Assembly: GCF_006717095.1 (NCBI RefSeq)
Contig: NZ_VFQE01000001.1
Location: 3,782,001 to 3,846,000, forward strand
Direction of reading: 5' to 3'
Length of the DNA stretch: 64,000 nucleotides
Source: Blastococcus colisei
GTDB lineage: Bacteria; Actinomycetota; Actinomycetes; Mycobacteriales; Geodermatophilaceae
The stretch's first letter is position 1, and every line of letters begins with the position of its first letter. The notes beneath the pieces are model-generated. The model was not told where the DNA came from. It ran no database searches and worked only from the letters and a program-made list of their open reading frames with translations. This document shows, piece after piece, positions 1-64,000 of this stretch. Made by a program: the position numbers and the translations under genes.

Positions 1-978
1 GCGTGCGTTGGCCAGGTCCTCGGCGCTGAACGGGGCCCGCTGCGCCCCGGTGTAGAGCGACAGCACGCCCACGGTGCGTCCCCGCGCGCGCAGCGGCACG
101 AGGACCCCGTGTCGGGGGGCCAGCTGCGCGAGGAGGTCGGCGGCCTCGCCGGGCTGGGTCAGCGCCAGAACCGATTGCGCGGCGTCGGGGGGAATGAGCA
201 CCGGCCCGGGGGCGGTCAGCGCCCGGTGGACGTACGCGCCGGGCTTGGCGGCGGCCAGGCGGGTGGCGGTGTAGCGCGCGACGACGGGGCGCATCGCCGG
301 GTCGTCGTGCCAGCTGGCGACGTCCCGCAGCCCCCGCAGCGAGCCGGCTGGGGCGTGCTCGTCGACGACGGTGACGATGCACCAGTCGGCCAGGGCGGGG
401 ACCACGAGCCGGGCCAACCGGCCCACCGCCCGGTCGGTGTCCAGCTGTTCGGTCAGTTCGCCGGCCACCCGGGCGAGCAGTTCCGCGCGGCGTGCGGCGG
501 CGTCCGCGCTGTGCTGCGCGTTGCGGCCGACCGTGATGTCCCAGGCCGCGCCCAGCAGCCGGACCGCGGCGCCGGCTTCGTCGCACAGCACCCGCCCGCG
601 GGCCTGGATCCACCGCAGCCTCTGGTTGGGCAGCACGATGCGGTACTCGGCCTCGTAGTCCGCACAGTCAGCGATCGCCTGCTGGAGCAGCTGGGTGACC
701 CGCAGAAGGTCTTCCGGATGCAGGCGGGCGTTGAAACCGCCGATGGTCTCGTCGAAGGAGATCGTGTCGTAACCGAACAGCTCCAGCAGGCGCTCGTCCC
801 AGCTCAGGGAGCCGGTGACCAGGTCCCAGTCGAAGGTGCCGATACCGGCGGCGGTGACGGCCAGATCCAGCAGGGTCCGCTGGCCGTCGCCGCCCACGGT
901 GTCCAACCCCAGTGCCGCTCGGACCGACGACGGGCCATCCGGCGTCGGCTCGCCGCGGTCCCGGCCCCCGTACGTCAC
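1..978 (-). CDS. PAS-GAF signalling protein, N-terminal part (3' end outside window)
   Basis: The minus strand is open from a GTG at 978 to the window edge. The translation starts VTYGGRDRGEP, then has a PAS domain at about residues 40-150 (AAGIGTFDWDLVTGSLSWDE near the start, WIQARGRVLCDEAG near the end), and a GAF domain from about residue 170 (LADWCIVTVVDEHAP; later GVLVPLRARGRTVGVLSLYT). In actinobacteria this PAS-GAF order usually precedes a SpoIIE/PP2C phosphatase or a histidine kinase domain, which would lie off the window. The divergent RsbW-like ATPase next door favours a phosphatase in a partner-switch system; that is inference. A GGGGA about 8 bases upstream supports the GTG start. 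Family level is confident, output domain unknown. Confidence 0.75.
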   Translation of the reverse strand, partial: MTYGGRDRGEPTPDGPSSVRAALGLDTVGGDGQRTLLDLAVTAAGIGTFDWDLVTGSLSWDERLLELFGYDTISFDETIGGFNARLHPEDLLRVTQLLQQAIADCADYEAEYRIVLPNQRLRWIQARGRVLCDEAGAAVRLLGAAWDITVGRNAQHSADAAARRAELLARVAGELTEQLDTDRAVGRLARLVVPALADWCIVTVVDEHAPAGSLRGLRDVASWHDDPAMRPVVARYTATRLAAAKPGAYVHRALTAPGPVLIPPDAAQSVLALTQPGEAADLLAQLAPRHGVLVPLRARGRTVGVLSLYTGAQRAPFSAEDLANAR

Positions 979-1347
979 AGTGCAGTCCCCACGCTTGCTC
1001 GCGAGCGCGGACCGCCCGACGTAACCCCATTGTGAGCATCCAAACGCGGCACGTTATGTGATGCGCAACACGTGCAGGCTCTACACGAGCCGCTGCGATC
1101 CCGGGGCTGGTCTCCATGAGCCCTCCCCCATCCCGGGACAGGCGACCGACAGCGGTTCAGCGCCGGCGATCGACAGCATGACCTCGACGCCGGAACGGTC
1201 CTGCCGTGGTCGTCTCGATCAGGTACTTTCTGGGGCGATGGCTGTAGCAGTACGGTCGCGGGTCGTTCATGGGTGCGCGGAAGGTCGCCGCCCAGTAGTG
1301 GTCAGGATCCTCGGTCGGGGCTGACACTCGACCCGAGGAAGAGGCGC

Positions 1348-1857
1348 ATGAGCGAGCCGATGTGGGGCGAGCGGATTGCGCCGCAGCCGGGCGCCTCGGA
1401 CTCCGCGGCTATCTGGGACGGGCGGCCCTGGACGGTGGCCGACGTGACCGAGCTTCGGTTGCAGATGCGCGCCGGTCTCGCCGACGGTGCCCGCCCCTGC
1501 GACGCCGATGACGATGACATCGAGAAGCTGCTGCTGGTCTTCGAGGAGCTGACCTCCAACGGGCTCCGGCACGGTCAGGCGCCGGTGCGGGTGGTGGTCA
1601 CCACCACCGCCTCCGGCTGGCTGATCGACGTCAGCGACGCCGCGGCCGACCGCCCGCCCACGCCAGCCGTCGGCCGAGACGCTGCCGACGGCGGCCTCGG
1701 CCTCTACCTGGTCGCCCGGCTCAGCGCCGCGCACGGCTGGGCGGTACACGGCGACCGCAAGCACGTGTGGGCGCGCATCGACTACGCCTCCCCGCCCCCG
1801 CCGACACCGGCGCCGCCGCGGCCTCGGTCACGCGGCGGCCAGGATGCGTCCCGGTAA
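1348..1857 (+). CDS. RsbW-like ATP-binding protein (anti-sigma factor kinase type)
   Basis: A single GHKL ATPase domain of 169 residues. The N-box reads EELTSNGLRHG and the G-box GGLGLYLVARLS, followed by the HVWARI ending typical of actinobacterial RsbW-like proteins. Such proteins bind a sigma factor or phosphorylate a STAS antagonist in partner-switch signalling; the partner is not identifiable here, though a STAS gene lies at 15.4 kb. The start at ATG 1348 is chosen because GAGGAAGAGG lies directly upstream at 1335-1344; upstream in-frame codons look non-coding. The C-terminal 20 residues are Pro/Arg-rich. It is divergent from the PAS-GAF gene, so the two may share a promoter region (979-1347), where I see no clear sigma motif. 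Confidence 0.85.
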   Translation: MSEPMWGERIAPQPGASDSAAIWDGRPWTVADVTELRLQMRAGLADGARPCDADDDDIEKLLLVFEELTSNGLRHGQAPVRVVVTTTASGWLIDVSDAAADRPPTPAVGRDAADGGLGLYLVARLSAAHGWAVHGDRKHVWARIDYASPPPPTPAPPRPRSRGGQDASR

Positions 1858-1923
1858 CGCATCCTCTGCGGGATTTCCCTCTACTCCGTTCGGCCGGATG
1901 TAGCCGGAGCGGGTTGGGTGCCG

Positions 1924-2157
1924 TTAGTTCGGCCAGTCCGTGGTCAGGATGGCCACGGCACCGCTCTCGTCGTCGAGTTGCACCACCAAGCCGAGAAGGC
2001 CGTGGACGCAGGATTGACCAACCGCCGAAGGCGTCGCGTTTCCATCGCCCCAGACTGTTGGTGCCCTGCCCTGCCCGGCAGCGGCGCATGCGATGCAGAT
2101 GCTGCGCCGGACGCCGGCGGTGCCCTTCGCATCCACCTCACCCTGACCCGGCGCCAC
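1924..2157 (-). CDS. Hypothetical small protein (possible)
   Basis: A short reading frame whose last 28 codons use G or C at nearly every third position (GLLGLVVQLDDESGAVAILT), which looks like genuine coding sequence; the N-terminal half looks less so. The GTG at 2157 is the longest option and no convincing ribosome binding site decides it. I do not recognise the family. It could also be the tail of a decayed gene. Confidence 0.3.
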   Translation of the reverse strand: MAPGQGEVDAKGTAGVRRSICIACAAAGQGRAPTVWGDGNATPSAVGQSCVHGLLGLVVQLDDESGAVAILTTDWPN

Positions 2158-2159
2158 CG

Positions 2160-2700
2160 CTGGGAGCCGATAGCTCCGGCCGAGCAGGTGCCTTCGCTGC
2201 TTGACCAGGACGGATTGCTGTTCATGACCCGACCCGAAGCGCGCGGGGAGTCATTGCACCGGCATATCTGCGTTCGGCATCTGGCGGGGCTATCGACCTG
2301 CACGGTCCCGTCACATGTGGTGGTCATGTCCCTGGAATCGGTGACGGCAATCGCCACCTGAAGCGTGCACAGGCCAAATCTTCCTCTTATCGAGGGGCGC
2401 CTACCCGGGTGGGTGACGGGTGAATGAACTTGGTCTTGCTCGGTATGTTGGCCGAACCGCCAAACGTCACTCCGGCTGCAGCTAGCAATAGGCCATGCGG
2501 CCCGATCTCGACAGGCCGACCGGACAAAACACGTTGCCCTCTGTCCGGAGGACCTGCGGTTTCGCATGGGATATTCAAGCTGGACCGCGTGCAGTTAGGC
2601 ATCAACGGGGCATCAACGACGACACCCGAATGGGTGCACGCCACCTCGAGTAGCTCAAGGCCGGCGCTAATGCGCCGATATGGCTGGAGTGATCATTGGT
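2160..2700. other. Intergenic stretch without convincing genes
   Basis: About 540 bases with mixed third-position composition on both strands and lower GC than the flanks. Open frames exist on both strands but none has a recognisable domain, a good ribosome binding site and coherent codon use together. It ends with the GGAGGGGG that serves the GGDEF-EAL gene start at 2716. Confidence 0.5.
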
Positions 2701-2715
2701 CGGAGGGGGTTTCGC

Positions 2716-4656
2716 GTGCGCCGAGTCTTTATGTCGCGGCTGCTCCTGCTGGTTGTCATCAGCCTAGTTCTGGCCGCCATGGTGTGGCTGATACTGGGAC
2801 TCCAAAGCCGGGGCCAGGAGCGCGCCGCCGCCCAAGGCGAGAAGACCGCCGAGGTCATCGCCGCCACCGTCGTCCGCCCGCGTCTGGACGCGAGTGACCT
2901 CGCCGGAGGTCAGCTATTCGCCGAGGACCTTGCTGAGCTGCGTGATGACGTCGATCAGCTGCGCGGTGACGGACAGTTGCTGGGCCTGAGCGTCTGGCGT
3001 CTGGACGGCACACCCTTGTTCGACGGTTCCCCGGCCTCCGACGCCCTCCAGCCTTCCGACGGCGATCTTCACCGCGCCCGGCAGGGTAAGTCGTGGACGG
3101 CGTCCGGGCGGGCCGCGGACGGGCAGGACCAGCTGCGGGTCTTTCTTCCCTCGCCGACCGCGGAGGAAGACGCCGGCTCGGGCGGGTCACTGGTCCAGGT
3201 GGTGATCCCGCACGGCGACCTCACCGCGGCCGCGGAGGACCGGCTGCTGCGCCAGCAAATGGCGGTCGTTGTGATCTTCGGGCTGGTGATCGTGGGGCTG
3301 GTGTGGTTGCGGCACCGCCTGCTGCGGCGCGAGCGGCACGCCCGCCACGACCCGCTGACCGGGCTGCTGAACCGCCGCGCCCTGTACGAGGACGCCCACG
3401 GTCCGCTGGCCAAGGCGAGTTTCAAGCGTCCGCTGGCGTTTCTCCTTCTGGACCTCAGCGAGTTCAAGTCGGTCAACGACACCCTCGGTCACACCGCCGG
3501 CGACCTCCTGCTGCAGCAGGTCGCGGCGACCCTGCAGGCCGCGGTGCGGCCGGAGGATCTGGTGGTCCGCCTCGGCGGCGACGAGTTCGGTGTTCTGCTG
3601 ACCCACCTGCCCGACACCGCCGCGGCGCAGGACCGGGCTGAGCAGCTGCTCCGCCGGCTGCGGGAGGCCCCGTTCACCGTGGAAGGTGTCGACCTGTCCG
3701 TCGACGCCAGCATCGGGGTGGCGCTGGCCCCCGAGCACGGCAGGACTCTGCCCGAGCTGCTGCAGCGCGCCGACGTGGCCATGTACCAGGCCCAGCGCAG
3801 CCGTCGCGGCACCGCGGTCTATGACCCGACGACCGACCAGCACACCGTCGGGCAACTGGCCATGGTCACCGACCTGCGCCGGGCGCTGGACAACGACGAG
3901 TTCGTCCTGCACTACCAGCCCAAGGTTTCCCTCCGGGACATGCAGGTCACCAGCGTGGAGGCGCTGGTGCGCTGGCAACACCCCACCCGGGGGCTGCTGG
4001 CGCCCGGGGAGTTCCTGCCGGTTCTGGAGCGCAGCGGGCTGATGCAGCCGCTGACCCGCTGGGTGCTCAGGGAAGCCATCGGGCAGGCCGCCAGCTGGCG
4101 CCGGGCCGGCATGCCGCTGCAGGTGGCGGTCAACATCAGCCCCCGCAGCCTCCTGCAGGACGACCTGCCCGCCCGCGTCCTGGCCGCCCTGGTGGCAGCG
4201 GAGCTGCCAGCGTCGCTGCTGCAGCTGGAGATCACCGAGACGGCCGTGATGACCAACCCCGAACGCGCCGCCTTCGTGCTGACACAGCTGCAATCCCGGG
4301 GCGTCGCGGTCGCCATCGACGACTTCGGCGCCGGCTACACCAGCCTCGCGTTCCTCCGCATCCTGCCCATCACCGCCCTGAAGATCGACCGCAGCCTGAT
4401 CCACCACATGCTCGACCACGACGAGGACGAGGCGGTCACCTCGGCAGTGACCGACCTGGCCCACCGGCTGGGCTTCAGCGTGATCGCCGAAGGCGTCGAA
4501 TCCCAGGCGCTGCTCGACCGACTCGCCGCCCTGGGCTGCGACCAGGTGCAGGGGTACGTCATCAGCGCCCCGCTGCCCCCCGCCGCCCTCGAAGGCTGGC
4601 TCGCCGACTGGCGGGCCCGCAGCAGCACGTCCGTCGAGACTGCTGCGGCCTCATAA
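2716..4656 (+). CDS. Membrane diguanylate cyclase/phosphodiesterase (GGDEF-EAL)
   Basis: A 646-residue protein that should make and/or break cyclic di-GMP. An N-terminal membrane segment (LLLLVVISLVLAAMVWLILG) is followed by an extracytoplasmic region, a second segment (VVVIFGLVIVGLVWL), then GGDEF (DPLTGLLNRRALYED; active site GGDEF near residue 287) and EAL (EALVRW near residue 415). The inhibitory site RxxD stands five residues before GGDEF. The EAL set looks intact: VNISPRS, LEITET, IDDFGAGYTSL, LKIDRS, EGVES, so both activities are possible. The start GTG 2716 has GGAGGGGG at 2702-2709 and matches the start of its paralogue at 15959-17926. The periplasmic sensor part is unlike named domains. 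Confidence 0.93.
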   Translation: MRRVFMSRLLLLVVISLVLAAMVWLILGLQSRGQERAAAQGEKTAEVIAATVVRPRLDASDLAGGQLFAEDLAELRDDVDQLRGDGQLLGLSVWRLDGTPLFDGSPASDALQPSDGDLHRARQGKSWTASGRAADGQDQLRVFLPSPTAEEDAGSGGSLVQVVIPHGDLTAAAEDRLLRQQMAVVVIFGLVIVGLVWLRHRLLRRERHARHDPLTGLLNRRALYEDAHGPLAKASFKRPLAFLLLDLSEFKSVNDTLGHTAGDLLLQQVAATLQAAVRPEDLVVRLGGDEFGVLLTHLPDTAAAQDRAEQLLRRLREAPFTVEGVDLSVDASIGVALAPEHGRTLPELLQRADVAMYQAQRSRRGTAVYDPTTDQHTVGQLAMVTDLRRALDNDEFVLHYQPKVSLRDMQVTSVEALVRWQHPTRGLLAPGEFLPVLERSGLMQPLTRWVLREAIGQAASWRRAGMPLQVAVNISPRSLLQDDLPARVLAALVAAELPASLLQLEITETAVMTNPERAAFVLTQLQSRGVAVAIDDFGAGYTSLAFLRILPITALKIDRSLIHHMLDHDEDEAVTSAVTDLAHRLGFSVIAEGVESQALLDRLAALGCDQVQGYVISAPLPPAALEGWLADWRARSSTSVETAAAS

Positions 4657-4700
4657 CGGCCTCTCAAGAATCAGCGTCTCCCGTGCGGGAAGGGCTCAAG

Positions 4701-5711
4701 GTGTCACCCCGAATGGCCGAAGTACCGGGAGTGAAGCTCCGAAGACGCCTGACGGCCCGCTTCGTGGGCACCGCCCGTCATGTCGGGCGGCGTGTCCGCG
4801 ATGCTTGGCAGTCGCGCAAGCCGATCTGGCTCCCGAGACTTCGGCGTGCACGCAAGATTGTTGTGGTGGCAGCTGTGCTAGTCCCCCTCATCGTGCTAGG
4901 AATCGCGGATCAAGTCAGCAGGCGCCTGGCTGATGCGTCAGCGCTCACCGCCGGAACCGTGGCGGAGACAACGGACGGGAACGCATTCGTACACCAACCG
5001 TCTCCGTGGGACGTCATCATCCAGAAGGTCCGCGACGTCGCTCCGGACATTCCCAGGGTCCACATCGGATTCGGGCCGCTCGCGGACCTGTCACTCACCC
5101 CGGAGACCGACGCGGACACCGGTGGCGCGTCGCCGGCAGCGGCGGGCAGTCAGCCCCAATTCATGACCACTCCATTCGGGCTCGTCATGGGCGTAGCCGC
5201 GTTGGCGGCAGTTGGCCTCGGCATAGTGCGACGGCAACGTCGCGGCCGCCAGGACGAGACATCGAACGGCGACAGCCAGCGCTCCCCGGGCGATCTGAGT
5301 ATGGACTTCCCGCAGCGGGACGTCGAAAAGGCGGTCAAGGACCATAGCCGTTTGCCCAGGAGCGAGGACCCAACCCTGCAACTCGCGTTCCAGTCCCCAG
5401 TCGACCTACATCGCAGTCCGCCTGACGCTCCCCAGCGTCGACCCGCGCGCGACAACGCAGTCCTTGCCACGCCAGCAGTCAGGACACCAACGATGGGACA
5501 TGAAGGCGACCGCCACCAAGCGCCACAGGAGGACGTCCGCACCGATGCCCGTCGCTCCCCGGCGCCTCCCGCCCGTTCCCCGAAGGTCCCGCCCGCCGGT
5601 GCCCTCAGCCCGCGAATCCCACTGGCGACCCCCGAGGCGAGAGAACGCGTTCACGCAGAAGACACGACCAGCCGCGTCGTCCTGTTCACTGCAACGAAGT
5701 GGCATAACTGA
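4701..5711 (+). CDS. Hypothetical membrane protein with two membrane segments
   Basis: A 336-residue protein I do not recognise. A basic N-terminus (RRRLTARF...RKPIWLPRLRRARK) precedes membrane segment 1 (IVVVAAVLVPLIVLGIADQV). A roughly 90-residue loop with several Asp/Thr follows, then segment 2 (FGLVMGVAALAAVGLGIV), then a long Pro/Arg-rich, probably disordered C-terminus. GTG 4701 is preferred for GGAAGGG at 4688-4694; GTG 4683 and ATG 4713 are alternatives. It follows the GGDEF-EAL gene by 44 bases on the same strand and may be co-transcribed. Codon use is less strict in the C-terminal half, so part of the tail could be eroding. Confidence 0.55.
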   Translation: MSPRMAEVPGVKLRRRLTARFVGTARHVGRRVRDAWQSRKPIWLPRLRRARKIVVVAAVLVPLIVLGIADQVSRRLADASALTAGTVAETTDGNAFVHQPSPWDVIIQKVRDVAPDIPRVHIGFGPLADLSLTPETDADTGGASPAAAGSQPQFMTTPFGLVMGVAALAAVGLGIVRRQRRGRQDETSNGDSQRSPGDLSMDFPQRDVEKAVKDHSRLPRSEDPTLQLAFQSPVDLHRSPPDAPQRRPARDNAVLATPAVRTPTMGHEGDRHQAPQEDVRTDARRSPAPPARSPKVPPAGALSPRIPLATPEARERVHAEDTTSRVVLFTATKWHN

Positions 5712-6051
5712 ACCGCGAGGCAGCCCGGGCCGAGAAAGTCGGCGTAAGCCCGGCTTCGGTGCTCGCGAGCGGAATACGGCCTAAAGGCACCTGCCTGCGT
5801 CAGTCCGGCGTAAAGCGGAACGTGCTACGAAAGTTCAACGGGCCCAGTGGGGGCGCGTCGTGTCCGGTGACGTCCCGCCCGAGTCGCGAGAGTGAGCCTT
5901 CGCGCACCAGCCCAAGAACTGCACAACAATGGAGCCCCCTGGCGTCTCGGAGATTGTTGCGTAAGACACCTGGACTCTTGCTTCAGGTTGCCGGGGTACG
6001 CGCCGATGTATCGGGGGAAGACGACTGTGTAAATCTGGGGAGGAGCCTCGA
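5712..6051. other. Intergenic stretch, no gene seen
   Basis: About 340 bases. Several short open frames occur on both strands but none has consistent third-position G/C. The only evident signal is GGGGAGGAG at 6037-6045, which belongs to the gene starting at 6052. Confidence 0.5.
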
Positions 6052-6384
6052 GTGATCGTCAGCTGCCGGGTGAGGACGCCGGCCACCGACCTGCAGGTGG
6101 CTGCCGGCGTATCGGACATTCTCGACCGCCGCGCCGAGCTGAAGCGACCGCCGGCCACACTGGCCATCTCCGATGCCATCGCCCTCGGAATCGCGGGACT
6201 CTTCAGCAGCGCGACCCCCTCCGGTCGCGTGTTCGGTCACTTCTACAGACGCGGCTCGGTAGACAGCGCGGAGCTGATCGAAGCGGCACGCCTCGAGCAA
6301 GGCTTCGCCTCGCCCGAGGGGCACGCGGCGCTGCACTGCCTCATCGGGTGGGTTCGGAGTCGGGTGAATGGTCAGACCCATTAG
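6052..6384 (+). CDS. Hypothetical protein (110 aa)
   Basis: A small soluble protein of unrecognised family with good third-position G/C throughout. The GTG start at 6052 has a strong GGGGAGGAG six bases upstream. It is mainly helical in appearance (VAAGVSDILDRRAELKR; SAELIEAARLEQGFASPEG). The alternation of Ala/Leu-rich helices resembles small regulatory proteins, but I see no diagnostic motif. Its neighbours are a membrane protein upstream and a decayed trpS fragment downstream, so context says little. Confidence 0.55.
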   Translation: MIVSCRVRTPATDLQVAAGVSDILDRRAELKRPPATLAISDAIALGIAGLFSSATPSGRVFGHFYRRGSVDSAELIEAARLEQGFASPEGHAALHCLIGWVRSRVNGQTH

Positions 6385-6499
6385 CGTCTGCGGTGCTGGA
6401 GAGAGCTAACCGCCTGCGCGGTGCGCTCCGGGTGCCGACGGACGACCCAGGCGCCTCGCCTCGCGCCTCGCGCCTGGGGAGCACGCCGAAGCGGCGTTG

Positions 6500-6810
6500 T
6501 ACGTCCACGGCCTGGTGATCGCGCGAGACGGGACTGGGACTCGACCTCCTGCTGCTGGCCTCGCTCTGCACCGGCACCACCCCCAGGTGCTAGCCGACTC
6601 CGTCGGCGCCGCGGGAGCCGGCGCGCTCAAGGCGCTGCTCATCGAAGCCGTCAACGAGCACCTACAGCCCCAACGCGCCCGCTGGCGCGATTCGCCGCTG
6701 ATCTCGGCCACCTACTCCAGGTATTGCGCTCCTGCAGCACCCCGCTAACCACATCCGCAGCAGCACCCTGGGGCAGGTCTACCGAGAACGGGCATCAAGT
6801 CGCAACGCCG
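6500..6810 (+). pseudogene. trpS: Remnant of tryptophanyl-tRNA synthetase C-terminus, frameshifted
   Basis: Near 6590-6690 one frame reads VLADSVGAAGAGALKALLIEAVNEHLQPQRARWRD when read in pieces, the pattern of the TrpRS C-terminal helices (GYGxLKxxVAEAVxExLxPxRxR). The next piece, DLGHLLQVLR, lies in a second frame, and HIRSSTLGQVYRERAS (TrpRS tail A-T-L-x-x-V-Y) lies in a third. So at least two indels separate pieces that line up in the right order. No catalytic core (HIGH, KMSKS) is visible upstream. This is a degraded 3' end of a duplicated or displaced trpS; a functional copy should exist elsewhere. An alignment to actinobacterial TrpRS would settle it. Confidence 0.5.
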
Positions 6811-6995
6811 CCTGCGGCCGGCAGTGAGAGATGTGAAGACGGGGATCCCGTCGTCGTCAGTGGGCCGCGTGTCGTCCGGCCGTACTGCATCGGCGGTACG
6901 GCCGAAAGCCCACGTAGGGACGACGACGATGACCCCACGGCCGGGCAGGCTGGCGGTGTCCCCGCGACTGCGGGTCGACCGGCGTCAGGAGAACG

Positions 6996-7940
6996 ATGAT
7001 CGAGGTACGTGGCCTGAGCAAGCACTACGGCGAGAAGGTGGCCGTCGATGACCTGACGTTCACCGTACGTCCCGGTGTGGTGACAGGTTTCCTCGGGCCG
7101 AACGGGGCCGGGAAGTCAACGACCATGCGGATGATCGTCGGACTGGACCGGCCGGACGCCGGCACGGTCACGGTCAACGGCCGCCCGTTCCGGGAGCACG
7201 CCGCGCCGCTGGCCGAGGTGGGGTCCCTGCTGGAGGCCAAGGCCGTGCACACCGGGCGGTCGGCCTACAACCACCTGCTGGCGATGGCAGCCACCACCGG
7301 GGTGCCCCGCCGCCGCGTGGACGAGGTGATCGACCTGGTCGGGCTGCACGAGGTGGCCCGCAAGCGCGCCGGTGGCTTCTCCCTGGGCATGGGCCAGCGG
7401 CTGGGTATCGCCTCGGCGCTGCTCGGCGATCCGCAGACGCTGTTGCTGGACGAGCCGGTCAACGGGTTGGACCCCGATGGGGTGCTCTGGATCCGCAACC
7501 TGCTCAAGGGCCTGGCCGCCGAGGGGCGCACGGTGTTCGTCTCCTCGCACCTGATGAGCGAGATGGCGGTCACCGCCGAGCACCTCATCGTCATCGGGCG
7601 GGGCCGGCTGATCGCCGACTCCCCCACGGCCGAGCTCATCGACCGCGCGTCACACAGCAGTGTCCGGGTCCGCTCCCCGCAGCTGTCCGAACTCCGCGAG
7701 GTGCTGGCCGGGCCCGACATCACGCTCACCACTCACCCCGACGGATCGATGCAGGTCACCGGGTTGCGCGCGGAGGACATCGGCTATCTGGCGGCTAGTC
7801 GCCAGATAGTGCTGCACGAACTCTCCCCGCAGCAGGCCTCCCTGGAACAGGCGTTCATGGAGCTCACCCAGGACGCCATCGAGTACCACGCCACCACCAC
7901 CCTCACCGACACCCTCACCGACACGAAGGCCGCATCGTGA
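6996..7940 (+). CDS. ABC transporter ATP-binding protein (ABC-2 exporter type)
   Basis: A 314-residue ATPase of the bacitracin/BcrA-like DRA group. Walker A is GPNGAGKST, the signature region FSLGMGQRLGIA, Walker B LLLDEPVNGLDPDG, and the switch His follows in VFVSSHLMSEM. After the roughly 220-residue ATPase comes a C-terminal extension typical of drug or antibiotic exporters. ATG 6996 has AGGAG at 6987-6991. It overlaps the permease gene by four bases (GTGA), so the two form one transporter. It is closely paralogous to 36319-37254. The downstream two-component system may respond to the exported compound or to envelope stress; that is inference. Confidence 0.9.
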   Translation: MIEVRGLSKHYGEKVAVDDLTFTVRPGVVTGFLGPNGAGKSTTMRMIVGLDRPDAGTVTVNGRPFREHAAPLAEVGSLLEAKAVHTGRSAYNHLLAMAATTGVPRRRVDEVIDLVGLHEVARKRAGGFSLGMGQRLGIASALLGDPQTLLLDEPVNGLDPDGVLWIRNLLKGLAAEGRTVFVSSHLMSEMAVTAEHLIVIGRGRLIADSPTAELIDRASHSSVRVRSPQLSELREVLAGPDITLTTHPDGSMQVTGLRAEDIGYLAASRQIVLHELSPQQASLEQAFMELTQDAIEYHATTTLTDTLTDTKAAS

Positions 7941-8785
7941 CCACCACCGCCCCCTCCCCCGCCCGCCCGCGGCAGGGCGACCTCCGTCTGACCCAGCGGC
8001 GCGTCGTCGTCTCCGAGTGGGTCAAGCTCCGCTCGCTGCGGTCCACCGTCTACACATTGGTGGCCGCGGTGATCGTGATCATCGGGTTCGGCCTGCTCGC
8101 CTCCGCCGCCGTCTCCGGGCAGCTCGAGGGCCCACCCGGCGGTGGCCAGGGCGCCCCAGGCGGCGGGTTCCCCGTCGACGCCACGATGATCAGCCTCGCC
8201 GGCGTCCAGCTCGCCCAGATCATCATCGGCGTGCTCGGGGTGCTGGTCATCAGCGGGGAGTACGCCACCGGCATGATCCGGTCTTCACTGACCGCCGTCC
8301 CCCGGCGGCTCCCGGTCCTCTGGGGCAAGGCGATCGTGCTGTCCGCCGTGACCGTGGCGCTCATGCTTGTCGCGGTGCTGGTCGCGTTCTTCGCCGGCCA
8401 GGCCATCCTGGCGGGCAAAGACATGGACGTGGCGCTGACCGACGACGGCGTCCTCCGTGCGGTCGTGGGCTCCGCGCTGTACCTCACCGGCATCGGCGTG
8501 ATCGGCATCGCGCTCGGCGCGCTGCTGCGCCACACCGCTGGGGCGATCACCACGCTCTTCGCTGTCCTGCTGGTCGTGCCCGGCCTGCTCGGTCTCGTCC
8601 TGCCCGACAGCTGGGCCGACGCGATCGCTCCGTACCTGCCCGCCGCTGCCGGGCAGGCCTTCACGGCCGTGGCCGACACCGGGCAGGGACTCCTCGGCCC
8701 CGGCGCCGGGTTCGCCGTCTTCATCGGATCGGTTGCCGTGCTGCTCGTCGCGGCGGCCGTGGCCCTCACCCGCCGCGACGCCTGA
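7937..8785 (+). CDS. ABC-2 type permease
   Basis: A 282-residue integral membrane partner of the preceding ATPase, with about six hydrophobic segments. The N-terminal VVSEWVKLRSLRSTVYTL is the usual cytoplasmic coupling region before segment 1. A Gly/Pro-rich outer loop (GPPGGGQGAPGGG) follows segment 1. The conserved ISGEYATGMIRSSL motif precedes segment 3, as in its paralogue at 37251 (TSEYGTGMIRATL). The GTG start overlaps the ATPase stop, indicating translational coupling. Substrate is unknown; exporters of this class carry antibiotics, lipids or peptides. Confidence 0.88.
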   Translation: MTTTAPSPARPRQGDLRLTQRRVVVSEWVKLRSLRSTVYTLVAAVIVIIGFGLLASAAVSGQLEGPPGGGQGAPGGGFPVDATMISLAGVQLAQIIIGVLGVLVISGEYATGMIRSSLTAVPRRLPVLWGKAIVLSAVTVALMLVAVLVAFFAGQAILAGKDMDVALTDDGVLRAVVGSALYLTGIGVIGIALGALLRHTAGAITTLFAVLLVVPGLLGLVLPDSWADAIAPYLPAAAGQAFTAVADTGQGLLGPGAGFAVFIGSVAVLLVAAAVALTRRDA

Positions 8786-8914
8786 CGCCCGAACCGGAGC
8801 CGCGCCGGGGCGGGTTGCGCCGCCCGGACGCGGCCCGGTCCTGATGACCAGGGCCCGACCGTACGAACCGAATCTGCGCTCCGCGGCAGCGTGCGTTTCC
8901 AACTAGGAGGACCC

Positions 8915-9016
8915 GTGACCTGCCCGCCCCTCGCCCGGCGGATCACGGCCCACCGGGCGGACGGCCGACGGCCCGGCCCGCGCCGGGGGAAGCGGCATCC
9001 CAGGAGGTCGTCATGA
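8915..9016 (+). CDS. Possible 33-residue leader ORF coupled to the GtrA-like gene
   Basis: A GTG at 8915 follows a near-ideal TAGGAGG (8904-8910) and opens a 33-codon frame rich in Arg, Pro and Gly. Its TGA (9014-9016) overlaps the ATG of the GtrA-like gene. The arrangement suggests translational coupling. The peptide itself resembles nothing I know and could be only an upstream ORF. Confidence 0.35.
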   Translation: MTCPPLARRITAHRADGRRPGPRRGKRHPRRSS

Positions 9017-9429
9017 CGGGACTGCCGGCGCTGCTGCGCAGCGACGCCGGTCGGCCGCAGTTGCTCCGGTTCGCTGCCGTCGGTGGGGTGTCGAACCTCG
9101 TCTACCTCGCCCTGTTCGCCGCGCTGCACGGCCTGGGCGCCCAGCCGGCCAACCTGGCCGCGGCGCTCACCTCGACCGTCCTGTCCAACGACCTGCACCG
9201 CCGGCTGACTTTCCACGCCGATGAGCGGGTGACGTGGTCGACCGCCCAGTGGCGGGGCGGTCTGCTGGCCCTGGCCGGGATCGTCACCACCGCTGTCGCC
9301 CTGGCGGTGCTCGACGCTGCCGCCGGCACTCCGGGACTATGGGTCCAGGCGGCAGTGATCGGGGCCGTGAACGGAACCGTGGGCCTGGTACGCTTTCTCG
9401 CCCTGCGCCGGTGGTTCCGTCCGCGGTGA
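9013..9429 (+). CDS. GtrA-like membrane protein
   Basis: A 138-residue protein with four membrane segments in the GtrA family, members of which help move polyprenyl-linked sugars across the membrane in wall or surface glycan decoration. The N-terminal LLRFAAVGGVSNLVYLALF is the hallmark first segment (FxxVGxxxxxxxxxL), and the family's Asn/Phe-rich loop appears as SNDLHRRLTF. AGGAGG at 9002-9007 serves the ATG at 9013. It follows the ABC exporter but is separated by 227 bases carrying a possible leader ORF, so common transcription is uncertain. Confidence 0.8.
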   Translation: MTGLPALLRSDAGRPQLLRFAAVGGVSNLVYLALFAALHGLGAQPANLAAALTSTVLSNDLHRRLTFHADERVTWSTAQWRGGLLALAGIVTTAVALAVLDAAAGTPGLWVQAAVIGAVNGTVGLVRFLALRRWFRPR

Positions 9430-9480
9430 CCCCTACCGCTCCTCGGGCCACCACAGCGGGCCCCACCTGACGTGGCCGGC

Positions 9481-10179
9481 TCAGCCCCGCAGCGATCCCC
9501 TCCCGGCGTCGGAGGCGACCAGCCCGCTCTGGTAGGCCACCACCACCAGTTGCGCGCGATCACGAACGCCGAGCTTGGTCATCGCGCGGTTGACGTGGGT
9601 CTTGACCGTCAGCGGGGAGACGACGAGACGAACAGCGATGTCCTCGTTGGACAGGCCGTGCGCCACCAGGGCCAGGATCTCGCGTTCGCGTTCGGTGAGG
9701 ACGGTGAGCCGTTCGGGGCTGCCCGTGGCGCGACCGCCAGAGTCAGCTGGTTGCTGGAGGAATCGGGAGATGAGACTGCGGGTGGCTGCCGGGGACAGAA
9801 GTGCTTCACCGGCGGCGACGATGCGGATGCCCGCCAGCAGCTCCGCGGGCAGCACACCCTTGCCGAGGAACCCGCTCGCTCCCGCCCGCAGCGCCTGCAC
9901 GACGTACTCGTCGGCCTCGAAGGTGGTCAGCACCAGCACCCGGACACCGGCCAGGTCGTCGTCCCCGGCTATCCGGCCGGTGGCAGCCAGGCCGTCGGTG
10001 CCCGGCATGCGAATGTCCATCAGGACGACGTCGGCGCGAGTGCTGCGTGCCATCGCGACGGCCTCGTCCCCGGTCGCGGCTTCACCGACCACCTCGAGGT
10101 CGTCGGCAGAGTCGATCAGCGCCCGGAAGCCGGCCCGGATCAACGCCTGATCGTCGGCGATCAGCACCCGGATGGTCAC
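9481..10179 (-). CDS. NarL/LuxR-type response regulator
   Basis: A 232-residue response regulator. The receiver domain has RVLIADDQALIRAGF at its start, the phospho-acceptor Asp in VVLMDIRMPGTDG and the conserved Lys in SGFLGKGV. The C-terminal LuxR helix-turn-helix reads LTEREREILALVAHGLSNED with VKTHVNRAMTKLGVRDR as recognition region. GTG 10179 overlaps the stop of the sensor kinase gene by four bases, so both come from one mRNA. Likely targets are the kinase pair itself or the nearby ABC exporter, the commonest arrangement for this class; no operator is evident. Confidence 0.92.
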   Translation of the reverse strand: MTIRVLIADDQALIRAGFRALIDSADDLEVVGEAATGDEAVAMARSTRADVVLMDIRMPGTDGLAATGRIAGDDDLAGVRVLVLTTFEADEYVVQALRAGASGFLGKGVLPAELLAGIRIVAAGEALLSPAATRSLISRFLQQPADSGGRATGSPERLTVLTEREREILALVAHGLSNEDIAVRLVVSPLTVKTHVNRAMTKLGVRDRAQLVVVAYQSGLVASDAGRGSLRG

Positions 10180-11360
10180 CGCGCCGCCGATCCGACCACC
10201 GAAGGGGCCGGGACGACCGCGCGGACCCGGAACCGGGCAGGCCCCGGCTCGACCGACAACTGTCCGCCCAGGGCGGTGGTCCGCTCCCGCATGCCCAGCA
10301 GTCCGTGCCCGCCGCCGGTCGCCGCCGCCCGGCCGGCGGTGACCGGGTTGACGACCTCCACCTCGAGGGTGTCGGCGGTCCAGTGCAGGGTCAGCCGCGC
10401 GCTGTCTTCCGCGCCGTGCTTGTGTGCGTTGGTCAGCGACTCCTGGATGACGCGGTAGGCGGCGAGATCGCTGGCGGCCGGCAGTGGCCGGGGCAGCCCG
10501 GCCACCGTGAACTCCAGGGCCATCCCGGCGGCGGTCAGGCGCTCGACCAGTTGGTCGAGATCGGCCAGGCCGGGGGTGGGCTCGGTGGGCGCCGGGCTCT
10601 CGTCCTGCGGACCACGAAGCACGGCCAGCACGCTGCTCAACTCCTCCAGGACAGCCCGGCTGGCGGCCCGGATGTGCTCCAGCGCCGCCACCGCCTGCTC
10701 CGGTCGCCCCGGCAACAGGTGCGCGGCCACACCGGACTGCACGTTGATCACCGCGACGTGGTGCGCCACGACGTCATGCAGCTCCCGAGCGATCCGCACG
10801 CGCTCCTCGGCGACCCGGCGCCGGGCCTCCTCCTCGTGCGTCTGCTCGATCCGCCGGGCACGCTCCTCCACGGCGCTGACATAGGCACGCCGGCTCCGGA
10901 CCCCGTCCCCGATCGCGGCCGCGAAGCCGATCCACGCCGCGAAGATCAGCACCCCCGGGTCACTCCACCGGCCACCGGAGACGGCCAGCGCGCCCACCAC
11001 GACCCCAGCGGCAGCGGCCGCGCCGGTCAGGAGCGTCACCCGCCGATCGGTGTACGCACCCACCGTGTACACGGTGATCAGCACGGCCAACAGCAACGCC
11101 GGCCCCGGCTGACCACTGCCCATGGTGGCCAACAAGACCGTGACCGTGACCGCCACCGCCGGCACCGGCCAGCGCCGGCGCACCCCGACAGCGCCGGCGG
11201 CGACGCACGCCCCCAGCAGCAGAAGCCAGGTCAGTCCCGGCTCCGGCCCGTCACCCACCAAGAACCCGACAACGCCCCCGGCCAACACCAGCACGGCGAG
11301 CACGCCGTCCAGGACGCCGGCAGGCAGCCGGACACGACGCCGACCACCCCGACTCCCCAT
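10176..11360 (-). CDS. Sensor histidine kinase (HisKA_3, NarL-partner type)
   Basis: A 394-residue kinase with about four to five N-terminal membrane segments and no large outer loop, as in envelope-stress sensors of the LiaS/DesK sort. The dimerisation and phospho-acceptor motif is RIARELHDVVAHHVAVI and the ATPase domain has NAHKHG and GGHGLLGMRERTTALGG. ATG 11360 is used; a GTG directly before it (11363) is equally possible. It is cotranscribed with the response regulator. The signal is unknown, and the absence of an outer sensor domain suggests detection within the membrane or through a partner such as the ABC permease. Confidence 0.9.
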   Translation of the reverse strand: MGSRGGRRRVRLPAGVLDGVLAVLVLAGGVVGFLVGDGPEPGLTWLLLLGACVAAGAVGVRRRWPVPAVAVTVTVLLATMGSGQPGPALLLAVLITVYTVGAYTDRRVTLLTGAAAAAGVVVGALAVSGGRWSDPGVLIFAAWIGFAAAIGDGVRSRRAYVSAVEERARRIEQTHEEEARRRVAEERVRIARELHDVVAHHVAVINVQSGVAAHLLPGRPEQAVAALEHIRAASRAVLEELSSVLAVLRGPQDESPAPTEPTPGLADLDQLVERLTAAGMALEFTVAGLPRPLPAASDLAAYRVIQESLTNAHKHGAEDSARLTLHWTADTLEVEVVNPVTAGRAAATGGGHGLLGMRERTTALGGQLSVEPGPARFRVRAVVPAPSVVGSAAR

Positions 11361-11554
11361 CACACCCCGACGCTAAGACACCCATCTGCCCGACCGCGGC
11401 ATCGCGCCGCAGAATTCCGATAATCGGTCGAGGGCTGCACCGCCGGCCGGTGATGACGGTCCCGACGCCTGTCGCTGACCGCCGGGACTCACTCGAGTTC
11501 TTGCACGGTTCCCCGAGTCACCTTCCCCATAGCCTGCACCCGAGGAGGTCCACG

Positions 11555-11771
11555 ATGCCGCTGCCCACCACGTGTCCAACGATGCGACCCTGCCCTCGAT
11601 CCCGGACACATCGCCGGTCAGGCGGTCTACCTCAACTGGATCGCCGAGGGCGACTCCGTGGGGCCGGTCACCCTCGGCAAGCAGCATCTGGCCACGGGGT
11701 CACTGTTCCGCCCGCCGATGCTTCCCGCCGCCCGGTGCAGCTCCTGCAGCCTGGGCGTCTTCGAGGCGTGA
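11555..11771 (+). pseudogene. Small Cys-pair protein, apparently frameshifted
   Basis: ATG 11555 has an excellent GAGGAGG at 11542-11548, but its own frame soon becomes Arg/Pro-rich nonsense. A different frame (codons at positions divisible by three) from about 11590 to the TGA at 11769 reads convincingly: GHIAGQAVYLNWIAEGDSV, then LGKQHL and a C-terminal ARCSSCSLGVFEA with a C-x-x-C pair. That frame has no start codon of its own. The simplest reading is a small protein gene with an indel shortly after the start. I do not recognise the family. Confidence 0.4.
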
Positions 11772-11792
11772 GCCCGACCACAGGCGGCAGGA

Positions 11793-12415
11793 TCAGTCGG
11801 CGAACGTGAACCCGGCCGGCTGGCCGCCGGGTCCTGCCGAGCGGCCGATCGCCCCGGCGACTCGGCCAATGCGGCGATGGCCGGTGGAGATCCCGAAGAG
11901 GGTGCGGGTCATGGCGTTACGTGGGTCGAGCAGCTCGTCGAGTGCCCGGCCGGGGTCACTGGCGGCCACCGCCGGTGGTTGCCCGTGCCCCACAGGTCGC
12001 TGGGTTTCCGCGAGAGCCGACACCCACCATGCGCCTGGGCCTCGTTGACGACGGCGGTGATGACGACGGCGGTTCAGAAGCGGGAGCCGTCCTGAGGCAG
12101 CCGCCAGCCCTCGTACCGCAGCTCTCCCCAAGCCGCGGGCGCCGCCGGGTGTCGTTCGGGAAAGCCCCACGCACGGTCCCCTTCCGGGTAGAAGACCTCG
12201 AAGCTGCGACCCAGGATCTCCTCGGCCTCGTAGCCCTGGATGTGCCGGGCGCCGGCATTCCAGCTCACCGCTCGACCGTCGAAATCGAGCATAGAACTGT
12301 CGTAGTCGCGCACGCTGGACACGAACAGCCGGAACTGATTCTCGCCCTCCGGCGACCAAAGGTCCCGAGCAGTGCCGGTGGGCCTGTCCGCGCCCGTCAA
12401 CAAGGTCTCGTGCAC
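11793..12415 (-). pseudogene. PAS-domain protein interrupted by a nonsense codon
   Basis: GTG 12415, with GAGGAG just upstream, opens a PAS domain: LDFDGRAVSWNAGARHIQGY, EEILGRSFEVFYPEGD, then WGELRYEGWRLPQDGSRF followed by TGA at about 12074. Intact relatives have Trp (TGG) after DGSRF, then the last PAS strands. Here the same frame continues after the stop as TAVVITAVV, which matches that strand, so a TGG-to-TGA change is likely. Further along the minus strand (11793-11960) another frame gives LDELLDPRNAMTRTLFGIS, which may be the kinase or regulatory C-terminus. The gene is therefore probably inactive unless the stop is read through. Confidence 0.55.
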
Positions 12416-12958
12416 GCTCGCTCCTCGATCTGCGTTCAGAGATTCCGCTCGGCGCCCGCGGATGCGCGCGCCTGGCAGCGGGGCCGCGCCTCGACGCCCT
12501 GGAGTACACGGATCGCCGCGATCGGCTCGGCCGACACCGCAACGGCCGGGCCCTCTGGAGGCGAGCGACGGAGGTACCGGTCAACCGGCAACCATGCCAC
12601 CAGCGACCGGCCGGCGGACGGCCGTCCGGGTGAGGACGAGGCCCTGCCCGGGCGAGGAGGCCTCGGTCTGCGCAGCCCTGTCGCGGCGCCGTCGGGCACC
12701 CGCACAGGACCGCGCTGCCAGGGCTCGGCCGGTACCGCTCCCCTTCATTCTCCAGCACCGCCGTTGTCTACACATTGACGGCCAGCGATCGCAGCTGCTC
12801 GACGAGACACTCGTGGCTCGCTGCCGGATCTCGCGGCCTGGGAAGCCCAGGGGAGGCCGGTCCACAGTCATGTCAGCGAGCGTGTTCCAATCGTCGTCCC
12901 CGCGCCAGGGTCATCGCGCGCCCCGACCCCGCAGCACATCGGTGGCGACGACGGTCGG
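12416..12958. other. Intergenic stretch, no gene supported
   Basis: Several overlapping open frames occur, but none combines coherent codon use with a start. A minus-strand frame ending at about 12770 (AASHECLVEQLRSLAVNV) looks protein-like for 20 codons but has no start, so it may be a scrap of a lost gene. I assign nothing here. Confidence 0.4.
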
Positions 12959-13270
12959 TCACCAGTAGGCGACGCGCTGCTCCTCGGAACGCCAACCGTC
13001 TACCCCTCGGGCGAACTGGTCCAGCGGCATCCAGATCAGTGTGAAGGGCTGCGCCATGGCCTCGGCGAAACCAGGTTCGAAGGGTCGCAGCCGCGCCTGG
13101 AATGCCGGCTTTGGCAGCCGCGCCCGGCGGCATATCCAGCCCACTTCTCCCCGGCTGTAGGTGGCCACGGAGAAAACCAGGTCCTGCTCGGAGTGCGGTT
13201 CATAGCACCACCAGGACCATGCCGTGAGCAGGTGGCGACTTGCCCGGTCGGCGCCGCTGACCTCTGCCAT
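12959..13270 (-). CDS. Hypothetical protein (103 aa)
   Basis: A small, Trp-rich soluble protein of unrecognised family, with steady third-position G/C. Distinctive pieces are LTAWSWWCYEPHSEQDLVF, VGWICRRARLPKPAFQARL and FTLIWMPLDQFARG. ATG 13270 is preferred over the longer alternative at 13369 because codon use deteriorates upstream; only a weak AGGGA precedes it. It lies alone between degenerate stretches, so context gives no hint of function. Confidence 0.5.
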   Translation of the reverse strand: MAEVSGADRASRHLLTAWSWWCYEPHSEQDLVFSVATYSRGEVGWICRRARLPKPAFQARLRPFEPGFAEAMAQPFTLIWMPLDQFARGVDGWRSEEQRVAYW

Positions 13271-13512
13271 GTCACGGTTCCCTGCAGTGGGTGCCTTTGC
13301 CAGGAATGGGCGAACCTGGCCTAGTCCGACTCGTTCCGCAGATTCCACCAGACAGGTATCGGCAGTCACCGCGACGACCCTTAGCGAGTTCGCGAGGATC
13401 TACCCATTTCGGACGGGGTAATCTGCATCTCGCTCGCGTTGTTGCGGACCATCGAAGGTCGATGCATTGCGCCTTGCCCGGGCAAGGCGGTTGGCTGAAC
13501 GCCAGGAGGAGG

Positions 13513-13824
13513 ATGGCGAGACACGCCGAAACGACACGCGCGGCGGCTCTAGCGCTATGCCGAGGCTTACCTTCACCCCTCGTGGTCGTGACCCTCGAGG
13601 CACTTCTACCTGGGCTGCGCAGGCGGCGGGAATCCTACGAGAACCGCGAAGCACTGGGCGAGCGGCTGCGACGCATGGCTTTGTTCCTGGAGACCGCCGC
13701 GGTCCTGGAACTACAGGCCAGAGATGCAAGTCGAGCCCCGGAAGCACGGTGCTCTGCCAATGCGCCCAAACGGTGCCGCAGGAAAGCCGCCCGTATCGGG
13801 AAAGGCTGGCCGCAGTCGGCGTGA
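13513..13824 (+). CDS. Hypothetical helical protein (possible)
   Basis: A 103-residue frame, probably all-helical (VVVTLEALLPGLRRRRESY, EALGERLRRMALFLETAAVL), with an Arg/Lys-rich tail. AGGAGGAGG abuts ATG 13513 without a spacer, which is poor; a start further upstream would extend it. Third-position G/C is moderate. It may be a real small gene or a decaying one. No family recognised. Confidence 0.35.
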   Translation: MARHAETTRAAALALCRGLPSPLVVVTLEALLPGLRRRRESYENREALGERLRRMALFLETAAVLELQARDASRAPEARCSANAPKRCRRKAARIGKGWPQSA

Positions 13825-14210
13825 CGCTGAATTCAGCGAGTCATCGGGAAAGGCGCATCTGAATCCAGGGCGAGCAGTCCAGCCAGCAGAGGTACAGGAA
13901 CGTCCGGGCGACATCCTTCCGCGAACGTTGCCGCGCTTTGACCTGCGACAGCGCCCCTGCGCCATGAGATGTCACCGGACCGCTCAGCGTCCTTACTGGT
14001 CGGTCGGTCGTAGGGCCGGATTCGCCACTCGGCCGGCCTCGTGACCGACGCCCCCCGCGCATAACGAGGCGCGCGGGCGCAGCAGCCCGCGATGCCATGT
14101 GGGCCTTGCGGCTATCTTGCGGAGCCCTCCAGCCAGCCGTGCGGTCCTCCCTCCAGAGTCGTCCCTGTCGCGGGGCAGGCCCACGGCAAGAGCCAACTGG
14201 AGGAGACGTC
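13825..14210. other. Intergenic stretch before the TasA-like gene
   Basis: About 385 bases without a convincing gene on either strand. The final 12 bases carry GGAGGAG (14199-14205), the ribosome binding site for the GTG at 14211. A promoter for that gene should lie here, but I see no clear -10/-35 pair. Confidence 0.4.
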
Positions 14211-14843
14211 GTGAACAGCCCGGTCACCGCCCGTCCCGCCCGGAGCCGCACCGCTGTGAAGATCGTCGGATCGCTGGCCGTACTGGCCGCTGCCGGCGCG
14301 GTCGCCGGACTGGGCACCTTCGGCACGTTCACCGACAGCACGTCGGTGGACACCCTCATCGACTCGGGAACCGTCTCCATCGACGTGGGCGTCCCCGGCG
14401 GCCCGAAGACCATTCCGGTCACCACCAGCGGCTTCGTTCCGGGGGACTCCCTCAGCCGCGCGGTGAACCTGACCAACGACGGCGACTCCGCGCTGGCATC
14501 GATAGCACTCGCCAACTCGACGGACGCCGCCAACGCCTTGGTCACCGACGAGGTCAACGGGCTGCAACTGACCCTGCGGGCGTGCTCGCGGGCATGGACC
14601 ATGACCGACCGCAGAGCCGAGGTGCCCGCTTACAGCTGCGAAGACACGGAGCAGACGCTGTACTCCGGCCCGGTCCTCGCCACGCAGACGCTGAGTGATC
14701 CGGCCAGCCTGAACCCCGGCGGTGGGGACCACCTGGTGTTCACGATCTCGCTGCCGACGAGCGCCGGCAACCAGTTCCAGAGCCTGAGCGCGACGGTCAG
14801 CATTGCTTTCACAGCCGTGCAGCGGGCCGGAGCCGTGCGCTGA
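14211..14843 (+). CDS. TasA/camelysin-like exported protein
   Basis: A 210-residue secreted protein resembling the TasA/CalY family of surface fibre proteins and metallopeptidase-like camelysins. After a basic start (ARPARSRTAVK) comes a signal segment (IVGSLAVLAAAGAVAGLGTF) and the family hallmark GTFTDSTS directly after it. The rest is beta-rich, with VNLTNDGDSALASIAL and two Cys (RACSRAW, AYSCED) that could form a disulphide. GTG 14211 has GGAGGAG five bases upstream. In Bacillus such proteins are cleaved by SipW, but no signal peptidase gene is adjacent here. Function in actinobacteria is not established. Confidence 0.7.
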   Translation: MNSPVTARPARSRTAVKIVGSLAVLAAAGAVAGLGTFGTFTDSTSVDTLIDSGTVSIDVGVPGGPKTIPVTTSGFVPGDSLSRAVNLTNDGDSALASIALANSTDAANALVTDEVNGLQLTLRACSRAWTMTDRRAEVPAYSCEDTEQTLYSGPVLATQTLSDPASLNPGGGDHLVFTISLPTSAGNQFQSLSATVSIAFTAVQRAGAVR

Positions 14844-14849
14844 GCACGC

Positions 14850-15283
14850 CGGCCGAGCGGAGCTGACTCGAAGCCGTTGCCTGCACGCCGTGCGCGGTGA
14901 CGAGGGCGGCGATGAGATGCAACCCGTGGCCGCCGACGGCCGGGTCCCGATCCACCGCGATCGCCGCGGACAATCGGGGGCGCCGTGGCTGACCTCGATC
15001 ATCCAGCCGTCGTTGGCGTAGACCAGACGGCGCCGACCGGATCGGTGCCGTGCCGCAGCGCGTTGGGAGCCAGCTCGTCGAAGTCCGTCAAGAAGGAGTC
15101 CAGATCCACCCGCTCCGGACCCCATCGGCGCAACTCAGCGCGGGCCGTCGGCAGCTGGCGAAGGTCATTGAGCTCCCAGTCCGCCGAAGGCGACTGTTCA
15201 CCGGGCGCCGGCGCGGGTGGGCACCGGTAGGGCCACCGTGGCGGCCTGTCCCCTCCCCGTTCATCACCGGAACAGGAGACCAT
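14850..15283 (-). pseudogene. RsbW-like ATPase gene broken by two frameshifts
   Basis: From ATG 15283 one frame carries WELNDLRQLPTARAEL and the N-box-like DFDELAPNALRHGTDPVG, then stops at 14999. The next frame continues the fold with YANDGWMIEVSHGAPDCP, and a third frame supplies the G-box half, VDRDPAVGGHGLHLIAALVTAHG. These three pieces in order make a complete GHKL anti-sigma ATPase like the intact one at 1348-1857. Two single-base-scale indels therefore inactivate it, unless they are assembly errors. Its neighbour downstream on the other strand is a STAS antagonist, the usual partner of such kinases. Confidence 0.6.
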
Positions 15284-15389
15284 GGCCGCGCCCCGGCCGA
15301 TCGGCGGCCACGGCGGCCGACCACGCAGCGTACCGTTCTGATTCCGGAGAGCACTTGATCTGGGGGGCGACGAGCTGCAAGATGAGGCC

Positions 15390-15743
15390 ATGACGCTCGC
15401 CAACTCCCCGCAGCCGCCCGGGCGAATCAGCCTCGACTGTGAAAACGGGCGCCGGGTGATTCGACTGGCCGGTGAGATCGACACGAGCACGATCGACGCC
15501 TTCGAGGCGGCTCACCGTCTCCAACTCACAGAGGACAATGCTCCTCTCCGGGCCGACGAGGCGATCTCCATGGTCGACCTGGCAGATGTCAGCTTCCTGT
15601 CTTCCACCGGGATCAGCTTTCTGGTCCGCCACACCAGAGCAGCCCGCGAGCACGGGCACCGACCCGCCCTGCGCGGCCTGCACGACCCGGCACGCCGCGT
15701 TCTGCAGATCACCGGAGTCGACTCCCTGTTCCACGTCACCTGA
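15390..15743 (+). CDS. STAS-domain anti-sigma factor antagonist
   Basis: A 117-residue STAS protein of the SpoIIAA/RsbV type, which frees a sigma factor by binding its anti-sigma kinase. The core reads VIRLAGEIDTSTIDAFEAAH and the phosphorylatable Ser region is VDLADVSFLSSTGISFL, followed by LRGLHDPARRVLQITGVD. ATG 15390 is the only sensible start. The adjacent RsbW-like kinase gene is broken, so this antagonist has probably been orphaned or answers to another kinase, for example that at 1348-1857. Confidence 0.85.
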   Translation: MTLANSPQPPGRISLDCENGRRVIRLAGEIDTSTIDAFEAAHRLQLTEDNAPLRADEAISMVDLADVSFLSSTGISFLVRHTRAAREHGHRPALRGLHDPARRVLQITGVDSLFHVT

Positions 15744-15958
15744 CCGGCGGCGTCGGCCGGGCGAGTGCGCGGCCTCGGCTGGCACGGCAGGGGCTGGCCG
15801 CTCCACGGGGGAGAGCGACCAGCCCCGGCTCACCCTGCCCCACAGCACGGCGGATCGTCCACCCCCTGGACAGTCGGCAGCCACGGTTCACTCCTCGGAT
15901 GGGACACCTGGTTATCGGCGCTCCGCACGACCCTCCTGCCACCTCCGGCGCTTCCGGG

Positions 15959-17926
15959 TCAGCCGTGGGACGGCGAGATCCGCTGGGGCGGCGTGCCCGA
16001 CCGGCCCGCCGTCGATGAGGTTCGTGCCCGCCAGTCGGTGAGCCATCCCTCGAAGGCCGCAGGCGGCAGCGGGGCGCTGACGACATAGCCTTGGGCCTGG
16101 TCGCAGTTCAGCGCGGCGAGTCGGTCGAGTAGTGCGTCGGTCTCGACGCCTTCGGCGGTCACGCTGAAGCCGAGCCGGTGGGCGAGGTCGATGACGGCCT
16201 GGGTGACCGCCTCGTCCGCGGCGTGGTCCAGCATCTGGCTGACCAGGCTGCTGTCGATCTTCAACGCGGTGATGGGCAGGATCCGGAGAAGCGCGAGGCT
16301 GGTGTATCCGGCGCCGAAGTCGTCGATGGCCACCTCCACCCCGCGGGCCTGCAGCTGCGTCAGCACGAACGCCGCACGCTCGGGGTTGGTCATGACTGCC
16401 GTCTCGGTGACCTCCAACTGCAGGAGCGACGCCGGCAACTCGGCCCCGCGCAGGACGGCCAACACCCGGGCGGGCAGATCGTCTTCCAGCAGGCTGCGCG
16501 GGCTGATGTTGACCGCCACCTGCAACGGCATGCCAGCTCGCCGCCAGCTGGCGGCCTGCTGCACCGCCTCCCGGAGCACCCACCGGGTCAGCGGCTGCAT
16601 CAGTCCGCTGCGTTCCAGAACGGGCAGGAACTCACCCGGTGGCAGCAGTCCCCGGGTCGGGTGCTGCCAACGCACCAGCGCCTCGACACTGGTGACTTTC
16701 AGATCCGCCAGGGACACCTTGGGCTGGTAATGCAGCACGAACTCGTCGTTCTCCAAGGCCCGGCGCAGGTCAGTGACCATGGCCAGCTGGCCGACGGTGT
16801 GCTGGTCGGTACCGGGGTCGTAGACGGTGGTGCCGCGGCGGCCGCGCTTGGCCTGGTACATGGCCACGTCGGCGCGCTGCAGCAGGTCGGGCAGGTTCCG
16901 GCCGTGCTCGGGCGCGAGAGCGACCCCGATGCTGGCATCCACAGCCAGCTCCATGCCGTGCACCGTGAAGGGCGCCTCCCGCAGCCGCCTCAGCAGCTGG
17001 TCGGCCCGGTCCTGCGCCGCGCCGGTGTTGGGCAGGCTGGTCAGCAGCACCCCGAACTCGTCGCCACCGAGGCGAACAACCAGATCATCCGATCGCACCG
17101 CGCCCTGAAGGGCGGCGGCAACTTGCTGAAGCAGCAGGTCCCCCGCGGTGTGACCGAGCGTGTCGTTGACCGACTTGAACTCGCTCAGGTCGATCAGCAG
17201 CAGGGCCAGGGGACGCGTGGAGCTCGCCTTGGCCAGCAGGCCGCGGGCGTCCTCGTACAGCGCGCGGCGGTTCAGCAGCCCAGTGAGCAGGTCGTGGCGG
17301 GCGTGCCGCTCGCGGCGCAGCAGGCGGTATCGCAGCCCCCCCAGCCCGGCGACGATCACCGCGAAGATCACGCCGACGGACACCTGCTGCCGAAGCAGCC
17401 TGTCCTCCGTGGCCGCGGTGAGCTGGCTGTGCGGAATCACCACCTGGACGACGGAACCGGCCGATGCGGCTGTCCCCTCGGCCCGGAACGGCAGGAACAC
17501 CCGCAGCCGGGCCTGGCCGTCTGCGGTCTGGTCGTGCACCGTCCAGGACTGACCACCCTGGGCACGCTCAAGATCGCTCTGGGAGAGGCGCACCACATCG
17601 GAGCCGCCCGGGGAGCCCTCGAACAGAGGGGTGCCATCGAGCCCCCAGACGCCGATGCCGAGCAGCTGACCGTCGTGGCGCAGCTGGCTGACGTCCTGTC
17701 GGAGATCAGAAAGTGCCTCGTCGGCGAACCGGCCCGCCGTGAGAGCACCCGCGTTGAGATGGGGGCCGACGACGGTGGCGGCAATGACCTCCGCGGTCTG
17801 CGCCCCCTGGGCGTCGGCCCGCGTGTGACCCCGGCTGTCCAGTGTCAGCATCAGCCACACCATGGCCGCCAGGACCGGGCCGATCACGACCAGAAGAAGC
17901 ACCCGCGACATAATAAAGCGCCGCAT
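15959..17926 (-). CDS. Membrane GGDEF-EAL protein, paralogue of 2716-4656
   Basis: A 655-residue cyclic di-GMP enzyme with the same layout as the protein at 2716: membrane segment (LLLVVIGPVLAAMVWLM), outer region, second segment (VGVIFAVIVAGLGGL), GGDEF with RxxD inhibitory site five residues before it, and a complete EAL set (EALVRW, VNISPRS, LEVTETAVM, IDDFGAGYTSL, LKIDSS, EGVET). Long stretches are identical to the paralogue, while the sensor region diverges (HLNAGALTAGRFADEAL against RLDASDLAGGQLF), suggesting different signals. ATG 17926 has GGAGGAG upstream; the longer open frame beyond it has poor codon use. It ends RTSSTAGRSGTPPQ, unlike its paralogue. Confidence 0.93.
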   Translation of the reverse strand: MRRFIMSRVLLLVVIGPVLAAMVWLMLTLDSRGHTRADAQGAQTAEVIAATVVGPHLNAGALTAGRFADEALSDLRQDVSQLRHDGQLLGIGVWGLDGTPLFEGSPGGSDVVRLSQSDLERAQGGQSWTVHDQTADGQARLRVFLPFRAEGTAASAGSVVQVVIPHSQLTAATEDRLLRQQVSVGVIFAVIVAGLGGLRYRLLRRERHARHDLLTGLLNRRALYEDARGLLAKASSTRPLALLLIDLSEFKSVNDTLGHTAGDLLLQQVAAALQGAVRSDDLVVRLGGDEFGVLLTSLPNTGAAQDRADQLLRRLREAPFTVHGMELAVDASIGVALAPEHGRNLPDLLQRADVAMYQAKRGRRGTTVYDPGTDQHTVGQLAMVTDLRRALENDEFVLHYQPKVSLADLKVTSVEALVRWQHPTRGLLPPGEFLPVLERSGLMQPLTRWVLREAVQQAASWRRAGMPLQVAVNISPRSLLEDDLPARVLAVLRGAELPASLLQLEVTETAVMTNPERAAFVLTQLQARGVEVAIDDFGAGYTSLALLRILPITALKIDSSLVSQMLDHAADEAVTQAVIDLAHRLGFSVTAEGVETDALLDRLAALNCDQAQGYVVSAPLPPAAFEGWLTDWRARTSSTAGRSGTPPQRISPSHG

Positions 17927-18672
17927 GTCTAGTCTCCTCCGGTCGACGACCACTCCCGCCGTATCGGCACAATGACGCCGGTGCTGGCGAGGGACGGTGT
18001 TCACCTCCCCACATCGGGTGCCCCGGTCGCCCGCGCGGTCGGCCGCCCGCCGCCCACAATTCACGGCAGGACAGCAGGCGCGACACGGGAGGGCACGGGC
18101 CGCAGACACAGCAATACCGCAACTAGCCCCACAAAGCGACCATCCGAGTGACCGCCGCGAAGAGATCAAGGGAACTGCCTCGGGTTCAGTTGACTCCCTG
18201 GGATGCCCCCGGTTCGATGGAGTCGAGGCAGTGCCTGCATCCGGTAGCGCCGCCGAGATGGTCGACATGCCGCTGCAAGGCCGGGGGAAGCCACCGAGGT
18301 CCGGCCTGGAACACCGGCGCTCCCCGTGCTGTACCTCGCCGCGAGGATGTCCTCTGTCGGCGCGGGAAGCTCTACCGGCACCGGCCTGCTGATGGGCCCA
18401 GCCTGTTGTGTCAGGGCGCCTAGCAGCCTAATGGCCGCCCGCAGTCGTGCCCCGCGCTCGGCGGTATTTGGTGGGGGCGGCGCCGAGGAAGCGGGCGTCG
18501 GCGGCCGACCGGGGTCCACAGGCGCCGGTTGTGGCAGTTCGCGCGACCGTCCCTTCGCCGCTCCCGAGGAACTTGGCGGCGACTGCAATGTTTCACTCGC
18601 TGCGCTCTTCGGCGCGGTGGCGGAGTCGCTCGCTGAGGCGTCCCCTCCGGATCATGAGCCGGGCATGAGTGG
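17927..18672. other. Gene-poor stretch before the integration module
   Basis: About 745 bases with several open frames on both strands but no recognisable domain or good ribosome binding site. A minus-strand frame near 18300-18450 (LGALTQQAGPISRPVPVEL) has partial coding character only. The left part should contain the promoter of the GGDEF-EAL gene at 17926. Confidence 0.4.
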
Positions 18673-18888
18673 CTATCGGCGCAATGACTGCGCGTGCTGC
18701 TGTTCAGCTACCCAGCGGTCCACGTCTTGCCGCCGGTACACGACACGTCGACCGAGGCGGAAGCCGTCCGGCCCGACACCCAAATGCCGCCAGTAGCGCA
18801 GCGTGGCAACGGGAGTCCGGAGAAGCGCGGCTGCCTCGTCGAGGGTCAGCAGCTGCGCCGCCACGGTTGGTGCGATCTCATCGTTCAC
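18673..18888 (-). CDS. Excisionase-like helix-turn-helix protein
   Basis: A 71-residue MerR-like/HTH_17 protein: LLTLDEAAALLRTPVATLRY as helix-turn-helix, then GFRLGRRVVYRRQDVDRWVAE as wing. Such proteins beside a tyrosine integrase usually act as excisionases or directionality factors. GTG 18888 with GGAGGG at about 18898-18903 is preferred to the TTG at 18912. The integrase lies 540 bases upstream on the same strand, and the intervening DNA holds a fragment of another small gene. Confidence 0.75.
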   Translation of the reverse strand: MNDEIAPTVAAQLLTLDEAAALLRTPVATLRYWRHLGVGPDGFRLGRRVVYRRQDVDRWVAEQQHAQSLRR

Positions 18889-19220
18889 AGCCAAGGCCCT
18901 CCATGCAGTCAAAGCGGCGTAGTCGAAGTCGACCTGGGGAGCAACGCGGGCCGCCTGTGCTTCAGCCCCCGCATAACGAGCCTGCCGGCACTCCCCCTGT
19001 CTTTCTCCAGTCGCGTCCGGCTCTCTCTAGCGGCGAGTGTGTGCCACTCCCGGGCTCGGCATTCACGCAGACAGGAGAAAAACCGGAGGCTGCTGTCAAC
19101 AGCTCCGCCCGGCGCCGGGCTCCGGCCTGTCCGCGCCGCCGGCGCGTTCGCGCAGTGCGGCAGCGCCCGCCCGGCATCATGCGGGCTGCGTGACGACGCC
19201 GCACGGGCCCTTGTGGGGAG

Positions 19221-19340
19221 ATGACAAGCGAGTCGAGACGCGGCGCCGTCGCGCGCGAGTGCCTCGTCCTCTACCGAATCGACGACCTCCGCGCCTGGAT
19301 CGACGCCCAACCCGACCACGGCGATCTGAATAATGACATG
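19221..19340 (+). pseudogene. Fragment resembling the C-terminus of a small HTH protein
   Basis: About 40 codons with good third-position G/C read ARECLVLYRIDDLRAWIDAQ, like the wing and last helix of HTH_17/excisionase proteins (x-LYR-x-x-D-L-x-A-W). The helix-turn-helix part that should precede it is absent in this frame, and codon use collapses after PDHGD. It is probably a leftover of an earlier element. The rest of 18889-19429 shows nothing I can assign. Confidence 0.3.
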
Positions 19341-19429
19341 TCCCTCAGCGGCCGATACCGGCGCCGGTTGAGTACGCCGCTCACGGGCTTGCTCATCGCA
19401 ACCCGTTCAACCGCAGGCGGACAACGGCC

Positions 19430-20545
19430 TCAGGCCAATTGTTCGAGGACCTGCGCCGCTCCCGTGGCTCGCCGCTTGCGCCCGTAGTAGACGTCTTGCG
19501 TGATCGACGGCTTGGCGTGCCCCAACTGGTCGGCCGCGCTCCTTGCGGACAGACCGGCCTCGTCCATGAGCGTGGCCACCGTCTTGCGGAAGGCGTGGGA
19601 TGTGACCCCCGGCATCCCCATTTGAAGAAAGGCCTCACGGAGGGCCCGGCGGGTGTTGCTGGGATCTCGAAGCCTTCGGCTCCGCGGCGCGGGGAAGACC
19701 GGCCCGCTCGACGGCCCGCGTCGTCGCAGCATCTCGACACACCAGCTCGGCAGCTCGAGCACCCGCTCCCCCGCCACCGACTTGGGGCGACTGACAACCA
19801 GTCCTTGACCCTTGACCCGCAGGACCGTGCCCCGCACCGTGACGGTGCCGGCGGCGAGGTCGACGTCTGACCATGTAATGGCACAGGCCTCACCGATGCG
19901 CAGACCGGTGGCGGCGATGAACGCCACCAGCTCCGGCAAATCTCGCTCGCGCGCCCTCGCGTCCCCGCTGAGCCACGTCCGCACGGCCTTGACCTCGACC
20001 ACCGTCAGCGAGCGAGGCGGATGCCGTGGCTTGTTCGGGATGCGGGCCACGTCCCGGCAAGGGTTGGACTTCAACGCATCGTGGCGACAGGCGAGTGCGC
20101 AGATGCCGCTGATGACGGATTTCGTCATCTTCGCCAGGGCAGGACCGTGCGCGGCTCTCACCGCCGAGAGGTGACGATCCAGCAGCCCGACGCTGATCTC
20201 CCGCAACCGCACGCCGCCCAACGCGGGGAGCACCTGGCGGTCGAGCCGATCTCGGTAGGCCTGCATGGTCGACGGGCTCTTGCCTTCGAGCTCACTGAAC
20301 CACTTCTCCGCGACGTCGGCGACCTTGGTCTCCGGCGCGATGTCGTGGGCATCCCCGGATCGCCCGCGTTCTCGTAGGGCCACGGCCAAGGCCCGCTCGG
20401 CGGCGCCCTTGGTCTTGGCTTGTCGCTCGACCTGCCGAGTCACCCCGTCCCAGTCCCGGAAGAGACACGTTGCGCGGTAGCCAGAGGGCTGTCGATAGAT
20501 CCGGACGCGGCCGTGCGTCCCGAGCTCCAAGTGCGGTCTTCCCAC
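19430..20545 (-). CDS. Tyrosine recombinase (phage-type integrase)
   Basis: A 371-residue site-specific integrase. The N-terminal arm-binding part carries VRIYRQPSGYRATCLFRDWD, the SAM-like core-binding domain SPSTMQAYRDRLDRQVLPAL, and the catalytic domain has Arg in ATGLRIGEACAI, Lys in RPKSVAGERV, His-x-x-Arg in SHAFRKTVATLMDEAG, His in QLGHAKPS and the nucleophile Tyr in DVYYGRK. All catalytic residues are present. GTG 20545 is chosen because GAGGAGG stands five bases upstream; the ATG at 20632 lacks a site. It lies 200 bases from a truncated tRNA-Lys, the expected place for the integrase of a tRNA-targeting element. Confidence 0.92.
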   Translation of the reverse strand: MGRPHLELGTHGRVRIYRQPSGYRATCLFRDWDGVTRQVERQAKTKGAAERALAVALRERGRSGDAHDIAPETKVADVAEKWFSELEGKSPSTMQAYRDRLDRQVLPALGGVRLREISVGLLDRHLSAVRAAHGPALAKMTKSVISGICALACRHDALKSNPCRDVARIPNKPRHPPRSLTVVEVKAVRTWLSGDARARERDLPELVAFIAATGLRIGEACAITWSDVDLAAGTVTVRGTVLRVKGQGLVVSRPKSVAGERVLELPSWCVEMLRRRGPSSGPVFPAPRSRRLRDPSNTRRALREAFLQMGMPGVTSHAFRKTVATLMDEAGLSARSAADQLGHAKPSITQDVYYGRKRRATGAAQVLEQLA

Positions 20546-20743
20546 GAAGGCCTCCTCGTGCAGTGAAGTCGGACGCTGCACACGTGGTTTCAGACCCCCA
20601 TAGCTTATGGCCCTGAGCCATAGTTTACCCATAGAAAACGTTCAGCATCGCTCGATGATGATCAACGGTGTCAGACGAGCAACGAGCCGATGAACTGGAC
20701 TTTTGCGACACAGCCGTCAGGGTCCGATAACGATCAATCACCA

Positions 20744-20791
20744 AGACTCTTAATCAGCGGGTTCGGGGTTCGAGTCCCTGATGGCGCACCA
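20744..20791 (+). other. Attachment site: 3' half of tRNA-Lys(CTT)
   Basis: The sequence CTCTTAA is a lysine CTT anticodon loop. It is followed by a T-arm (CGGGG TTCGAGT CCCTG, with the stem pairing), then ATGGCGC, A and CCA, which is a tRNA 3' end. The anticodon 5' stem and everything before it do not match: no GCGCCAT acceptor strand and no D-arm occur in the preceding 80 bases. This is a 3' tRNA fragment as left at one end of an element integrated by the neighbouring tyrosine recombinase. With a plus-strand tRNA, the complete gene should lie to the left, and none is seen in this window. Confidence 0.75.
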
Positions 20792-20814
20792 CACGGTAGG
20801 CCCCTGACCAGGGG

Positions 20815-21626
20815 TTTCGGTCCCACAGAGCAAGATCGTCCCGACTTCGAGGCGGCTGGCCGTCCGCGAACAGTCCGGAGAAGTTCTCCTCAGCCTTCTC
20901 CGAATGGCCTTTGCGCATAACGCCGGCGAGTCAGCGGCTCCTCCGTGGAGGGGGCACCAGGGGGCGTATTCGTGGCAGGTGACCAGCGGGCGATGACAAC
21001 CTCCCACGCTGGCCACCCATTTCGATCTGACACGAGTTCAGCCGGGTGTGAGACATCTAGAGCGGTAGTGGAGGAGGGCCTGAAGGCGCGGGGCGGCTCC
21101 CTCGTATGAGACCGCGTCCGCCTCGATGCCTCACCGTCCGGGAGGGCGACGAGTGGACGTAGGGCCGCGCCCAGAGCGCGTCCAAGATCCCGATGGGCGA
21201 GCCGCCGCGGCTCGACGGGCTTTCCCGAGGCCGATCCCCTTACGTCATCTGCCGCAGCGGCGGCCGGCAAGTCCATGGTGAGCGAGACCGGCCAGGCCCC
21301 CTTCGTGCGTTGAGTGACCGGCGCGCCGAGTCGGATGATCCAGAACTTTCGAGGTGCGCAACTCGGTGGGCGCCGACCGTATCGTGTGAGTCTCCGTCAC
21401 GTGACGCATTGCGACCGCCGTGCCGTCGGTTGCGTACTTTCCTGACAGCTCCATCGCGGCCGCAGTAGTTCGCTGATTTCCTTCGCGCGTCGCAGTAGGA
21501 CATGTGAGTTCGATCGCAGACAGGACCCGAGGAGCGCCTTTCCGGCGGCTCGGATCTCCTGGTTCGAGTCGGCTGCGACGTCATGTCGGTGACCGCCTGC
21601 AGTGGGCGGTCGTGGGAAGGACGCGC
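20815..21626. other. Gene-free stretch after the attachment site
   Basis: About 810 bases. A short CCCC/GGGG hairpin followed by TTT (20801-20817) right after the tRNA end may be the old tRNA terminator. Open frames on the minus strand here look like chance frames in GC-rich DNA. The final 20 bases hold GGGAAGG, the ribosome binding site of the DUF4331 gene. Confidence 0.45.
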
Positions 21627-23480
21627 ATGCTCAGTTCCGAACGACTGCTCCAGAGGCGGGGTAGCCGTGCCACCGCCCTGTTCGCCGCAGGCGGCCTGCT
21701 CGCCGGCTCCACCGTGATCGGGCTCCTGCCCACCATGGCCGGAGCCTCCAGTCACCGCGAGGCACCGCTGATCCTCGGCGACCCGCTCGTGGACAACACC
21801 GACGTCTACGCCTTCTCGAGCCCGGAGAACACCGACAACGTCGTGCTGATCGCCAACTGGGGACCGTTCCAGGAGCCCGTCCAGGGACCGAACTTCTACC
21901 CCTGGGCCGAGGATGCCGAGTACCTGATCAACATCGACAACAACGGTGACGCCGTCGCCGACCTGATCTACCGCTGGCGGTTCACCACCGAGGACCTCCG
22001 CGGCACCGACACGTTCCTCTACAACAACGGCCCGGTCACCTCGCTCGACGACGAGAACCTCCTCTACCGGCAGTACTTCACCCTGGACGTGAGCACCGAC
22101 GGCGGGGCGACGTACGGGGCCCCGGTGGCCGAAGGTCAAGCTTCGCCGTCCTACACCGGCATGGCCAGCATGGGCACCTCTCAGGACTACGTGGACAACC
22201 TGCGGACCCCGGCGGAGACCGAGGTCGAGGGCGGGGGCATGACGCTGACCACCCAGACGGAGGACCCCTTCTTCCTGGACATCCGGGTCTTCGACCTGCT
22301 CTACGGCGCCGACCTCTCCGAGCGCGGCACGGACACGCTGGCCGGGTACAACGCGAACAGCATCGTGCTCGAGGTCCCCAAGGACCAGGTGGCGATCGGC
22401 GGCAACGCCGGCGAGAACCCGGTCATCGGGGTCTGGAGCACGACCACCCGCCCGACCCTGCGCGACGCCGACGGCACGGCCGCCGATGCCAACACCGGGT
22501 TCACCCAGGTGTCCCGCCTCGGCCAGCCCCTGGTCAACGAGGTCGTCGTCCCGGCGGGCCTCAAGGACGCGTTCAACTCGATCTCCCCCGCCCAGGACGC
22601 CGATGCGGCCGACGGCGCAGTCGTCGCCCGGGTCCTCGACCCGGAGGTGCCCAGGTTGATCGAGGCCATCTACGGCATCCCGGCACCGCCGACCCCGAGG
22701 TACGACATCTTCGAGGTCTTCCTCACCGGCATCGTCACCAACGAGGTGGTGGACGTCGACGGTGACCCGGCCACGCCGAACCCGATCAACGTGGACCTCA
22801 ACTCGCAGGCGCTGAACGCGGCAGCGGATCCGGCCGCCTTCCAGCCCTCGGAGATGCTTCGGCTGAACATGTCGATCACCGGGCCGACCGGGCTGGACGA
22901 AAAGCCACTGCACGAGGCCAGCCGGCTCGGTGTCGTGGGTGGTGACATCCAGGGCTTCCCGAACGGTCGCCGTCTGGCCGACGATGTCGTGGACATCGAG
23001 ATCCTCGCGCTCGAGGGGATCTACGACGTCAGCAACGTGCCGGCCGACCGCCAGGCTGCCTTCGAAGCACTGAAGGGTGGCGACCTGGTCGACTCGAACG
23101 ACAACGCCTTCAGCGCCTCGTTCCCCTACATCGCCGGCCCGAACACGCAGGCGGTCAACAAGGGCGGCGGCACGGGTGCCGGCGGAACCGACACGCCCGA
23201 CGGGAACGGCACTCCCGGAAAGCCCGTCGCTCCGGCGGAGCAGCCGGCCGCGCCGGCTCCTGGCAAGCCGATTGCTGACAAGCCGGCCGCCTCGGCGGGT
23301 CAGCCGGTGGCCAACAGGTACCCGCGGGGTGGGGTGGAGACCGGCGCGGGTGGCGTCGAGGACACCCTGATCCCGGCACTCACGGGATCGGCCGCGCTCC
23401 TGCTCATCGGGGCCGGCGCCGGATCGCTCATCCGCGGCCGGGCGCTGCGCCGAGCGGAGGGTTCCACCACGGAGGGCTGA
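21627..23480 (+). CDS. DUF4331 surface protein with sorting-like C-terminus
   Basis: A 617-residue exported DUF4331 protein. A signal segment (RATALFAAGGLLAGSTVIGL) precedes the family start SSHREAPLILGDPLVDNTDVY; the domain continues with VVLIANWGPFQEP, FYPWAEDAEYLINIDNN and FGV-like repeats to about residue 510. The tail is Gly/Pro/Ala-rich, then VETG (570-573), a hydrophobic segment (ALTGSAALLLIGAGAGSLI) and Arg-rich end, the layout of a cell-wall sorting signal. The next gene is a sortase. ATG 21627 has GGGAAGG upstream. The function of DUF4331 is unknown; relatives have been noted beside TPR and NicO proteins. Confidence 0.88.
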   Translation: MLSSERLLQRRGSRATALFAAGGLLAGSTVIGLLPTMAGASSHREAPLILGDPLVDNTDVYAFSSPENTDNVVLIANWGPFQEPVQGPNFYPWAEDAEYLINIDNNGDAVADLIYRWRFTTEDLRGTDTFLYNNGPVTSLDDENLLYRQYFTLDVSTDGGATYGAPVAEGQASPSYTGMASMGTSQDYVDNLRTPAETEVEGGGMTLTTQTEDPFFLDIRVFDLLYGADLSERGTDTLAGYNANSIVLEVPKDQVAIGGNAGENPVIGVWSTTTRPTLRDADGTAADANTGFTQVSRLGQPLVNEVVVPAGLKDAFNSISPAQDADAADGAVVARVLDPEVPRLIEAIYGIPAPPTPRYDIFEVFLTGIVTNEVVDVDGDPATPNPINVDLNSQALNAAADPAAFQPSEMLRLNMSITGPTGLDEKPLHEASRLGVVGGDIQGFPNGRRLADDVVDIEILALEGIYDVSNVPADRQAAFEALKGGDLVDSNDNAFSASFPYIAGPNTQAVNKGGGTGAGGTDTPDGNGTPGKPVAPAEQPAAPAPGKPIADKPAASAGQPVANRYPRGGVETGAGGVEDTLIPALTGSAALLLIGAGAGSLIRGRALRRAEGSTTEG

Positions 23481-23489
23481 CCGCTCGAC

Positions 23490-23526
23490 GGCTGTGGGGT
23501 GTGGCTTCCCGCCGCACCCCACAGCC
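23490..23526. terminator. Hairpin between DUF4331 and sortase genes
   Basis: GGCTGTGGGGTG (23490-23501) pairs perfectly with CACCCCACAGCC (23515-23526) around a 13-base loop. There is no T-run. It could be a partial terminator that lowers sortase expression relative to the abundant surface protein, or an mRNA stabiliser. Confidence 0.6.
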
Positions 23527-23584
23527 ACGCCCCCCGGGCGAACTTCTTCCCGACGGCGCGAGAACAGGCCACAGGAGGTCCTTG

Positions 23585-24400
23585 TTGTCCAGCACGAACC
23601 CCGAACAGCCCTCGTCGGCTCCCGATGACGGTTCGGGCCGAGCCCCATTGGTCGAGTCCGAACTGCGCCACGCCGACGAGCCCGGCCCCGCCCGCCGCCG
23701 CGGCATCCCGGTCTGGCTGCTCCCGGCACTGGGTGCGCTCGCGGCCGGACTGCTCGTGGGCTATGTCGTCTTCGGGGACGCTGAGGCGTCTCGTCCGGCG
23801 AGTGCCGCCCCGTCGGTCGCGGCCGAAGCCCCTGGCGACCAGGCACAGGTGCCGACGGTGGTCAGCGCGCTGGCCCGGGCCGAGCCCGTCCAGGTCGACA
23901 TCCCGGCCATCGAGGTGAGCTCCCCGCTGGTCGATCTCGGTCTCAACGGGGACGGCACCCTCGAGGTGCCGGTCGACTACGCCAAGGCCGGTTGGTTCAC
24001 CGGCGGCAGCTACCCGGGGGACCCCCAGGGGCCACCGGCGCTGATCGCCGGCCACGTCGACGACGTCACCGGCCCGGCCGTCTTCTACCGGTTGACGGAG
24101 CTGGCGATCGGTGACGAGGTGCTGGTCACCCGCGCCGACAACACCGTCGCGGTGTTCGCCGTCAGCGACGCCCAGCAGTATCCCAAGGACGCGCTACCGA
24201 CTGACGAGATCTACGCGCCGGTCGACGGCTCGGAGATCGTGCTCATCACGTGCACCGGGGACTTCGACCAGTCCGCGCGGTCCTACGAGGACAACTACGT
24301 CGTCCGGGCCACGCTCGACTTGGAGCGGTCACTCGAGGAGAGCGACGAGCGCATCGCCGCCGGCACGACCGCTCCCGTCGGCGACCTGCCGAACGTCTGA
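23585..24400 (+). CDS. Class E/F-like sortase
   Basis: A 271-residue membrane-anchored transpeptidase. A cytoplasmic tail (AD-EPGPARRRG) precedes one membrane segment (LLPALGALAAGLLVGYVVF), then the sortase fold begins at VQVDIPAIEVSSPLV. Catalytic His 157 lies in LIAGHVDD, Cys 223 in VLITCTGDFD and Arg 241 in NYVVRA, the full triad. AGGAGG at 23573-23578 points to TTG 23585 (six-base spacing). Class F-type sortases of actinobacteria are short and often free-standing; here the likely substrate is the DUF4331 protein encoded just upstream. It is the only candidate sorting tail I see nearby. Confidence 0.88.
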   Translation: MSSTNPEQPSSAPDDGSGRAPLVESELRHADEPGPARRRGIPVWLLPALGALAAGLLVGYVVFGDAEASRPASAAPSVAAEAPGDQAQVPTVVSALARAEPVQVDIPAIEVSSPLVDLGLNGDGTLEVPVDYAKAGWFTGGSYPGDPQGPPALIAGHVDDVTGPAVFYRLTELAIGDEVLVTRADNTVAVFAVSDAQQYPKDALPTDEIYAPVDGSEIVLITCTGDFDQSARSYEDNYVVRATLDLERSLEESDERIAAGTTAPVGDLPNV

Positions 24401-24402
24401 GC

Positions 24403-25709
24403 ATGCGCACCCGTACCGCGGTCAGCGCGGTGATCGCCGGCGTCCTGCTCCTCGTGGTCGCCGTCGCAGCCGCCTACACAGCCTCCGTCGACAAGGACGC
24501 CGCCGCGCCGCAGCAGGTCACGGCGGTTGCCCGGGTCGATCCGATCGCGGCGTCCATCGACGCCGCGCAGCGCAGGCTGGAAGAGGTCCCGGGTGACTAC
24601 ACGACCTGGGCGCAACTGGGCTCGGCCTACGTGGAGCAGGCACGGGTGACCGCAGACCCGTCCTACTACGACAAGGCCGACGGCGCCTTCCAGGAGTCGC
24701 TCGCCCTGCGGCCGGAAGGCAACGACGCCGCGCTCAGCGGCCAAGGCGCTCTCGCCAACGCCCGGCACGATTTCGCCGCCGCGGCCGATCTGGCCGAGCG
24801 GGCGCTGGCGATCAACGACTACAGCGCGACGGCGTGGGGTGTGCTCACCGATGCCCGCACCCAGCTCGGGGACTACGCGGGGGCGACCGAGGCGCTGCAG
24901 CGGATGCTGGCGCTGCGGCCGGGTCTAGCCTCATTCACCCGGGCGTCCTACGACGCGGAGCTGCACGGCGACCTGGTCGCTGCGCGTTCGGCGCTGGAGC
25001 AGGCGCTGGCGACCACGGACGGTGGCGCAGGGGAAGCCTTCTGCCGCACCTACCTGGGCGGCCTGGCGTTCTCCACCGGGGATCTGGACGAGGCTGCCGC
25101 GCAGTTCGACGCCGGCCTGCAGGCCGTCCCGGGCGACACCGCCTTGCTGCTCGGCCGCGCCCGCGTGCTCGCGGCCCGCGGCGACGAGACATCAGCGGTG
25201 GAGACCTTCCAGGCGGTGGTGAACGCGAGTCCGCTACCGGAGCACCTGGTCGAGTTCGGCGCCTACCTGGAGTCGCAGGGACGGACCGATGAAGCCGAGC
25301 AGCAGTTCGCGCTGGTCGAGACGGTGCGTGCCCTGTTCGAGGCGAACGGGGCGTCCGACGACCTGACCATGGCCCTGTTCGCCGCCGACCACGGCGATCC
25401 GGCGACCGCACTGGCCGCGGCACAGGCGGAGTTCGAGCGGCGGCAGAACATCGACTCCCACGATGCGCTGGCCTGGGCACTGCACGCTGCCGGGCGCGAC
25501 GCCGAGGCGCTGCCCCACGCCCAGCAGGCGACGGCGCTCGGCGGCGCCAGCGCACTGTTCCTCTACCACCGTGGGACGATCGAGGCGGCGCTGGGCCAGG
25601 TCGACCAGGCACGCGCGACGCTGACGAGCGCGCTGGACACCAATCCGCACTTCTCCCCGCTGCACGCGCCCCGAGCCGAGGACCTACTGGCCTCCCTGGG
25701 CGGCCGTCC

Positions 25710-25713
<4 letters not shown>
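24403..25713 (+). CDS. TPR-repeat membrane or exported protein
   Basis: A 436-residue protein with an N-terminal hydrophobic segment (TAVSAVIAGVLLLVVAVAAAY) and then tetratricopeptide repeats over most of its length, for example TTWAQLGSAYVEQARV, AAADLAERALAINDYSATAW, ALQRMLALRPGLASFTRA, DEAAAQFDAGLQAVPGDTAL and GQVDQARATLTSALDTNPHF. TPR arrays mediate protein contacts; here it may scaffold the surface protein or metal transporter. Its ATG lies two bases after the sortase stop and its stop overlaps the next gene by four bases, so the cluster is one operon. No catalytic domain is visible. Confidence 0.85.
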
Positions 25714-27395
<1,682 letters not shown>

Positions 27396-27639
27396 CTGGC
27401 GCACAGAGAAGGGCCACCTTCGCGGGGACCGCCGCCGGGTGACGTCGCCCTGGCCACAGAACAACCTGCTTCGCAGTGATGGATCGCCTGGACCGCTGTC
27501 CTCGTCGTCGAAAATCACTTCGTGAGCGCCGCTCGGTTCCCCCGGTCTCTCCGACGACGTGGCCGGGCGACGCGAGGGCCGGCCCGGCCGTGCAGGTATC
27601 GGCACTCGTGCGTTACCACGCCCGAGCCGGATCGCCCGG

Positions 27640-27880
27640 GCAGCTGCCTCCGCGGGGTCGGCTCCTGTTCGCGGTGGCTTCGTCGTCGCCGTCGGCTTCG
27701 GCATCGTGGCCCCCGCCATCCCGCTGTTCGCTCGCTCGTTCGGCCTCGGCACCACAGCGGTCGGACTGGCGGTGAACGCCTTCGCGTTCTTCCGAGTCGT
27801 TTCCCTTCGGCGGTGGGCCGCAGCTGGAGCGTCTCGGCGAGCGCGCCGTCGTCACCACCGGAGGCACGAACCAGACTGAG
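27640..27880 (+). pseudogene. N-terminal remnant of an MFS transporter
   Basis: FVVAVGFGIVAPAIPLFARS, then FGLGTTAVGLAVNAFAFFRV (about 27670-27800), is the first two membrane segments of a major facilitator protein. Directly after, another frame gives QLERLGERAVVTTGG, the loop 2-3 region (R-L-G-E-R). The remaining ten or so segments are missing. The gene was truncated and frameshifted. It lies between the NicO operon and another wrecked gene. Confidence 0.6.
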
Positions 27881-27982
27881 CCGAGGCCCGTCCGATGAGC
27901 GCCGCCTGATGGGCGATCACCATTGCGCCGTCGCGCTTCATGCGACCCCCGGTGTCAGGGCGCCGCGGCGACAGGCCGGTAG

Positions 27983-28446
27983 TCAGCTGACCTGCTGCAT
28001 CTCGAACGTCTGCGCGAACGAAGCGGCGAAGGCGGCCTCGTCCAGGGGCGCTGCACCGGTGCCGGTCCGCTGCAGGAAGATCAGCCGCTGTCCGTCGGTG
28101 GCCACGGCCAGCAGGCCCGCGTTGTCAGGTTGGTGCCGTCGGGGCTCCGGAGGGAGACGGTGAAGCGGACGTCGTCGCTCGAGTCGCCCAGCTCGGGCAC
28201 CTCCAGCTCGGCGAAGTTTGATGGTGGCGGTGCTGCCGTCGGGCGCGTCGACGGTCACCTAGGAGCACTGGGCTAGCAACCCGTCGAACTGCGACGCCTG
28301 ACCCGCGACCTGCTCGCTCTCCGCCAAGACCTGGACGATCACGCCGGAGGCACTGGTGTCCGACTGGGCGACGATGGCGCCGAAGTCCTCCGGCGTCATC
28401 TGTATCGCGCCGACGCTCTGCCCGCATTCTTCCGTCGTGTTTGACC
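27983..28446 (-). pseudogene. Secreted or lipoprotein gene with nonsense codon and two indels
   Basis: Reading the minus strand from 28446: AIQMTPEDFGAIVAQSDTSA and QVAGQASQFDGLLAQCS are followed by TAG (28259-28261). The same frame resumes as VTVDAPDGSTATI. Then one extra A shifts into FAELEVPELGDSSDDVRFTV, and a later change shifts back to LLAVATDGQRLIFLQRTGTG and FAASFAQTFEMQQVS. All pieces have excellent third-position G/C, so the decay is recent. The N-terminus with any signal peptide is missing; coding character fades at about 28450, close to the tRNA-like repeat at 28497. Family unknown; it resembles small actinobacterial sensor or lipoprotein domains. Confidence 0.65.
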
Positions 28447-28496
28447 CACCTTTGCGGCTCGGACAGCGCGATGCCGGCTGGCTCCTCGAGCGCGGC

Positions 28497-28513
28497 GTCC
28501 CTGATGGCGCACC
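28497..28513 (+). repeat. 17-base copy of the tRNA-Lys 3' end (possible second attachment site)
   Basis: GTCCCTGATGGCGCACC is identical to 20774-20790, the end of the tRNA-Lys fragment. The bases before it do not resemble a tRNA. It sits exactly between a decayed truncated gene and a very long hairpin, as expected for the far end of an inserted segment. Confidence 0.5.
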
Positions 28514-28563
28514 CTCTCGACAGCGGCCCGGTCCACCAGGACCCGGGCCGCTGTCGAGAGGGT
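28511..28563. terminator. Very long hairpin after the tRNA-like repeat
   Basis: The 24-base arm 28511-28534 (starting ACCCTCTCGACAG) pairs with 28539-28563 around an ACCA loop, with only one bulged C. The first bases overlap the end of the tRNA-like repeat. In position it fits a tRNA-gene terminator, though it lacks a T-run and is unusually long. Confidence 0.65.
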
Positions 28564-28597
28564 GCATCCGGATCGGCCCTCGTGCGCGAATACCGTC

Positions 28598-28837
28598 GTG
28601 GGTTCTCTGTCTCCGCAGCAGTGCGAGTGGGTGGTCCGTCCCCTGATCGACGCGGGCCTGGGCCTGGACCGGATCAGGGATCTCGTCTTCCGGCTCGGGT
28701 TCGAGGCGATCGTCAGCGAGGGCCGGGGCACGGTCGCGCAGGTGACGACCATGGTCAGCGACGAACCGGCTCACGTACGTGCCGCCTGGCACGAGGTCAT
28801 CGACCGGATGATCGCGCTGCACGGAACGACGGTCTGA
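28598..28837 (+). CDS. Hypothetical protein (79 aa)
   Basis: A small soluble protein with strong third-position G/C: CEWVVRPLIDAGLGLDRIRD, LVFRLGFEAIVSEGRGTVAQ, EPAHVRAAWHEVIDRMIALHG. GTG 28598 is one possible start; GTG 28562, inside the preceding hairpin, would give 91 residues. No family is recognised. It is convergent with the small gene at 28845, seven bases away. Confidence 0.55.
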   Translation: MGSLSPQQCEWVVRPLIDAGLGLDRIRDLVFRLGFEAIVSEGRGTVAQVTTMVSDEPAHVRAAWHEVIDRMIALHGTTV

Positions 28838-28844
28838 TCGGGCT

Positions 28845-29144
28845 TCAGCCCAGGTCGTCGTCGCGGACCAGACGCAGGTGCGGCCGGGTCGTGATGCTCT
28901 CGCGGTCGTCGGCCACCAGCGGCAGATCGGCGGCGCGACGGACGCGGTTCTCGGGCACGTCGAGAGCTCGGGCGAGGAAGCCGGCCAGACCCTCGGTGAT
29001 GAAGCTCGTGCCGCCGGTGCGGGCCATGCGCCTGAGCGTCTCCGGCGGGATGACCCAGCGGGACAGACGCGATGCGTCGTCGGGGCTGCGGGACAGCTCC
29101 CACAGCCGGCGCCGCACGAGGTCCTGGAGGTCCTTCGCGGCCAT
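28845..29144 (-). CDS. Hypothetical protein, possibly DNA-binding (99 aa)
   Basis: A 99-residue soluble protein. The first half (DLVRRRLWELSRSPDDASRL, IPPETLRRMARTGG) resembles actinobacterial XRE-like domains in which a helix-turn-helix recognises DNA, but the match is loose. The C-terminus is RPHLRLVRDDDLG. Codon use supports a real gene. It is 46 bases downstream of the K+ channel gene on the same strand and may be transcribed with it. Confidence 0.6.
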   Translation of the reverse strand: MAAKDLQDLVRRRLWELSRSPDDASRLSRWVIPPETLRRMARTGGTSFITEGLAGFLARALDVPENRVRRAADLPLVADDRESITTRPHLRLVRDDDLG

Positions 29145-29190
29145 TCCAGCAGGCTAGTGCCCGGGCCGGGGCTGCTGCATCCCCTGCGGC

Positions 29191-30999
29191 TCAGCGGTTC
29201 GGCTGAGGGGTCGGCTGCAGCTTGCGCCAGATCCAGCTCGACGGCACACGGCGTCCGGTCACGACGTACTCGAGGACGCCGTCCACGACGAGGATCGTGT
29301 CGAGCGCCCGTCGGGCGGCCGCCCAGCCGGCGAAGAGCAGCTCGTCGCCCGGGCGCAGGACGAAGTCGTCGTCCGGCGCGAGAGTCGCGTCCCTGCCCCG
29401 CAGGGCCAGCAGCACGGTCGTGTGCAGTGGCTCGTCCCTGTTCTCCGGGTTGCGCAGGAGCTGGCCGAGGCGCGCCTCCCCCGACGCCAGCCACGGCCCG
29501 AGGGTCGGTGCCTCCTGCGCCGTCAGGCGCACCTTCCAGAGCGTCTGGAGCTGCGAGCCGCACAGCCCGGTCAACCGGTCGACGATGCCGGCTGCCCACG
29601 CGTCACCCTTCGCCGGCAACTCGCGCAGGAACCGCCAGAGCAACGGGGTGGACAGCTGCGCGTACACCTCGTGGGCGATGACCTCGGTCGGCACCAGCAG
29701 GGCGTCGACCTCCATCGCGGCGAACAGGGGCGCGCTGGCCGCGTGGTTCTGCCGGGCGGCGAGGAAGAGACGCGGGTTGCTGCGCCGGGCCGCCGCCACG
29801 AGGGACAGGTTGGTCGTGTCGTTGTCCGTGCCGGCGACCAGCCCGACGGCGCGATCGAGGTCGGCCTGGGCCAGCACCCAGGGGTCGGAGCCGTCCCCGG
29901 CCAGCAGGTCCGCGTCGGCGACGTCCCGGGTATCTGCGTCGATGACGGTGACCTCGAGGCCTTCGGCGCGCAGGTCGGCGGTCAGCTCCCGGCCGAGCCG
30001 GCCGTATCCGCAGACGATCCAGCGGCCGCTGCGCGGGGGCGCACCGCGCTCGGGCAGCGCGGCGCCCGGGCCGCTCTCCAGCCAGGTCATCAGTTGGTAG
30101 GAAGCCGGAGCCCGCAGCGCGAGGCGCAGGTGATCGCCGAACCGGTCGAACGCGTTGACCGTGCTCGGGCTGCCGAACGCCTGCATGCGCTCGGCGATCG
30201 TCCGCGAGGTCACCCGCGCGATGACCGGCAGCTCGGGGCGCAGCAGCGCTGCGGCCATGACGACGGCGAGATTGGCCTCCTCGTCGTCGGTGAGCGCCAC
30301 CACCGCCTCGCAGCAGGCGTGCCCGAGGCCGGCGACCGCCAGGTGGCCGGGGTTGCGGGCATCGGCGACCAGGCCCGGCACGTCGGCGTGGTACGAGTCC
30401 AGTTCCAGCCGGTCGATGCGCTCGGAATCGTGGTCGAGGACGACGAACCGCCGGCCCAGCGCGTCGAAGGAGTGCCCGAGCAGTTCCCCTGTACGCCCGT
30501 ACCCGGCGATCAGCAGGAACGGCTCGCGCAGCCGCTTCACCTTGCGGCTGAAGTGCTGCAGGGCCAGGGCGGAGCGGAAGGCGCGGTCCTGCAGGAGGGC
30601 GAGCACCGACCCGATGGCGTAGGCCCAGCCGACCACCGACAGGTAGATCGCGATGGTCACCCACATCCGCTGGTTGTAGGTGAACTCGTGCGGGATCTCC
30701 CCGAAGCCGATCGTCGTCGCGGTGTAGCTCATGACGTAGAAGGCGTCGAAGAAGCCCATCCGGACGGGGTTGCCGTTCGCGTCCTGACCCGGGATGAGCG
30801 TCAGCCCCAGCACGCTGACGGAGAAGATGACGATCAGCACGATCAGCGGGGCCCGCATCCGCCGCAGGATCAGGAAGATCGTGGCCGTGGCCTGGGCGGC
30901 CGAGGAGGCGGCGACGCGTCGGGTCGACCGGCGGATCCGCCGGTCGTCGGCGTCCTGCCCGAAGATGTTCTTCCAGAAGACGAGCAGCGGGTTGCCCAT
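29191..30999 (-). CDS. Potassium channel protein with two RCK domains
   Basis: A 602-residue ion channel. The pore module has segment 1 (PLIVLIVIFSVSVLGLTLI), pore helix and selectivity filter T96-I97-G98-F99-G100 (SYTATTIGFGEIPH) and segment 2 (MWVTIAIYLSVVGWAYAIGS). Two NAD-binding RCK (TrkA-N) modules follow in the same chain: LLIAGYGRTGELLG near residue 163 and WIVCGYGRLGRELT near residue 330, then a TrkA-C-like end (LRPGDELLFAGW). TIGFG is a variant of the K+ filter TVGYG, so conductance may differ. The DUF6394 gene lies 12 bases upstream on the same strand and is probably a functional partner. Confidence 0.9.
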   Translation of the reverse strand: MGNPLLVFWKNIFGQDADDRRIRRSTRRVAASSAAQATATIFLILRRMRAPLIVLIVIFSVSVLGLTLIPGQDANGNPVRMGFFDAFYVMSYTATTIGFGEIPHEFTYNQRMWVTIAIYLSVVGWAYAIGSVLALLQDRAFRSALALQHFSRKVKRLREPFLLIAGYGRTGELLGHSFDALGRRFVVLDHDSERIDRLELDSYHADVPGLVADARNPGHLAVAGLGHACCEAVVALTDDEEANLAVVMAAALLRPELPVIARVTSRTIAERMQAFGSPSTVNAFDRFGDHLRLALRAPASYQLMTWLESGPGAALPERGAPPRSGRWIVCGYGRLGRELTADLRAEGLEVTVIDADTRDVADADLLAGDGSDPWVLAQADLDRAVGLVAGTDNDTTNLSLVAAARRSNPRLFLAARQNHAASAPLFAAMEVDALLVPTEVIAHEVYAQLSTPLLWRFLRELPAKGDAWAAGIVDRLTGLCGSQLQTLWKVRLTAQEAPTLGPWLASGEARLGQLLRNPENRDEPLHTTVLLALRGRDATLAPDDDFVLRPGDELLFAGWAAARRALDTILVVDGVLEYVVTGRRVPSSWIWRKLQPTPQPNR

Positions 31000-31011
31000 G
31001 GCGGCCTCCGA

Positions 31012-31398
31012 TCAGCCGCGGTGGAAGGAGACCGTCTCCACGACGAGCAGGACGACGGACACCAGGTTGGCCAACAGCGCACCGCCCGACAACGACACGA
31101 TGCTCGCCGTCCAGCCCTCGGTCATGCCGGCGGTGGAGACGTACGTTGCGTAGCCGAGCATCAGTGCGGCGCCGATCAACTGGAGATCGGCCACCAGGCT
31201 CGTCGCCAGGTGGACCGCCCCGATCTGCGTGCGGTCGCCGAACTTGAGCACGGTCGCGATCAGGTTGACCACGACGGCGGCGAACAGTTCGTAGCGGTTG
31301 TGCTGGTCCGGGTCGTCGATGTCGCCGAGGAAGAAGCCGAAGTTCAGTGTCGCGGCGAGCACGACGAAGAACCCGAAGACCACCTTCTCGAGGTTCAC
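31012..31398 (-). CDS. DUF6394 membrane protein
   Basis: A 128-residue protein with four membrane segments. NLEKVVFGFFVVLAATLNFG, FLGDIDDPDQHNRYELF and VLKFGDRTQIGAVHLATSLV are typical of DUF6394, a small family found next to K+ channel/TrkA proteins. GTG 31398 has GGGGAGGGG six bases upstream, which rules out the longer open frame. It ends 12 bases before the channel gene, so the pair is one operon. A role as a channel subunit or regulator is inferred from this pairing only. Confidence 0.82.
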   Translation of the reverse strand: MNLEKVVFGFFVVLAATLNFGFFLGDIDDPDQHNRYELFAAVVVNLIATVLKFGDRTQIGAVHLATSLVADLQLIGAALMLGYATYVSTAGMTEGWTASIVSLSGGALLANLVSVVLLVVETVSFHRG

Positions 31399-31552
31399 GC
31401 GCCCCTCCCCGTCCGTCGGCCTGCCGCCGATCCTGGCCCGACGGCCCGGATTCCGCGCCCCGGAACGCCTGACTTTTCTGTGACCGGGCGTCACCTCTGA
31501 GCGAGTGCGTCGTTTCCTGAGCAACCTGGCCACGTCAGCCGAAAGGCCCCTG

Positions 31553-33751
31553 ATGACCATGACCACCCGATCGGGACGACGCGTCGCCCGCACGCTGGGC
31601 GCCGCACTCCCCCTCGTCGTCGCCGTCGCGCTCGCCCAGCCCGCGTCGGCTGCCCCGCGCCCGGACAACCCCGGCAGGGGGCACGACCGAGCCCCCGTCG
31701 CCCAGCCGGAACAGCCGCCCGCAGCCTTCGACTACACGCAGATCGAGGGGCTCACCGCCGACCGGTACGGCACGGTCAAGGAGACCCTGGAACTGCCGAT
31801 GCACGACGGCACCGAGGTGCACATCGAGGTCACCCGCCCGGCCGACGAGAGCGGGCAGCCGGTCGCGGGCCAGTGGCCGGTGATCCTCGAGGCCAGCCCG
31901 TACCACGGCACGCTGGCCGACCGGGAGGGCAGGCGGATCCTGCCCGACCCGCGCGACGAGGACGGGACCTCGCTGGGACTGACCGGCTACTTCGCGCCCA
32001 AGGGCTACGCGGTCGTGATGATGGACCTGCGCGGCACCGGGCTCAGTGACGGCTGCCTCGACCACCTCGCCGCCAACGACGCCCAGGACCTCAAGACCGT
32101 CGTCGAGTGGGCGGCGGCCCAGCCATGGTCCAACGGCCGGGTGGGCATGACCGGCCACTCCTACGTCGGCTCGACGCCGTCGCTGGCCGCGGCGATGGAT
32201 CCGCAGGGGCTCGAGACGATCGTCCCCAGCGCCGGCATGGCGACCATGTACGACCACCAGTTCCAGGCAGGCGTGCCCTACTTCCTGCAGTGGGCCGGGC
32301 CGATGGAGGCCTACGAGCAGATCGCCCTCGAGCGGGACCTTCCCGACGGCGAGCACTTCGGGCAGAAGCCCGAGGAGACCGGCTGCGGCCTGCCCAACAG
32401 CTCGCTGACCGCGGGCGAGGCACAGCTGTCCGGGCAATACACCTCCTGGCACGGCGAGCGTGACTGGCGGGCCGGCGCCACCGCGGCCGACATCCCGGTG
32501 TTCATGGTCCACGGCGTCAACGACAACGCCGCCCGCGTCGCCGGCATGGACTGGTTCACCCAGCGCGGGGGTCGCGACGGCGACAAGATCTGGCTCGGCC
32601 AGTGGGACCACGGCTCCGGCTGCTGCCCGACCCGCCGTGGCATCCAGTGGACCTACGCCCTGCACGCCTGGTTCGACGCGCACCTCGCCCAGCGCGACGT
32701 CGAGACCGGTCCCGCCGCGGAGCTGTTCCTCTCCGACGGCACGTTCGAGGGCGGCCGCACCGGTGATCGGAGCCAGATCCTGGTCGACTCGCAATGGCCG
32801 GCCACCGCCTCGCACCTGACGCTCCACCCGGCCGCCGACGGCACGCTGGGCACCACCGCTCCCGCCGTCCCGGGCGCGGTGAGCTTCACCGGTGACCCGA
32901 GCGGCTTCGCCGATCCGCAGGGCACCGGCGGCGTCGACTTCGTCTCCGAGCCCGTCGCCGAGGACACCGTCCTCGCCGGCAAGCCGCTGATGGACCTGGT
33001 CGCCTCGGTGACCGCCCCACGGGTGCACCTGATAGGCACGCTCTACGACGAGAGCCCGGACGGCGAACGTCGCCGGATCAGCCAGTTCGCCATCAACCCC
33101 GAGCTCCGGGTGGGCGTGGCGACGCCGAAGCCGGTGATCCCGGGCCAGCTCATGCAGATGCAGCCGCCCGGGTTCGCCATGGCGCACAACCTGCGGGAGG
33201 GGCACCGGCTGACCCTGCGGTTCACCACCTCCGACCCGGACAAGGTGCCGACTTTCGCCGTCGACCCGCGGGTGACCATCGCCACCGGGCCGGGCGGGAC
33301 CGTCCTCCAGGTGCCGGTGGCGGGCTCCCCCGTCCTGGTCGACGACACCGTGCCGTTCAGCCTCGATGCACCGGCCGAGGCGGGCCCGGCCCAGCCGGAG
33401 GAGCAGGCGTCGGTCACCCCGGTCGCCGGCGGGCCGGAGCGGACGCCGCTCACCGTCGCCTTCCACGAGTTCGACGTACAGGAGGGCTTCGACAACGCGG
33501 CCCTCCTGGTCAGCGCGGTGCCGAGCATGCAGGCCGACATCGACCTGTACCTGCAGCGGCAGAACGCGGACGGCACCTGGAGCAGCGACCTCACGTCGGG
33601 CGGCAGCGCCAGCCTGACCGAGGAGTCGCTGCGGCTGGCGAACCCGGTACCGGGCCGCTACCGGCTCGAGGTGCACAACTGGGCCGGTGCGCCGAGCACG
33701 CGCGTCGACGTGACGCTGACCTTCCTCAATTCCGCGGGGGATGCGGGGTGA
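31553..33751 (+). CDS. Secreted CocE/NonD-family hydrolase
   Basis: A 732-residue exported alpha/beta hydrolase of the X-Pro dipeptidyl-peptidase/CocE family. The signal peptide is LGAALPLVVAVALAQPASAA. The catalytic Ser lies in GMTGHSYVGSTP, the Asp in VHGVNDNAARV and the His in LGQWDHGSGC, in the usual order. The C-terminal half has the family's jelly-roll domain (from about FTGDPSGFADPQG), and the last 120 residues add a beta domain ending YRLEVHNWAGAPSTRVDVTL, like pre-peptidase C-terminal domains. Substrates of the family are acyl esters or prolyl peptides. ATG 31553 has AAAGG upstream. A strong terminator follows the gene. Confidence 0.87.
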   Translation: MTMTTRSGRRVARTLGAALPLVVAVALAQPASAAPRPDNPGRGHDRAPVAQPEQPPAAFDYTQIEGLTADRYGTVKETLELPMHDGTEVHIEVTRPADESGQPVAGQWPVILEASPYHGTLADREGRRILPDPRDEDGTSLGLTGYFAPKGYAVVMMDLRGTGLSDGCLDHLAANDAQDLKTVVEWAAAQPWSNGRVGMTGHSYVGSTPSLAAAMDPQGLETIVPSAGMATMYDHQFQAGVPYFLQWAGPMEAYEQIALERDLPDGEHFGQKPEETGCGLPNSSLTAGEAQLSGQYTSWHGERDWRAGATAADIPVFMVHGVNDNAARVAGMDWFTQRGGRDGDKIWLGQWDHGSGCCPTRRGIQWTYALHAWFDAHLAQRDVETGPAAELFLSDGTFEGGRTGDRSQILVDSQWPATASHLTLHPAADGTLGTTAPAVPGAVSFTGDPSGFADPQGTGGVDFVSEPVAEDTVLAGKPLMDLVASVTAPRVHLIGTLYDESPDGERRRISQFAINPELRVGVATPKPVIPGQLMQMQPPGFAMAHNLREGHRLTLRFTTSDPDKVPTFAVDPRVTIATGPGGTVLQVPVAGSPVLVDDTVPFSLDAPAEAGPAQPEEQASVTPVAGGPERTPLTVAFHEFDVQEGFDNAALLVSAVPSMQADIDLYLQRQNADGTWSSDLTSGGSASLTEESLRLANPVPGRYRLEVHNWAGAPSTRVDVTLTFLNSAGDAG

Positions 33752-33788
33752 TGGGACCGGCGGGGTGGTGACCCGCCGGTGACCGCGT

Positions 33789-33823
33789 CGAGCGCCCTCT
33801 CCCCGTGCGGGAGGGGGCGCTCG
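33789..33823. terminator. Terminator hairpin after the CocE/NonD gene
   Basis: CGAGCGCCC at 33789-33797 pairs with GGGCGCTCG at 33815-33823, extended inward by CTCCCC/GGGAG around a small loop. A stable GC stem between two plus-strand genes. Confidence 0.75.
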
Positions 33824-33902
33824 GCGCGTCTCCCGGTCGTCCACGGGCAGGCCCGGCCGGACCCCCGACGTCGAGGTTCGGGCTGCCGGTAGCGTCCGGG
33901 GG

Positions 33903-35072
33903 GTGCGGACGGCGACGGCTCGCCGGGACCCCGCCCGGCGGCGACTGGACGCCCTCACCTTCGCCCTCTTCTCGGTGGCACTGGGCACTAACGTGCCCAC
34001 ACCGCTGCTGCTGGTCTACCAGGACACGCTGGACCTCTCGGAGGCCGAGCTCACCGCGATCTTCGGCTGCTACGCCATCGGCCTGATCCTCGCCCTCAGC
34101 GTCTCCGGGGCGGCGTCGGACCGGTTCGGCCGGCGGGCGCTCGTCCTCCCGTTCGGGATCGTCGCCGGCCTGGTCTCGCTGCTGTTCATCCCCGCCGCGG
34201 AGAGCCTGCCGCTGCTCTACGCCGGCCGGCTGCTGCAGGGAGCGGTGTCCGGTGTCGTCTTCTCGGTCGCCAACGCCTGGCTGCAGGAGCTCTCCGGTCC
34301 CGACCGCCAGCAGTCGGCGGCGACCCGCGGTGCGGTGTCGACGTCTTTGGGCTTCGCCATCGCCCCGGCCATGAGCGGACTGCTGGCCCAGTACGGCCCG
34401 GCACCGACCGCCCTGCCCTACCTCGTGCACGTCGCCGTCCTCGTGGTCGGGCTGGCCGCGCTGGCCCTGGTCCCCGAGACCGTGCACGGGCGCCGGCCGG
34501 CGCGCCTGATGCACCTCGGCCTACCGCCGGAGGCCCGGCGACCGTTCCGGGCCCTGCTGGCGCCGACGGCCGTGGGAGTGTTCGCCTTCCCGGCGGTGGC
34601 CGCCACCCTGCTGCCGCTCCTCGTGGTCCCGGACGGCGTCGGCGTCGCGTACGCGGGACTCCTCGGCGGGCTCGCTCTCGGCGCCAGCGCGGTCGCGGCC
34701 CGGGTCGGGCGCAGCGTGGAGCGCGGAGCACCCCTGGGCATGGCACTCGGCGCAATCGGCCACGCCGTCGGCGTGGTCGCCGTCGTCCTGCAGTTCGAGC
34801 CCCTGCTCCTGCCCGCCGCGGCCCTCCTGGGGGCCGGCGGCGGGCTGTGCCTGACCGCCGGGCTCACGCTCACCGCGCAGCTGGCGCCACCGGCCACCCG
34901 GGGCGCGATGAACAGCGCCTTCTACGCCTTCGCCTACATCGGGTTCGGCACGCCGCTGCTGCTCGCCTGGCTGGGATCCGTCGTCGGCACCCTGCCGGCC
35001 CTCGCCGGGTTCGTGGCGGTCCCGACGGCGCTGGCGGTGTGGCTCTGGCTGGAGCTGCGCCGCCGGGCCTGA
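33903..35072 (+). CDS. MFS transporter
   Basis: A 389-residue major facilitator with twelve predicted segments. The loop 2-3 motif is GAASDRFGRRALVL, the first half has PTPLLLVYQDTLDLSEAELT, and the central loop carries PETVHGRRPARL. It resembles drug or sugar efflux facilitators but substrate cannot be read from sequence. GTG 33903 begins a basic N-terminus (RTATARRDPARRR). The next gene, a flavin monooxygenase, is 42 bases downstream, but a GC hairpin (35073-35095) lies between, so they may be separate units. Confidence 0.85.
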   Translation: MRTATARRDPARRRLDALTFALFSVALGTNVPTPLLLVYQDTLDLSEAELTAIFGCYAIGLILALSVSGAASDRFGRRALVLPFGIVAGLVSLLFIPAAESLPLLYAGRLLQGAVSGVVFSVANAWLQELSGPDRQQSAATRGAVSTSLGFAIAPAMSGLLAQYGPAPTALPYLVHVAVLVVGLAALALVPETVHGRRPARLMHLGLPPEARRPFRALLAPTAVGVFAFPAVAATLLPLLVVPDGVGVAYAGLLGGLALGASAVAARVGRSVERGAPLGMALGAIGHAVGVVAVVLQFEPLLLPAAALLGAGGGLCLTAGLTLTAQLAPPATRGAMNSAFYAFAYIGFGTPLLLAWLGSVVGTLPALAGFVAVPTALAVWLWLELRRRA

Positions 35073-35095
35073 CGGCCCGGGAAGCCCGCGGGCCG
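35073..35095. terminator. Short GC hairpin after the MFS gene
   Basis: CGGCCCG (35073-35079) pairs with CGGGCCG (35089-35095) just after the stop codon. No T-run. Confidence 0.45.
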
Positions 35096-35114
35096 CGGTC
35101 GCGTTGCTGCCTGC

Positions 35115-36200
35115 ATGCGGGCTGACCGGGACGTCGACGTCGTCGTCATCGGTGCCGGCCAGGCGGGGCTCTCCACGGCCTGGGCGCTGGCCCGCCAGGG
35201 CTTCGAGCCGGGGAGCGGGTTCGTCGTCCTCGACGCCGACGACGCCCCCGGCGGGGCGTGGCAGCACCGCTGGCCGTCCCTGACCCTGGGCACCACGCAC
35301 CGCGTGCACGACCTGCCCGGTCTCCGGTTCGAGCAGCCGGACGCCGACACCCCGGCCGTCACGTCGGTCCCCGCCTACTTCGCCGAGTACGAGCGCCGGT
35401 TCGAGCTGCCCGTCCACCGGCCGGTCCGCGTGCGCGCCGTCCGCCGCACCGCCGGCGACCGGGTCCGCGTCGAGACCGACTCCGGCGACTGGACGGCGCG
35501 CGCGATCGTCAACGCCACCGGCACTTGGACCCGCCCGTTCGTCCCTCGCTATCCCGGGCAGGAGCTCTTCCGCGGCCGCCAGCTGCACACCGTCGACTAC
35601 CGGTTCCGGGACGAGTTCGCCGGTCAGCACGTCGTCGTGGTCGGCGGCGGCGCCTCGGCCACCCAGCTGCTGGCCGAGATCGCGACGGTGGCCACCACGA
35701 CCTGGGTGACCCGCCGGCCGCCGGTGTGGCGGGAGGGGCCGTTCGACGAGAACGTCGGCCGGGAGGTGGTCGCGAAGGTGGAGGAGGCCGTGCGCGAGGG
35801 CCGCCGGCCCGGCAGCGTCGTCGGCCTGACCGGCCTGCTCGTCTCCACGCCCTACATCCGCGACGGGCTCGACCGCGGGGTGCTGGAGCGGCTGCCGATG
35901 TTCGACCGCATCACCGAGGACGGCGTGGCCTGGGCGGACGGACGGAGCGTCCGGGCCGACGCGATCCTCTGGGCCACCGGCTTCCGGGCCGCGGTCGCGC
36001 ACCTGGCCCCGCTGCACCTGCGGGCGCCCGGCGGCGGCATCCGCATGGACGGCACCTCCGTCGCGGGCGAGCCGCGCATCCACCTCGTCGGCTACGGCCC
36101 GTCCGCGAGCACGATCGGCGCCAACCGCGCCGGCCAGGCAGCGGCCCGCCGGCTGCGCCGGTTGCTGCGGGACCCCGGGGAACTCCCCCGCACCGCCTGA
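35115..36200 (+). CDS. FAD-dependent NAD(P)-binding monooxygenase-like protein
   Basis: A 361-residue flavoprotein. The FAD motif is VVVIGAGQAGLSTAWALAR, followed by DAPGGAWQHRWPSLTLGT; the NADPH motif is HVVVVGGGASATQLLAEIA, and the ATGFR motif (LWATGFRAAVAHL) links the domains. These are marks of class B flavin monooxygenases and the related CzcO-like group. The exact fingerprint FxGxxxHxxxW is not evident, so it may be a CzcO-like oxidoreductase rather than a Baeyer-Villiger enzyme. The family oxidises amines, sulphides or ketones. Substrate unknown. Confidence 0.83.
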   Translation: MRADRDVDVVVIGAGQAGLSTAWALARQGFEPGSGFVVLDADDAPGGAWQHRWPSLTLGTTHRVHDLPGLRFEQPDADTPAVTSVPAYFAEYERRFELPVHRPVRVRAVRRTAGDRVRVETDSGDWTARAIVNATGTWTRPFVPRYPGQELFRGRQLHTVDYRFRDEFAGQHVVVVGGGASATQLLAEIATVATTTWVTRRPPVWREGPFDENVGREVVAKVEEAVREGRRPGSVVGLTGLLVSTPYIRDGLDRGVLERLPMFDRITEDGVAWADGRSVRADAILWATGFRAAVAHLAPLHLRAPGGGIRMDGTSVAGEPRIHLVGYGPSASTIGANRAGQAAARRLRRLLRDPGELPRTA

Positions 36201-36283
36201 CTTCCCTGGTCGGGGTCGGTTCAGGGTCGCTTCAGGGCTTCCCCCGATGTGCTCGAGGGCGCCCGGCCGACAGGGTTCACGGC

Positions 36284-36322
36284 ATGACTCCTCTCCTGTC
36301 CCGCAGCAGGTCGATCACGTGA
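36284..36322 (+). CDS. Possible 12-residue leader peptide before the ABC ATPase
   Basis: ATG 36284 opens MTPLLSRSRSIT, and its TGA (36320-36322) overlaps the GTG start of the ABC ATPase at 36319. The overlap could couple translation. There is no strong ribosome binding site, so this is only suggestive. A TTCAGGG-TCGC-TTCAGGG direct repeat lies at about 36220-36237. Confidence 0.25.
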   Translation: MTPLLSRSRSIT

Positions 36323-37254
36323 TCGTCGCCCGGAACCTCACCAAGACCTACGGCGACAAGCCCGCCGTCGACGGGATCACCTTCACCGTCGAACCCGGCC
36401 GGGTCACCGGCTTCCTGGGCCCCAACGGCGCGGGCAAGTCCACGACGATGCGGATGATCCTCGGCCTGGACCGGCCCACCGCCGGCAGCGTCACCGTCAA
36501 CGGCCACCGCTACTCCGACTGCGCCGCGCCGCTGCGCGAGGTGGGCGCCCTCCTCGAGGCCCGTGCGCTGCACCCGGGCCGCTCCGCGCGTGACCACCTG
36601 CGCTGGCTGGCCGCCAGCAACGGCGTCCCCCGGGCGCGGGTGGACGAGGTGCTCGGCCTGGTGGGTCTGGACGGGGTCGCGGACAAGCGCGTCGGCACGT
36701 TCTCCCTCGGCATGGGTCAGCGGCTCGGCATCGCCGTCGCGCTGCTGGGCGACCCGCCGGTCGTCGTCCTCGACGAACCGGTCAACGGCCTGGATCCCGA
36801 GGGCATCCGCTGGGTCCGGAACCTGGCCCGCGAGCTGGCCGGACAGGGGCGGACCGTGTTCATCTCCAGCCACCTCATGTCGGAGATGGCGCTGACCGCC
36901 GACCACCTCGTCGTCGTCGGACGTGGCCGCATCCTGGCCGACTGCTCCATGGCGGAGTTCATCGCCGAGCACGCCTCGTCCTACGTGCGCATCGCCAGCC
37001 CGCAGCGCGGCGAGGTCGCCGACCTCCTGCGTCGCCAGGGCCTCGACGTCACCGCGTACGGCCAGGAGTTGCGCGTCCAGGGGCTGGATGCCGCCGCCAT
37101 CGGGGAGCTCGTCGGGAAGAGCGGCCTGCTCCTCCACGAGCTCACGCTCGTCCGCTCGTCCCTCGAGGACGCCTTCATGACCTTGACCGCCGACAGCGTG
37201 GAGTACTCCGCCTCTTCCGCCGCTGCGACCACCACCGCCGGGATCCCCGCATGA
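36319..37254 (+). CDS. ABC transporter ATP-binding protein, paralogue of 6996-7940
   Basis: A 311-residue ATPase very like that at 6996: GPNGAGKST, FSLGMGQRLGIAVALLGDPP, VVLDEPVNGLDPEG, and the same C-terminal extension ending near LEDAFMTLTADSVEYS. GTG 36319 is chosen because the homology starts at VARNLTKTYGD; the reading frame upstream has no coding look. The stop overlaps the permease start. The pair duplicates the 7-8.8 kb exporter but without a neighbouring two-component system, suggesting different control. Confidence 0.9.
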   Translation: MIVARNLTKTYGDKPAVDGITFTVEPGRVTGFLGPNGAGKSTTMRMILGLDRPTAGSVTVNGHRYSDCAAPLREVGALLEARALHPGRSARDHLRWLAASNGVPRARVDEVLGLVGLDGVADKRVGTFSLGMGQRLGIAVALLGDPPVVVLDEPVNGLDPEGIRWVRNLARELAGQGRTVFISSHLMSEMALTADHLVVVGRGRILADCSMAEFIAEHASSYVRIASPQRGEVADLLRRQGLDVTAYGQELRVQGLDAAAIGELVGKSGLLLHELTLVRSSLEDAFMTLTADSVEYSASSAAATTTAGIPA

Positions 37255-38084
37255 CCGTCACCGAGTTCTCCAGCACCGTCGACCTCGACCCGAGCCGCAA
37301 CGTGCCGGGCGTGCGCCGGCCGGGTTTCTCGTCCACGCTCCGCGCCGAGTGGATCAAGTTCTGGACGGTCCGCTCGACGATGTGGTCGACCGTTCTGCTC
37401 GTCGTCCTCGGAGCCGGCCTGACCGTGCTGGTCTGCGCGACGAACGCCGCCTGGCTGGCCAGCGGCGAGGCCGACGAGCACCCGGGCTCGTTCATCACGT
37501 TCGGCATGACGTTCGCCCAGATCACCGCGATCGTGCTCGGCACGCTGGCGGTGACCAGCGAGTACGGCACCGGCATGATCCGGGCGACGCTGGCCGCGAC
37601 ACCGCAGCGGGGTGCCGTCCTGGCGGCCAAGGCGCTGGTCCTCACCGGGACGCTGTTCGTCGCCGGCACCGGAACCGCCTTCGCCGGCTACGTCGCGGGC
37701 AACCGGTTCTTCGAGAACGAGGGCATCGGCATCGCCCTGAGCGACGAGGGAGTGCTGCGGTCGATGTTCGGCAGCGGCCTCTACATGGCCGGGCTGGGCC
37801 TGCTCGCGGCCGGCGTCGGACTGCTCGTGCGGCACACCGCGGCGGCGCTGTCGACCGTCCTGGCGCTGGTCTTCGTCGTCGGCACCATGGTGTTCCTGCT
37901 CCCCGGCGCCTGGGGCGAGTGGGCAGGCAAGCTGATGCCGGGCAACGCCGGTTCGAGCATCGCCACGCCGGTGTCGTTCAACCCGAACCTGCTCGACCCG
38001 TGGGTGGGGTTCGCGGTGTTCGCCGGGGAGGTAGCCGCGGTCCTGCTGGTCGGTTACCTCACGTTCCGGCGTCGGGACGCCTGA
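37251..38084 (+). CDS. ABC-2 type permease, paralogue of 7937-8785
   Basis: A 277-residue membrane partner of the preceding ATPase, with six segments. STLRAEWIKFWTVRSTMWST is the coupling region, and TSEYGTGMIRATLAATPQRG the conserved motif before segment 3. The four-base ATGA overlap with the ATPase gene ties their translation. The outer loop after segment 1 differs from the paralogue (Glu/Asp/His rather than Gly/Pro), so cargo or partners may differ. Confidence 0.88.
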   Translation: MTVTEFSSTVDLDPSRNVPGVRRPGFSSTLRAEWIKFWTVRSTMWSTVLLVVLGAGLTVLVCATNAAWLASGEADEHPGSFITFGMTFAQITAIVLGTLAVTSEYGTGMIRATLAATPQRGAVLAAKALVLTGTLFVAGTGTAFAGYVAGNRFFENEGIGIALSDEGVLRSMFGSGLYMAGLGLLAAGVGLLVRHTAAALSTVLALVFVVGTMVFLLPGAWGEWAGKLMPGNAGSSIATPVSFNPNLLDPWVGFAVFAGEVAAVLLVGYLTFRRRDA

Positions 38085-38116
38085 CCGCTCGTCCGCCCGC
38101 CCCGCTGCGCCCCGGT

Positions 38117-39241
38117 TCAGCTGGGCGGGCGTGCCGACAGGTACCAGCCGTCGCCACCGACCGGCAGCCCCGACAGCTGGCGCGGCAGGTACTGGTCGAA
38201 GAACATCCGGGCGGTCAGCTCGTGCCGGCTGCCGACCCCCAGCTTCGCGAAGACCTTCTTCAGGTGGTCCTGGACGGTGGTCAGCGAGATCGACAGCGCC
38301 GCCGCCACCTCGGGGTTGCTGTTCCCCGCCACGACCAGCCTGGCCACCTCCCGCTCGCGGGCGGTGAGCCCGTAGGCCTCGGCGATCACCTCGGCCAGCT
38401 CGTAGGGCGCGACCGGCTCGATGACCAGCGAGAGCCGCTCAGGGCTGTCATGGTCGGCCGGCTCCAGGACGTCGAGCTGCACGCTCATCCACCGGCCGGT
38501 CCGGAGCCGCACGCGCGCCGACTGCCGCCGTCCGCCCGCCGCGACCAGCCGGGCGACGAGCATGACGACACCGACCGGCACGCCGTCGATGCGCGAGTCG
38601 GGCATCTGGTCCAGCAGCACCCGCGCCGCCCGGCTGGCCAGCTCGACGTCGATCCGCAGCCCGTCGACCCGCAGCACCGCCATCCCCGGCCCCTCCTCGG
38701 CGTCCCGATGGGCAACCTCGCTGACCAGCAGGGTGCGGCGCACCGCCGCGGCGATGTCCGGGGCGACCGCGGCGACCAGCTCGACCTCGGCCTCGGTGAA
38801 GTCCGGCGCCCCGGACTCCCGGAAGAGGATCAGCGCACCCCAGGGCCGGCCGCGGTCGCGCAGCACCGCACGCAGCTCCGGCCCCATCCCGGCGGGCAGC
38901 ATCACCTCGCGGTACCGGGCGCTGCTCTCCGGCCGGCCCCGGGTGCGGCGGTGGATGGTGGCGACCCCCGACCGGTCCCGCGCCAGGGCGGGCAGCTGGT
39001 TGACGTCGTCGGTTCCGACCTCCAGCTCGAGCAGGCGGGGCAGGACCTCCAGCGGCAGGCCCTCGTCGTGGTAGCCGCCGGTGTTCATCACCGTGGCGGG
39101 GTCGAGGAGCAGGCCGCACCAGCAGTCCGAGGGCACCGCCCGGTCGAGCACCGGGACGACGTCGCGGTACAGCGCCAGGGGGTCGGTCGCCGACCGGCAG
39201 AGCCGCTCGATCCGGTCGCGCACCGTGGTGGCCGGTGCCAT
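38117..39241 (-). CDS. LuxR-family transcriptional regulator
   Basis: A 374-residue regulator. The N-terminal two thirds hold a GAF-like sensory part (LYRDVVPVLDRAVPSDCWCG; WGALILFRESGAPDFTEAEV). The C-terminal LuxR helix-turn-helix is AYGLTAREREVARLVVAGNS with VQDHLKKVFAKLGVGSRHEL. There is no receiver domain. ATG 39241 is preferred over 39283. It is divergent from the cupin gene starting 88 bases away, the likely target. The ligand is unknown. Confidence 0.85.
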   Translation of the reverse strand: MAPATTVRDRIERLCRSATDPLALYRDVVPVLDRAVPSDCWCGLLLDPATVMNTGGYHDEGLPLEVLPRLLELEVGTDDVNQLPALARDRSGVATIHRRTRGRPESSARYREVMLPAGMGPELRAVLRDRGRPWGALILFRESGAPDFTEAEVELVAAVAPDIAAAVRRTLLVSEVAHRDAEEGPGMAVLRVDGLRIDVELASRAARVLLDQMPDSRIDGVPVGVVMLVARLVAAGGRRQSARVRLRTGRWMSVQLDVLEPADHDSPERLSLVIEPVAPYELAEVIAEAYGLTAREREVARLVVAGNSNPEVAAALSISLTTVQDHLKKVFAKLGVGSRHELTARMFFDQYLPRQLSGLPVGGDGWYLSARPPS

Positions 39242-39328
39242 GACCGAGACAGTAGGGCCGGCGGGCAGCCCGGGAAACCCCATGGTTCAGGGATGTCGCC
39301 CGCGTGGCGCCGGGCCGACCCTTCCGGC

Positions 39329-39823
39329 ATGACTCCACCCGACATCGCGCAGGCGGCCCCCGTCGTGCAGGCCCCCGGCCAGGGGACGGCGATCTGGCAC
39401 CTCGACACCCTGATGACGTTCAAGGCGCTGACCGACGACACCGGCGGGCGGCTCGCGGTCTGGGAGCAGCTGCTCCCGCACCGCTCCTCGCCGCCGTTGC
39501 ACGTCCACCACGAGGAGGACGAGGCATGGTTCGTCCTCGATGGCGAGCTCACCTTCCAGGTCGGGGACCAGACCTGGGCCGCCGCGCGGGGCGCCTTCGT
39601 CTGGGCGCCCCGGGGACTGCCGCACACGTTCCGGGTGGACTCCCCCACCGCGCGGCTCCTGGCGCTCGCCGTACCGGGCCGTTTCGACCGCTTCGTCCGG
39701 GCCACCGGCCGGCCGGCCGAGGCACCGACGCTGCCGCCGCCGGAGGGCCCGCCGGACATCGCCGCCCTCGTCGGCGCGGCGAGGGAGCACGGCATGGAGG
39801 TGCTGGGGCCGCCCCTCTCGTGA
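39329..39823 (+). CDS. Cupin-domain protein
   Basis: A 164-residue single cupin. Motif 1 reads PLHVHHEEDEAWFVLDGELTF with its His/Glu metal ligands and motif 2 is APRGLPHTFRV with the last His. Such proteins are small dioxygenases, isomerases or ligand binders; the relatives nearest in appearance are quercetin-dioxygenase-like cupins. ATG 39329 lacks a strong site; ATG 39293 would add 12 residues. Divergent from a LuxR regulator that probably controls it. Confidence 0.8.
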   Translation: MTPPDIAQAAPVVQAPGQGTAIWHLDTLMTFKALTDDTGGRLAVWEQLLPHRSSPPLHVHHEEDEAWFVLDGELTFQVGDQTWAAARGAFVWAPRGLPHTFRVDSPTARLLALAVPGRFDRFVRATGRPAEAPTLPPPEGPPDIAALVGAAREHGMEVLGPPLS

Positions 39824-39854
39824 CCCGGTCGGGCGCACCAGGGACAGTGGGGGC

Positions 39855-40280
39855 GTGACCTCTTCCGATCCGGCCACCGAGGGCCGGCGCCGCGCCGGCC
39901 AGTTCCTCACCCTCCTGACCGCGGACGACGCCGCCGCCGGGCAGCTGCTCGAGAGCCTCGCCGAGGTGCGCGACCTGGTGTTCCTGGGCGCCGGACTCAC
40001 CGCGGTGGCCCGCGCCGAGGCCCGGTTCCTGCCGCCGGCCCAGCGCGCCCAGGCCAGTACCCGCCAGCTGCGCCTCGGCACCCTGCGGGACGCCAACCGC
40101 GACGACCCCGAGGGCCTGCGGACCTGGCTGCGCCGGGCGGGCGAGGAGATCCTGCTCATCCGTTCCCAGCAGGCGATCGCCGACCGGGTCGAGGCCGCGG
40201 ATCAGACGCGGACGGCCGCCCGCGCCGCGGCCGAGGCCAACGGCAGCGCCGCCGCCAGCAGCGCCGCCACCACCACGTAG
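39855..40280 (+). CDS. Hypothetical protein (141 aa)
   Basis: A helical, Ala/Arg-rich soluble protein: RRAGQFLTLLTADDAAAGQL, ARFLPPAQRAQASTRQLRLG, DPEGLRTWLRRAGEEILLIR. GTG 39855 follows GTGGGGG. Family not recognised. Its last 79 bases overlap the 3' end of the convergent MFS gene, where codon choices are shared by two frames; this is the largest convergent overlap in the window. Confidence 0.6.
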   Translation: MTSSDPATEGRRRAGQFLTLLTADDAAAGQLLESLAEVRDLVFLGAGLTAVARAEARFLPPAQRAQASTRQLRLGTLRDANRDDPEGLRTWLRRAGEEILLIRSQQAIADRVEAADQTRTAARAAAEANGSAAASSAATTT

Positions 40281-41371
40281 GTCCAGTCCAGCCCGATCCC
40301 GGCGGCGACGAAGCCGAGCGCCAGCGCCCCGAACGCCGTGCCGGTGTCGAACGAGGCGTTCCACATGGCGCTGGCCGTCGTCGTCCCGCCCTCGCCGGCC
40401 CGGGCGAAGGCGGCCACCAGGGTCAGGTTCTGCGTCGCGCCGTAACCGGCCCCGAACACCGCCACCCCGACGAGCACCCAGACGTCGTCCCCGCTCAGCC
40501 CGATGCCGGTCGCCACCAGCCCGACCGCGGCGACGACCAGGGCCAGCGGGAGCAGCAGGCGGGTGCCCAGCCGGTCGGACAGGGCGCCGGCCCGCCAGCG
40601 GGTGATCGCGCCCGTGATGCCGAAGACCATCAGGGCGACCGTGGCGAGGACGCCGTCCGGACGCTCGATCGGCAGGAAGGTCACCACCCCGCCGCCGGCC
40701 ATGGTGACCAGGAGCAGCACCGCGGACGGCGCCAGCGCGGCGCGCACCGCCGCGCGCCCCGATCCGGCCGGTCCCGGTCCCGGCTCCGGCGCCACCGAGC
40801 GGACCAGCAGCGGAACCAGGAACGCCCCCAGGAGCGGGGAGGCCGCCAGCCACGACAGCCAGCCCACGTGCCCGTCGAGGACGAGCGCGACGCCGGCCGG
40901 GACGGCAGCCAGGTTGGGGATCGCGATGGCCAGGCCGTAGAGGCCGACGGACTCGCCGCGGCGCTCGGGCGGGGCGACCCGGGCAGCCAGCGTCGCACCC
41001 AGCACGGTGAGGACGGCGAAACCCGCACCCCGCACGGCGGAGAGGGCGCAGATCCACGCGAGGCCGTCGTCCAGGACGTAGAACGGCGCGGGCAGCCCCA
41101 TCGCGACCAGCCCCGCCACGAGGACGGGCCCGACGCCGAACCGGACGGTCAGCGCCGGGATCGTCGCCTGGACGGCGACGGTGACCACGAGGAACACGGC
41201 CGTGACGACGCCGGCGGTGCTCGCGGCCGCGCCCCCGGTCACCGCGTACACGGGCAGGGAGGCCAGGGTCAGGCAGAAGCTGGCGAACCCCAGCACCGTG
41301 ACCCCGATCAGCGCCTGCATGCCGCGGCCGCGCCACAGCGCCGTCCGCACCTCGACCGCTCCCCCACTCAC
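40202..41371 (-). CDS. MFS transporter
   Basis: A 389-residue major facilitator with about twelve segments. LIGVTVLGFASFCLTLASLP opens segment 1, ALTVRFGVGPVLVAGLVAMG the motif after segment 2, and RWRAGALSDRLGTRLLLPLA the equivalent in the second half; GAGYGATQNLTLV and ASAMWNASFDTGTAFGALAL are typical of the YfcJ/drug-efflux subgroup. GTG 41371 is chosen since the upstream frame loses hydrophobic and codon pattern. Substrate unknown. It overlaps the gene at 39855 tail to tail. Confidence 0.85.
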   Translation of the reverse strand: MSGGAVEVRTALWRGRGMQALIGVTVLGFASFCLTLASLPVYAVTGGAAASTAGVVTAVFLVVTVAVQATIPALTVRFGVGPVLVAGLVAMGLPAPFYVLDDGLAWICALSAVRGAGFAVLTVLGATLAARVAPPERRGESVGLYGLAIAIPNLAAVPAGVALVLDGHVGWLSWLAASPLLGAFLVPLLVRSVAPEPGPGPAGSGRAAVRAALAPSAVLLLVTMAGGGVVTFLPIERPDGVLATVALMVFGITGAITRWRAGALSDRLGTRLLLPLALVVAAVGLVATGIGLSGDDVWVLVGVAVFGAGYGATQNLTLVAAFARAGEGGTTTASAMWNASFDTGTAFGALALGFVAAGIGLDWTYVVVAALLAAALPLASAAARAAVRV

Positions 41372-41425
41372 CCCGTGAGCATGACCGCCGGTGCGCGCCA
41401 CGCCGCGACCGGGTAGGCAAGGACG

Positions 41426-41971
41426 ATGCCACTGCTCACCGTCGGTCACGGCCCGCAGGACCGCGTGGCCCTCGGCGCACGGCTCACCGACGCGGGGGTC
41501 GAGCTGCTGGTCGACGTCCGTCGCTTCCCCGGCAGCCGGAACAATCCCGACGTCGCCCGCGACGCCCTCGCCGACTGGCTGCCCGCGCTGGGCGTCGGCT
41601 ACCGCTGGGAGGAGCGGCTCGGCGGGCGCCGTCGACTACCTCCCGGGGAGCCCGTCGAGGACGACTGGTGGACGGTGGCACAGTTCGCCGCCTACGCCGC
41701 GCACACCCGCACGCCGGAGTTCACCGCGGCCCTCGACGAGGTGCTCGCGGAGTCCGGCGACACGACCGTCGCGGTGATGTGCAGCGAGAGCGTCTGGTGG
41801 CGCTGTCACCGGAGGCTGATCGCCGACGTCGCCGTCCTCGGTCGGGGCGTGCCGGTCATGCACCTGATGCCCGAGGGCCGGCTGGCCCCGCACCGCCCGT
41901 CCGAGGGCGCCGTGGTCGACGCCGGCGTCGTCCACTGGCCCGCCACCCCCCGCGATGATCAGCGAACCTGA
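41426..41971 (+). CDS. DUF488 protein, stop codon provided by an IS end
   Basis: A 181-residue DUF488 protein of unknown function. The family motifs are present: TVGHGPQDR at the start, LLVDVRRFPGSRNNPD, and MCSESVWWRCHRRLIADVAV with its Cys and His residues. The TGA at 41969-41971 is the first three bases of the left terminal repeat of the adjacent IS1182-type element. The natural C-terminus may therefore have been a little longer; all conserved motifs are intact. Confidence 0.85.
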   Translation: MPLLTVGHGPQDRVALGARLTDAGVELLVDVRRFPGSRNNPDVARDALADWLPALGVGYRWEERLGGRRRLPPGEPVEDDWWTVAQFAAYAAHTRTPEFTAALDEVLAESGDTTVAVMCSESVWWRCHRRLIADVAVLGRGVPVMHLMPEGRLAPHRPSEGAVVDAGVVHWPATPRDDQRT

Positions 41972-43583
41972 TCGAGCCTGTCGCGCGAACGGTGGCGGAT
42001 GAGCCGCCGCGGTGCATCGCTGGGTGATGTTGCGCTGTGAGTCGGGGGGCGGGCGCCGGTTGATGGTGGTCGGGAGCGGGGATAGTGGCCCGGTCAGCGC
42101 TGTCGGCGGTGCCGGCCGCCCCCGGATCAGGCGGTGGCCAGCCGGTGGGCGTGGATCTTGCGCAGGTTGTGCACGGTGCAGGCCAGCGACCACTCGGTCT
42201 TGGCGTTCTGCAGGCCGCGGCGGAGGAGCTGGCGTAGTCCCTGCCGGTCTTTGATCTGGCCGAAGACCGGTTCGACCGTGCGTCCTCGGAGGGCGTATTT
42301 CTCCGTGCCTTCGGGGGTGCGCAGCCTGTCCTGGGCGCGGGCGGTGGCCGGGCGGGAGGTCAGCGGTTTGTCCCCGGCGGGGTCCTCGCCGGCGGCGCGG
42401 CGTTCGTCGCTGATCATCGGGGCCAGCAGGCGCAGGCCGCGGGTCTCGGCCTCGGTGAAGGTCTCCTCGTTGGCGTAGCCGGCGTCGGCGACCCAGGTGT
42501 CGGGCGTCTCCTCGATGCCGGCCTGGTTCAGCTGCTCGGCGGCGTCATCGAGGACGGGAAACAGCTGATGGGCGTCGGTGGCCGCCTGGGTCAGCGTCTG
42601 GCCGACGATGAGCTGGTCTTCGGTGACCGCGGCCTGGGCGTTGTAGCCCTGCACCAGCCCCCGCCCGCCCCGCATCGTCCGCGAGTCCGGATCGGTGGCG
42701 TTGGCCCGCGGCGGCTTGTCCTTGTCCGGATTGCGGCCCGGTGGATGCTCGCCCGGTTGGGCGCCGCGGCGGGTGCCGGCGTCCTTGCGGCGCTGCCACT
42801 CGGCCTTCCTCACCTCCTGCTCGGCCACGGCCGCGGCCTGCTCGTCGTCCAGGCGCTGCTTGGCCTCCTTCAGTCGAGCCAACCGCTCGGCCCGCCGGCG
42901 CAGCGGCGGTGGCAGCTCATCCCCGCGGTCGTCGCCGTGTTCGGCGTCCTCGGCCGCGTCGATGCGCGTCTGTTCGTCGAGCAGCTCGGCGGCCAGCTGG
43001 TCGTAGCGGGCCTGCTCCTCGGCGACCTGGTGGGCCAGCGACGCCGAGGTGTGGTTCTTCGACCAGGAGGCGTTCGCGGCGATCTTCGTCCCGTCCACCG
43101 CGATCACGCCCAGCCGCACCATCCCGGCCTCGTGACACACCCGCAGCACCTGCGCGAACAGCTCCTGCAGCGGCTGGCGGTGACGCGTGACGAACCGGGC
43201 GATCGTGGCGTGATCGGGCACCCGATTGCCGGCCAGCACCCGGAACGCCACATCGCGGACACAGTGCCGCTCGATCGCCCGCGACGAGCGCACCCCGACC
43301 GCGTGCGCGTACAGCAGCACCGCCACCATCAGCGCCGGGTCGAACGCCGCCGCGCCCTGCCCGTTGGCCCGATACGAGCGCTTGAACCCCGACAGGTCGA
43401 ACGAGTCCACCGCATCCTTGACCGTCCAGGCCAGCTCCCCGTCGGGCAGCCAATCCCGCACATCCGGCGGCAGCAGGAACCCCTGATCGACATCCCCGCG
43501 GATGAAGTTCTGCGGCATACCCCAGTCTCCCGCCGCCCAGGATGATCATCAATCAGGCGCGCTTTGTGCGACAGGCTCGATCA
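41969..43583. mobile_element. IS1182-family insertion sequence
   Basis: Bounded by inverted repeats TGATCGAGCCTGTCGC (41969-41984 on the plus strand; the complement at 43568-43583), extended inward by RCRAA. It holds one transposase gene on the minus strand. No clear direct target duplication is visible in the flanks (AACC on the left, TCAG on the right). The total length of 1615 bases suits a complete element. Confidence 0.85.
42127..43518 (-). CDS. IS1182-family transposase
   Basis: A 463-residue DDE transposase. The N-terminal DUF772 region has FDPALMVAVLLYAHAVGVRS and VPDHATIARFVTRHRQPLQE; the catalytic part has VIAVDGTKIAANAS (first Asp), DTWVADAGYANEE (second Asp) and the C-terminal ALRGRTVEPVFGQIKDRQGL (Glu). 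A charged coiled-coil insert (YDQLAAELLDEQTRIDAAED...) lies between. Full length with motifs intact, so the element is probably active. ATG 43518 follows the right terminal repeat. Confidence 0.93.
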   Translation of the reverse strand: MPQNFIRGDVDQGFLLPPDVRDWLPDGELAWTVKDAVDSFDLSGFKRSYRANGQGAAAFDPALMVAVLLYAHAVGVRSSRAIERHCVRDVAFRVLAGNRVPDHATIARFVTRHRQPLQELFAQVLRVCHEAGMVRLGVIAVDGTKIAANASWSKNHTSASLAHQVAEEQARYDQLAAELLDEQTRIDAAEDAEHGDDRGDELPPPLRRRAERLARLKEAKQRLDDEQAAAVAEQEVRKAEWQRRKDAGTRRGAQPGEHPPGRNPDKDKPPRANATDPDSRTMRGGRGLVQGYNAQAAVTEDQLIVGQTLTQAATDAHQLFPVLDDAAEQLNQAGIEETPDTWVADAGYANEETFTEAETRGLRLLAPMISDERRAAGEDPAGDKPLTSRPATARAQDRLRTPEGTEKYALRGRTVEPVFGQIKDRQGLRQLLRRGLQNAKTEWSLACTVHNLRKIHAHRLATA

Positions 43584-43587
43584 TCAG

Positions 43588-43623
43588 GGGTCCTCCCTCA
43601 CCGTCGACAGTGAGGGAGGACCC
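43588..43623. terminator. Terminator hairpin downstream of pruA
   Basis: A 14-base perfect stem (GGGTCCTCCCTCAC with GTGAGGGAGGACCC) around CGTCGACA, directly outside the IS right end and 43 bases beyond the pruA stop. It should terminate the putB-pruA mRNA and shield it from the IS. Confidence 0.75.
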
Positions 43624-43665
43624 TCGGTGATCAAGTCTCCTGGTCATCAAGGGGCGGGCTCGGCG

Positions 43666-45291
<1,626 letters not shown>

Positions 45292-45307
45292 GTGCGGGAC
45301 CTCGATC

Positions 45308-46234
45308 TCAGGACTTGGTGAGCAGGGAACGGAGGAAGAAGCCGACGTTGGCCGGGCGCTCGGCGAGCCGGCGCATGAAGTACGCGTACCAGTCGACGCC
45401 GTACGGGACGTAGGCCCGCACGCGCGTGCCGGCGGTGGCCAGGCGGCGCTGCTCGTCGGGGCGGATGCCGTAGAGCATCTGCACCTCCCACGAGTCGGCG
45501 GCCCGTGAGTGCTGGGCGGCGAGCTCGTGCGCGCGCGCGACCATGGCGGGGTCGTGCGAGCCGACCATCGGGTAGCCCGGGCCGGCCATGAGGATCTCCA
45601 GGCAGCGCGCGTAGGCGGTGTCGACGTCCTTCTTCTTCTGGTGCGCGACGGTCGGCGGCTCGTTGTAGGCGCCCTTGACCAGGCGCACGCGCGACCCGGT
45701 GACGGCGAGGGCCTTGGCGTCGTCCTCGGTGCGGAAGAGCATCGCCTGCAGGACCGCGCCGGTGCCCGGGTGCTCCTTGCGCAGCTCGGCGAGGGCGGCG
45801 AGCGTCGAGTCGATGGTCCGGTGGTCCTCCATGTCGAGGGTGACCGTCGTGCCGATGGCGGTCGCCGCCTCCACCACCGGGCGCACCAGCTCGAGGGCGA
45901 CGTCGTGGCCGTCGGGCAGCGCCTGGCCGAAGGCCGACAGCTTCACCGACACCTCGGCGCGGTCCCCCAGGCCCAGGCCGGCCAGCCCCTCGAGGGCCGC
46001 GAGGTAGGCGTCGCGGGAGTGCTCCGCCTCGGCGCGGGTGGTGATGTCCTCGCCGAGGTGGTCGAGGGTCACCTCGATGCCGTCGGCAGCCAGCGCCCGG
46101 ACGGCGGGAAGCGCGTCGGTCAGTGCCTCGCCCGCGACGAACCGGTCGACCACCCGGCGGGTCGCCGGATTGCCCGTGACCACCCGGCGCAACCCCGGGC
46201 GGCGGGAAGCCGCCAGCAGGACCTTCTGCAGCAC
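45308..46234 (-). CDS. putB: Proline dehydrogenase
   Basis: A 308-residue monofunctional FAD proline dehydrogenase, first step of proline breakdown. Typical motifs are LDHLGEDITTRAEAEHSRDA near the start, TLDMEDHRTIDSTLAAL, RVRLVKGAYNEP, and the substrate-binding end WEVQMLYGIRPDEQRRLA with YVPYGVDWYAYFMRRLAERP. GTG 46234 is used: AGGAGGT stands six bases upstream, whereas GTG 46237 would have only three. It is divergent from the PucR regulator with two palindromes between. Confidence 0.94.
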   Translation of the reverse strand: MLQKVLLAASRRPGLRRVVTGNPATRRVVDRFVAGEALTDALPAVRALAADGIEVTLDHLGEDITTRAEAEHSRDAYLAALEGLAGLGLGDRAEVSVKLSAFGQALPDGHDVALELVRPVVEAATAIGTTVTLDMEDHRTIDSTLAALAELRKEHPGTGAVLQAMLFRTEDDAKALAVTGSRVRLVKGAYNEPPTVAHQKKKDVDTAYARCLEILMAGPGYPMVGSHDPAMVARAHELAAQHSRAADSWEVQMLYGIRPDEQRRLATAGTRVRAYVPYGVDWYAYFMRRLAERPANVGFFLRSLLTKS

Positions 46235-46352
46235 CACGGGACCTCCTGGCACAGGGACGACGGCGACAGGACGACGGCGTCGGACACCTCGACGCTAGGC
46301 ACCGCCACCCGATGGGGCCAGGGGCAGATGTCCAGAACCGCCGGCCGTGCTC

Positions 46353-46368
46353 TCATACACCTGTATGA
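46353..46368. promoter_or_regulatory. Palindrome, putative operator 1 in the put region
   Basis: TCATACA-CC-TGTATGA is a perfect inverted repeat between the divergent putB and PucR genes, 7 bases away from a second palindrome. It is AT-rich in an otherwise GC-rich region, as expected of a regulator site. Confidence 0.6.
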
Positions 46369-46374
46369 CGAGAT

Positions 46375-46396
46375 GGCGTTTATGGCCATAAATGCC
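46375..46396. promoter_or_regulatory. Palindrome, putative operator 2 in the put region
   Basis: A 22-base near-perfect palindrome with core TTTATGGCCATAAA flanked by GGC and GCC, ending 16 bases before the regulator start. Probably an autoregulatory site or part of a promoter. Confidence 0.6.
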
Positions 46397-46412
46397 CATG
46401 AGGGGGTGGCGG

Positions 46413-47561
46413 GTGCGGGACGATCTGCAGGAGCTCGTCGACGAGGTCTCGCGGCTGCTGTCCGCCCCGGCCACGCTCGAGGACGCCGACTTCACGCTGC
46501 TCGCCTTCTGCGCGCACGACGACAGCGCCGCCGGAGCGATGGACGCCGTCCGCACCCGTTCGATCCTGACCCGTGGCTCCCCGGCCGCGACCCGCGCCTG
46601 GTTCGAGGAGTTCGGCATCGCCGCAGCGGTGGGTCCGTTGCGCACCCCGGCCGATCCGGACGCCGGCATCCTGACCCGGCTGGTCGTCCCGGTGCGCCAC
46701 GCGGGCCGGACCCGCGGCTACCTCTGGCTCCTCGACGGCGGCCGGATCGACCCTGCGGACACCGGTGATCCCGCGCTCGCGGCCGCCGTCGACCTCGCCG
46801 CCGAGGCCGGGCGGCTGCTGGCCGGGCGCGCAGCTGCCGACGACGACCTGGGCCGGCCGCTGTCCGAGGCGCTCACCGGCACCGCCACCGCCCGCGCGCA
46901 GGGAACGCGCACGCTCGCCGCAGCCCTCGGCGACGCACTCCCCCTCGTGGTCGTCGCGCTCGTCCCCGGTGCCGACGGGCTGCCCGACCGCTGGCAGCGA
47001 CCCGGTGCGGGGGCGGTCGCGGCGGTGATCGACGAACCCGCCGGGCCGGTCGCGGCCGTGCTCGTGCCCCTGACCCGGGCGGCGGACCTCCGCCCCGCGG
47101 GTGCGCTCGCGGCCGCCTCACTGGCCGGCCTCCCGCGCGGCAGCGCCGCCGGGGTCTCGCAGGTGCGCCCCGGCGTCGCGGACCTGCCCGATCAGTGGAC
47201 GCAGGCCCGGGCGGCCGCGCGGGTCGCCGGCGCGGTGCCCGCCCTCTCCCCCGTGGCCCACTGGGCGGAGCTGGGCGCCTGGCGGCCGGTCACCGAGCTG
47301 ACCGGCCCGGACCCGGCCGTCGTCCCCCTCCTGGTCGACGCCGCCCTCACCGAGACGGCCGAGGTGTTCCTCGACTGCGCCGGGAGCGCCTCCCGGGCGG
47401 CCACGGCGCTGCGGATCCACCGGCAGACGCTGTACTACCGGCTGTCCCGCATCGAGGCGCTCACCGGGCTGGACCTCGCCGACGGCGGCGCCCGGCTGCT
47501 GCTGCACACGTCCCTGCGCGCCGCCCGTCTCGCCGCCGCCCGTCTCCCCGCCGGCCGCTGA
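46413..47561 (+). CDS. PucR-family regulator of proline catabolism
   Basis: A 382-residue regulator. The N-terminal part is GAF-like (LLAFCAHDDSAAGAMDAVRT, ILTRLVVPVRHAGRTRGYLW), the centre GGDEF-like, and the C-terminal PucR helix-turn-helix is CAGSASRAATALRIHRQTLY followed by YRLSRIEALTGLDLADGGAR. In actinobacteria such PutR/PruR-type proteins activate divergent proline dehydrogenase genes in response to proline; the gene order here is the same. GTG 46413 has AGGGGG seven bases upstream; ATG 46392 and ATG 46398 are alternatives. Confidence 0.85.
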   Translation: MRDDLQELVDEVSRLLSAPATLEDADFTLLAFCAHDDSAAGAMDAVRTRSILTRGSPAATRAWFEEFGIAAAVGPLRTPADPDAGILTRLVVPVRHAGRTRGYLWLLDGGRIDPADTGDPALAAAVDLAAEAGRLLAGRAAADDDLGRPLSEALTGTATARAQGTRTLAAALGDALPLVVVALVPGADGLPDRWQRPGAGAVAAVIDEPAGPVAAVLVPLTRAADLRPAGALAAASLAGLPRGSAAGVSQVRPGVADLPDQWTQARAAARVAGAVPALSPVAHWAELGAWRPVTELTGPDPAVVPLLVDAALTETAEVFLDCAGSASRAATALRIHRQTLYYRLSRIEALTGLDLADGGARLLLHTSLRAARLAAARLPAGR

Positions 47562-47604
47562 GCGCGCCGGAACGGGCGGGGCGCCGTCACCTACGCTCGG
47601 CCCG

Positions 47605-48240
47605 ATGGCTGCGGGAGAGACGGCTGCGCGCGCCCACGACCGCAGCGGGAACGACGTCCTGCGCCGGCTGCGCAGCGGCACCGCTCGCGAGCACGAGGAC
47701 GTCGAGCACACCCTGGCCCTGCTCGACCCGGGGCTGGAGCGCAGCCGGCTGACCGACGTGCTCGACCGGATGCACGGATTCTGGGTGGCCGCCGAGGCGG
47801 GCCTGGACCGGTGGGGCTCCCAGTACCCGCAGGACGCCGCGGCCGTGGACTGGCCCCGCCGTCGCCGGGCCGGCCTCTTCGCCGCCGACCTGGCCGCCCT
47901 GGGCGGGACCCCGACGGGCGACGAGCCGCACCTGCCCGCCGTGAACGGCACCGACGCGGCCCTCGGCCGGCTGTACGTGCTGGAGGGGTCCACACTCGGC
48001 GGCGTCGTCATCGACCGGCACCTGGCCTCGCTCCCGCAGGTGGCCGACGTCCGGCTCCGTGCCTTCACGCCCTACGGCAGCGAGACCGGAGCGATGTGGG
48101 CGGCGTTCCGGCGGGTGACCCGCGCGCGCGTCGACGCCGGCGGGGACGCCGACGCGATGATCGACTCCGCGCGCGGCACGTTCCGCGCGCTCGCCGCCTG
48201 GTGCCGCCCGGCGGCGTCGGCGCAGGCCCTGCCCGCGTGA
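47605..48240 (+). CDS. Heme oxygenase, BphO-like
   Basis: A 211-residue biliverdin-forming heme oxygenase of the bacteriophytochrome type. The proximal His lies in GTAREHEDVEHTLALLD, and the distal helix is GRLYVLEGSTLGGVVIDRHL, with YGSETGAMWAAFRRV later. It opens the heme ring to biliverdin, releasing iron and CO. Such genes usually sit beside a phytochrome that uses biliverdin as chromophore; here the next gene is a broken phosphatase domain, and no phytochrome is in the window. Confidence 0.87.
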   Translation: MAAGETAARAHDRSGNDVLRRLRSGTAREHEDVEHTLALLDPGLERSRLTDVLDRMHGFWVAAEAGLDRWGSQYPQDAAAVDWPRRRRAGLFAADLAALGGTPTGDEPHLPAVNGTDAALGRLYVLEGSTLGGVVIDRHLASLPQVADVRLRAFTPYGSETGAMWAAFRRVTRARVDAGGDADAMIDSARGTFRALAAWCRPAASAQALPA

Positions 48241-48876
48241 GCGACCCCGGCCGGCAGATCGACTTCCTGACCCCCGGGACGCCGGTCGACCTCGGCAAGG
48301 ACTGGACAATGCTGGTCATCGGCGGCGTCGTCGGCCACGACGCGGAGTGGAAACCCGCATGGGCCAGCTGCGTGCCCCCCTTTGAAGCGTCGCCTACGAC
48401 AGCGGCGACGGCCCCACCCACGTACTGGTCCGGCTGGGCGTGGCGATGGAGGGCCTCGGGCTCGTCATCACGGCTCCGCTCCTCGTCGGGCGACTGGAGC
48501 CGACCGAGGAGGGTGCCGGGGCCACCCGCCCCCGCTGGGCGAGTCCCGGCCATCTCCCGCCGCTGCTGATCGGACCCGACGGCGCCCCGCAGGTGCTCAC
48601 CGCCCGCCGGGCGGACCTCGTGCTCGGGGTCGATCCGCACGCCGACCGTACGGAGCAGATGGCGGTCATCGTCCACGGCAGCACGCAGTCGCTCTACACC
48701 GACGGCTGGTCGAGCGCCGGGACCAGGCCTTCGACGACGGGGGTGTAGCTCTCGGTCGTGCACTGGTCGGCCTGCGGGAGCGGTCGATGGAGCTCGTACG
48801 CGACGAGCTGCTCGGCCGATTGCTGCCCGAGCGCGCCGAGGACGGCGCCGTCCGCCTGCGCCCGCAGGACCGTTGA
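48237..48876 (+). pseudogene. SpoIIE/PP2C-type phosphatase domain broken by frameshifts
   Basis: Three pieces of a SpoIIE domain appear in order in different frames. The first (48237-48350) has QIDFLTPGTPVDLGKDW and MLVIGGVVGHD, the family's first acidic motif. The second (about 48389-48710) has AYDSGDGPTHVLVRLGVAME, SPGHLPPLLIGPDGAPQVLT and VIVHGSTQSLYTDGW, the G-H-x-P-P and YTDG motifs. The third has LVERRDQAFDDGVALGRALV to the end RPQDR. The first piece overlaps the heme oxygenase stop by four bases, so the gene was once coupled to it. A sensory N-terminus is absent. Confidence 0.65.
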
Positions 48877-49059
48877 CCAGCCGCGCAGAAGGTCCACTCG
48901 TTGCTCGACACCGACGGGCTGCTCGAGCAGTCATGGAGCACAGCCTGACTGCGGCAGAGCCCCCGGTCCGCTTCCCGGCGCGCAGGTCCTGTCCGCTCGG
49001 GCGCACGCGACCTCGACAGCGGCCTGGCAAGGTTGACCGAGCTGCTAGCCGAGGCCTTC

Positions 49060-50028
49060 CTACGGCCCCGAGGTGGCTGCCGTCCTCTCCGAGAGGACGG
49101 CTTCGAGCGCGGACTCCTCGACGTAGGCCGACTGTGCGCCCAGCCGGGTGACTGCCGCACTCGCGAAGGCAGCGGCGACGCGCGCGGCGTCGGAAAGGCT
49201 GTCGCCTCTGCTCAGCCGGGCAGCGAGCGCACCTACGAAACCGTCCCCGGCCCCGGTCGTGTCGACAGCCCGCACGCGGGGCGCCGGGATGTGCTCCACA
49301 CCCGCCGCGGACGCGACCAGGGCGCCTTCGGGCCCGAGTGTCACGACGGCCGACCGAGCGCCGAGTGCGGTCAGCGCCGCCGCGGTGGCCTTGATGCCTT
49401 CCAGATTTGCGCCGAGGTCGACGCCGGCATGCGCAACGATGACTCCGGCCTCGTCCTCGTTGACGACGAGCGGATCGCACAGCGCGAGCACCTCGGGGGC
49501 CACTGCCGCAGCCGGTGCAGCATTGAGGACGAATCGCGCTCCCACCTGCGCTGCGCGGCGAGCAGCTCGCGTGACGGTCTCCATCGGAATCTCGAGCTGG
49601 GCGACCACGACGTCGTCGCCGGTCCACCTGGCTGCGCTGCGGTCCACGGCGTCCGCGTCGAGGGAGGAGTTCGCGCCCGGTGTCACGATGATCGAGTTCT
49701 CGCCGTCAGGAGTGATGACGATGACCGCATGGCCGGTCGGGGCGTCGACGACCGCGACTCCCGCCAGATCGACCCCTGCCTCATGCATGGATGACTGCAG
49801 CAGCCGGGCGTGCCCGTCGCGACCGACGCAGCCGACGAACGTTGCCCGTCCGCCCATGCGGGCCGCCGCGACTGCCTGGTTCGCACCCTTGCCACCCGGT
49901 GTCGTCGTGGACGTACCGGCCAGCACCGTCTCACCCGGTGCCGGTCGATGATGGACCTGCAGCACCAGATCGGCGTTGGCTGAACCGACGACGACCACGC
50001 GCCCTGTCTCCGCCTCGGTCCTGCTCAT
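49060..50028 (-). CDS. Ribokinase-like PfkB sugar kinase
   Basis: A 322-residue PfkB kinase of the ribokinase subgroup. GSANADLVLQVHHRPAPGET and TTPGGKGANQAVAAARMGG form the sugar site, TPGANSSLDADAV lies in the middle, and the anion hole and base are VDTTGAGDGFVGALAARLS. ATG 50028 has GAGAGGAG upstream. It lies next to the M20 peptidase and the LacI-controlled operon, so it may phosphorylate ribose or another pentose liberated by that system. Confidence 0.88.
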   Translation of the reverse strand: MSRTEAETGRVVVVGSANADLVLQVHHRPAPGETVLAGTSTTTPGGKGANQAVAAARMGGRATFVGCVGRDGHARLLQSSMHEAGVDLAGVAVVDAPTGHAVIVITPDGENSIIVTPGANSSLDADAVDRSAARWTGDDVVVAQLEIPMETVTRAARRAAQVGARFVLNAAPAAAVAPEVLALCDPLVVNEDEAGVIVAHAGVDLGANLEGIKATAAALTALGARSAVVTLGPEGALVASAAGVEHIPAPRVRAVDTTGAGDGFVGALAARLSRGDSLSDAARVAAAFASAAVTRLGAQSAYVEESALEAVLSERTAATSGP

Positions 50029-50165
50029 CGGGCTCCTCTCACAGCGACCCTGCCACCTCCGTGGCCCCACCTACTGACGCCATCAGCCTCGCAGGGCCGC
50101 CAGGCATCCCGGCTGGTGGTAGGCGAGTGTGGACGCCGGCAGTGAGATCTGTGCAGGATCGGACC

Positions 50166-51260
50166 ATGGACCCTGCTGCCGCGGAGCTGGACGCGTCGGT
50201 TCTGGTGCGCGAGCTGGTCCGCCGCCCGACGGTGTCGGGGAACGCCACCGCCCAGCGCGACTGCATGGGGCTGGTCACCGAGGTGCTGCGTGAGCGGGCC
50301 CCGCATCTCGACGTCCGCGTCGGTCGCGACCCCGACCAGCCGTGGACCCTGCTCCGGACGCCGACCGACCCCGCTCGCGCGCAGCTGCTGTTCGCCTGCC
50401 ATGTCGACACCGTCCCGGTGCCCGACCCCGGCGTCTGGCAGCGCGACCCGTTCGGTGCCGACGTCGAGGACGGCCGGGTGTGGGGCCGCGGCAGCAGCGA
50501 CATGAAGTCGGGCTTGGTCGCGGCGGCTGCCGCGTTCGCCGCGACGGACCCGCAGACCCCGATCGCCCTCCTGCTGACCAGTGATGAGGAGGTCGGCTCG
50601 AAGGGCGCGATTGCCGCGGCAGCGGCCGTGGCCGAGCAGTCGGTCGGTGCGGTCGTCGTCCCCGAGGCCACCGGCAACCAGGTCGTGCTCGGCCACAAGG
50701 GCGCCCTGTGGCTCGCCGTCCGGACCGCCGGGCGGGCTGCCCACGGCAGCACCCCGGAGCGTGGTCACAACGCCGTCCTCGACCTTGTCGCCGTCCTCGC
50801 CCGGGCGCGGAGCGCCTTGCCGCTGGCCCGCGACCCCTTCCTGGGAGTTGAGACGTGGAACTGCGGGATCGTGGCCGGAGGCACGGTGCCCAACGTCGTG
50901 CCCCACCGGGCGGAGGCGGTCATCGACATGCGCACCGTCGCAGACGGCGCCGAGCTGCTGGCCTGGTGGCGCGCCCAACCCGAGGTCGCCGACGTGGAGG
51001 TGCGAGTCGACCTGCCCCCGGTGGGCACCACGGCCGACGATCCGTGGGTTGCCGCCCTGCCCGCGCCGGTGCTGCGGACGCCGGCCACGTACTTCACCGA
51101 CGCCTCGGTGCTCGGGCAGGTGGTCAATGGCGCGCCGATCGTCGTGTGGGGTCCGGGAACGCCCGCGGTCATGCACGCCGTCGACGAGTACGCGGAGCTG
51201 GCCGAGTTGGAGGAGGCGGCCACCCTGCTCACCGAGGTCGCCGCCCGCTGGTCCCGCTGA
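50166..51260 (+). CDS. M20-family metallopeptidase (DapE/ArgE-like)
   Basis: A 364-residue di-zinc amidohydrolase. Metal ligands and catalytic residues: LLFACHVDTVP (His, Asp), RGSSDMKSGLVAAA (Asp), LLTSDEEVGSKG (catalytic Glu and ligand Glu), and the final His in GTPAVMHAVDEYAEL. The lid domain has GHKGALWLAVRTAGRAAHGS. It resembles succinyl-diaminopimelate desuccinylase, but it stands alone next to sugar genes and may act on another N-acyl amino acid. Its 3' end overlaps the convergent LacI gene by 32 bases. Confidence 0.85.
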   Translation: MDPAAAELDASVLVRELVRRPTVSGNATAQRDCMGLVTEVLRERAPHLDVRVGRDPDQPWTLLRTPTDPARAQLLFACHVDTVPVPDPGVWQRDPFGADVEDGRVWGRGSSDMKSGLVAAAAAFAATDPQTPIALLLTSDEEVGSKGAIAAAAAVAEQSVGAVVVPEATGNQVVLGHKGALWLAVRTAGRAAHGSTPERGHNAVLDLVAVLARARSALPLARDPFLGVETWNCGIVAGGTVPNVVPHRAEAVIDMRTVADGAELLAWWRAQPEVADVEVRVDLPPVGTTADDPWVAALPAPVLRTPATYFTDASVLGQVVNGAPIVVWGPGTPAVMHAVDEYAELAELEEAATLLTEVAARWSR

Positions 51261-52293
51261 CCGGAGCGCCCGGGTGTGCCTGTCTCGGCGCCGGACCAGT
51301 GCTCGCGCGGACCACCAGGCTGGGACTCAGGGAGATGCGCGCCGGCTCGACGACAGAGGGTTCCAGGGCGCGTTGCAGCAGCCGGACCGCCTCCGTGGCG
51401 ATGAGTTCCTGGGGTTGGCGCACCGTCGTCAACGGCGGAGCCGACAGCGCGGAGAACGGGATGTCGTCGAAGCCGGTGACGAGGACATCGCCGGGGACCT
51501 CGACCCCCGCCTCGGAGCAGGCCTGCACGACCCCGAGGGCGATGAGGTCGTCGGCGCAGACGATCGCGTCAGGCAGTCGCCGCGACCGGAGCAGCCGCGC
51601 GGTCCCTTCCCTGCCCCAGTCGATCGAGTACTCCCCCAGGAGCACGTGCTCGTCGTCGACCGCGATGCCGAGCCGTTCGGTGTGCCGGCGGAAACCCGCT
51701 AGTCGCAGTTCGGTGGAGGAGTTGGTCAGGCGCGAGCTGACGAAGGCCGCCGACCGGGCACCACGCGCGGCCAGGTGGTCCATGACGAGGACCATGCCGG
51801 CCTCGTCGTCCACCCCGACCCAGTCGCTGGGCACCCCCGAGACGTAACGGTCCACCTGCACGAGCGGCAGCTCCGCGGCGGCCCACGCCACCGCCTCGGT
51901 GCTCTCCGTGCCGTGGACCGGACTGATGACGATCCCGTCGACCTGCCGGGCGACCAGGCTGCGCAGTCGCTGCGCCTCGAGTGCCGGGTCCGAGCGGGAC
52001 GAGCAGAGGAAGAGCTGGCGCCCGGCCTGCTGCAGCGCGTACTCGACGTTCTCGACCAGCGACGTGAAGAACGGGTTGGCGACGCTCGGCACGACCATGC
52101 CGACCGTGTCGGTGCGGCTACGGCGCAGGGCGCTGGCGATGCCGTTGCCCGAATAGCCCAGGTCCTGAACCGCCCGGTGCACCTGATCAGCCACCTCAGG
52201 GGAAACGGGGCGGGCCCCCGACAGCGCCCGCGAGACGGTGGCCGTCGAGACCCCGGCCCGGGCGGCTACGTCCCGGATGGTCACTCTCGGCAC
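51229..52293 (-). CDS. LacI-family regulator of the divergent operon
   Basis: A 354-residue LacI protein. The helix-turn-helix is TIRDVAARAGVSTATVSRAL with hinge helix NGIASALRRSRT, and the sugar-binding domain has VGMVVPSVANPFFTSLVENV, DGIVISPVHGTES and PDAIVCADDLIALGVVQACS. GTG 52293 starts the conserved PRVTIRDV. The divergent operon begins at 52405, and two LacI-type sites lie between. It probably represses that operon until a sugar-like inducer appears. Confidence 0.92.
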   Translation of the reverse strand: MPRVTIRDVAARAGVSTATVSRALSGARPVSPEVADQVHRAVQDLGYSGNGIASALRRSRTDTVGMVVPSVANPFFTSLVENVEYALQQAGRQLFLCSSRSDPALEAQRLRSLVARQVDGIVISPVHGTESTEAVAWAAAELPLVQVDRYVSGVPSDWVGVDDEAGMVLVMDHLAARGARSAAFVSSRLTNSSTELRLAGFRRHTERLGIAVDDEHVLLGEYSIDWGREGTARLLRSRRLPDAIVCADDLIALGVVQACSEAGVEVPGDVLVTGFDDIPFSALSAPPLTTVRQPQELIATEAVRLLQRALEPSVVEPARISLSPSLVVRASTGPAPRQAHPGAPVSGTSGRRPR

Positions 52294-52321
52294 GGCTCTC
52301 CTCCTCGCGTCGCAACCGGAA

Positions 52322-52335
52322 TGTAATCGATTGCT
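52322..52335. promoter_or_regulatory. LacI-type operator, left site (imperfect)
   Basis: TGTAATCGATTGCT matches the left 11 bases of the perfect palindrome 56 bases downstream and lies immediately upstream of the -35 element. Confidence 0.6.
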
Positions 52336-52336
52336 C

Positions 52337-52367
52337 TTGACATGGGCAGCGCGCCGCCCGCTACGGT
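52337..52367 (+). promoter_or_regulatory. Putative promoter of the catabolic operon
   Basis: TTGACA (52337-52342) and TACGGT (52362-52367) with 19-base spacing, lying between the two LacI-type sites. The -35 is ideal, the -10 fits TANNNT. Confidence 0.55.
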
Positions 52368-52377
52368 TCTCGGCACT

Positions 52378-52391
52378 TGTAATCGATTACA
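52378..52391. promoter_or_regulatory. LacI-type operator, right site (perfect palindrome)
   Basis: TGTAATCGATTACA is a perfect 14-base palindrome with a central CG, as in LacI-family operators. It lies just after the putative -10, where bound repressor would block initiation. Confidence 0.8.
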
Positions 52392-52404
52392 TGAGGTGCG
52401 CCAC

Positions 52405-53241
52405 GTGGCTGCGTTCGGTGTCTTCCCGCCCAAACCGTCGGCGGTCAGGGCCCTCTTCGGGGAGGGCGAAGCGCTGATCGGGGCGGTCCATCTCCCCCCG
52501 CTGCCGGGAAGCCCGGCCTACCGCGGCCAGCCGGTGGCGGACATCTGCCGCTTCGCCGTCGAAGAGGCACGGGCCTACGTCGGCAACGGCTTCGACTCCG
52601 TGATCGTGGAGAACCACGGCGACCTGCCGTTCCTGAAGCCCGGCCAGCACGGCTACGAGGTCGCCGCCACCATGGGCGTGGTCACCGCGGCGGTGGTCGC
52701 CGAGCTCGGCCCGCACGTCGGGGTCAGCGTGCTGTCGAACGCCGGCGAGTGCGCGGTAGCCGCCGCCTGGGCCTCCGGCGCTGGATGGATCCGGGTCAAC
52801 CAATGGGCCAATGCCTATGTCGCCAACGAGGGCATCATCGAGGGCCAGGCCGCCCGCACCACCCGGTACCGGCACGGCATCGGGGCCGACCCGGTCAGGG
52901 TCTTCGCCGACGTGCACGTCAAGCACGGGGCGCACGCGATCGTCGCTGACCGCACGCTGGCCGAACAGACCGAGGACGCCGAGTTCTTCGACGCCGACGT
53001 CCTCATCGCCACTGGTTCCCGCACCGGTCACCCGACGTCGGTCTCCGAGGTGGTCGGGATCCGCGACCACACACAGCTTCCGGTCGTCATCGGCAGCGGC
53101 ATCGACCCGAGCAACGTCCGCGTGCTGCTCGACGAGTGCGACGGCGCCATCGTCGCCTCCGCCGCCAAGGAGAACGGTCGGTGGTGGGGGCGGGTGTCCC
53201 CGGACAAGGTCCGTGCCGTCGCCCGTGCCGCCGGTCGATGA
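52405..53241 (+). CDS. BtpA/SgcQ-family TIM-barrel protein
   Basis: A 278-residue member of the BtpA family (PF03437): EALIGAVHLPPLPGSPAYRG at the start, GFDSVIVENHGDLPFLKPGQ, WIRVNQWANAYVANEGIIEG, FADVHVKHGAHA, and ATGSRTGHPTSVSEV with LPVVIGSGIDPSNV, typical of a phosphate-binding TIM barrel. BtpA was first named for photosystem I assembly in cyanobacteria, but bacterial relatives such as SgcQ lie in sugar operons and probably act on phosphorylated sugars. First gene of the operon; GTG 52405 with GAGG at 52393-52396. The stop overlaps the kinase start. Confidence 0.87.
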   Translation: MAAFGVFPPKPSAVRALFGEGEALIGAVHLPPLPGSPAYRGQPVADICRFAVEEARAYVGNGFDSVIVENHGDLPFLKPGQHGYEVAATMGVVTAAVVAELGPHVGVSVLSNAGECAVAAAWASGAGWIRVNQWANAYVANEGIIEGQAARTTRYRHGIGADPVRVFADVHVKHGAHAIVADRTLAEQTEDAEFFDADVLIATGSRTGHPTSVSEVVGIRDHTQLPVVIGSGIDPSNVRVLLDECDGAIVASAAKENGRWWGRVSPDKVRAVARAAGR

Positions 53242-54122
53242 TCGTCTTCTGCGGGTACGCCAACCTCGACGTCGTCGCGCGGGTGCCGACGCTGCCGCGC
53301 CCCGACGAGAGGGTGCACGCTGCCGGGATCACGCACTCGCCCGGCGGCATGGCGGCCAACGCCGCGGTCGCCGCGGCCCGCGCCGGAGCGCGGGTCGCCT
53401 TCGCCGGCGTCGTCGGGAACGACCCGTTGTCCGGCCGCTTCCTCGAGGAACTGCAGGCCGAGAAGGTCGACGTGAGCTGGACCGACCGCTCGGCGTTCCT
53501 CTCCACGGCGATCGTGCTCGTCGACGCCGAGGGCCGCCGAGCGGTCGTGAGCCAGGACGACGCCCTCGGTCCCGCGCACGTGCTCTCCTCCGCCGCGCGC
53601 CTCGCCGCTGCCGGGGGTGGCCTGTTCTACCTCGACGGCTACCGCGCGGCGCAGATCGGCGCGGCGTCCGGGCCGGGCGTCGTCGTCGCGGTCGACCTGG
53701 ACGGCTGCGACGACCGCGGCCTCGCCCTCGCAGGGTTGCGAGCCGCCGGGCACGTCATCGTCGGGCGGCGTCGGCTGGAGGAGCTCCTCGGCGTTCCACG
53801 CGCGGAGTGGGCGCGGCTGGCCCGCGAATCGGCCGCCTGCCTGCTGGTCACCGACGGCCCCCGCGGCTGGACGCTGCACGAGCCCGATGGCTCCGTGCTG
53901 ACCGGCGAGGCGCTCACCGTCCCGGTGGTCGACGACACCGGCGCCGGCGACTGCTTCGTCGGCACGTACCTGGCCGGCATCGACGCAGGTCTGTCCCCGG
54001 CGGAGGCGGCGAGCCGGGCCGGTGTGGCCGCCAGCCTGTCCTGCACGGTGCCCGGGGCGCGCGGCGCTCCCCGGCGGTCCGACGTCGACGCCGCTCTCCC
54101 CCCGCTGCCGGCCACGTCCTGA
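53238..54122 (+). CDS. PfkB-family carbohydrate kinase
   Basis: A 294-residue PfkB kinase: FCGYANLDVVARVPTLPRPD, GGMAANAAVAAARAGARVAF and the catalytic VVDDTGAGDCFVGTYLAGID. The substrate loop differs from ribokinase (HSPGGMAANAA against TTPGGKGANQA), so another sugar or nucleoside is likely. ATG overlaps the BtpA stop by four bases, linking the two enzymes tightly. It probably phosphorylates the imported compound before the BtpA-like protein acts on it. Confidence 0.88.
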   Translation: MIVFCGYANLDVVARVPTLPRPDERVHAAGITHSPGGMAANAAVAAARAGARVAFAGVVGNDPLSGRFLEELQAEKVDVSWTDRSAFLSTAIVLVDAEGRRAVVSQDDALGPAHVLSSAARLAAAGGGLFYLDGYRAAQIGAASGPGVVVAVDLDGCDDRGLALAGLRAAGHVIVGRRRLEELLGVPRAEWARLARESAACLLVTDGPRGWTLHEPDGSVLTGEALTVPVVDDTGAGDCFVGTYLAGIDAGLSPAEAASRAGVAASLSCTVPGARGAPRRSDVDAALPPLPATS

Positions 54123-54177
54123 GCAGCCCCGCGATCGCACCACGGCACTCCCACCGCACCCCACCTTGGAGGACGCA

Positions 54178-55191
54178 ATGAGACGCACTCTCGCCCTTGC
54201 CGCCGGCGCCAGCCTGTTGGTGCTGAGCGCCTGTGACAGCAGCTCCCCGGCCGAATCGGGTTCGGCATCGGACGACGGCAGCAGCAACGCCAGCTCGCTG
54301 CCCGAGCCCAGCATGCAGCCCGAGGGTTGCGAGACCACCGACGAGCTGGAGATCGGCCTGGTGACGATCAACCTCCAGGCGCTGTTCTTCAACCAGATCA
54401 ACGAGGCCGCCCAGGCGATGGCCGACGAGTACGGCGTCGACCTGCAGATCATCAGTGGCGAGAACGACTCGGTGACCCAGGCCAACGCGATCAACACCCT
54501 CGTCGCCGACGGCGTCGACGCGATCATCGTGGCCGCCATCGACACCGAGGGCATCAAGCCCGCCATCCGCGCGGCCGACGAAGCGGGTGTGCCGGTCGTC
54601 GCGGTCGATGCGATCGTCGAGGACCCGGCGGTCGACACCCAGGTCGGGACGGCGAACGCCGAGGGCGGCGCGCAGATCGGCGAGCTGTTGCTGGAGGAGT
54701 CCGGCGGCGAGGGCGAGGTCGGCATCGTCGGGGCGCTCAACAGCACGATCCAGCTCGAGCGCCAGCGCGGGTTCGAGGAGGCGGTCACCGAGGGTGGCAT
54801 GACCATCGGCACCGTGGTCGACGGCCGCAACATCCAGGAGAACGCGCAGACGGCGGCCGAGAACCTGCTCACCGGCAACCCCGATCTGCAGTACCTGTAC
54901 GCGACCGGGGAGCCGGCACTCATCGGGCTGGCCGCGGCCGTGCGGAGCCAGGCGGCGCAGGACCGCGTCACCGTCGTCGGGTGGGACCTCGCCGAGCCCG
55001 TGGTCGACGGCCTGGAGGAGGGCTGGATCGCCGGTGTCGTGCAGCAGAACACCTTCGAGTTCGGCTACCAGGCGATGGCGGCGGCGATCGACCTGGCCTG
55101 CGGCAATCCGGTGCAGGAGGAGTACCCGGTGGACACGCAGATCGTCACGCCGGAGAACTACGAGGACTACCTCTACTACCTGGAGGGCTGA
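54178..55191 (+). CDS. Sugar ABC transporter substrate-binding lipoprotein
   Basis: A 337-residue periplasmic-binding-protein type 1 of the ribose/RbsB group. A lipoprotein signal ends LVLSACDSSS with the lipid Cys. The two lobes carry EIGLVTINLQALFFNQINEA, DAIIVAAIDTEGIKPAIRAA, GEVGIVGALNSTIQLERQRG and DRVTVVGWDLAEPVVDGLEE. TTGGAGGACGCA precedes ATG 54178. It collects the substrate for the ABC transporter made by the next two genes. The ligand is probably a sugar or polyol. Confidence 0.92.
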   Translation: MRRTLALAAGASLLVLSACDSSSPAESGSASDDGSSNASSLPEPSMQPEGCETTDELEIGLVTINLQALFFNQINEAAQAMADEYGVDLQIISGENDSVTQANAINTLVADGVDAIIVAAIDTEGIKPAIRAADEAGVPVVAVDAIVEDPAVDTQVGTANAEGGAQIGELLLEESGGEGEVGIVGALNSTIQLERQRGFEEAVTEGGMTIGTVVDGRNIQENAQTAAENLLTGNPDLQYLYATGEPALIGLAAAVRSQAAQDRVTVVGWDLAEPVVDGLEEGWIAGVVQQNTFEFGYQAMAAAIDLACGNPVQEEYPVDTQIVTPENYEDYLYYLEG

Positions 55192-55194
55192 GGC

Positions 55195-55953
55195 ATGACT
55201 GACGAGACCGGGGACCTCCTCGTCGAGCTCAGGGGGATCACCAAGTCCTACGGACCGGTGCAGTCGCTCCGGGGCGTCGACCTGACCCTGCGGCGCGGGG
55301 AGGTCCTCGGCCTCGTCGGCGACAACGGCGCCGGGAAGTCCACGCTGATGAAGGTCCTGGCCGGCGCCGTGCAGCACGACGGCGGAGAGATCCGGGTACA
55401 CGGCCGCCCGGTGAGCTTCGCCAGCCCGGCGGACGCACAGGGCGAGAAGATCGGCATCGTCTACCAGGACCTCGCGCTGTGCGACACGCTCGACGTGGCC
55501 AGCAACCTGTTCCTGGGCCGGGAGCCGCACCGCGGGCCGTTCGTGGACAAGCGGAAGATGCACGAGCAGGCGGCCCAGATCCTCGCCGACCTGCACGTGA
55601 AGGTCTCCTCCACCCACCAGGAGATCGGCACCCTCTCCGGGGGGCAGCGGCAGACCGTCGCCATCGCCCGGGCGGTCTCCTTCGCCCCGGACGTCCTCAT
55701 CCTCGACGAGCCGACCGCCGCGCTGGCCGTCGCCGAGGTGGAGTCGGTGCTGCGGCTGATCACCGACGTCGCATCCCGCGGGGTCGGCGTCATCCTCATC
55801 ACCCACCGGTTGCAGGACCTGTTCCGCGTCTGCGACCGGATCACCGTCATGTATGAGGGCGAGAGCGTGGACGACGTCCCGATCGGCGAGCTCGACATCG
55901 AGAAGCTCGTCGCCCTCATCACCCGTAGCGAGCCGCAGCAGGGAGTGGCCTGA
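55195..55953 (+). CDS. Sugar ABC transporter ATP-binding protein
   Basis: A 252-residue single-domain ATPase: GDNGAGKSTLMKVLAGA (Walker A), GTLSGGQRQTVAIARAVSFA (signature), VLILDEPTAALAV (Walker B), ILITHRLQD. Unlike RbsA, which has two ATPase halves of about 250 residues each, this is one half and must dimerise, as in a subset of ribose/xylose-type systems. The gene starts three bases after the lipoprotein stop and its end touches the permease ATG. Confidence 0.93.
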   Translation: MTDETGDLLVELRGITKSYGPVQSLRGVDLTLRRGEVLGLVGDNGAGKSTLMKVLAGAVQHDGGEIRVHGRPVSFASPADAQGEKIGIVYQDLALCDTLDVASNLFLGREPHRGPFVDKRKMHEQAAQILADLHVKVSSTHQEIGTLSGGQRQTVAIARAVSFAPDVLILDEPTAALAVAEVESVLRLITDVASRGVGVILITHRLQDLFRVCDRITVMYEGESVDDVPIGELDIEKLVALITRSEPQQGVA

Positions 55954-56984
55954 TGACCGCGACCACCCTTCCCGGAGAGGCCGACACCGCCAGCCGCCGA
56001 TTGGCCCGACCGCAGTCGTGGTGGCAACGGGCGAACAAGGCCACGCTGATCATGGCCGTGGTGACGCTGGCCGTCTGCGCGTTCTTCGCGCTGTCGTCGG
56101 ACACCTTCCTGACCTTCGCCAACATCTCCAACCTGGCCACCCAGGTCGCCCCGGTGCTCATCGTCGCCGTGGCCATGACCTTCGTGATCACGGCCGGCCA
56201 GATCGACCTGTCGGTCGGCTCGATCATCGCCTTCGTCTCGGCGGTCTGCGCGCAGCTCCTGGTCGCCGGCTGGGACTCCTCGCTGGTCCTCATCGCCGGA
56301 CTGCTCATGGGCGCCGGCTGGGGGCTGGTCAACGGCTGGTTCACCGCCTACGCCGGCATCCCGGCGTTCATCGTCACGCTGGCCACCCTCTCGGTGATCC
56401 GCGGCATCGCGCTCCTCACCACGCAGGGCTTCTCCGTGCCGATCGATTCCAGCACCTTCTTCGCGCAGCTCGGCAGCGCCCGGTGGCTGGGCTTCTCCAG
56501 CAGTGCCTGGATCGCCGTGCTGATCGTCGCGCTGGGCCTGGTGACGCTGCATCGGCTCCGGTTCGGGCAGTACGTCGTCGGCATCGGAGCTGCCGAGGAG
56601 TCCGTCCGCCGGGCCGGGGTCAACGTCCGCCGGGTGAAGATGTGGACTCTCATGCTCAGTGGCCTGGCCGCTGGTATCGCGGGCATCCTGGTCGCGGCCC
56701 GGCTGGGCTCCGGCTCGGCGAACTCCGCACAAGGTTTCGAGCTGACCGTGATCGCCGCGGTGGTCCTGGGCGGAACCAGTCTGTTCGGCGGGCGCGGCAC
56801 GGTGGTCGGCACCCTGATCGGCGCCGTGCTGATCACGGTGATCGCCAACGGCCTGACGCTGATCGGCGTGAGTCCCTTCCTGACCCCGATCATCACCGGC
56901 ACGGTCCTGCTGCTCGTCATCTGGGTGAACCTGCGCAGCGTCGGCATCGCCCACGCGCTGCGGAGACTCGGCGTCCGCTCATGA
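55953..56984 (+). CDS. Sugar ABC transporter permease (RbsC-like)
   Basis: A 343-residue permease with about nine to ten segments of the ribose type: TLIMAVVTLAVCAFFALSSD, VAMTFVITAGQIDLSVGSII, AYAGIPAFIVTLATLSVIRG, and VVLGGTSLFGGRGTVVGTLI (the EAA-like loop). The end HALRRLGVRS is cytoplasmic. Coupled to the ATPase and to the hydrolase gene by four-base overlaps. Confidence 0.92.
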   Translation: MTATTLPGEADTASRRLARPQSWWQRANKATLIMAVVTLAVCAFFALSSDTFLTFANISNLATQVAPVLIVAVAMTFVITAGQIDLSVGSIIAFVSAVCAQLLVAGWDSSLVLIAGLLMGAGWGLVNGWFTAYAGIPAFIVTLATLSVIRGIALLTTQGFSVPIDSSTFFAQLGSARWLGFSSSAWIAVLIVALGLVTLHRLRFGQYVVGIGAAEESVRRAGVNVRRVKMWTLMLSGLAAGIAGILVAARLGSGSANSAQGFELTVIAAVVLGGTSLFGGRGTVVGTLIGAVLITVIANGLTLIGVSPFLTPIITGTVLLLVIWVNLRSVGIAHALRRLGVRS

Positions 56985-58033
56985 CGACCGTCCGGACGGT
57001 GCTCGGCGAGGTCGACTCGGCCGACCTCGGGCTGGTCCTGCCGCACGAGCACCTGGCCAACGACAACGCCGCCGCGGTCCGGACGGCGGAGGACCCGCGC
57101 GTCGCCGCACTGCTCGACGGTCCGGTCGGGGCCGAGCTGGCCTGGCTGCTCTCCGACCACCCGTACGAGAGCGCGGACAACTGCCGGCTCGACGACGACG
57201 ACGCCATGGCCGCCGATCTGCGCGGCTTCGCCGCCGCCGGGGGCCGGACGGTGATCGACCTGACCCCGCCGGGCCTGGGCCGGGACCCCGAGCGCCTGGT
57301 ATCCCTCTCCCGCGCCAGCGGGATGCAGGTGGTGATGGGTTCGGGGTGGTACCTGCAGGCCACCCATCCGCCGGACCTGGCGGCCGTCGCGGTGGACGAC
57401 CTCGCCGCCGAGCTGACCGCGGAGTTCGAACCGGACCGCGCCGTCCGACCCGGTGTGATCGGGGAGATCGGCGTGTCCCCGGCCTTCACCCCTGACGAGC
57501 GGAGGGCTCTGCGGGCCGCCTGCCGTGCCCAGCGGCACGTGCGGGTGCCGTTGTTCGTGCACCTGCCCGGCTGGCAGCGGCGGGCGCACGAGGTGCTCGA
57601 CCTCGTCCTCGAGGAGGAAGGTGTGGACCCCGGCGCCGTCGTCCTCTGCCACATGGACCCCTCCGGCGATGACCGGTCGTACCAGCAGGCGGTCGCGGCG
57701 CGCGGAGTGGTGCTGGAGTTCGACATGGTGGGCATGCCCTTCCACTTCCCCGGTGAGGGGCAGTCCCCGTCACCGGCCGAGACGGCCGCCGCCGTCAGTG
57801 CGCTCGTCGACGCCGGCCACGCAGAGCAGGTGCTGCTCTCCCACGACCTCTTCCTCAAGGCGATGCTCACCCGGTTCGGGGGCAACGGCTTGGCTTACGT
57901 GCCGGTGGTGTTCGCCGATCGGCTCCGACGCGCCGGCCTGGACCCGGCCCTGGTGACCTCTCTGATGACCGACAACCCGCGCCGGCTGTTCGAGCGCGCC
58001 CACTCCCCTGCCACACCACACGAAGGACACTGA
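56981..58033 (+). CDS. Phosphotriesterase-like metal hydrolase (possible lactonase)
   Basis: A 350-residue amidohydrolase-superfamily protein of the phosphotriesterase homology group. Metal ligands: LVLPHEHLAND (H-x-H), VPLFVHLPGWQ (His), VLCHMDPSGDD (His) and LLSHDLFLKAML (Asp). In place of the carbamylated Lys is Glu in VIGEIGVSPAF, as in the PHP subgroup. Related enzymes hydrolyse sugar phosphate lactones. The gene ending in the operon after the transporter suggests a step in breakdown of the imported substrate. Confidence 0.85.
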   Translation: MTTVRTVLGEVDSADLGLVLPHEHLANDNAAAVRTAEDPRVAALLDGPVGAELAWLLSDHPYESADNCRLDDDDAMAADLRGFAAAGGRTVIDLTPPGLGRDPERLVSLSRASGMQVVMGSGWYLQATHPPDLAAVAVDDLAAELTAEFEPDRAVRPGVIGEIGVSPAFTPDERRALRAACRAQRHVRVPLFVHLPGWQRRAHEVLDLVLEEEGVDPGAVVLCHMDPSGDDRSYQQAVAARGVVLEFDMVGMPFHFPGEGQSPSPAETAAAVSALVDAGHAEQVLLSHDLFLKAMLTRFGGNGLAYVPVVFADRLRRAGLDPALVTSLMTDNPRRLFERAHSPATPHEGH

Positions 58034-58040
58034 CCGCACC

Positions 58041-58790
58041 ATGGCCCGAATCCTCATCGCCGGCGAGAGCTGGATGACCACCTCCACCCACGTCAAGGGC
58101 GTCGACGAGTTCTCGGTGCACTCCTACGTCGAGGGCGTCGGGCCGCTGCGGGAAGCGCTGACCGCCCGCGGCCACGAGGTGATCCACCTGCCCGCCCACC
58201 TGGTGCCGACCGACTTCCCCGGCGACGCGGAGGCGCTGTCGGCCTACGACCTCGTGGTGCTCTCCGACATCGGCGCAAACTCCATCCAGCTGGCCCCCGG
58301 CGTCTTCGAAGGCTCCCGTCCGGGCCAGGACCGGCTGGCTGTCCTGCGGGACTGGGTCGCCGACGGTGGAGCCCTGCTCATGATCGGCGGTTATCTGTCC
58401 TTCAGCGGCTTCCAGGCCCGTGCCGCCTTCCGCCAGACGGCGATCGCCGAGGTCCTGCCGGTCACCATGCTGCCCGAGGACGACCGGGTCGAATGCCCGG
58501 CCGGCGTCCACCCGACCGTGGTCGACGCCGACCATCCCGCACTCGGGGACGCCGGAGATGAGTGGCCGCTGCTGCTCGGCTACAACCGCGTGGTGGCCCG
58601 CGAGGGCGCCCACGTCCCGGTGCGCGTGGGAGACGACCCGCTGATCGCCCTGGGCGAGCACGGCCGCGGCCGTGCGGCCGCGTTCACGTCCGACTGCTCG
58701 CCGCACTGGGCCCCGCCGGCGTTCTGCGAGGAGTGGCCCGGCTACGCCGGGATGTTCGACGGCCTGGTCCGCTGGCTGGTCCGCGCGTGA
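58041..58790 (+). CDS. Glutamine amidotransferase-like protein (PF07090 type)
   Basis: A 249-residue class I amidotransferase-like fold, often annotated ThuA/PF07090: MARILIAGESWMTTSTHVKG, YDLVVLSDIGANSIQL, WVADGGALLMIGGYLSFSGF, and RGRAAAFTSDCSPHWAPPAF with WPGYAGMFDGLVRWLVRA. The nucleophile position of true glutaminases (GxCxG) reads MIGGYLSFSG, without Cys, so it is not a glutaminase. Family function is unclear; ThuA-like proteins occur in sugar operons. It overlaps the next gene by four bases. Confidence 0.82.
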   Translation: MARILIAGESWMTTSTHVKGVDEFSVHSYVEGVGPLREALTARGHEVIHLPAHLVPTDFPGDAEALSAYDLVVLSDIGANSIQLAPGVFEGSRPGQDRLAVLRDWVADGGALLMIGGYLSFSGFQARAAFRQTAIAEVLPVTMLPEDDRVECPAGVHPTVVDADHPALGDAGDEWPLLLGYNRVVAREGAHVPVRVGDDPLIALGEHGRGRAAAFTSDCSPHWAPPAFCEEWPGYAGMFDGLVRWLVRA

Positions 58791-59437
58791 CCGGCCGGTC
58801 CGCCGCCCTGGTCGCCCGGCAGGCCGCGGCCCTGGACGACGCGTGCGGATGCCGGTTCGTGCGAGAGGCGACCGAGGGGGAGCTGTCGGACGGCGACTTC
58901 GCGCGGTACCTGGTCATCGAAGAAGCCTTCGTCCTCACCGCCGCCCGCGTACTGGGACGCGTTGTCTGGGAGTCGCCGTCGTGGGGGACCCTGCTCCCCC
59001 ACGCCCGGTCGCTGACCAACCTGGTCACCGACCAGCGCGACTACTTCGCCGCCCTGCGCGATCGCTGGCCGGTGGACGCCGTGGACGCCGCTGCCACCCA
59101 GGTACGGGCTCGGTCGCTGTCCGACGTCGTCCTGACCCAGGTGGCTGCCGACGGCCGCCCGGCCGCGGTGACCGGGATGCTGGCCGCCGAGACCATGTAC
59201 GCCCGCTGGTGCACGGCCGCCGCCGGAGCTGCCGCGGACGCCGTGACGCGCCGACACCCGGACCTGCAGGCCTGGATCGACCTGCACACCGGCCCGGACT
59301 TCCTCGCCCAGGTGAACGCCCTCAGCGACGACGTTGACGCTCTCGACCCTGACGAGGTCACCGACGAAGACCTCGATCGCTGGTTCCGCTCGGTACTGCG
59401 CGCGGAGATCGAGTTCCACGACGCCGTCCACGGCTGA
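58787..59437 (+). CDS. TenA-like protein
   Basis: A 216-residue TenA/THI-4 helical protein. LDDACGCRFVREATEGELSD, FARYLVIEEAFVLTAARVLG, MLAAETMYARWCTAAAGAAA and LQAWIDLHTGPDFLAQVNAL fit the fold. True thiaminase II enzymes have a catalytic Cys around residue 135 (in Y-x-x-W-C or YWxxC context); here MYARWC keeps a Cys at a similar place. In this operon a role other than thiamin salvage is likely. Last gene of the operon. Confidence 0.82.
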   Translation: MTGRSAALVARQAAALDDACGCRFVREATEGELSDGDFARYLVIEEAFVLTAARVLGRVVWESPSWGTLLPHARSLTNLVTDQRDYFAALRDRWPVDAVDAAATQVRARSLSDVVLTQVAADGRPAAVTGMLAAETMYARWCTAAAGAAADAVTRRHPDLQAWIDLHTGPDFLAQVNALSDDVDALDPDEVTDEDLDRWFRSVLRAEIEFHDAVHG

Positions 59438-59813
59438 ACGCCACTCCACTTGCCGGGCCTACACCCGCCCCTATGGGGAGGAGGGCCACAGGGGGCCGAG
59501 GACATGGCAGCGGCAGGGCCCATCCCGAGTGGTCCGGTCGCCTGCGGCGGGCGATCCGCGTCAGCTCGGCTCGGCCGGTGACCGCCAGCAGGAACCCGGT
59601 GGGTCAGTGACCGCGATGTCCAGAGATCGCCGGTGGGTGGCTGCAGCCCGTCCAGGCACGTTCCGGCAGCGAGACGACGAAGAGATCCAGCCGCCTATGG
59701 CGACGAGATCCCCCGCACGAGGACGCGGCGACAGCGAGGAGGAGAAGTCGCGTTCGCGGGAACGCGTCCCGCCTGGGCGAGGGCGGCGACCGAGCCGCTG
59801 TTCACGTGGCGAC
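59438..59813. other. Intergenic stretch, no gene seen
   Basis: About 375 bases after the operon. No stem with a T-run and no coherent reading frame; the third-position pattern of all open frames is flat. Confidence 0.45.
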
Positions 59814-60098
59814 TCAGTCGTCCAACTCCGGTGCGGTGAACACCGGCGTCAGCCCGTCGTCGGGCGGACCACCCCTGCCCGGCAACGGGCCCTCGTCCTC
59901 AGCGGCGCGGACCTGAGGCAGCGACTCCTCCACGGTGGGTTCCCGCAGGCCGCGCGCGTCCCGCTCGAGTGCCGCCAGGAGCCGCTCCTCGTCGGGCGCG
60001 AGGTCGCCGGGGCCCAGGTGGCCGCCGGCTCCCCCCGCGTCGGAGCCCGACGCCATGCCGGTCTCCGGGTCCCTGCCGTGCGGTCCGGCCATGCTCAT
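59814..60098 (-). CDS. Hypothetical acidic small protein (94 aa)
   Basis: A low-complexity soluble protein rich in Gly, Asp and Glu, with one helix (LAPDEERLLAALERDARGLR). The ATG at 60098 has AGGAG nearby. Its stop is close to the end of the next upstream SDR gene, 22 bases away on the same strand, so they may be cotranscribed. Family not recognised. Confidence 0.55.
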   Translation of the reverse strand: MSMAGPHGRDPETGMASGSDAGGAGGHLGPGDLAPDEERLLAALERDARGLREPTVEESLPQVRAAEDEGPLPGRGGPPDDGLTPVFTAPELDD

Positions 60099-60120
60099 GA
60101 CGTCTCCTGGTCAGCGTGGC

Positions 60121-60903
60121 TCATCGAGGGAAGTTCGGCTCCAGCCGAGGCACGATCTGCATCTCCGGCACGAAGCTCGTGGGGTGCAGCGACACCAGGG
60201 TGCGGACCATGTCCGCGACCGCCGAGGGCGGCATCATCAGGTGGGACGGGATCCCCCACTGCTCCATCATCGGAGTGTCCATCGCGGCCGGGATGACCGC
60301 CTGCACGCGGCAGGGAAAGGGTCGCTCGGAGCCGTCGGGCTGCTGCACCGCCTTCTCGCGCAGCTCCCGCTGGATGCACCTCGTGGCGTTCAGGAAGCCG
60401 GCCTTCGAGCCGTTGTAGGCGATCGCCCCGCTGCCCGAGGTGATGGCCGACAGGGACACCACGTGCACGACGTCGGCGGTCCTGCCCTCGGGCAGGTGCT
60501 GCACCCGCTTGATGAACTCGCTGGTCAGGAAGACGGGGCCCTCGAAGTTGACCGCCTGGACGCGGCGGTAGTCGGCGAGGTCGATGTCGGTGACGTAGCC
60601 CGGGCGGTCGATGCCGGCGACGTTCACCAGGACGTCGAACGCGTCGCCGTGCCGGTCGAACAGGTCGGCGACGACCGCGCGCCGGTTCGCGTCGTCGGTC
60701 ACGTCGAGCGGGACGACCTCGGCCGATCCGCCCGCATCGGCGACCCGGGTCCGCGTCTCCTCGCTGCCTGCCGCGTCGATGTCGGCGATGACCACGTGCG
60801 CACCGGCCTCGGCCAGGGCCACCGCCGTCGCACGGCCCAGCCCGCTGGCTGCGCCGGTCACCAGTGCCACCCGGCCCTTCAGGGCACCGTCGTCCCCCAT
60901 CAT
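60121..60903 (-). CDS. Short-chain dehydrogenase/reductase
   Basis: A 260-residue classical SDR. NAD(P) motif VTGAASGLGRATAVAL, acidic residue after strand 2 (VVIADIDAAG) suggests NAD, NVAGIDRPG, and the catalytic Ser-Tyr-Lys in HVVSLSAITSGSGAIAYNGSK. It reduces or oxidises a hydroxyl or carbonyl group on an unknown substrate. ATG 60903 or 60900. Confidence 0.88.
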   Translation of the reverse strand: MMGDDGALKGRVALVTGAASGLGRATAVALAEAGAHVVIADIDAAGSEETRTRVADAGGSAEVVPLDVTDDANRRAVVADLFDRHGDAFDVLVNVAGIDRPGYVTDIDLADYRRVQAVNFEGPVFLTSEFIKRVQHLPEGRTADVVHVVSLSAITSGSGAIAYNGSKAGFLNATRCIQRELREKAVQQPDGSERPFPCRVQAVIPAAMDTPMMEQWGIPSHLMMPPSAVADMVRTLVSLHPTSFVPEMQIVPRLEPNFPR

Positions 60904-60979
60904 GCCTCCGTTCCCCGTCGATTGCCGTCCCCCACAGCCTTGCCGAAGACGCGGCGGACCGCAGGTCGGCCGGGAACCG

Positions 60980-61816
60980 TCAGGAGGTGGCGGCGCGGCC
61001 GGTCGCGACGCTGCCGCGGAGTCGCTGCGCGGGAGTCGCCCACACGTCGGCGAGGGTGACGGTGCGCAGCCCGCGCTCGGCGATCAGCGCGAGCAGGTCC
61101 CCGTAGACGGTGGTCACCGTCGGGTGGTTGGCATGACCGACGACGATCCGCTGCGCTGTGCACCACTGCCGGGCAGCGGCCATCAGCTGCTCGGCGGTCA
61201 GGACGCGGGAGTCCTCGAGCGTCCCGTCCCACATGACGACGGTGGGATGCCCCTGGTCGGCGGCGATCCGGTCGATGCGCTCGTTGCGCGACCCGAAGGG
61301 CGGCCGGAAGAACGGGCTGTCGCGGATGCCGAAGACCGAGCGCAGGAAGTCCCGGTTGCGGCCGATCTCCTCGGCGACCTCGCGGTCGCCGAGGGTCCGG
61401 AGGTCGGGATGGGACCACGTGTGGTTGCCCATGGCCACCTGCCCCGACTCGACCAGGGGCCGGAGCCGCCCGGCGTTGTCCTCCCACGACCGGTAGCAGC
61501 CGTTGGGGAAGAACGTCAGCCGGACGCCGCTGTCGGCCGCGAAGGTGGCGAAGGCGGCCACGACCTCGGTGCTCGTGCCGTCGTCGATCGTGAGCGCCAG
61601 CGAGGCGCCGTCGCCGGGCAGGCCCTGCACCACGCCCGCGGGCGGCAGGAGGTGGAGGGCCGCGGGCACCTCGACGGTCGTCGCCGCGGCCGCGGCGAGC
61701 GGCGGTGCCGCGGGAGCCGCTACCGGGACGGGCCTGTCCTGGCCGACGGTGCCACGGCCCACGGCGGCACCGGCCAGCCCGGCCGCGAGGGCGAGCAGGA
61801 ACCTCCGTCGCTCCAT
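60980..61816 (-). CDS. Polysaccharide deacetylase-family protein
   Basis: A 278-residue exported NodB-fold deacetylase. A twin-arginine-like signal (MERRRFLLALAAGLAGAAVG) leads to the conserved blocks: LTIDDGTSTEVV (Asp pair), GNHTWSHPDLRTL (metal His-x-x-x-His), FRPPFGSRNERID, and the last His motif IVVGHANHPTV. Typical substrates are peptidoglycan or other N-acetyl glycans. ATG 61816 begins the signal. Confidence 0.88.
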   Translation of the reverse strand: MERRRFLLALAAGLAGAAVGRGTVGQDRPVPVAAPAAPPLAAAAATTVEVPAALHLLPPAGVVQGLPGDGASLALTIDDGTSTEVVAAFATFAADSGVRLTFFPNGCYRSWEDNAGRLRPLVESGQVAMGNHTWSHPDLRTLGDREVAEEIGRNRDFLRSVFGIRDSPFFRPPFGSRNERIDRIAADQGHPTVVMWDGTLEDSRVLTAEQLMAAARQWCTAQRIVVGHANHPTVTTVYGDLLALIAERGLRTVTLADVWATPAQRLRGSVATGRAATS

Positions 61817-62073
61817 GCCGCGGGACCGTATGCAGCCCTCCGCGCGTGTCCCGGAACCGACTCCCGCGACGCGCCGCACCACTTCGCAGTGCCACCGGAC
61901 AGCGGCGGACGGTGACCGTTCTCGTCACCGCTCGTATGTAACGGCTCGCAGTTAGTCACTCGCGTGGGTGTATCCGCTCCAGTCGAGTCCTCAAACGTTT
62001 CAGCACCTCCCGATCGCTGCCGAAGGGACGTCGCACACACATGGAAGTGCGGATCCACAAGGAGGTGTACGGA

Positions 62074-64000
62074 ATGAGCAGCAGCAACCTGCATGGAGGT
62101 GCTCCAGACGCGCCGAGTCACGGCGTGACCTGGGGCGGCGTCCCCCTGCATGCCACGCGAGCGATGACCGTCGCCGTGGCCACGCTCGTGGCGGCAGGGC
62201 TCACCGGCCCCGCTACCGCGAACGCAGCCACGCTGATGTCGTCGGCCGACCCGGTGTCGGTCATCGTGCGCGAGGCCACCGGCTCGGGGAACGCCCCCGA
62301 GCGGGCGGTGGCCGCGTTCGGCGGCTCCGTCAGCCGGCAGCTGGGAATCATCGGCGGCTTCACCGCCGACGTCCCGGTCGACCGGGTCGACGCGCTCCGC
62401 GCGGTGCCCGGCGTCCAGTCGGTCACCGAGAACGCCGGGCTCGCCCTGCAGAGCACCGACGTGGAGAGCCAGCTGGCGCAGCCGGGTTCGCTCTACACGA
62501 TCGCCAACGAGGTCACCGGCGCCTCCGCGATGTGGGACGCCGGGTTCACCGGCGAGGGCGTGGACGTGGCCGTCATCGACTCGGGCACCGTCCCGGTCGA
62601 CGGGTTCACCGCGCCCGGCAAGCTGGTCTACGGGCCGGACCTCTCCTTCGAGGTCGGCACGCCGTTGGAGAACCTGGACACCAACGGTCACGGCACGCAC
62701 ATGGCCGGCATCATCGCCGGCCGGGACGACGCCGCGACCGGGGCGTACTCCGGGGACTCGAGCAACTTCGTCGGCATGGCGCCGGACGCCCGCATCGTCA
62801 GCATCAAGGTCGCTGACGCGCTCGGGCACACCGACGTCTCGCAGGCGATCGCCGCCATCGACTGGGTCGTGGAGCACGGGGACGACAACGGCCTGAACGT
62901 CCGTGTCGTCAACATGTCGTTCGGTACCGACGGCGTGCAGAGCTACCACCTCGACCCGCTGGCCTACGCGGCCGAGCAGGCGTGGCACAAGGGCATCGTG
63001 GTCGTCGTCGCCGTCGGCAACGAGGGCTTCGGGACGGGCAGGGTCAACAACCCGGCCACCGACCCGTACGTCATCGCCGTGGGCAGCAACGACGCCAAGG
63101 GCACGGCCGACCCGGCCGACGACGTCGTCTCGGCGTTCTCGAACGACGGTGACGGCACCCGCAACCCCGACGTGGTCGCCCCCGGCGAGCGCGTGGTGAG
63201 CCTGCGGAGCCCGAATTCGTTCCTGGACCAGGAGGCTCCGGCCGCCCGCATCGGCGAGCGGCTGTTCCGCGGTAGCGGCACCTCGCAGGCGGCAGCCGTC
63301 GTCTCGGGCGCCGCGGCGCTGCTGATCGACCAGCGTCCGGACATCACGCCCGACGAGGTCAAGGCCCTGCTCATGGGGACCGCCACGACGCTGCCCAACG
63401 CCACGGCGCGGCAGCAGGGTGCGGGCCTCATCGACCTGGCCGCGGCCATGAACGCGCCCACGCCGGAGAACGCGGTGCAGTCGTATCCGCGCTCCACCGG
63501 TGCGGGTTCGCTCGACGCCGCGCGTGGGTCGGTGGTCGTCGAGGTCGACGGCCAGGCGGTCACCGGTGAGGTCGACGTGGCCGGCAAGGCCATCGGCCAG
63601 TCCAACGCCCAGAACCTCGCCAAGGGCGTCAAGGAGAGGGTCGACAAGCAGGCGCGCGGACACGCCGCGGCGATCGGAAGGATGCCGGCCCACAAGCAGG
63701 CCCGGGAGATCGCCAAGCTCCCGGCAGCGCAGAAGGCCAAGGTCATCGACGCGCTCCCGCCGGGGCAGCGGAACAAGGTGCTCGCCCAGATGCCGGCCGA
63801 GGAGCAGGCCGCGCTGTCCGGGGTCACGTGGTCCGGGGTGACCTGGTCCGGGGTGACCTGGTCCGGGGTGACCTGGTCCGGCGTCACGTGGTCCGGCGTG
63901 ACCTGGTCCGGCGTGACCTGGTCCGGCGTGACGTGGTCCGGCGTGACCTGGTCCGGCGTGACGTGGTCCGGCGTGACGTGGTCCGGCGTCACGTGGTCGG
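62074..64000 (+). CDS. S8 serine protease with SGVTW repeat tail (3' end outside window)
   Basis: A secreted subtilisin-like protease, at least 642 residues. Signal segment TVAVATLVAAGLTGPATA, then a propeptide-like part (AVAAFGGSVSRQLGIIGGFT). Catalytic Asp 169 in VAVIDSG, His 206 in NGHGTHMAGI and Ser 404 in GTSQAAAVVSGAAALL. A Lys-rich helical region follows, then from residue 582 a tandem SGVTW repeat, at least twelve copies before the window ends. ATG 62074 has GGAGGTGTAC upstream. Proteins with Trp-Ser-Gly repeat tails occur in related bacteria, where their role is unknown. Confidence 0.9.
   Translation, partial: MSSSNLHGGAPDAPSHGVTWGGVPLHATRAMTVAVATLVAAGLTGPATANAATLMSSADPVSVIVREATGSGNAPERAVAAFGGSVSRQLGIIGGFTADVPVDRVDALRAVPGVQSVTENAGLALQSTDVESQLAQPGSLYTIANEVTGASAMWDAGFTGEGVDVAVIDSGTVPVDGFTAPGKLVYGPDLSFEVGTPLENLDTNGHGTHMAGIIAGRDDAATGAYSGDSSNFVGMAPDARIVSIKVADALGHTDVSQAIAAIDWVVEHGDDNGLNVRVVNMSFGTDGVQSYHLDPLAYAAEQAWHKGIVVVVAVGNEGFGTGRVNNPATDPYVIAVGSNDAKGTADPADDVVSAFSNDGDGTRNPDVVAPGERVVSLRSPNSFLDQEAPAARIGERLFRGSGTSQAAAVVSGAAALLIDQRPDITPDEVKALLMGTATTLPNATARQQGAGLIDLAAAMNAPTPENAVQSYPRSTGAGSLDAARGSVVVEVDGQAVTGEVDVAGKAIGQSNAQNLAKGVKERVDKQARGHAAAIGRMPAHKQAREIAKLPAAQKAKVIDALPPGQRNKVLAQMPAEEQAALSGVTWSGVTWSGVTWSGVTWSGVTWSGVTWSGVTWSGVTWSGVTWSGVTWSGVTWSGVTWS
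63817..64000 (+). repeat. 15-base tandem repeat coding SGVTW
   Basis: At least twelve consecutive copies of TCCGGCGTGACCTGG-type units, varying mainly by GGGGTG/GGCGTG/GGCGTC and ACCTGG/ACGTGG at the wobble bases. The array continues beyond the window. Confidence 0.95.

Follow-up and report, generated by a model that had tools for sequence, protein, structure and literature searches.

A conserved LacI-linked operon of Blastococcus colisei as a candidate route for the import and catabolism of N-linked ribosides

An eight-gene operon of Blastococcus colisei, found in a window of 64,000 nucleotides (the whole stretch of DNA analysed here), combines a BtpA-family protein with a PfkB-family kinase, an ABC importer, and phosphotriesterase (PTE)-family, PF07090 and TenA-like proteins. 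The operon is real and conserved, and the main clue to its function is a swap between BtpA and a nucleoside hydrolase (IUNH, PF01156) in related operons. We put the probability that this LacI-controlled operon imports and catabolises an N-linked, nucleoside-like riboside at about 0.5. In such a pathway, the ribose-type importer would take up the riboside, the PfkB kinase would phosphorylate it, still intact, at its 5'-hydroxyl, and BtpA, acting as a phosphate-binding TIM barrel, would then split phosphoribose from the aglycone. Kinase and BtpA would together form a kinase-first counterpart of the nucleoside hydrolase and ribokinase of the sister operons. The PTE-family hydrolase, an M20 deacylase and the TenA-like protein would be hydrolases of amide-type C-N bonds, whether in the aglycone or in an N-acyl riboside, and the PF07090 protein may act at the ribosyl-nitrogen step. 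We infer all of these chemical steps, the sequence in which they occur and the nature of the aglycone.

An earlier note on this DNA had described eight genes divergent from a LacI gene, and all of the genes that it named (LacI, BtpA, PfkB, substrate-binding protein, ATPase, permease, PTE, PF07090 and TenA) were confirmed with scores over their Pfam cut-offs. The 4-base overlaps that it saw at most junctions occur at only three of seven (spacings of -4, 55, 3, -1, -4, 7 and -4). A genome search, which the same note had proposed, found the set kept together elsewhere, with relatives of the operon in Rhodococcus, Rhizobium, Paracoccus and Pantoea. Because the core of importer, PTE and PF07090 recurs in 27 of the 32 loci that a search with the PF07090 protein returned, the gene set is not a chance assembly. 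The full order LacI-BtpA-PfkB-SBP-ABC-permease-PTE-PF07090 is kept in 23 of these 27 core loci; three of the others are cut by contig ends, and one (L027) lacks BtpA and PfkB. No account of the set was found in the PMC open-access papers searched, where, judged by title, no paper on combinations of BtpA, PfkB, phosphotriesterase, TenA and ABC transporter dealt with it, no paper joined phosphotriesterase, glutamine amidotransferase and BtpA, and BtpA with SgcQ yielded nothing beyond a genome description.

The LacI-family repressor gene (51229..52293, reverse strand; LacI HTH and Peripla_BP_3 matches) lies divergent to the operon, as it does in related loci. Two operator-like palindromes of the LacI type, which probably serve as operators, lie in the intergenic region: an imperfect copy with two mismatches (52322..52335) and the exact palindrome TGTAATCGATTACA (52378..52391). 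Of the 27 actinobacterial core loci (L003-L029), 22 have copies with at most two mismatches, and three of the remaining five are cut before the operator region. Between the two palindromes sits a promoter-like sequence on the forward strand (52337..52367), read as TTGACA (52337-52342) and TACGGT (52362-52367) with a spacing of 19. Since these elements occupy 52322-52391, the most likely start of BtpA is GTG 52405 and not ATG 52342. The gene for an M20 (ArgE/DapE-type) deacylase (about 50166..51260, forward strand, with a putative start codon; Peptidase_M20, 93.8 bits), absent from the earlier note, converges with lacI, and the 3' ends overlap by 32 bases. It adjoins lacI in 22 of the same 27 loci and belongs to the gene set; its product scores 165.7 bits against the DapE-ArgE subfamily model, below the cut-off of 217.6. 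A separate kinase at 49060-50070 reaches 285.1 bits against the ribokinase model TIGR02152, below the cut-off of 299.65.

Among 45 loci with the importer-PTE-PF07090 core, BtpA is present in 34 and IUNH in eight, and a single locus (L036) has both, with its hydrolase in a separate upstream operon. Four core loci have neither, three of them being cut by contig ends; L027 has neither in reach. These counts apply an IUNH threshold of 250 bits, which places L085 (198 bits, motif DTDTASDD) outside them. All four core loci from a later draw, made after the pattern was noted, fit the swap, and family f18 contains both forms (L082; L046, L048 and L084). Because the seven IUNH-type loci other than L036 stem from just three genera (g21, g68 and g202), independent swaps are few. 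In these seven sister operons, which keep importer, PTE, PF07090, LacI and M20, the hydrolase stands in for BtpA, and five also carry a ribokinase. They resemble salvage by nucleoside hydrolase and ribokinase, in which, unlike in the proposed pathway, cleavage precedes phosphorylation. The window operon itself is without IUNH, the sole match in the genome lying on contig C4. The kinase-first order has a parallel in pseudouridine catabolism, where the PfkB-family kinase PsuK phosphorylates the riboside and a separate enzyme, PsuG, splits the phospho-riboside. However, no PsuG-family Pfam match was obtained among nine operon-region proteins and three flanking ones, BtpA belongs to a different, TIM-barrel family, and the operon has additional proposed C-N hydrolases. 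A related C-glycosidase is the subject of PMC7722734.

The swap also bears on an unlikely alternative, in which a free sugar or sugar acid is imported, phosphorylated by PfkB and isomerised or epimerised by BtpA while the PTE protein opens a sugar lactone. A ribose-type importer, a LacI regulator and a PfkB kinase are typical components of sugar operons, ribulose-phosphate epimerases are among the phosphate-binding TIM barrels, and some PTE relatives are lactonases. Yet nucleoside hydrolases take the place of BtpA in the sister operons, ribose-binding positions are altered in both kinase and binding protein, and PTE, M20 and TenA-like genes together find no clear role in sugar catabolism. The earlier note had left sugar, sugar acid and nucleoside open as substrates for PfkB and then BtpA, of which the nucleoside-like option is the better candidate; its lactone opening by the PTE protein is not supported, as the protein reached 54.3 bits with the phospho-furanose lactonase model NF045706, whose cut-off is 630. 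On the evidence, an N-linked riboside is a likelier substrate than a sugar lactone.

The importer genes, all on the forward strand, encode an RbsB-like substrate-binding lipoprotein with an altered pocket (54178..55191; Peripla_BP_4, 172.7 bits), a single-domain ATPase (55195..55953; ABC_tran, 118.2 bits) and a permease (55953..56984; BPD_transp_2, 137.1 bits). The importer described earlier as complete and ribose-type has all three components, but the ATPase has one domain only, with 252 residues against about 490-510 positions in the sugar-importer ATPase models that it matched. An RbsB/RbsA ribose importer proper was rejected (RbsB, 94.5 bits against a cut-off of 337; RbsA, 215.1 against 745). 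The pocket of the binding protein, whose closest solved chain is 5hsg (226 bits), is near-identical across BtpA-type loci, IUNH-type loci and 5hsg. Compared at 13 positions, taken from our reference list of RbsB ribose contacts, it departs from RbsB at six; rows below 110 bits (100 bits in the later draw) were left out.

The operon kinase (53238..54122, forward strand), a proposed riboside 5'-kinase, belongs to the PfkB family (PF00294, 116.6 bits over 25.8), with the catalytic motif DTGAGD present within DDTGAGDCF, and was rejected as a ribokinase (TIGR02152, 110.1 bits against 299.65). It has LDGYRA where ribokinase has xQLExP, so that Tyr replaces Glu143, a residue that we place within the xQLE motif. 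None of the 35 kinases in clusters with BtpA has Glu143 (28 have Tyr and seven Asn), and each of the 18 other kinases of PF07090 loci does; rows below 150 bits were left out of the main comparison, and below 100 bits in the later draw. The alpha- and gamma-proteobacterial kinases retain Lys43. The kinase tree, being unrooted, does not establish two independent losses. Passages of PMC9604405 give Glu143 of ribokinase as a ribose ligand. The kinase pattern argues against a further scheme, which we consider improbable, that ribose is released from an N-acyl ribosylamine by PTE, M20 and PF07090, that it or a derivative is then the substrate of PfkB, and that BtpA acts later on the sugar phosphate or the aglycone. 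In its favour, PF07090 occurs with ribokinase in loci that showed no BtpA or IUNH in reach (L039, L040, L051, L064, L077 and L078), in L077 beside a binding protein with the full RbsB signature. However, the BtpA-cluster kinases lack Glu143, and one cluster (L024) holds such a kinase together with a ribokinase-like kinase that has it.

BtpA (52405..53241, forward strand), in the favoured riboside pathway the proposed phospho-riboside-cleaving enzyme, is a member of the BtpA/SgcQ family (PF03437, 202.7 bits over 30; TIGR00259, 182.5 over 153.4). The family includes SgcQ of the sgc operon of E. coli and the BtpA of photosystem I biogenesis, and we know of no enzymatic activity for it. The photosystem I biogenesis model NF045918 was rejected (153.5 bits against 400). 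The predicted structure (pLDDT 89.5) models as a phosphate-binding TIM barrel, and its best fold matches are phosphate-binding barrels, several with known phosphoribosyl ligands: MfnB (solved with PRPP), HisF and TrpF. The top matches are tied and single out no particular enzyme, and such a barrel is also compatible with isomerases, epimerases and aldolases. Nucleoside hydrolase and PsuG-type folds were not among the best 50 matches of either list, which is compatible with both activities. The window BtpA shares 24-31% identity with 11 BtpA rows whose loci have no PF07090 (L052-L062) and 46-77% with the other 23 rows, one of which (L043) also comes from a locus that lacks PF07090. Genes for an M42 aminopeptidase and Dak1 are present in one of the 11 loci, L057. 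BtpA/SgcQ proteins occur widely, with 3835 of 8000 scored candidates matching, and the conserved gene set hints at a role for the family.

The PTE-family metal hydrolase (56981..58033, forward strand; PF02126, 151.6 bits), a proposed amide (C-N) hydrolase, has binuclear metal ligands H22, H24, E162, H194, H224 and D289 that are invariant in 45 rows. Its third-best solved relative (9efa) is named phosphotriesterase-related protein, which is the name of PTER. According to PMC11374699 and PMC13311154, PTER hydrolyses N-acetyltaurine and N-acetyl-beta-alanine, and the mammalian form acts on amides. PTER and the window protein share the family and the six metal ligands, but R204, R233 and H300 of PTER correspond to G197, P227 and F291, as placed by offset from the metal ligands. 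A PTER-like substrate was rejected, and because the substrate residues of PTER are not at the corresponding places, an amide substrate for the window protein is only a guess.

The TenA-like protein (58787..59437, forward strand) matches its family weakly (TENA_THI-4, PF03070, 29.5 bits over 22). The family name given earlier stands, but thiaminase II was rejected: Ala134, next to the invariant Glu135, aligns with a Cys of the H. pylori-type chain 2rd3 that we take to be the catalytic Cys, and Glu occupies the place of an Asp with a presumably catalytic role. TenA_E proteins are a TenA subfamily of the amidohydrolase type, with a Cys-less active site and a Glu; the residue pattern of the window protein, a candidate for this subfamily, fits. 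Salvage of thiamine or an aminopyrimidine, suggested by a family match that is the sole TenA hit in the genome, is very unlikely given these replacements; moreover, the seven IUNH-type core loci apart from L036 yielded no TenA, nor did L013, L024, L035, L044, L071 and L075. The riboside pathway explains the TenA-like and M20 proteins only in outline.

The PF07090 protein (58041..58790, forward strand; GATase1_like, 298.7 bits), a proposed riboside- or ribosylamine-handling enzyme with a ThuA-like fold, is amidotransferase-like, as it had been called, in name only. Class I glutamine amidotransferases carry their nucleophilic Cys in GxCxG; the window protein has GGYLSF at 116-121 and was rejected as a member. 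A fold search with its predicted structure (pLDDT 93.4) returned homologues without assigned function and, after them, ThuA-like proteins as well as domains from glycosidases and other proteins; these matches imply no function. The titles of solved PF07090 structures (STM1381 and STM3548) name none either. PMC open-access searches for PF07090, DUF1355 and four guessed pRL9 locus tags found no paper, and those for Pmi1525 and STM1381 gave, by title, only kidney-disease papers.

A PfkB-type kinase, IUNH or BtpA accompanies PF07090 in 18 of 21 loci from genome draws, the only unpicked counts, and in 53 of all 71 loci; the other 18 have none of the three by the models used, at least three of them being truncated. 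Plasmid loci were hand-picked for spread, 20 being taken from 192 records matching PF07090 or 154 matching BtpA. Fifteen partial PF07090 hits of the phylum draw, all in frames of at least 900 residues, and G170 of the class draw were left out, and L034 has no usable PF07090 row. As a control, IUNH or ribokinase at the same bit thresholds occurred in none of 12 BtpA loci without PF07090, which were not randomly chosen. In L083, PTE and PF07090 are surrounded by seven IUNH frames, six of which have the motif DxDxxxDD.

It is possible, and we propose it tentatively, that BtpA proteins of the operon type constitute a new class of N-glycosidases (or phosphorylases) of the nucleotide type, acting after a dedicated riboside kinase, and that together with PTE, PF07090, M20 and TenA-like proteins they make up a route, widespread, horizontally spread and undescribed, for ribosides with an amide or ureide base, such as damaged or modified nucleosides. 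The swap gives the BtpA and PF07090 families a concrete, cheaply testable activity, and suggests a riboside diet common to soil actinobacteria and rhizobia. If true, this route would share ribose recovery with bacteria that ribosylate pyridine before ring breakage, a topic on which no PMC open-access paper was found by title. Pyridine-degradation-like plasmid clusters of Rhodococcus and Arthrobacter have PF07090, ribokinase and LacI in common with the operon (and IUNH in L041), whereas phosphoribosyltransferase, PRPP synthase and flavin oxidoreductases are theirs, and BtpA and a ribose-type importer were not found in reach. PF07090 accompanies nicotinate phosphoribosyltransferase, PRPP synthase and ribokinase in L039 and L041, and in L074 partly by eye. 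Rhodococcus PD04, whose plasmid NZ_CP142144.1 contains PF07090, grows on pyridine, and the passages of PMC11256795 name no genes for this growth. Other settings of PF07090 are allose, Amadori-type and archaeal.

The operon is organized as the earlier note had described it: LacI, BtpA, PfkB, Peripla_BP_4, ABC_tran, BPD_transp_2, PTE, PF07090 and TENA_THI-4 all score above their Pfam cut-offs, and the successive intergenic spacings along the operon are -4, 55, 3, -1, -4, 7 and -4 bases. The gap between lacI and btpA contains an exact palindrome, TGTAATCGATTACA, at 52378-52391 and an imperfect copy at 52322-52335, the two copies flanking a promoter-like pair. Because these elements occupy the gap, GTG 52405 is the likely translation start of BtpA. 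Copies of the palindrome with at most two mismatches were found in 22 of the 27 loci L003-L029. The host genome (5.16 Mb, four contigs) yielded one BtpA, one PF07090 and one TenA protein, together with one nucleoside hydrolase (IUNH, PF01156) encoded elsewhere; the best matches to the host PF07090 protein come from Geodermatophilaceae. In the window, the start of the ORF at 42127-43518 (-) resembles an IS1182-type transposase by eye.

We scanned genome contigs with the PF07090 protein as the query and obtained 32 loci, 27 of which have the core of substrate-binding protein (SBP), ABC, permease, PTE and PF07090 genes. LacI, BtpA and PfkB are also present with the order kept in 23 of these 27, and TenA is present in 25; in 22 of the 27 the M20 deacylase gene lies next to LacI. 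Three core loci end at contig ends, and a Frigoribacterium locus (L027) has the core without BtpA and PfkB. L027:1084-10445 keeps TenA and M20, no BtpA, PfkB or IUNH was found within reach, and a class V aminotransferase gene lies past the M20 gene. Rearranged versions are carried by alpha- and gamma-proteobacterial plasmids of Rhizobium, Palleronia, Pantoea, Paracoccus and Agrobacterium vitis. According to the record annotations, TenA is present in the Palleronia, Rhizobium johnstonii and one Paracoccus version, an M20 peptidase in the other Paracoccus version, a 'Zn-dependent hydrolase' in the Rhizobium SL42 and A. vitis versions, and both TenA and M20 in Pantoea. Given this differing hydrolase content, TenA, M20 and the 'Zn-dependent hydrolase' may partly substitute for each other. 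No account of this gene set was found in the open-access (PMC) literature searched.

In genome draws from the class and from the phylum, the same core occurs without BtpA and with an IUNH gene after PF07090; IUNH family membership was checked for L046 and L083, and the IUNH motif was checked as well. A census of 64 PF07090 loci found the core in 41, with BtpA in 31, IUNH in 7, both in one (L036, where IUNH sits in an upstream importer operon) and neither in four, three of them truncated. A later draw of 394 genomes of the class gave 15 with PF07090, 8 of them already met, and the remaining 7 loci were added. The core is present in four of these: L080-L082 carry BtpA and TenA without IUNH, and L084 carries IUNH and ribokinase without BtpA. 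The pooled recount gives 71 loci and 45 cores (34 with BtpA, 8 with IUNH, one with both, 4 with neither), counts on the swap to be read with caution as the IUNH-type core was sampled from three genera plus L036 only. TenA accompanies 29 of the 34 BtpA cores versus one of the 8 IUNH cores (L036), M20 is present in 7 of the 8 IUNH cores, and ribokinase in 5 of the 7 other than L036. A single family, f18, holds both types (L082 with BtpA; L046, L048 and L084 with IUNH). At the actinobacterial locus L083:1-10347, seven IUNH ORFs, one cut by the stretch edge, surround one PTE and one PF07090 gene, and an SDR-like gene is also present.

The binding proteins were compared at 13 positions of the ribose-binding protein RbsB that we take to contact or line ribose. 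With few exceptions, 41 core SBPs and the solved structure 5hsg read A-F-F-x-D-A-N-R-N-G-W-D-Q, alike in BtpA and IUNH loci, and RbsB reads N-F-F-N-D-R-N-R-F-N-F-D-Q. The exceptions fall at three positions: the first is Thr in L027, the second is Tyr in L008-L011, and the sixth is Gly or Ser in L024, L027 and L071; SBPs of the four new core loci match the pattern. Several ribose contacts are retained and others replaced, mostly by small residues, as would be expected for ribose attached to something, and BtpA-type and IUNH-type core loci probably take the same substrate, judging from these sequences. Five other SBPs in PF07090 loci deviate from the core pattern; the RbsB pattern is kept exactly in L077 and with one Tyr in the second SBP of L075, and the SBPs of L040, L050 and L069 show other patterns.

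Ribose ligands given for E. coli ribokinase include Asn14, Asp16, Gly42, Lys43, Asn46, Glu143 and Asp255 (PMC9604405). None of the 35 kinases of BtpA clusters (32 plus 3 from the later draw), encoded next to BtpA or, in L063, one gene away from it, has Glu at the Glu143 position: 28 have Tyr there and 7 have Asn. The remaining 18 kinases of PF07090 loci (16 plus 2) all retain this Glu, among them the additional kinases encoded in L024 and L028 and the product of the window gene at 49060-50070. All 53 kinases conserve Asp16, Asn46 and the catalytic Asp255; at the Lys43 position, 28 have Met and 25 have Lys. Kinases with Tyr and those with Asn form separate clades in an unrooted tree, which is therefore compatible with their descent from a single ancient state. 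The ribokinase-like gene at 49060-50070 (-) lies beyond the M20 gene and scores 285.1 bits against TIGR02152 (cut-off 299.65); a ribokinase-like gene likewise adjoins the M20 gene in L028.

We propose that the importer would bring in an intact riboside, which the PfkB kinase would phosphorylate at the 5' position and BtpA would then cleave into phosphoribose and the aglycone. The PTE, M20 and TenA-like proteins would hydrolyze C-N bonds of what remains, and the PF07090 protein would act at the ribosyl-nitrogen step. We give the scheme as a whole about an even chance, holding 'riboside' more confidently than 'BtpA cleaves'. It would work like the PsuK-PsuG pathway, of which the operon is not a member, and would be a sister of salvage by nucleoside hydrolase and ribokinase.

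Regarding the hydrolases, the metal ligands of the PTE protein do not vary across 45 rows, and its best matches among solved structures are 3k2g, 3rhg (Pmi1525) and 9efa. The amide hydrolase PTER has an identical metal-ligand set, but its substrate residues are absent from the corresponding places in the operon PTE. The M20 protein is nearest to the ArgE/DapE subfamily, below that cut-off, and the TenA-like protein lacks the thiaminase II Cys and has an invariant Glu. All three are read as putative C-N bond hydrolases.

The PF07090 model (pLDDT 93.4) matches in fold STM3548, STM1381 and 3rht, followed by ThuA-like proteins, and the amidotransferase Cys is not among the invariant residues of 65 PF07090 rows. 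A PfkB-type kinase, IUNH or BtpA lies nearby in 18 of 21 PF07090 loci from the genome draws and in 53 of 71 overall. The three exceptions from the draws are L050, L079, whose contig is 3.9 kb long, and L086, which lies close to the end of its contig; the 18 loci overall without such a neighbour are L006, L012, L013, L027, L030-L033, L038, L050, L065-L070, L079 and L086. In a non-random control of 12 BtpA loci without PF07090, neither IUNH nor ribokinase was found at the same bit-score lines; L043, with BtpA and without PF07090, has a kinase match of 88 bits. PF07090 stands alongside ribokinase in L039, L041, L045, L074 and L085, in part with NAMPT/nicotinate phosphoribosyltransferase, PRPP synthase, HAD phosphatase, flavin oxidoreductase or IUNH (several by eye). 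These loci suggest a scheme in which pyridine-type rings would be ribosylated before cleavage and degraded, and the ribose recovered. Rhodococcus PD04 is documented to grow on pyridine (PMC11256795), and a plasmid of this strain carries PF07090.

Other settings were also observed. A Ti plasmid (L067:9001-18756) shows an Amadori-type setting, in which PF07090 is accompanied by genes for hydantoinase A/B, SIS and fructoselysine 6-kinase, and on a Chloroflexota plasmid (L069:1026-11455) PF07090 lies within an allose-type importer and kinase operon. At L057:3508-11406, which has BtpA without PF07090, an M42 aminopeptidase gene directly adjoins BtpA and a Dak1 protein is present; L062 resembles this locus by eye.
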